From Rhodospirillaceae bacterium (GTDB taxonomy: Bacteria; Pseudomonadota; Alphaproteobacteria; UBA8366), in assembly GCA_002711555.1 (NCBI GenBank), contig PARQ01000013.1, forward strand, positions 70,100-77,897: a DNA stretch of 7,798 bases, in the 5' to 3' direction. Every line of letters starts with the position of its first letter. The stretch's first letter is position 1. Shown one piece after another: positions 1-7,798 of the stretch. Position numbers and translations under genes: made by a program. The notes beneath the pieces were generated by a model. The model was not told the origin of the DNA and ran no database searches. It saw only the letters and a list, made by a program, of their open reading frames with translations.

Positions 1-210
1 CATACAGCGATGGCTATCGATACCCGCATAACGGCAGAAAAAACTCGTGAGCAAGTAATCGCAGAACGAGATGCAAAGGTGCCACTGGGTAAAATGGGCA
101 ACGCTTGGGATGTGGCATACTGTGCCCTGTTTTTGGCATCGGAAGAGGCAAAATTTATCACGGGTGTTGCAATTCCTGTTGATGGCGGTGCATCGGTTCG
201 TAGGGGGTAA
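1..210 (+). CDS. SDR family oxidoreductase, C-terminal fragment
   Basis: The gene enters from the left edge already in frame and ends at TAA 208-210, so only about 69 C-terminal residues are visible. They carry the classic end of a short-chain dehydrogenase/reductase: a segment PLGKMGNAWDVAYCALFLAS (the substrate-loop exit and last helix), then the FITGVAIPVDGG strand that closes the Rossmann sheet and the tetramer interface. The Rossmann glycine motif and the Ser-Tyr-Lys catalytic residues lie upstream of the window. Enzymes with this ending are usually NAD(P)H-dependent cytosolic dehydrogenases of the FabG-like classical group. The substrate cannot be told from this fragment. The internal ATG at 10 is not a credible start because it would leave no cofactor-binding domain. 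Confidence 0.9.
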   Translation, partial: HTAMAIDTRITAEKTREQVIAERDAKVPLGKMGNAWDVAYCALFLASEEAKFITGVAIPVDGGASVRRG

Positions 211-390
211 TCACAATGTTCATCTACCCTTTATAGATATTGCCCACGCATCAGCTTTCAGCGGCGCTCAATCAAAGTGCTTAAATATCGTAAGCTAAAT
301 GACACTGCGAATTAATAATGTCATGATGTAGTTTAAGGAAACAAAGAGCCGTATATCCACGTTATAAAAATTTCAAAAGACAAAGGATGG
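211..390. other. Intergenic leader upstream of yghU
   Basis: No gene is supported in these 180 bases. They hold a 6-bp inverted repeat, ATGACA at 299-304 and TGTCAT at 319-324, separated by 14 bases, which could be an operator or a weak hairpin after the SDR gene. An AT-rich stretch at 351-380 precedes the ribosome binding site of the next gene and is where a promoter would be expected. I see no convincing sigma-70 box pair. Confidence 0.3.
382..387 (+). promoter_or_regulatory. Shine-Dalgarno of yghU that decides the start
   Basis: AAAGGA lies 3 bases before the ATG at 391 and 6 bases before the ATG at 394. The second spacing is the normal one, and starting at 394 also gives an N-terminus (MTDIYKPPKVW) that matches remembered YghU proteins. 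Confidence 0.6.
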
Positions 391-393
391 ATG

Positions 394-1266
394 ATGACCG
401 ATATATACAAGCCCCCTAAGGTGTGGCAGTGGGAAGGACAAGAACAGGCACGATTCACTAAAATCAATAGGCCGGTCGCGGGAGCCACCCACAATAAAGA
501 ACTGCCTGTTGGCAAACATCCTTTACAGTTGTATTCGCTTGGCACGCCGAACGGAGTAAAAGTTACGGTCATGCTCGAGGAATTGTTAGCAAAGGGGCAC
601 ACTGGGGCAGAATATGATGCATGGCTAATTAGGATTGCCGATGGGGAGCAGTTTGGTAGCGGGTTTGTTTCGGTAAACCCAAATTCAAAAATTCCGGCAT
701 TGAGGGATTATTCTGTCGATCCGGTAATTCGCGTTTTTGAATCTGGGTCCATTCTTTTGTATCTTGCTGAAAAATTTGGTGAATTTTTGCCGGAGGAACG
801 AACAAAGCGCACGGAGTGTATTAATTGGCTTTTCTGGCAGATGGGGAGTTCACCATATGTGGGCGGCGGGTTTGGACACTTCTATGCTTATGCAGAGAAA
901 AAATACAAATATCCCATTGACCGTTTCACTATGGAAGCAAAACGGCAACTTGATGTTTTAGATCGAAGACTTGCCGAAACACGCTACGTGGCAGGCGACG
1001 ACTATACCATCGCTGACATGGCGATTTGGCCGTGGTATGCGGGGCTTGTGATTTTAAACCAATATGATGCTGCTGAATTCCTCGATGCTGACTCCTATAG
1101 CAATGTTATTCGATGGGCCAAAGAAATTCACGAACGTGCGCCTGTCCAACGTGGCCGTATGGTAAATAGGCTTCGTGGCGAGCTTCATGAACAGTTGCAC
1201 GAGCGTCATAGCTCCGAAGATTTTGAAACTAACACACAAGATAAAGTCAAACCCGGTGGTAGGTAA
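394..1266 (+). CDS. yghU: YghU-type glutathione S-transferase / disulfide-bond oxidoreductase
   Basis: This 290-residue cytosolic protein matches E. coli YghU (about 288 residues) nearly along its whole length from memory, including the ends PVGKHPLQLYSLGTPNGVKV and LHERHSSEDFETNT. YghU belongs to the Nu-class GSTs, which bind two glutathione molecules, have glutathione-dependent disulfide reductase activity and also reduce organic peroxides. The N-terminal thioredoxin-fold domain spans roughly residues 43-130. The TPN motif at about 51-53 replaces the catalytic Tyr/Ser/Cys of other GSTs, NPNSKIPAL at 95-103 carries the cis-proline, and ESGSILLYLAE at about 116-126 is the glutathione-binding segment. 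The all-helical C-terminal domain follows, with WLFWQ and YTIADMAIWPW as landmarks. An ATG at 391 in the same frame is the alternative start, but its ribosome binding site would be too close. The gene appears monocistronic and faces the DUF2237 gene. Confidence 0.95.
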   Translation: MTDIYKPPKVWQWEGQEQARFTKINRPVAGATHNKELPVGKHPLQLYSLGTPNGVKVTVMLEELLAKGHTGAEYDAWLIRIADGEQFGSGFVSVNPNSKIPALRDYSVDPVIRVFESGSILLYLAEKFGEFLPEERTKRTECINWLFWQMGSSPYVGGGFGHFYAYAEKKYKYPIDRFTMEAKRQLDVLDRRLAETRYVAGDDYTIADMAIWPWYAGLVILNQYDAAEFLDADSYSNVIRWAKEIHERAPVQRGRMVNRLRGELHEQLHERHSSEDFETNTQDKVKPGGR

Positions 1267-1318
1267 TTTTTTGGATAGAACTTATGTGCTTTGATATGGC
1301 TTTTGTAGCTGTCGTTGC

Positions 1319-1335
1319 TGACTTTTTTAAAGTCA
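1319..1335. repeat. Perfect 7-bp inverted repeat between convergent genes
   Basis: TGACTTT-TTT-AAAGTCA forms a 7-bp stem with a 3-base loop in the 91-base gap between yghU and the convergent DUF2237 gene. Its position suits transcription end formation. On the plus strand no T-run follows it. A second weak hairpin, GCTT-GAT-AAGC followed by TTTT, lies at 1341-1355 and might help end yghU transcription. Both are modest and could be chance in AT-rich sequence. Confidence 0.3.
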
Positions 1336-1357
1336 ATGGGGCTTGATAAGCTTTTAC

Positions 1358-1738
1358 CTAGTTAAGGTCGATCTGAAATTTCTTTAAACTCTCTATCGCA
1401 ATAATCTCAAGTGTTTTAATGTTCGTCGAACTTAATTTAATTTTTGGTGCCACTCCGGCCTTCCTTGCTTCCTCCCATCTAAGAGCGCACAAACACCATT
1501 TGTCACCATCTTTTAATCCTGGAAAATTGAATTCAGGTCTCGCAGTAGTTAGGTCATTACCTCTGCTTTTCGAGAATTCTAAGAATTCATCGGTTACAAC
1601 TGCGCACACCGTGTGGGTTCCTATATCATTTGGCCCTGTATTGCAGCACCCATCTCTATAAAAACCGGTAACAGGACTCATGCCGCATGGTTCAAGCTCT
1701 GTGCCAAGAACATTTAATTGCTGCTTTTCTTTTTTCAT
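1358..1738 (-). CDS. DUF2237 family protein
   Basis: This 126-residue soluble protein is recognised as a DUF2237 member (about 120 residues). The diagnostic block is near residues 9-48: NVLGTELEPCGMSPVTGFYR, then DGCCNTGPNDIGTHTVCAVV. It is followed by FLEFSKSRGNDLTT (53-65), PGLKDGDKWCLCALRW (73-88) and a C-terminal ALEII-like segment. Conserved cysteines at about 18, 31, 32, 45, 82 and 84 suggest a metal-binding or redox-related fold, but no biochemical function is established for the family that I know of. There is no signal peptide or membrane segment. The ATG at 1736-1738 is preceded by GGGAAG, a weak Shine-Dalgarno. The gene appears to be transcribed alone, convergent with yghU. Confidence 0.9.
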   Translation of the reverse strand: MKKEKQQLNVLGTELEPCGMSPVTGFYRDGCCNTGPNDIGTHTVCAVVTDEFLEFSKSRGNDLTTARPEFNFPGLKDGDKWCLCALRWEEARKAGVAPKIKLSSTNIKTLEIIAIESLKKFQIDLN

Positions 1739-1932
1739 GTATCTTCCCTAGGTTTTAAGTAATAAAAATATATTACTGTGACTATTTGTCAGGTACTTTA
1801 CAGATTTCAACTTAAATGATTGAGCGAAGGGTACGATTGTTTTACCTGTTAAGGTAGTTCGACAAAGCAATGCCAAGTTAAATTAATAAATACCCAAAAA
1901 ACCACTGGACTAATAACTTTGGGTATTCGTTT
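1739..1932. other. Intergenic region between DUF2237 and SDR genes
   Basis: These 194 bases contain no supported gene. They must hold the promoter of the minus-strand DUF2237 gene and the 3' end of the SDR operon. A short perfect dyad, TACCT-GTTA-AGGTA at 1843-1856, lies about 105 bases upstream of the DUF2237 start and could be an operator. I cannot assign it to a regulator. Confidence 0.3.
1889..1927 (-). terminator. Candidate terminator of the DUF3126-SDR operon
   Basis: A perfect 10-bp inverted repeat, AATACCCAAA at 1889-1898 and TTTGGGTATT at 1918-1927, begins 5 bases beyond the SDR stop codon when read on the minus strand. The 19-base loop contains a small CCA/TGG dyad. After the hairpin the minus strand continues TTATTAATTT, which is U-rich in RNA but not a clean U-tract. 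Placement directly after the stop makes a terminator the simplest reading; an mRNA-stabilising 3' hairpin is the alternative. Confidence 0.55.
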
Positions 1933-2682
1933 TCACCCCCTACCAAAAAAGGGCATTTCGGGTGCCATAATGGTCGCGAATGGAATATTCGCATCGAGTG
2001 GCATATTCGCCATATGTACGACAAGGTCTCCAACTTCTTGAACATCGAGGCGATCCTCTGGCTGCATCGATCCATCTGGCTGCAAAATACCTGTTGCCAT
2101 GCGCTCGGTCATTGGCGTGATCGCGTTTCCAATATCGATCTGACAAACAACTATGTTATGCCCACGCCCGTCTAAGTTACCAGACTTTGTAAGTCCGGTT
2201 ATAGCGTGTTTTGTTGATGTGTATGGGGCAGAATATGGGCGTGGCGTAACAGCAGAAATAGAGCCATTATTGATTATCCTACCACCCTTTGGAGATTGGG
2301 CTTTCATAACTCGGAAACCTTCTCTCATGCCGTAAAAGGAACCTGACAAATTTGTATCGATTACTTTTCGCCATTGTTCGTCTGATATCTCATCTATTGG
2401 CACTGGTGGGGCGCTCAACCCAGCATTATTAAAGACTACATCCAAACGTTCGAATTTCGTAATAGTTGCATCAAAGAAAGCACGCATTGCAACTGGATCA
2501 CCGACATCTACAGCCATGCCCAGCGCAAGATCCGAACCAACATCAGCTTCGGCGATGGCATCCTCAAGTGTCTCCAATCTACGAGCACACACGGCTACGG
2601 CATACCCCGCTTTCCACAGTGAGAGGGCAGCATTCTTTCCAATTCCAGCCCCAGCTCCAGTAACAATGGCAACCTTTTGCAT
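1933..2682 (-). CDS. Classical SDR family NAD(P)-dependent oxidoreductase
   Basis: This 249-residue cytosolic short-chain dehydrogenase/reductase has every hallmark of the classical group: the cofactor glycine motif TGAGAGIG at residues 8-15, NNAG at 85-88, the active-site Asn in DTNLSG (N111), Ser141 in NGSIS, and the catalytic pair Tyr154 and Lys158 in YTSTK. The C-terminal part ([16 protein letters not shown], then [21 protein letters not shown]) resembles a common but uncharacterised proteobacterial SDR subgroup, so the substrate is unknown. ARR after the second beta strand suggests NADP(H) preference, by inference. The start at 2680-2682 is preceded by GAGGA with 7 bases of spacing. A longer in-frame reading to 2862 exists, but it would run through the DUF3126 gene and add 60 non-homologous residues. 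The gene begins 10 bases after the DUF3126 stop and is probably co-transcribed. Confidence 0.95.
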
Positions 2683-2692
2683 TTCGCAGTCC

Positions 2693-2911
2693 TCAGGCCC
2701 CTGGCGGAAGATCTTCAGAGAGAATTGACATGTTGAGTGCGTATGAAATCTCCCCTTCGTCAACATCTCTGTATATGACACCCAAAAATTCTTCACCAAT
2801 GTAGAATTCGGCTGGTAGCGTATCTTTTTCCGGTGGGTGCAATGTAATTTCACTGTTGCCAAAAGTCTGGCGAAGATAATCTTGTACTCTGGTGATTTCG
2901 TTAGTGTTCAT
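2693..2911 (-). CDS. DUF3126 family protein
   Basis: This is a 72-residue acidic soluble protein with the DUF3126 pattern: a short helix at the N-terminus ([14 protein letters not shown]), a beta strand with PPEK, then the characteristic [31 protein letters not shown] at residues 34-64. DUF3126 proteins are short (about 70-80 residues), of unknown function and, as far as I know, essentially alphaproteobacterial, so this gene is the best taxonomic marker in the window. The ATG at 2909-2911 follows AGGA at 9 bases. Its TGA stop at 2693-2695 overlaps the Shine-Dalgarno of the downstream SDR gene, indicating a shared transcript and possible translational coupling. Confidence 0.88.
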
Positions 2912-3169
2912 TGGTCAGCATCCTATACTGTATGGCCCTCTATTAAATACGGGTTTTGTGTTCTACTGCCATTATTATCTCTAGCCTACCTTGTTCTTAA
3001 GGATAAACGTTAGACGAGTATTAGAATGCGCAGAAGTTAAAACGTATTGTAAGAGTGCTGGTTCGCCACTATATGCAAGTCCTTTTTTCCGACAGCAATA
3101 ACATTTTTCATCAGAAGTAATTAACCTAAAACTTTCGAAAAATCTCTTCACGCTTAAATTTTTTTAAAA
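2912..3169. other. Intergenic region upstream of DUF3126
   Basis: No gene is supported on either strand in these 258 bases. They should contain the promoter of the minus-strand DUF3126-SDR unit and the 3' untranslated region of the FrnE-type gene. The part next to 3170 is very AT-rich. I see no hairpin plus U-tract good enough to call a terminator. Confidence 0.4.
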
Positions 3170-3808
3170 TTATTTTCGATGGTCTTTTTGTGCCTCTGTC
3201 TTTGCGTATTCGATAAATCTCACCAGGGTCTCATACTCCTGAGCACCAACAAGACTATATTTTCCGGCTATAAACGTCGGAACGCCCGTAATCCCCAAAG
3301 CATGGCTTTGCATCCAGTCCTCATCTACAGCGGCTTTAAAGGAACGTTCCTCAAGCACGGCTTTTGCCTTTTCATATGAAAGCCCATTGTCTCTTACTAA
3401 ATCCAAAAGAAGTTCCTTTTGGCCAATGTTTTTACGATCAACAAAATATGCTTCATAAATTGCATAATGAAGAGATGCGCCATTTTTTTGAGTATCAGCC
3501 CATTTGCCTAGTTCTTGGGCTAAACGGCTGTTATAAGTGTGCGTTCTCTCACCGTATGGTAACCCGGCTTTATCCATGCGAGCTTTCATGTCGGCTTGCC
3601 GTGCTTTTAAATCGACGCCTTGGTATGTACTTAGATCAGTAAGAGGTTTCCCCTCAGCTGGGGTGTCCGGATGCAATGGGAAAAATAGCCAGCGGATGTT
3701 TAACTTATGAAGTTTGTCCAATTCCCGTACACGCCCCGTGCACAAATAGCACCAAGGTCATATAAAATCCGTGAAAATATTTAGCGTAATAGATGCTTTG
3801 ATGGACAA
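3170..3808 (-). CDS. Putative selenocysteine-containing FrnE-type DsbA-family oxidoreductase
   Basis: Read through one in-frame TGA, this gene encodes a 212-residue DsbA/FrnE-type thiol-disulfide oxidoreductase (COG2761-like). The N-terminal strand ASITLNIFTDFI leads into U17-P18-W19-C20-Y21, where the family has C-P-W-C. The redox cysteine is therefore replaced by UGA, and the resolving Cys20 is kept, with an extra Cys23. The rest is intact: FFPLHPDTPAEG near 42-53, the inserted helical domain (GLPYGERTHTYNSRLAQELG, about 82-101), and GITGVPTF with the cis-proline at residue 177, opposite the active site. There is no signal peptide, so the protein is likely cytosolic, as for many FrnE proteins. 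The start is inferred: no in-frame ATG lies between the upstream TGA stop and the active site, and TTG 3806-3808 gives a family-like N-terminus behind a weak GAGCG. Starting at TTG 3743-3745 would avoid the TGA but delete the first strand and the whole active site. A nonsense-mutated pseudogene is the main alternative; the intact frame and the hairpin argue against it. It is divergent from the CoA-transferase gene. Confidence 0.82.
3727..3743 (-). promoter_or_regulatory. SECIS-like hairpin downstream of in-frame UGA
   Basis: On the minus-strand mRNA, GUGCACG-GGG-CGUGUAC folds into a 7-bp stem (six Watson-Crick pairs and one G-U) with a GGG apical loop at 3734-3736. Twenty-one nucleotides separate the UGA from the loop. 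Bacterial SECIS elements sit inside the coding region just after the UGA, have a short upper stem and need a G at the start of the apical loop for SelB binding. This element meets all three conditions. It encodes residues of the CTGRVR segment, so it is under both protein and RNA constraint. No good lower stem reaching back to the UGA is visible, and I could not compute the folding energy. Confidence 0.72.
3758..3760 (-). other. In-frame UGA, predicted selenocysteine codon
   Basis: The TGA codon takes the place of the first Cys in the C-P-W-C motif of the FrnE-type gene. Protein homology is continuous on both sides of it: the residues before are NIFTDFI and those after are PWCYLCTGRVREL. UGA elsewhere in the window ends genes normally (2693-2695, 1933-1935, 6826-6828, 7323-7325), and tryptophan is encoded by TGG, so general UGA reassignment is excluded. 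Confidence 0.78.
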
Positions 3809-3979
3809 TTTTGTGTCGCTCGTGTTTTGAGAAAAGATCGCAAACTTTTCGTAGTGGTAAATACAACACCGAGTATTAAAATTTCAGGCGGTCGAAAAAT
3901 TCATCTACAAATAAGTACTCTGTAACAAATAATTAAATATACATTCAGCATATTTTAAAAATTATAAGGGGAAAAGTAA
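3809..3979. promoter_or_regulatory. Divergent promoter region, FrnE-type gene and CoA-transferase
   Basis: These 171 bases separate two divergent genes and must carry a promoter for each. The half next to the CoA-transferase is strongly AT-rich (3920-3965, including TATATT- and TATTTT-like -10 candidates), and AAGGGGA at 3966-3972 is that gene's Shine-Dalgarno. No sigma-70 -35/-10 pair is clear enough to place. The minus-strand FrnE frame stays open upstream to a TGA near 3884-3886 but has no ATG. Confidence 0.35.
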
Positions 3980-5164
3980 ATGCAGCCGTTGTCGGGAATA
4001 CGTGTTATCGATCTCACCCAAATTTATCAAGGTCCTTATTGTTCATTCCTTATGGCGATGGCAGGTGCCGAGGTTATCAAAATTGAGCCGCTTACCGGTG
4101 AACGAACTCGAAGATATGAGAGCTCCGACGTTCCACCCATGAATTTTGCGATGCTTAATTCTAACAAGAAAAGTCTTACTCTAAATTTAAAAAAAACAAA
4201 GGGCACAGAAATCCTAAAGGAATTGGTGAAGGATGCTGACGTTCTTGTAGAAAATTTTGCTCCGGGGGTCATGGACAGACTGGGTGTTGGATACAAAGAT
4301 TTAAAGAGAATCAATTCCAAATTAATCTATGCTAGTGGCACCGGCTATGGATTGTCGGGGCCAGATCGAGACTTATTAGCTATGGACCATACTGTTCAGG
4401 CTGACGGCGGTTTAATGAGTATTACCGGCGAATTCAATGGGCCTCCAGCTCGAGCGGGTGGCACGCCGGTGGACTTTCTGGGCGGTACACATCTGCATGC
4501 TGGAATCTTACAAGCATTGATTGCGCGAGGTCAGACAGGAAAAGGAACATTAGTTGAAAGTGCAATGATCGAGTCATTGTACTTCGTGTTAACATCACAA
4601 ATTAATAATGTTTTCCGCACAGGGAAGCAGAGCCCTCGAAGAGGTGACAAATCTGGTTCACAAACTTCGCCATATGGTCGTTACATGTGTAAAGATAAAA
4701 AATATTTAGTGTTGACGGCGGTAGCAGAAACACATTGGGACCGCATTTTGACCGTTATAGGGCGTGAAGATTTACGGGGAGATGAAAATTTTAAAACGCG
4801 ACTTAAACGTTATGAAAGAGATGAAGAGGTCAATCAGATGATAGAAAAATGGACATCTTTGCATGCTCGTAATGATGCAATTGCAATATTGCGGGAACAA
4901 AGTATACCGTCTGCCCCGGTTCGGGATGTCTCCGAGGTTATGGAAGACCCTCACATGCACTCGCGAGGGATGTTGAAGCATTTTCAACATCCAAGGCTCG
5001 GTGATATCGTTTTACCGCGCAGTCCAATTAAGTTGTCTGAGTATCAAATGGCGGAGTTGCAGTTTTATCCAGACTTAGGTGAACATAATCATTCTATATT
5101 GAGTGACTTGCTGGGCCTAAGTGCCAATGATATTGAATGTTTAGAGAAAGAAGGTGTTATATAA
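3980..5164 (+). CDS. Class III CoA-transferase, CaiB/BaiF/Frc family
   Basis: This is a full-length 394-residue family III CoA-transferase, which moves CoA between carboxylic acids through aspartyl-CoA thioester intermediates. The N-terminal PLSGIRVIDLTQIYQGPYCS, GAEVIKIEP (29-37), the NKKSLTLNL strand (62-70) and DVLVENFAPGVMDRLG (87-102) are family signatures. The catalytic aspartate is most likely Asp165 in TPVDFLGGTHLHAG, followed by ALIARGQTGKGTLVESAM. The C-terminal half has the usual small domain with the IPSAPVRDVSEVMEDPHMHSRGML segment. Members form interlocked dimers in the cytosol. The substrate (formyl, carnitine, bile acid, mesaconate, succinate or other acyl groups) cannot be assigned, and no acyl-CoA dehydrogenase or decarboxylase lies beside it to help. 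AAGGGGA 7 bases before the ATG supports this start. Confidence 0.93.
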   Translation: MQPLSGIRVIDLTQIYQGPYCSFLMAMAGAEVIKIEPLTGERTRRYESSDVPPMNFAMLNSNKKSLTLNLKKTKGTEILKELVKDADVLVENFAPGVMDRLGVGYKDLKRINSKLIYASGTGYGLSGPDRDLLAMDHTVQADGGLMSITGEFNGPPARAGGTPVDFLGGTHLHAGILQALIARGQTGKGTLVESAMIESLYFVLTSQINNVFRTGKQSPRRGDKSGSQTSPYGRYMCKDKKYLVLTAVAETHWDRILTVIGREDLRGDENFKTRLKRYERDEEVNQMIEKWTSLHARNDAIAILREQSIPSAPVRDVSEVMEDPHMHSRGMLKHFQHPRLGDIVLPRSPIKLSEYQMAELQFYPDLGEHNHSILSDLLGLSANDIECLEKEGVI

Positions 5165-5200
5165 AGTTTTTGAGTAAACCTGGTGGTTGATGGTCTGTAT

Positions 5201-5224
5201 AGCCCATGACTAAGTCATTCGGCT
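5201..5224 (+). terminator. Hairpin downstream of CoA-transferase, possible terminator
   Basis: AGCC (5201-5204) pairs with GGCT (5221-5224) and ATGAC (5206-5210) with GTCAT (5214-5218), giving 9 base pairs with a small internal mismatch and a TAA loop. It begins 36 bases after the CoA-transferase stop. Only three Ts follow, so intrinsic termination would be weak. A second weaker candidate lies at 5251-5275: CTAGT-TGAA-ACTAG, then four bases and a run of seven Ts. One or both probably end the CoA-transferase transcript before ppiC. Confidence 0.45.
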
Positions 5225-5340
5225 TTAAACTGAGTTTGATAAGAAAGTAACTAGTTGAAACTAGGTGCTTTTTTTGACGGTTAGACGCAGGCACCCAAAC
5301 AAGCTATTCAGTAGTTATAAATGTTTTAAATCTGTTTCTT

Positions 5341-5349
5341 TAAGGAGGT
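5341..5349 (+). promoter_or_regulatory. Strong Shine-Dalgarno of ppiC
   Basis: TAAGGAGGT is a full-length anti-16S match lying 5 bases before the ATG at 5355. It fixes the start there and rules out the longer in-frame reading from 5265. It is the strongest ribosome binding site in the window and suggests high expression. Confidence 0.85.
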
Positions 5350-5354
5350 GCCGA

Positions 5355-5636
5355 ATGGCACAAGCTGAAGCACGTCATATTTTAGTGGATAGTGAAGAAC
5401 TTTGCATCGAACTCAAGGAGAAAATAGAAAATGGAGAAGATTTTGCTGATGTGGCAAAAGAGCACTCTTCGTGTCCTTCAGGCGCTAGCGGTGGTGGATT
5501 AGGCTCGTTCGGGCCTGGAGCTATGGTGCCGGAGTTTGATGAAGTTGTTTTTAAAGCGCCAATTAACGAGGTCCAAGGCCCAGTCAAAACTCAATTCGGG
5601 TATCATTTACTTGAAGTCACTAGTCGTGATGATTAG
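5355..5636 (+). CDS. ppiC: Single-domain parvulin peptidyl-prolyl isomerase
   Basis: This 93-residue protein is a stand-alone parvulin domain of the same length as E. coli PpiC, catalysing cis-trans isomerisation of peptidyl-prolyl bonds. The fold can be followed through: ARHILV (first strand with the active-site His), a helix with ELKEKIENGEDFADVAKEHS, the CPSGASGGGLGSFGPGAMVP loop, FDEVVFKAP, and the QFGYHLLEV C-terminal strand with the second conserved His. The Cys of the CPSG segment is the usual parvulin active-site position. There is no signal peptide or membrane anchor, so it acts in the cytosol, unlike the SurA/PpiD periplasmic relatives. It stands 40 bases before the DUF2157 gene and may share its transcript. 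Confidence 0.93.
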   Translation: MAQAEARHILVDSEELCIELKEKIENGEDFADVAKEHSSCPSGASGGGLGSFGPGAMVPEFDEVVFKAPINEVQGPVKTQFGYHLLEVTSRDD

Positions 5637-5666
5637 TGGGCATAGGTTTTTATTTTTGGTAGCCCA
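5637..5666 (+). repeat. Inverted repeat in the ppiC-DUF2157 gap
   Basis: TGGGC at 5637-5641 and GCCCA at 5662-5666 (extendable by TA/TA with one bulged base) bracket a T-rich loop. The left arm starts right after the ppiC stop codon, and the right arm ends 10 bases before the DUF2157 ATG, which has no Shine-Dalgarno of its own. It could limit read-through or translation of the membrane pair. No U-tract follows the hairpin. Confidence 0.35.
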
Positions 5667-5676
5667 TTAAACGCCA

Positions 5677-6828
5677 ATGGCTAGTCTCACACGACGTTTA
5701 AATAAGTGGTGCAGGGCAGGTCTAATAGATGAGCAGCAAGTCGTTGCCATAGAGCACTTCGAAGCTGGACAACCCAGCTGGTTATTGCGTGGACTGCTTG
5801 GTCTCGCAGTTACTTCAATAGGGATAGGGGTTATTGCACTGGTTGCTTCGCATTGGGAAAACATCCCCGATGTAATTATGCTTGGGCTAATGTTCGTGCT
5901 TTTGGTTATCATTGCACTTGGGGCCTGGGCAATGAAAATGCGGAATAATTCCACAGGGGCCGAACTATTCATATTCGCATTTCTAATAGCCTGTCTTGCA
6001 GCCATTGGCTTAATTAGTCAGACCTTTAATCTTTCGGGCAGGCTTGATCATGCATTGCTTTTTTGGGGCCTGATTGTGGCACCCATAACAGTTATGACTC
6101 AGTTTCGTCTGGTCCCTGCTCTTTGGTTATGGGTTATGTTAGTGGTGGGTCTCGTAATACCGATCGTGGAGTGGGTTGACCAGCTTGGCTGGCTAGATCA
6201 AAGAACCGCAATCGGATTAGTAGGCATATTACCAATAACTACAGCGATTGGGCTAGTTGCACTCAACAAACTAAGGCGTTTTGATAATTTTGAATGGGCA
6301 TTTCGTGTAATAACAGTGTTTGCGTGGTTCAGCGCAATAGTTATTTTTGACATAAGCTTGAGTTGGGAAGCAGCTAATCCGACAAATAAGGACGAACTGT
6401 CCGGTGCTTCGTTAATGGTATCATTTGGGACGTTACTGTCATTGTTCGTATTCGCACTCGCTTGGTTTTGGGAGATATTTCCTCGTGCACGTTTGATATT
6501 GATTGGTGTCCAGTTAGGGATTTACTTGAGTTTTCTCGCTCTCGCTTCCCTAACCAATGGTGTTCCATACCTTGGATCGGTTTTTGTAATCTTGTTATTT
6601 GGGTTTTGCGCAACAGATATGGCTCGTGCTGGTCGGCGCAGCGCGGCGCAACTTCTGTTGGTACTGATTGGGATCAGAATGTTAACGTTCTATATCGACG
6701 CATTTGGGGGATTAGCTATCACTGCAGTCGGATTGATATGCGTTGGTGTATTAATTTTACTTACAACTCTCGTTTGGTATAGGAAGCGTCATAATGTTAT
6801 GTCATGGCTGGAGGGTGTGCCTAAATGA
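5677..6828 (+). CDS. DUF2157 multi-pass membrane protein
   Basis: This 383-residue integral membrane protein has a short soluble N-terminus (about 1-34, with the LNKWCRAGLIDEQQ helix typical of DUF2157) and about 11-12 predicted membrane helices, roughly at 36-58, 65-86, 97-115, 126-143, 146-165, 177-196, 208-226, 246-266, 272-291, 297-313, 324-338 and 343-366. Family landmarks are the GIGVIALVASHWENIP segment, the QTFNLSGRLDHALLFWG loop and the C-terminal TFYIDAFGGLAITAVGL. The function of DUF2157 proteins is not known to me. They commonly sit next to a GDYXXLXY protein, and that is the case here with a 4-base overlap, so the two products probably act together in the inner membrane. An in-frame stop 9 bases before the ATG leaves 5677 as the only good start, although there is no clear Shine-Dalgarno. 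Confidence 0.88.
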   Translation: MASLTRRLNKWCRAGLIDEQQVVAIEHFEAGQPSWLLRGLLGLAVTSIGIGVIALVASHWENIPDVIMLGLMFVLLVIIALGAWAMKMRNNSTGAELFIFAFLIACLAAIGLISQTFNLSGRLDHALLFWGLIVAPITVMTQFRLVPALWLWVMLVVGLVIPIVEWVDQLGWLDQRTAIGLVGILPITTAIGLVALNKLRRFDNFEWAFRVITVFAWFSAIVIFDISLSWEAANPTNKDELSGASLMVSFGTLLSLFVFALAWFWEIFPRARLILIGVQLGIYLSFLALASLTNGVPYLGSVFVILLFGFCATDMARAGRRSAAQLLLVLIGIRMLTFYIDAFGGLAITAVGLICVGVLILLTTLVWYRKRHNVMSWLEGVPK

Positions 6829-7325
6829 GTGGCAAGTATCGTTTCGTCGCGGCCCTTATTTTTCCTATGCTATGTTTGGCCGGATTTGTGTTGTGGAACG
6901 TATGGGTTGCGACTCAAGGCCAAAAACTCACGTTGCCTATTCGTGGGTTTGACCCTCGAGATTTGTTGGCCGGCCATTACTTGGCCTACCGCATCGAATA
7001 TGGTTTTGAGTCGCTCTGTACCGGTTCTAAAAACCAGCATGAAAAAAAAACTTATATTTGTTTTGCTCCGAAAAAGATTTTGGGTGCACGACCACAGTCA
7101 TCAGAATGCCAGAAATATTTGAAAGGAGTTTGTAAAAATGGTCGTTTTCAAACAGGTCTGGATAGATTCTATATTCCCCAGAAGCACGCGCGGAAGTTAG
7201 AACAGGCAGTCGTAAACAAAAAGGGAGAGGTTATACTATCTTTGGATGGGATGGGTGGAGCTGCAATAACAGATTTGCTCATCGATGGTCTTTCATGGAA
7301 AAAGTGGGTTTCAGTTAAAGACTGA
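6825..7325 (+). CDS. GDYXXLXY family membrane-anchored protein
   Basis: This 166-residue protein has one N-terminal membrane helix (about 6-29), which could be a signal anchor, and an extracytoplasmic domain. The diagnostic element is DPRDLLAGHYLAYRIEY at 43-59, a variant of the GDYXXLXY motif with His in place of Asp. It is followed by RFYIP (114-118) and the C-terminal AAITDLLIDGLSW segment. Four cysteines (65, 79, 95, 103) in the extracytoplasmic part could form two disulfides. The ATG overlaps the DUF2157 stop (ATGA), and GGAGGG lies 9 bases upstream, so the pair is translationally coupled. The molecular function is unknown; partnership with DUF2157 is inferred from this recurring gene order. 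Confidence 0.87.
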   Translation: MSGKYRFVAALIFPMLCLAGFVLWNVWVATQGQKLTLPIRGFDPRDLLAGHYLAYRIEYGFESLCTGSKNQHEKKTYICFAPKKILGARPQSSECQKYLKGVCKNGRFQTGLDRFYIPQKHARKLEQAVVNKKGEVILSLDGMGGAAITDLLIDGLSWKKWVSVKD

Positions 7326-7489
7326 TTTTCACAAGTTTTATATTACGCTTCATACACGCTACAAAAAACGACGGCAATCTCCAAACGATACTCCGCAAGT
7401 TAGAAAAATACTATCTTCGCTAATTGCTTGAACACAAAAATCAGCCTCCGTCGGGTGTAAATTTCACAAAAACTAAGGAAATGTCTGGA
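7326..7489. other. Intergenic region before the alpha/beta hydrolase
   Basis: These 164 bases hold no supported gene. They should include the promoter of the hydrolase gene and the end of the DUF2157-GDYXXLXY transcript. I see no clear hairpin terminator. AAGGAA at 7475-7480 is the hydrolase Shine-Dalgarno. Confidence 0.4.
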
Positions 7490-7798
7490 ATGAGCGAATT
7501 TATTGTCCCCGAACTTTTGATTAAAAAAGTGCCTGGCGGCACCATCAGCTACCGCGAGGCAGGTTGCGGAGAGGCTATAATTTTTCTTCATGGAATAAAC
7601 ATTCATTCAGGTATCTGGGGCTATCAATTTCCTTTTTTTTCATCACGGTATCGAGTTATAGCGTGGGATGCTCCAAGTTACGGAAAATCGATGCCGAGAG
7701 AGGGTAGGGTAGAAGTCTATGCAGCAGGACTTGCATCCTTACTCGATGCATTGGCTATAGAAAAGGCGCGGATTGTAGGTCATTCAATGGGAGGAATT
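7490..7798 (+). CDS. Alpha/beta hydrolase, N-terminal part (cut by window end)
   Basis: About 103 residues are visible, open to the last base. After a beta hairpin (VPGGTISYREAG) come the oxyanion-hole strand IIFLHGIN, the WDAPSYGKS segment typical of family members (usually D-x-R/P-G-x-G-x-S), and the nucleophile elbow GHSMGG with the catalytic Ser near the window end. The catalytic Asp and His lie beyond the window. Substrate cannot be predicted; esterases, C-C bond hydrolases and haloalkane dehalogenase-like enzymes share this layout. An in-frame ATG at 7481 directly abuts the AAGGAA Shine-Dalgarno, so the ATG at 7490 (9 bases after it) is the better start. The gene is absent from simple complete-ORF lists because it has no stop in the window. 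Confidence 0.9.
   Translation, partial: MSEFIVPELLIKKVPGGTISYREAGCGEAIIFLHGINIHSGIWGYQFPFFSSRYRVIAWDAPSYGKSMPREGRVEVYAAGLASLLDALAIEKARIVGHSMGGI

What the first reader, a model, noticed from the sequence alone, without database searches (positions are those of the whole stretch)
3170..3808. Hidden selenoprotein: FrnE-type DsbA oxidoreductase with U-P-W-C active site
The sequence shows a complete DsbA/FrnE-type frame interrupted only by one TGA at 3758-3760, exactly at the first (nucleophilic) Cys of the CPWC motif. Established knowledge: Sec commonly replaces the catalytic Cys in thioredoxin-fold proteins, and Sec-containing DsbA-like proteins are known from bacterial and metagenomic selenoproteomes. 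I cannot verify whether this FrnE-type branch has been described. Inference: the enzyme is a cytosolic selenol-based disulfide oxidoreductase or isomerase, mis-annotated by default as a truncated 191-residue protein or a pseudogene.
Basis: partly seen in the sequence, partly recalled or inferred. Interest (0 to 1): 0.87.

Follow-up and report, generated by a model that had tools for sequence, protein, structure and literature searches.

The report
Hidden selenium-containing FrnE-type DsbA enzyme
A gene that looks broken by a stop codon in fact almost certainly inserts the rare amino acid selenocysteine into the active site of a disulfide-handling enzyme, and it belongs to a selenoprotein family already known from ocean sequence surveys but often annotated as cut short.

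Summary
On the minus strand, 3808-3170 is one DsbA/FrnE frame whose only interruption is TGA at 3760-3758, at the first residue of a C-P-W-C motif. Two orders keep TGA in 17 of 17 and 20 of 20 hits; a third mixes TGA and Cys. A hairpin in fixed register after the UGA covaries in 42 Sec genes (94.2% paired) but not in 18 Cys genes (54.8%, as shuffled). The window's hairpin meets published bacterial SECIS rules, though alone it is no more stable than shuffles. SelB passes its cut-off in 27 of 33 Sec-form and 3 of 19 Cys-form genomes. So the gene most likely encodes a UPWC selenoprotein, an FrnE-like thiol-disulfide oxidoreductase. The kind is known: DsbA-like UXXC selenoproteins under COG2761 (FrnE) were reported from the Sargasso Sea in 2005. 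The window's own genome is not held, so its selenium machinery is unchecked. The start codon (TTG) is weak.

The parts
3170..3808 (-). Readthrough coding sequence of the predicted FrnE-type DsbA selenoprotein, 212 residues plus stop; candidate TTG start at 3808-3806
   Evidence: start codon survey; PF01323
3758..3760 (-). In-frame TGA, read as selenocysteine at residue 17 (first position of the C-P-W-C motif)
   Evidence: the same codon is TGA or TGC/TGT in homologues
3749..3760 (-). U-P-W-C active-site motif, just before and into helix 18-34 of the model (model made with Cys for Sec)
3724..3746 (-). Predicted SECIS-type hairpin: 10-bp stem, loop GGG, 21 nt after the TGA in the lowest-energy fold; the conserved 7-bp core is 3744-3738 with 3732-3726
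   Evidence: folds; covariation in 42 sequences; Cys control
3278..3280 (-). Codon of the Pro of G-V-P-T (residue 177), the cis-proline position of thioredoxin-fold enzymes (that role is recalled)
   Evidence: invariant in the 56-row alignment A3
3170..3745 (-). ORF as annotated by default (191 aa, TTG start after the TGA)
   Evidence: same kind of truncated entry in the database, P0002

Best explanation
The gene encodes a selenoprotein of the FrnE (COG2761) branch of the DsbA family. UGA 3760-3758 is decoded as selenocysteine by SelB and tRNA-Sec, directed by the hairpin at 3746-3724 (supported here by homology and by covariation in relatives; decoding itself not shown). The product is a DsbA-fold enzyme whose selenolate at residue 17, paired with Cys20, does thiol-disulfide exchange, probably as a cytosolic disulfide reductase or isomerase (inferred from homology to Deinococcus FrnE and from the lack, by eye, of a signal peptide).
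For: Frame open except at one TGA exactly at the catalytic Cys. 119 of 119 other TGA-PWC loci match, 108 over 183 residues or more, in 11 named phyla with 8 loci unplaced. TGA in 17 of 17 hits of one order and 20 of 20 of another; in a third, 17 close hits with TGA and 19 with Cys. SECIS: 94.2% of cells paired, all 7 pairs with two-sided changes, 0 of 500 shuffles as high; 18 Cys genes 54.8%, same as shuffles. G at the second loop position in 148 of 148 Sec and 2 of 18 Cys genes. selB above cut-off in 27 of 33 Sec-form and 3 of 19 Cys-form genomes, Fisher p 4.8e-6. tRNA-Sec at 60 bits or more in 25 of 30 genomes with the TGA gene. The window falls in a 13-row clade whose other 12 rows are database entries truncated after this site (quick tree).
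Against: No genome is held for the window; no tRNA and no Rfam match in the 7.8 kb, and none of the neighbouring genes is a sel gene. The hairpin of the window alone is not more stable than its shuffles (z -0.22, 78 of 200 as good). The stem was named from folds of the window and ten loci that overlap the tested set, so the slid-column control leans towards it; the Cys control comes from one order only. Only a TTG start, without an obvious ribosome-binding site. The window's 4-row clade sits on a long branch (0.53). 6 of 33 Sec-form genomes lack selB above cut-off and 3 of 30 lack tRNA-Sec above cut-off, with two more just above it (G008, G016); completeness of these genomes is not given. The DNA of the 12 truncated relatives was not seen. 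No expression or protein data.
Confidence: 0.94

Rival explanations
1. Pseudogene or nonsense mutant of a Cys-type FrnE: the TGA is a recent point mutation and the gene makes nothing, or only an inactive fragment from a downstream TTG.
For: Weak TTG start; long branch of the window's clade; 4 of 119 TGA-type loci do show an early second stop.
Against: The same truncation is seen in a 98% relative and in relatives down to about 60% identity; TGA in all hits of two orders; hairpin covariation in TGA genes but not in the Cys genes tested; no other stop in 195 codons after the TGA.
Confidence: 0.04
2. Sequencing or assembly error of TGC/TGT.
For: Raw reads could not be seen.
Against: A separate entry, P0002 (98% identical, standing for 30 member sequences), begins downstream of the same place, which points to TGA there although its DNA was not seen; an error would not place a SECIS-type hairpin in the family register.
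Confidence: 0.01
3. UGA reassigned to Trp or another residue throughout the genome (a changed code).
For: Nothing beyond the open frame.
Against: By the sequence and the ORF ends, the SDR (stop 1935-1933 minus), DUF2157 (6826-6828) and GDYXXLXY (7323-7325) genes end in TGA at natural lengths, and those proteins match their Pfam families. Most TGA-form relatives tested have tRNA-Sec or selB.
Confidence: 0.01

Closest known systems
DsbA-like selenoprotein, COG2761, UXXC (Sargasso Sea 2005, PMC1088965; 'DsbA 1', PF01323, GOS 2008, PMC2398784; 'DsbA-like protein form 1' in the 2026 review PMC13188914)
   Same: PF01323, Sec at the first position of the CxxC, bacterial SECIS just after the UGA, marine metagenomes, Cys homologues widespread; COG2761 is the FrnE group
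   Different: Nothing seen that places this outside the family. The published alignments are figures and were not seen, so identity at subfamily level rests on the COG and Pfam labels.
Deinococcus radiodurans FrnE (DR_0659; PDB 5cnw, 5co3, 5cp1)
   Same: Best match by sequence (8.3e-19) and by fold (TM 0.82-0.88, 28% identity); CPWC motif
   Different: The window has TGA for the first Cys and lacks the C-terminal CXXXXC of drFrnE; its only Cys are 20 and 23 (drFrnE motif from PMC8945050 passages)
2-hydroxychromene-2-carboxylate isomerase, kappa-class GST, DsbM (same fold)
   Same: DsbA-like fold
   Different: Lower identity (14-19%) and rank below FrnE
NCBIfam NF041057 Rcas_1661 family thioredoxin-like (seleno)lipoprotein
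   Same: Weak match of residues 111-200
   Different: 30.3 bits against a cut-off of 190: not a member

Membership tests
Bacterial selenoprotein | In-frame UGA at a site where homologues have Cys | tested here: met
Bacterial selenoprotein | Bacterial SECIS: loop 3-9 nt, stem 4-16 bp, G in the first two loop positions, 16-37 nt from UGA, energy <= -7.5 kcal/mol (rules from passages of PMC13188914) | tested here: met
   Loop GGG, 10-bp stem, 21 nt, -11.1 kcal/mol; covariation in relatives. The energy is not below shuffles for the single sequence.
Bacterial selenoprotein | selA, selB, selC, selD in the same genome | not testable with these tools
   No genome held. In relatives: selB 27 of 33, tRNA-Sec above cut-off 27 of 30; selA and selD not searched.
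Bacterial selenoprotein | Selenocysteine present in the protein | not testable with these tools
   Needs 75Se labelling or mass spectrometry.
DsbA family, FrnE branch (COG2761 / PF01323) | DSBA domain over the whole length | tested here: met
   PF01323 108.9 bits, cut-off 25.6, residues 8-199
DsbA family, FrnE branch (COG2761 / PF01323) | Closest solved relatives are FrnE | tested here: met
   No COG model was run.
Deinococcus-type FrnE (with regeneration motif) | C-terminal CXXXXC | tested here: not met
   Cys only at 17 (the TGA codon), 20, 23; the motif is also absent from some FrnE according to PMC8945050 (passages)
DsbA-like selenoprotein of the Sargasso Sea / GOS sets | Direct similarity to the published sequences | not tested
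   The published sequences (AACY01178397, NIP15863.1) were not fetched here; assignment by the COG2761, PF01323 and UXXC labels.

The most novel reading that the evidence does not exclude
The window belongs to a fast-evolving subclade of Sec-FrnE with U-P-W-C-Y-L-C, a third thiol three residues beyond the motif's Cys, and no C-terminal regenerating cysteines, which may have taken on its own redox partner or substrate; and the Sec form is the fixed, standard form in whole uncultured alphaproteobacterial orders, under-counted because annotation cuts the gene at UGA.
Probability: 0.2. Interest if true: 0.45.

Novelty: new member of a known kind. Interest (0 to 1): 0.33.

Why it matters
It adds a well-supported member, with covariation evidence, to a selenoprotein family that is still often annotated as truncated: 52 of the 120 listed database hits (of 7860) lack the active-site region. 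A Sec-aware model for FrnE would help; the NCBIfam scan gave none above cut-off. Biologically it suggests that many uncultured bacteria spend selenium on an FrnE-like disulfide enzyme.

Tried and rejected
Viral contigs searched with the Cys version of the protein gave no confirmed relative. Plasmid collection by DNA: two short matches under CoA-transferase genes. Gene neighbourhood: of seven window neighbours tested against the 119 loci, the CoA-transferase has distant relatives (22-34%) in 16, in varied positions, the SDR in 2, and the GST, DUF2237, DUF3126, parvulin and DUF2157 genes in none (in one search the SDR query was mis-framed and was redone; GDYXXLXY and the hydrolase were not tested). 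Among the loci themselves the commonest recurring neighbour family reaches 16 of 120, and several others recur mainly among gammaproteobacterial loci. No functional partner was inferred. Lineage of the window: the CoA-transferase's nearest named relatives are Rhodospirillaceae MAGs at 76-77%, but none of the 317 genomes of one order (E <= 1e-150) and 2 of 376 of a class sample, at 51%, matched, so the lineage is only 'probably Alphaproteobacteria'. Gammaproteobacteria sample: 1 of 369 genomes, the centre itself. One search covered the same order, and a family of one genome; they add nothing. A genome-wide code change and HCCA-isomerase identity were considered and set aside (see rivals, closest known). 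Paper searches; PMC9312934 was seen in passages.

Full report
What is there. The minus strand from 3808 to 3170 holds one frame of 212 codons plus stop, interrupted once, by TGA at 3760-3758. The residue lies in ITLNIFTDFI-U-PWCYL, where homologues have C-P-W-C. Left to default rules the gene is a 191-residue ORF from a TTG at 3745. The frame is open upstream for 41 codons; its only standard start codon there is TTG at 3808, 16 residues before the TGA, without an evident ribosome-binding site. Full-length homologues have 11 to 15 residues before the motif, one has 23, so TTG 3808 fits in position.

What protein. Pfam DSBA (PF01323) covers residues 8-199 at 3.6e-31. Among solved structures the best sequence matches are FrnE of Deinococcus radiodurans (8.3e-19) and SCO1869 of Streptomyces. 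An AlphaFold2 model on a 56-row alignment, with Cys in place of Sec, has mean pLDDT 91.6; residue 17 stands just before the first helix (18-34), and Foldseek ranks five FrnE entries first (TM 0.82-0.88, 28% identity), before SCO1869, HCCA isomerases and kappa GST. Gly-Val-Pro (175-177) is invariant in that alignment, whose rows I chose from the hits.

Is the TGA shared? A pattern for D-[FY]-[IV]-TGA-P-W-C-Y occurs once in the window, with none in 200 shuffles. In 119 of 119 the frame matches this protein at E < 1e-5 (against these 120 sequences only); 108 align over 183 residues or more, and the shortest matches (such as L052, 22 residues) rest mostly on the motif used to pick them. 106 of 119 run at least 170 codons to their stop, 9 run off the stretch held, 4 stop early (L002, L037, L052, L119). 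By NCBI names they fall in 11 phyla, with 8 unplaced. In whole genomes: order of G002, 17 of 24 genomes have a hit and all 17 carry one TGA; order of G453, 20 of 27, all 20 with one TGA; order of G001, 42 of 199, of which 17 have TGA in a close full-length hit, 19 are Cys, 1 (G045) is split with a TGA, and 5 have only distant hits without a stop; alphaproteobacterial sample, 16 of 385, all with TGA, overlapping the first two orders; gammaproteobacterial sample, 1 of 369. E limits were 1e-20 and 1e-40 in the others. In one search two of the 17 also list a TAA or TAG inside the match; I did not resolve whether that is past the natural end.

Is it a SECIS? In 42 Sec genes chosen to be under 86% identical over 42 bases (of 148 distinct ones), a 7-bp stem in fixed register 13 nt after the TGA forms 94.2% of its cells, all 7 pairs show two-sided changes, 63 cells against 15.8 in shuffles, none of 500 shuffles as high, and sliding by 1-3 columns drops pairing to 28-42%. 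I named the stem after folding the window and ten loci, so the sliding control leans towards it. In 18 Cys genes the same columns pair at 54.8%, equal to shuffles; all 18 come from one order, which limits that control. The second loop base is G in 148 of 148 Sec genes and 2 of 18 Cys genes. The window has all pairs (8 of 8 counting a weaker outer one), several in a form different from the majority. Its lowest-energy fold has loop GGG, a 10-bp stem, 21 nt from the TGA and -11.1 kcal/mol, inside the published rules as seen in passages of PMC13188914. Taken alone it is not more stable than shuffles (z -0.22, 78 of 200), and in the automatic scan three of eleven sequences (L116, L030, L092) gave no qualifying hairpin; the case rests on covariation.

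Is there machinery? For the window: unknown, no genome is held, and the 7.8 kb has no tRNA or Rfam match. In relatives: tRNA-Sec scores 60 bits or more in 25 of 30 genomes that I picked from the loci; 27 pass the cut-off of 47, two of them narrowly (G008, G016), and G011, G014, G015 do not; 5 of 14 control genomes pass it. selB is above cut-off in 27 of 33 Sec-form genomes and 3 of 19 Cys-form genomes, 2 of 14 controls, Fisher p 4.8e-6. The 52 genomes were those with close hits, leaving out G045, G228 (a partial TGA hit) and the five distant ones. selA and selD were not searched.

The window's own branch. Of the 120 listed database hits (of 7860) 52 lack the active-site region and 68 have it: 64 CPWC, 2 RPWC, 1 GPWC, 1 CPWF. 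The eight best hits are all truncated. In a quick tree of 92 rows that I chose (32 of the 120 hits and 60 loci counting the window; the U/C column not used) the window joins P0002-P0004 (100), then a 13-row clade (95) whose other 12 rows are all truncated entries, with L120, L173, L175 and L094, which have TGA in DNA, next to it at weaker support (85-86). That the 12 have TGA is inferred, their DNA was not seen. P0002 stands for 30 sequences and is 98% identical. Sec and Cys rows interleave: at least 9 changes on the tree.

What it does. Inferred: a selenolate at residue 17 attacks disulfides, Cys20 resolves. [quoted passage not shown] The window lacks the C-terminal CXXXXC proposed there to regenerate the enzyme, so it probably depends on an external reductant such as thioredoxin or glutathione. 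The window also carries a GST-like gene, DUF2237, an SDR and the end of another, DUF3126, CoA-transferase, parvulin, DUF2157, GDYXXLXY and an alpha/beta hydrolase; of the seven tested none is a conserved neighbour.

Is it known? Yes as a family. PMC1088965 (2005; passages and section 8) lists nine DsbA-like selenoproteins, COG2761, UXXC, with SECIS-like stem-loops. COG2761 is FrnE (PMC6316421 and PMC1978522, passages). PMC2398784 (2008; passages) has 'DsbA 1' with 63 sequences and 704 Cys homologues, more abundant in marine samples. PMC13188914 (2026; passages) keeps it as 'DsbA-like protein form 1'. I saw no paper in the listings that names a selenoprotein FrnE outright; the link is through the COG number.

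Noticed in passing
P0012, P0029, P0034 (database hits): Full-length relatives with GPWC or RPWC in place of CPWC; Gly (GGA) and Arg (CGA) are one base from TGA, so they may be mutated or mis-sequenced Sec codons. DNA not seen.
   Followed up: no
L001:547-570 (-): An IMG/VR viral contig (41 kb) carries the Sec-FrnE gene near its end, with the FFDYI-U motif seen also in L105 (Geobacteraceae); perhaps host flank of a provirus.
   Followed up: no
L002, L037, L052, L119: Four TGA-type loci have an early second stop 11-59 codons after the Sec codon: decaying genes, frameshifts or assembly errors.
   Followed up: no
L046, L016, L031, L064, L024 (Chloroflexota): A distant branch (about 29-33% identity) with U-P-W-C-Y-V also has TGA and mostly keeps the hairpin register, so Sec use at this site spans deep branches of the family.
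   Followed up: partly
window 5677-7325: DUF2157 membrane protein next to a GDYXXLXY protein; relatives of the first at 71-99% include ones on long contigs (P0124, P0126), which could lead to the genome of this organism.
   Followed up: partly
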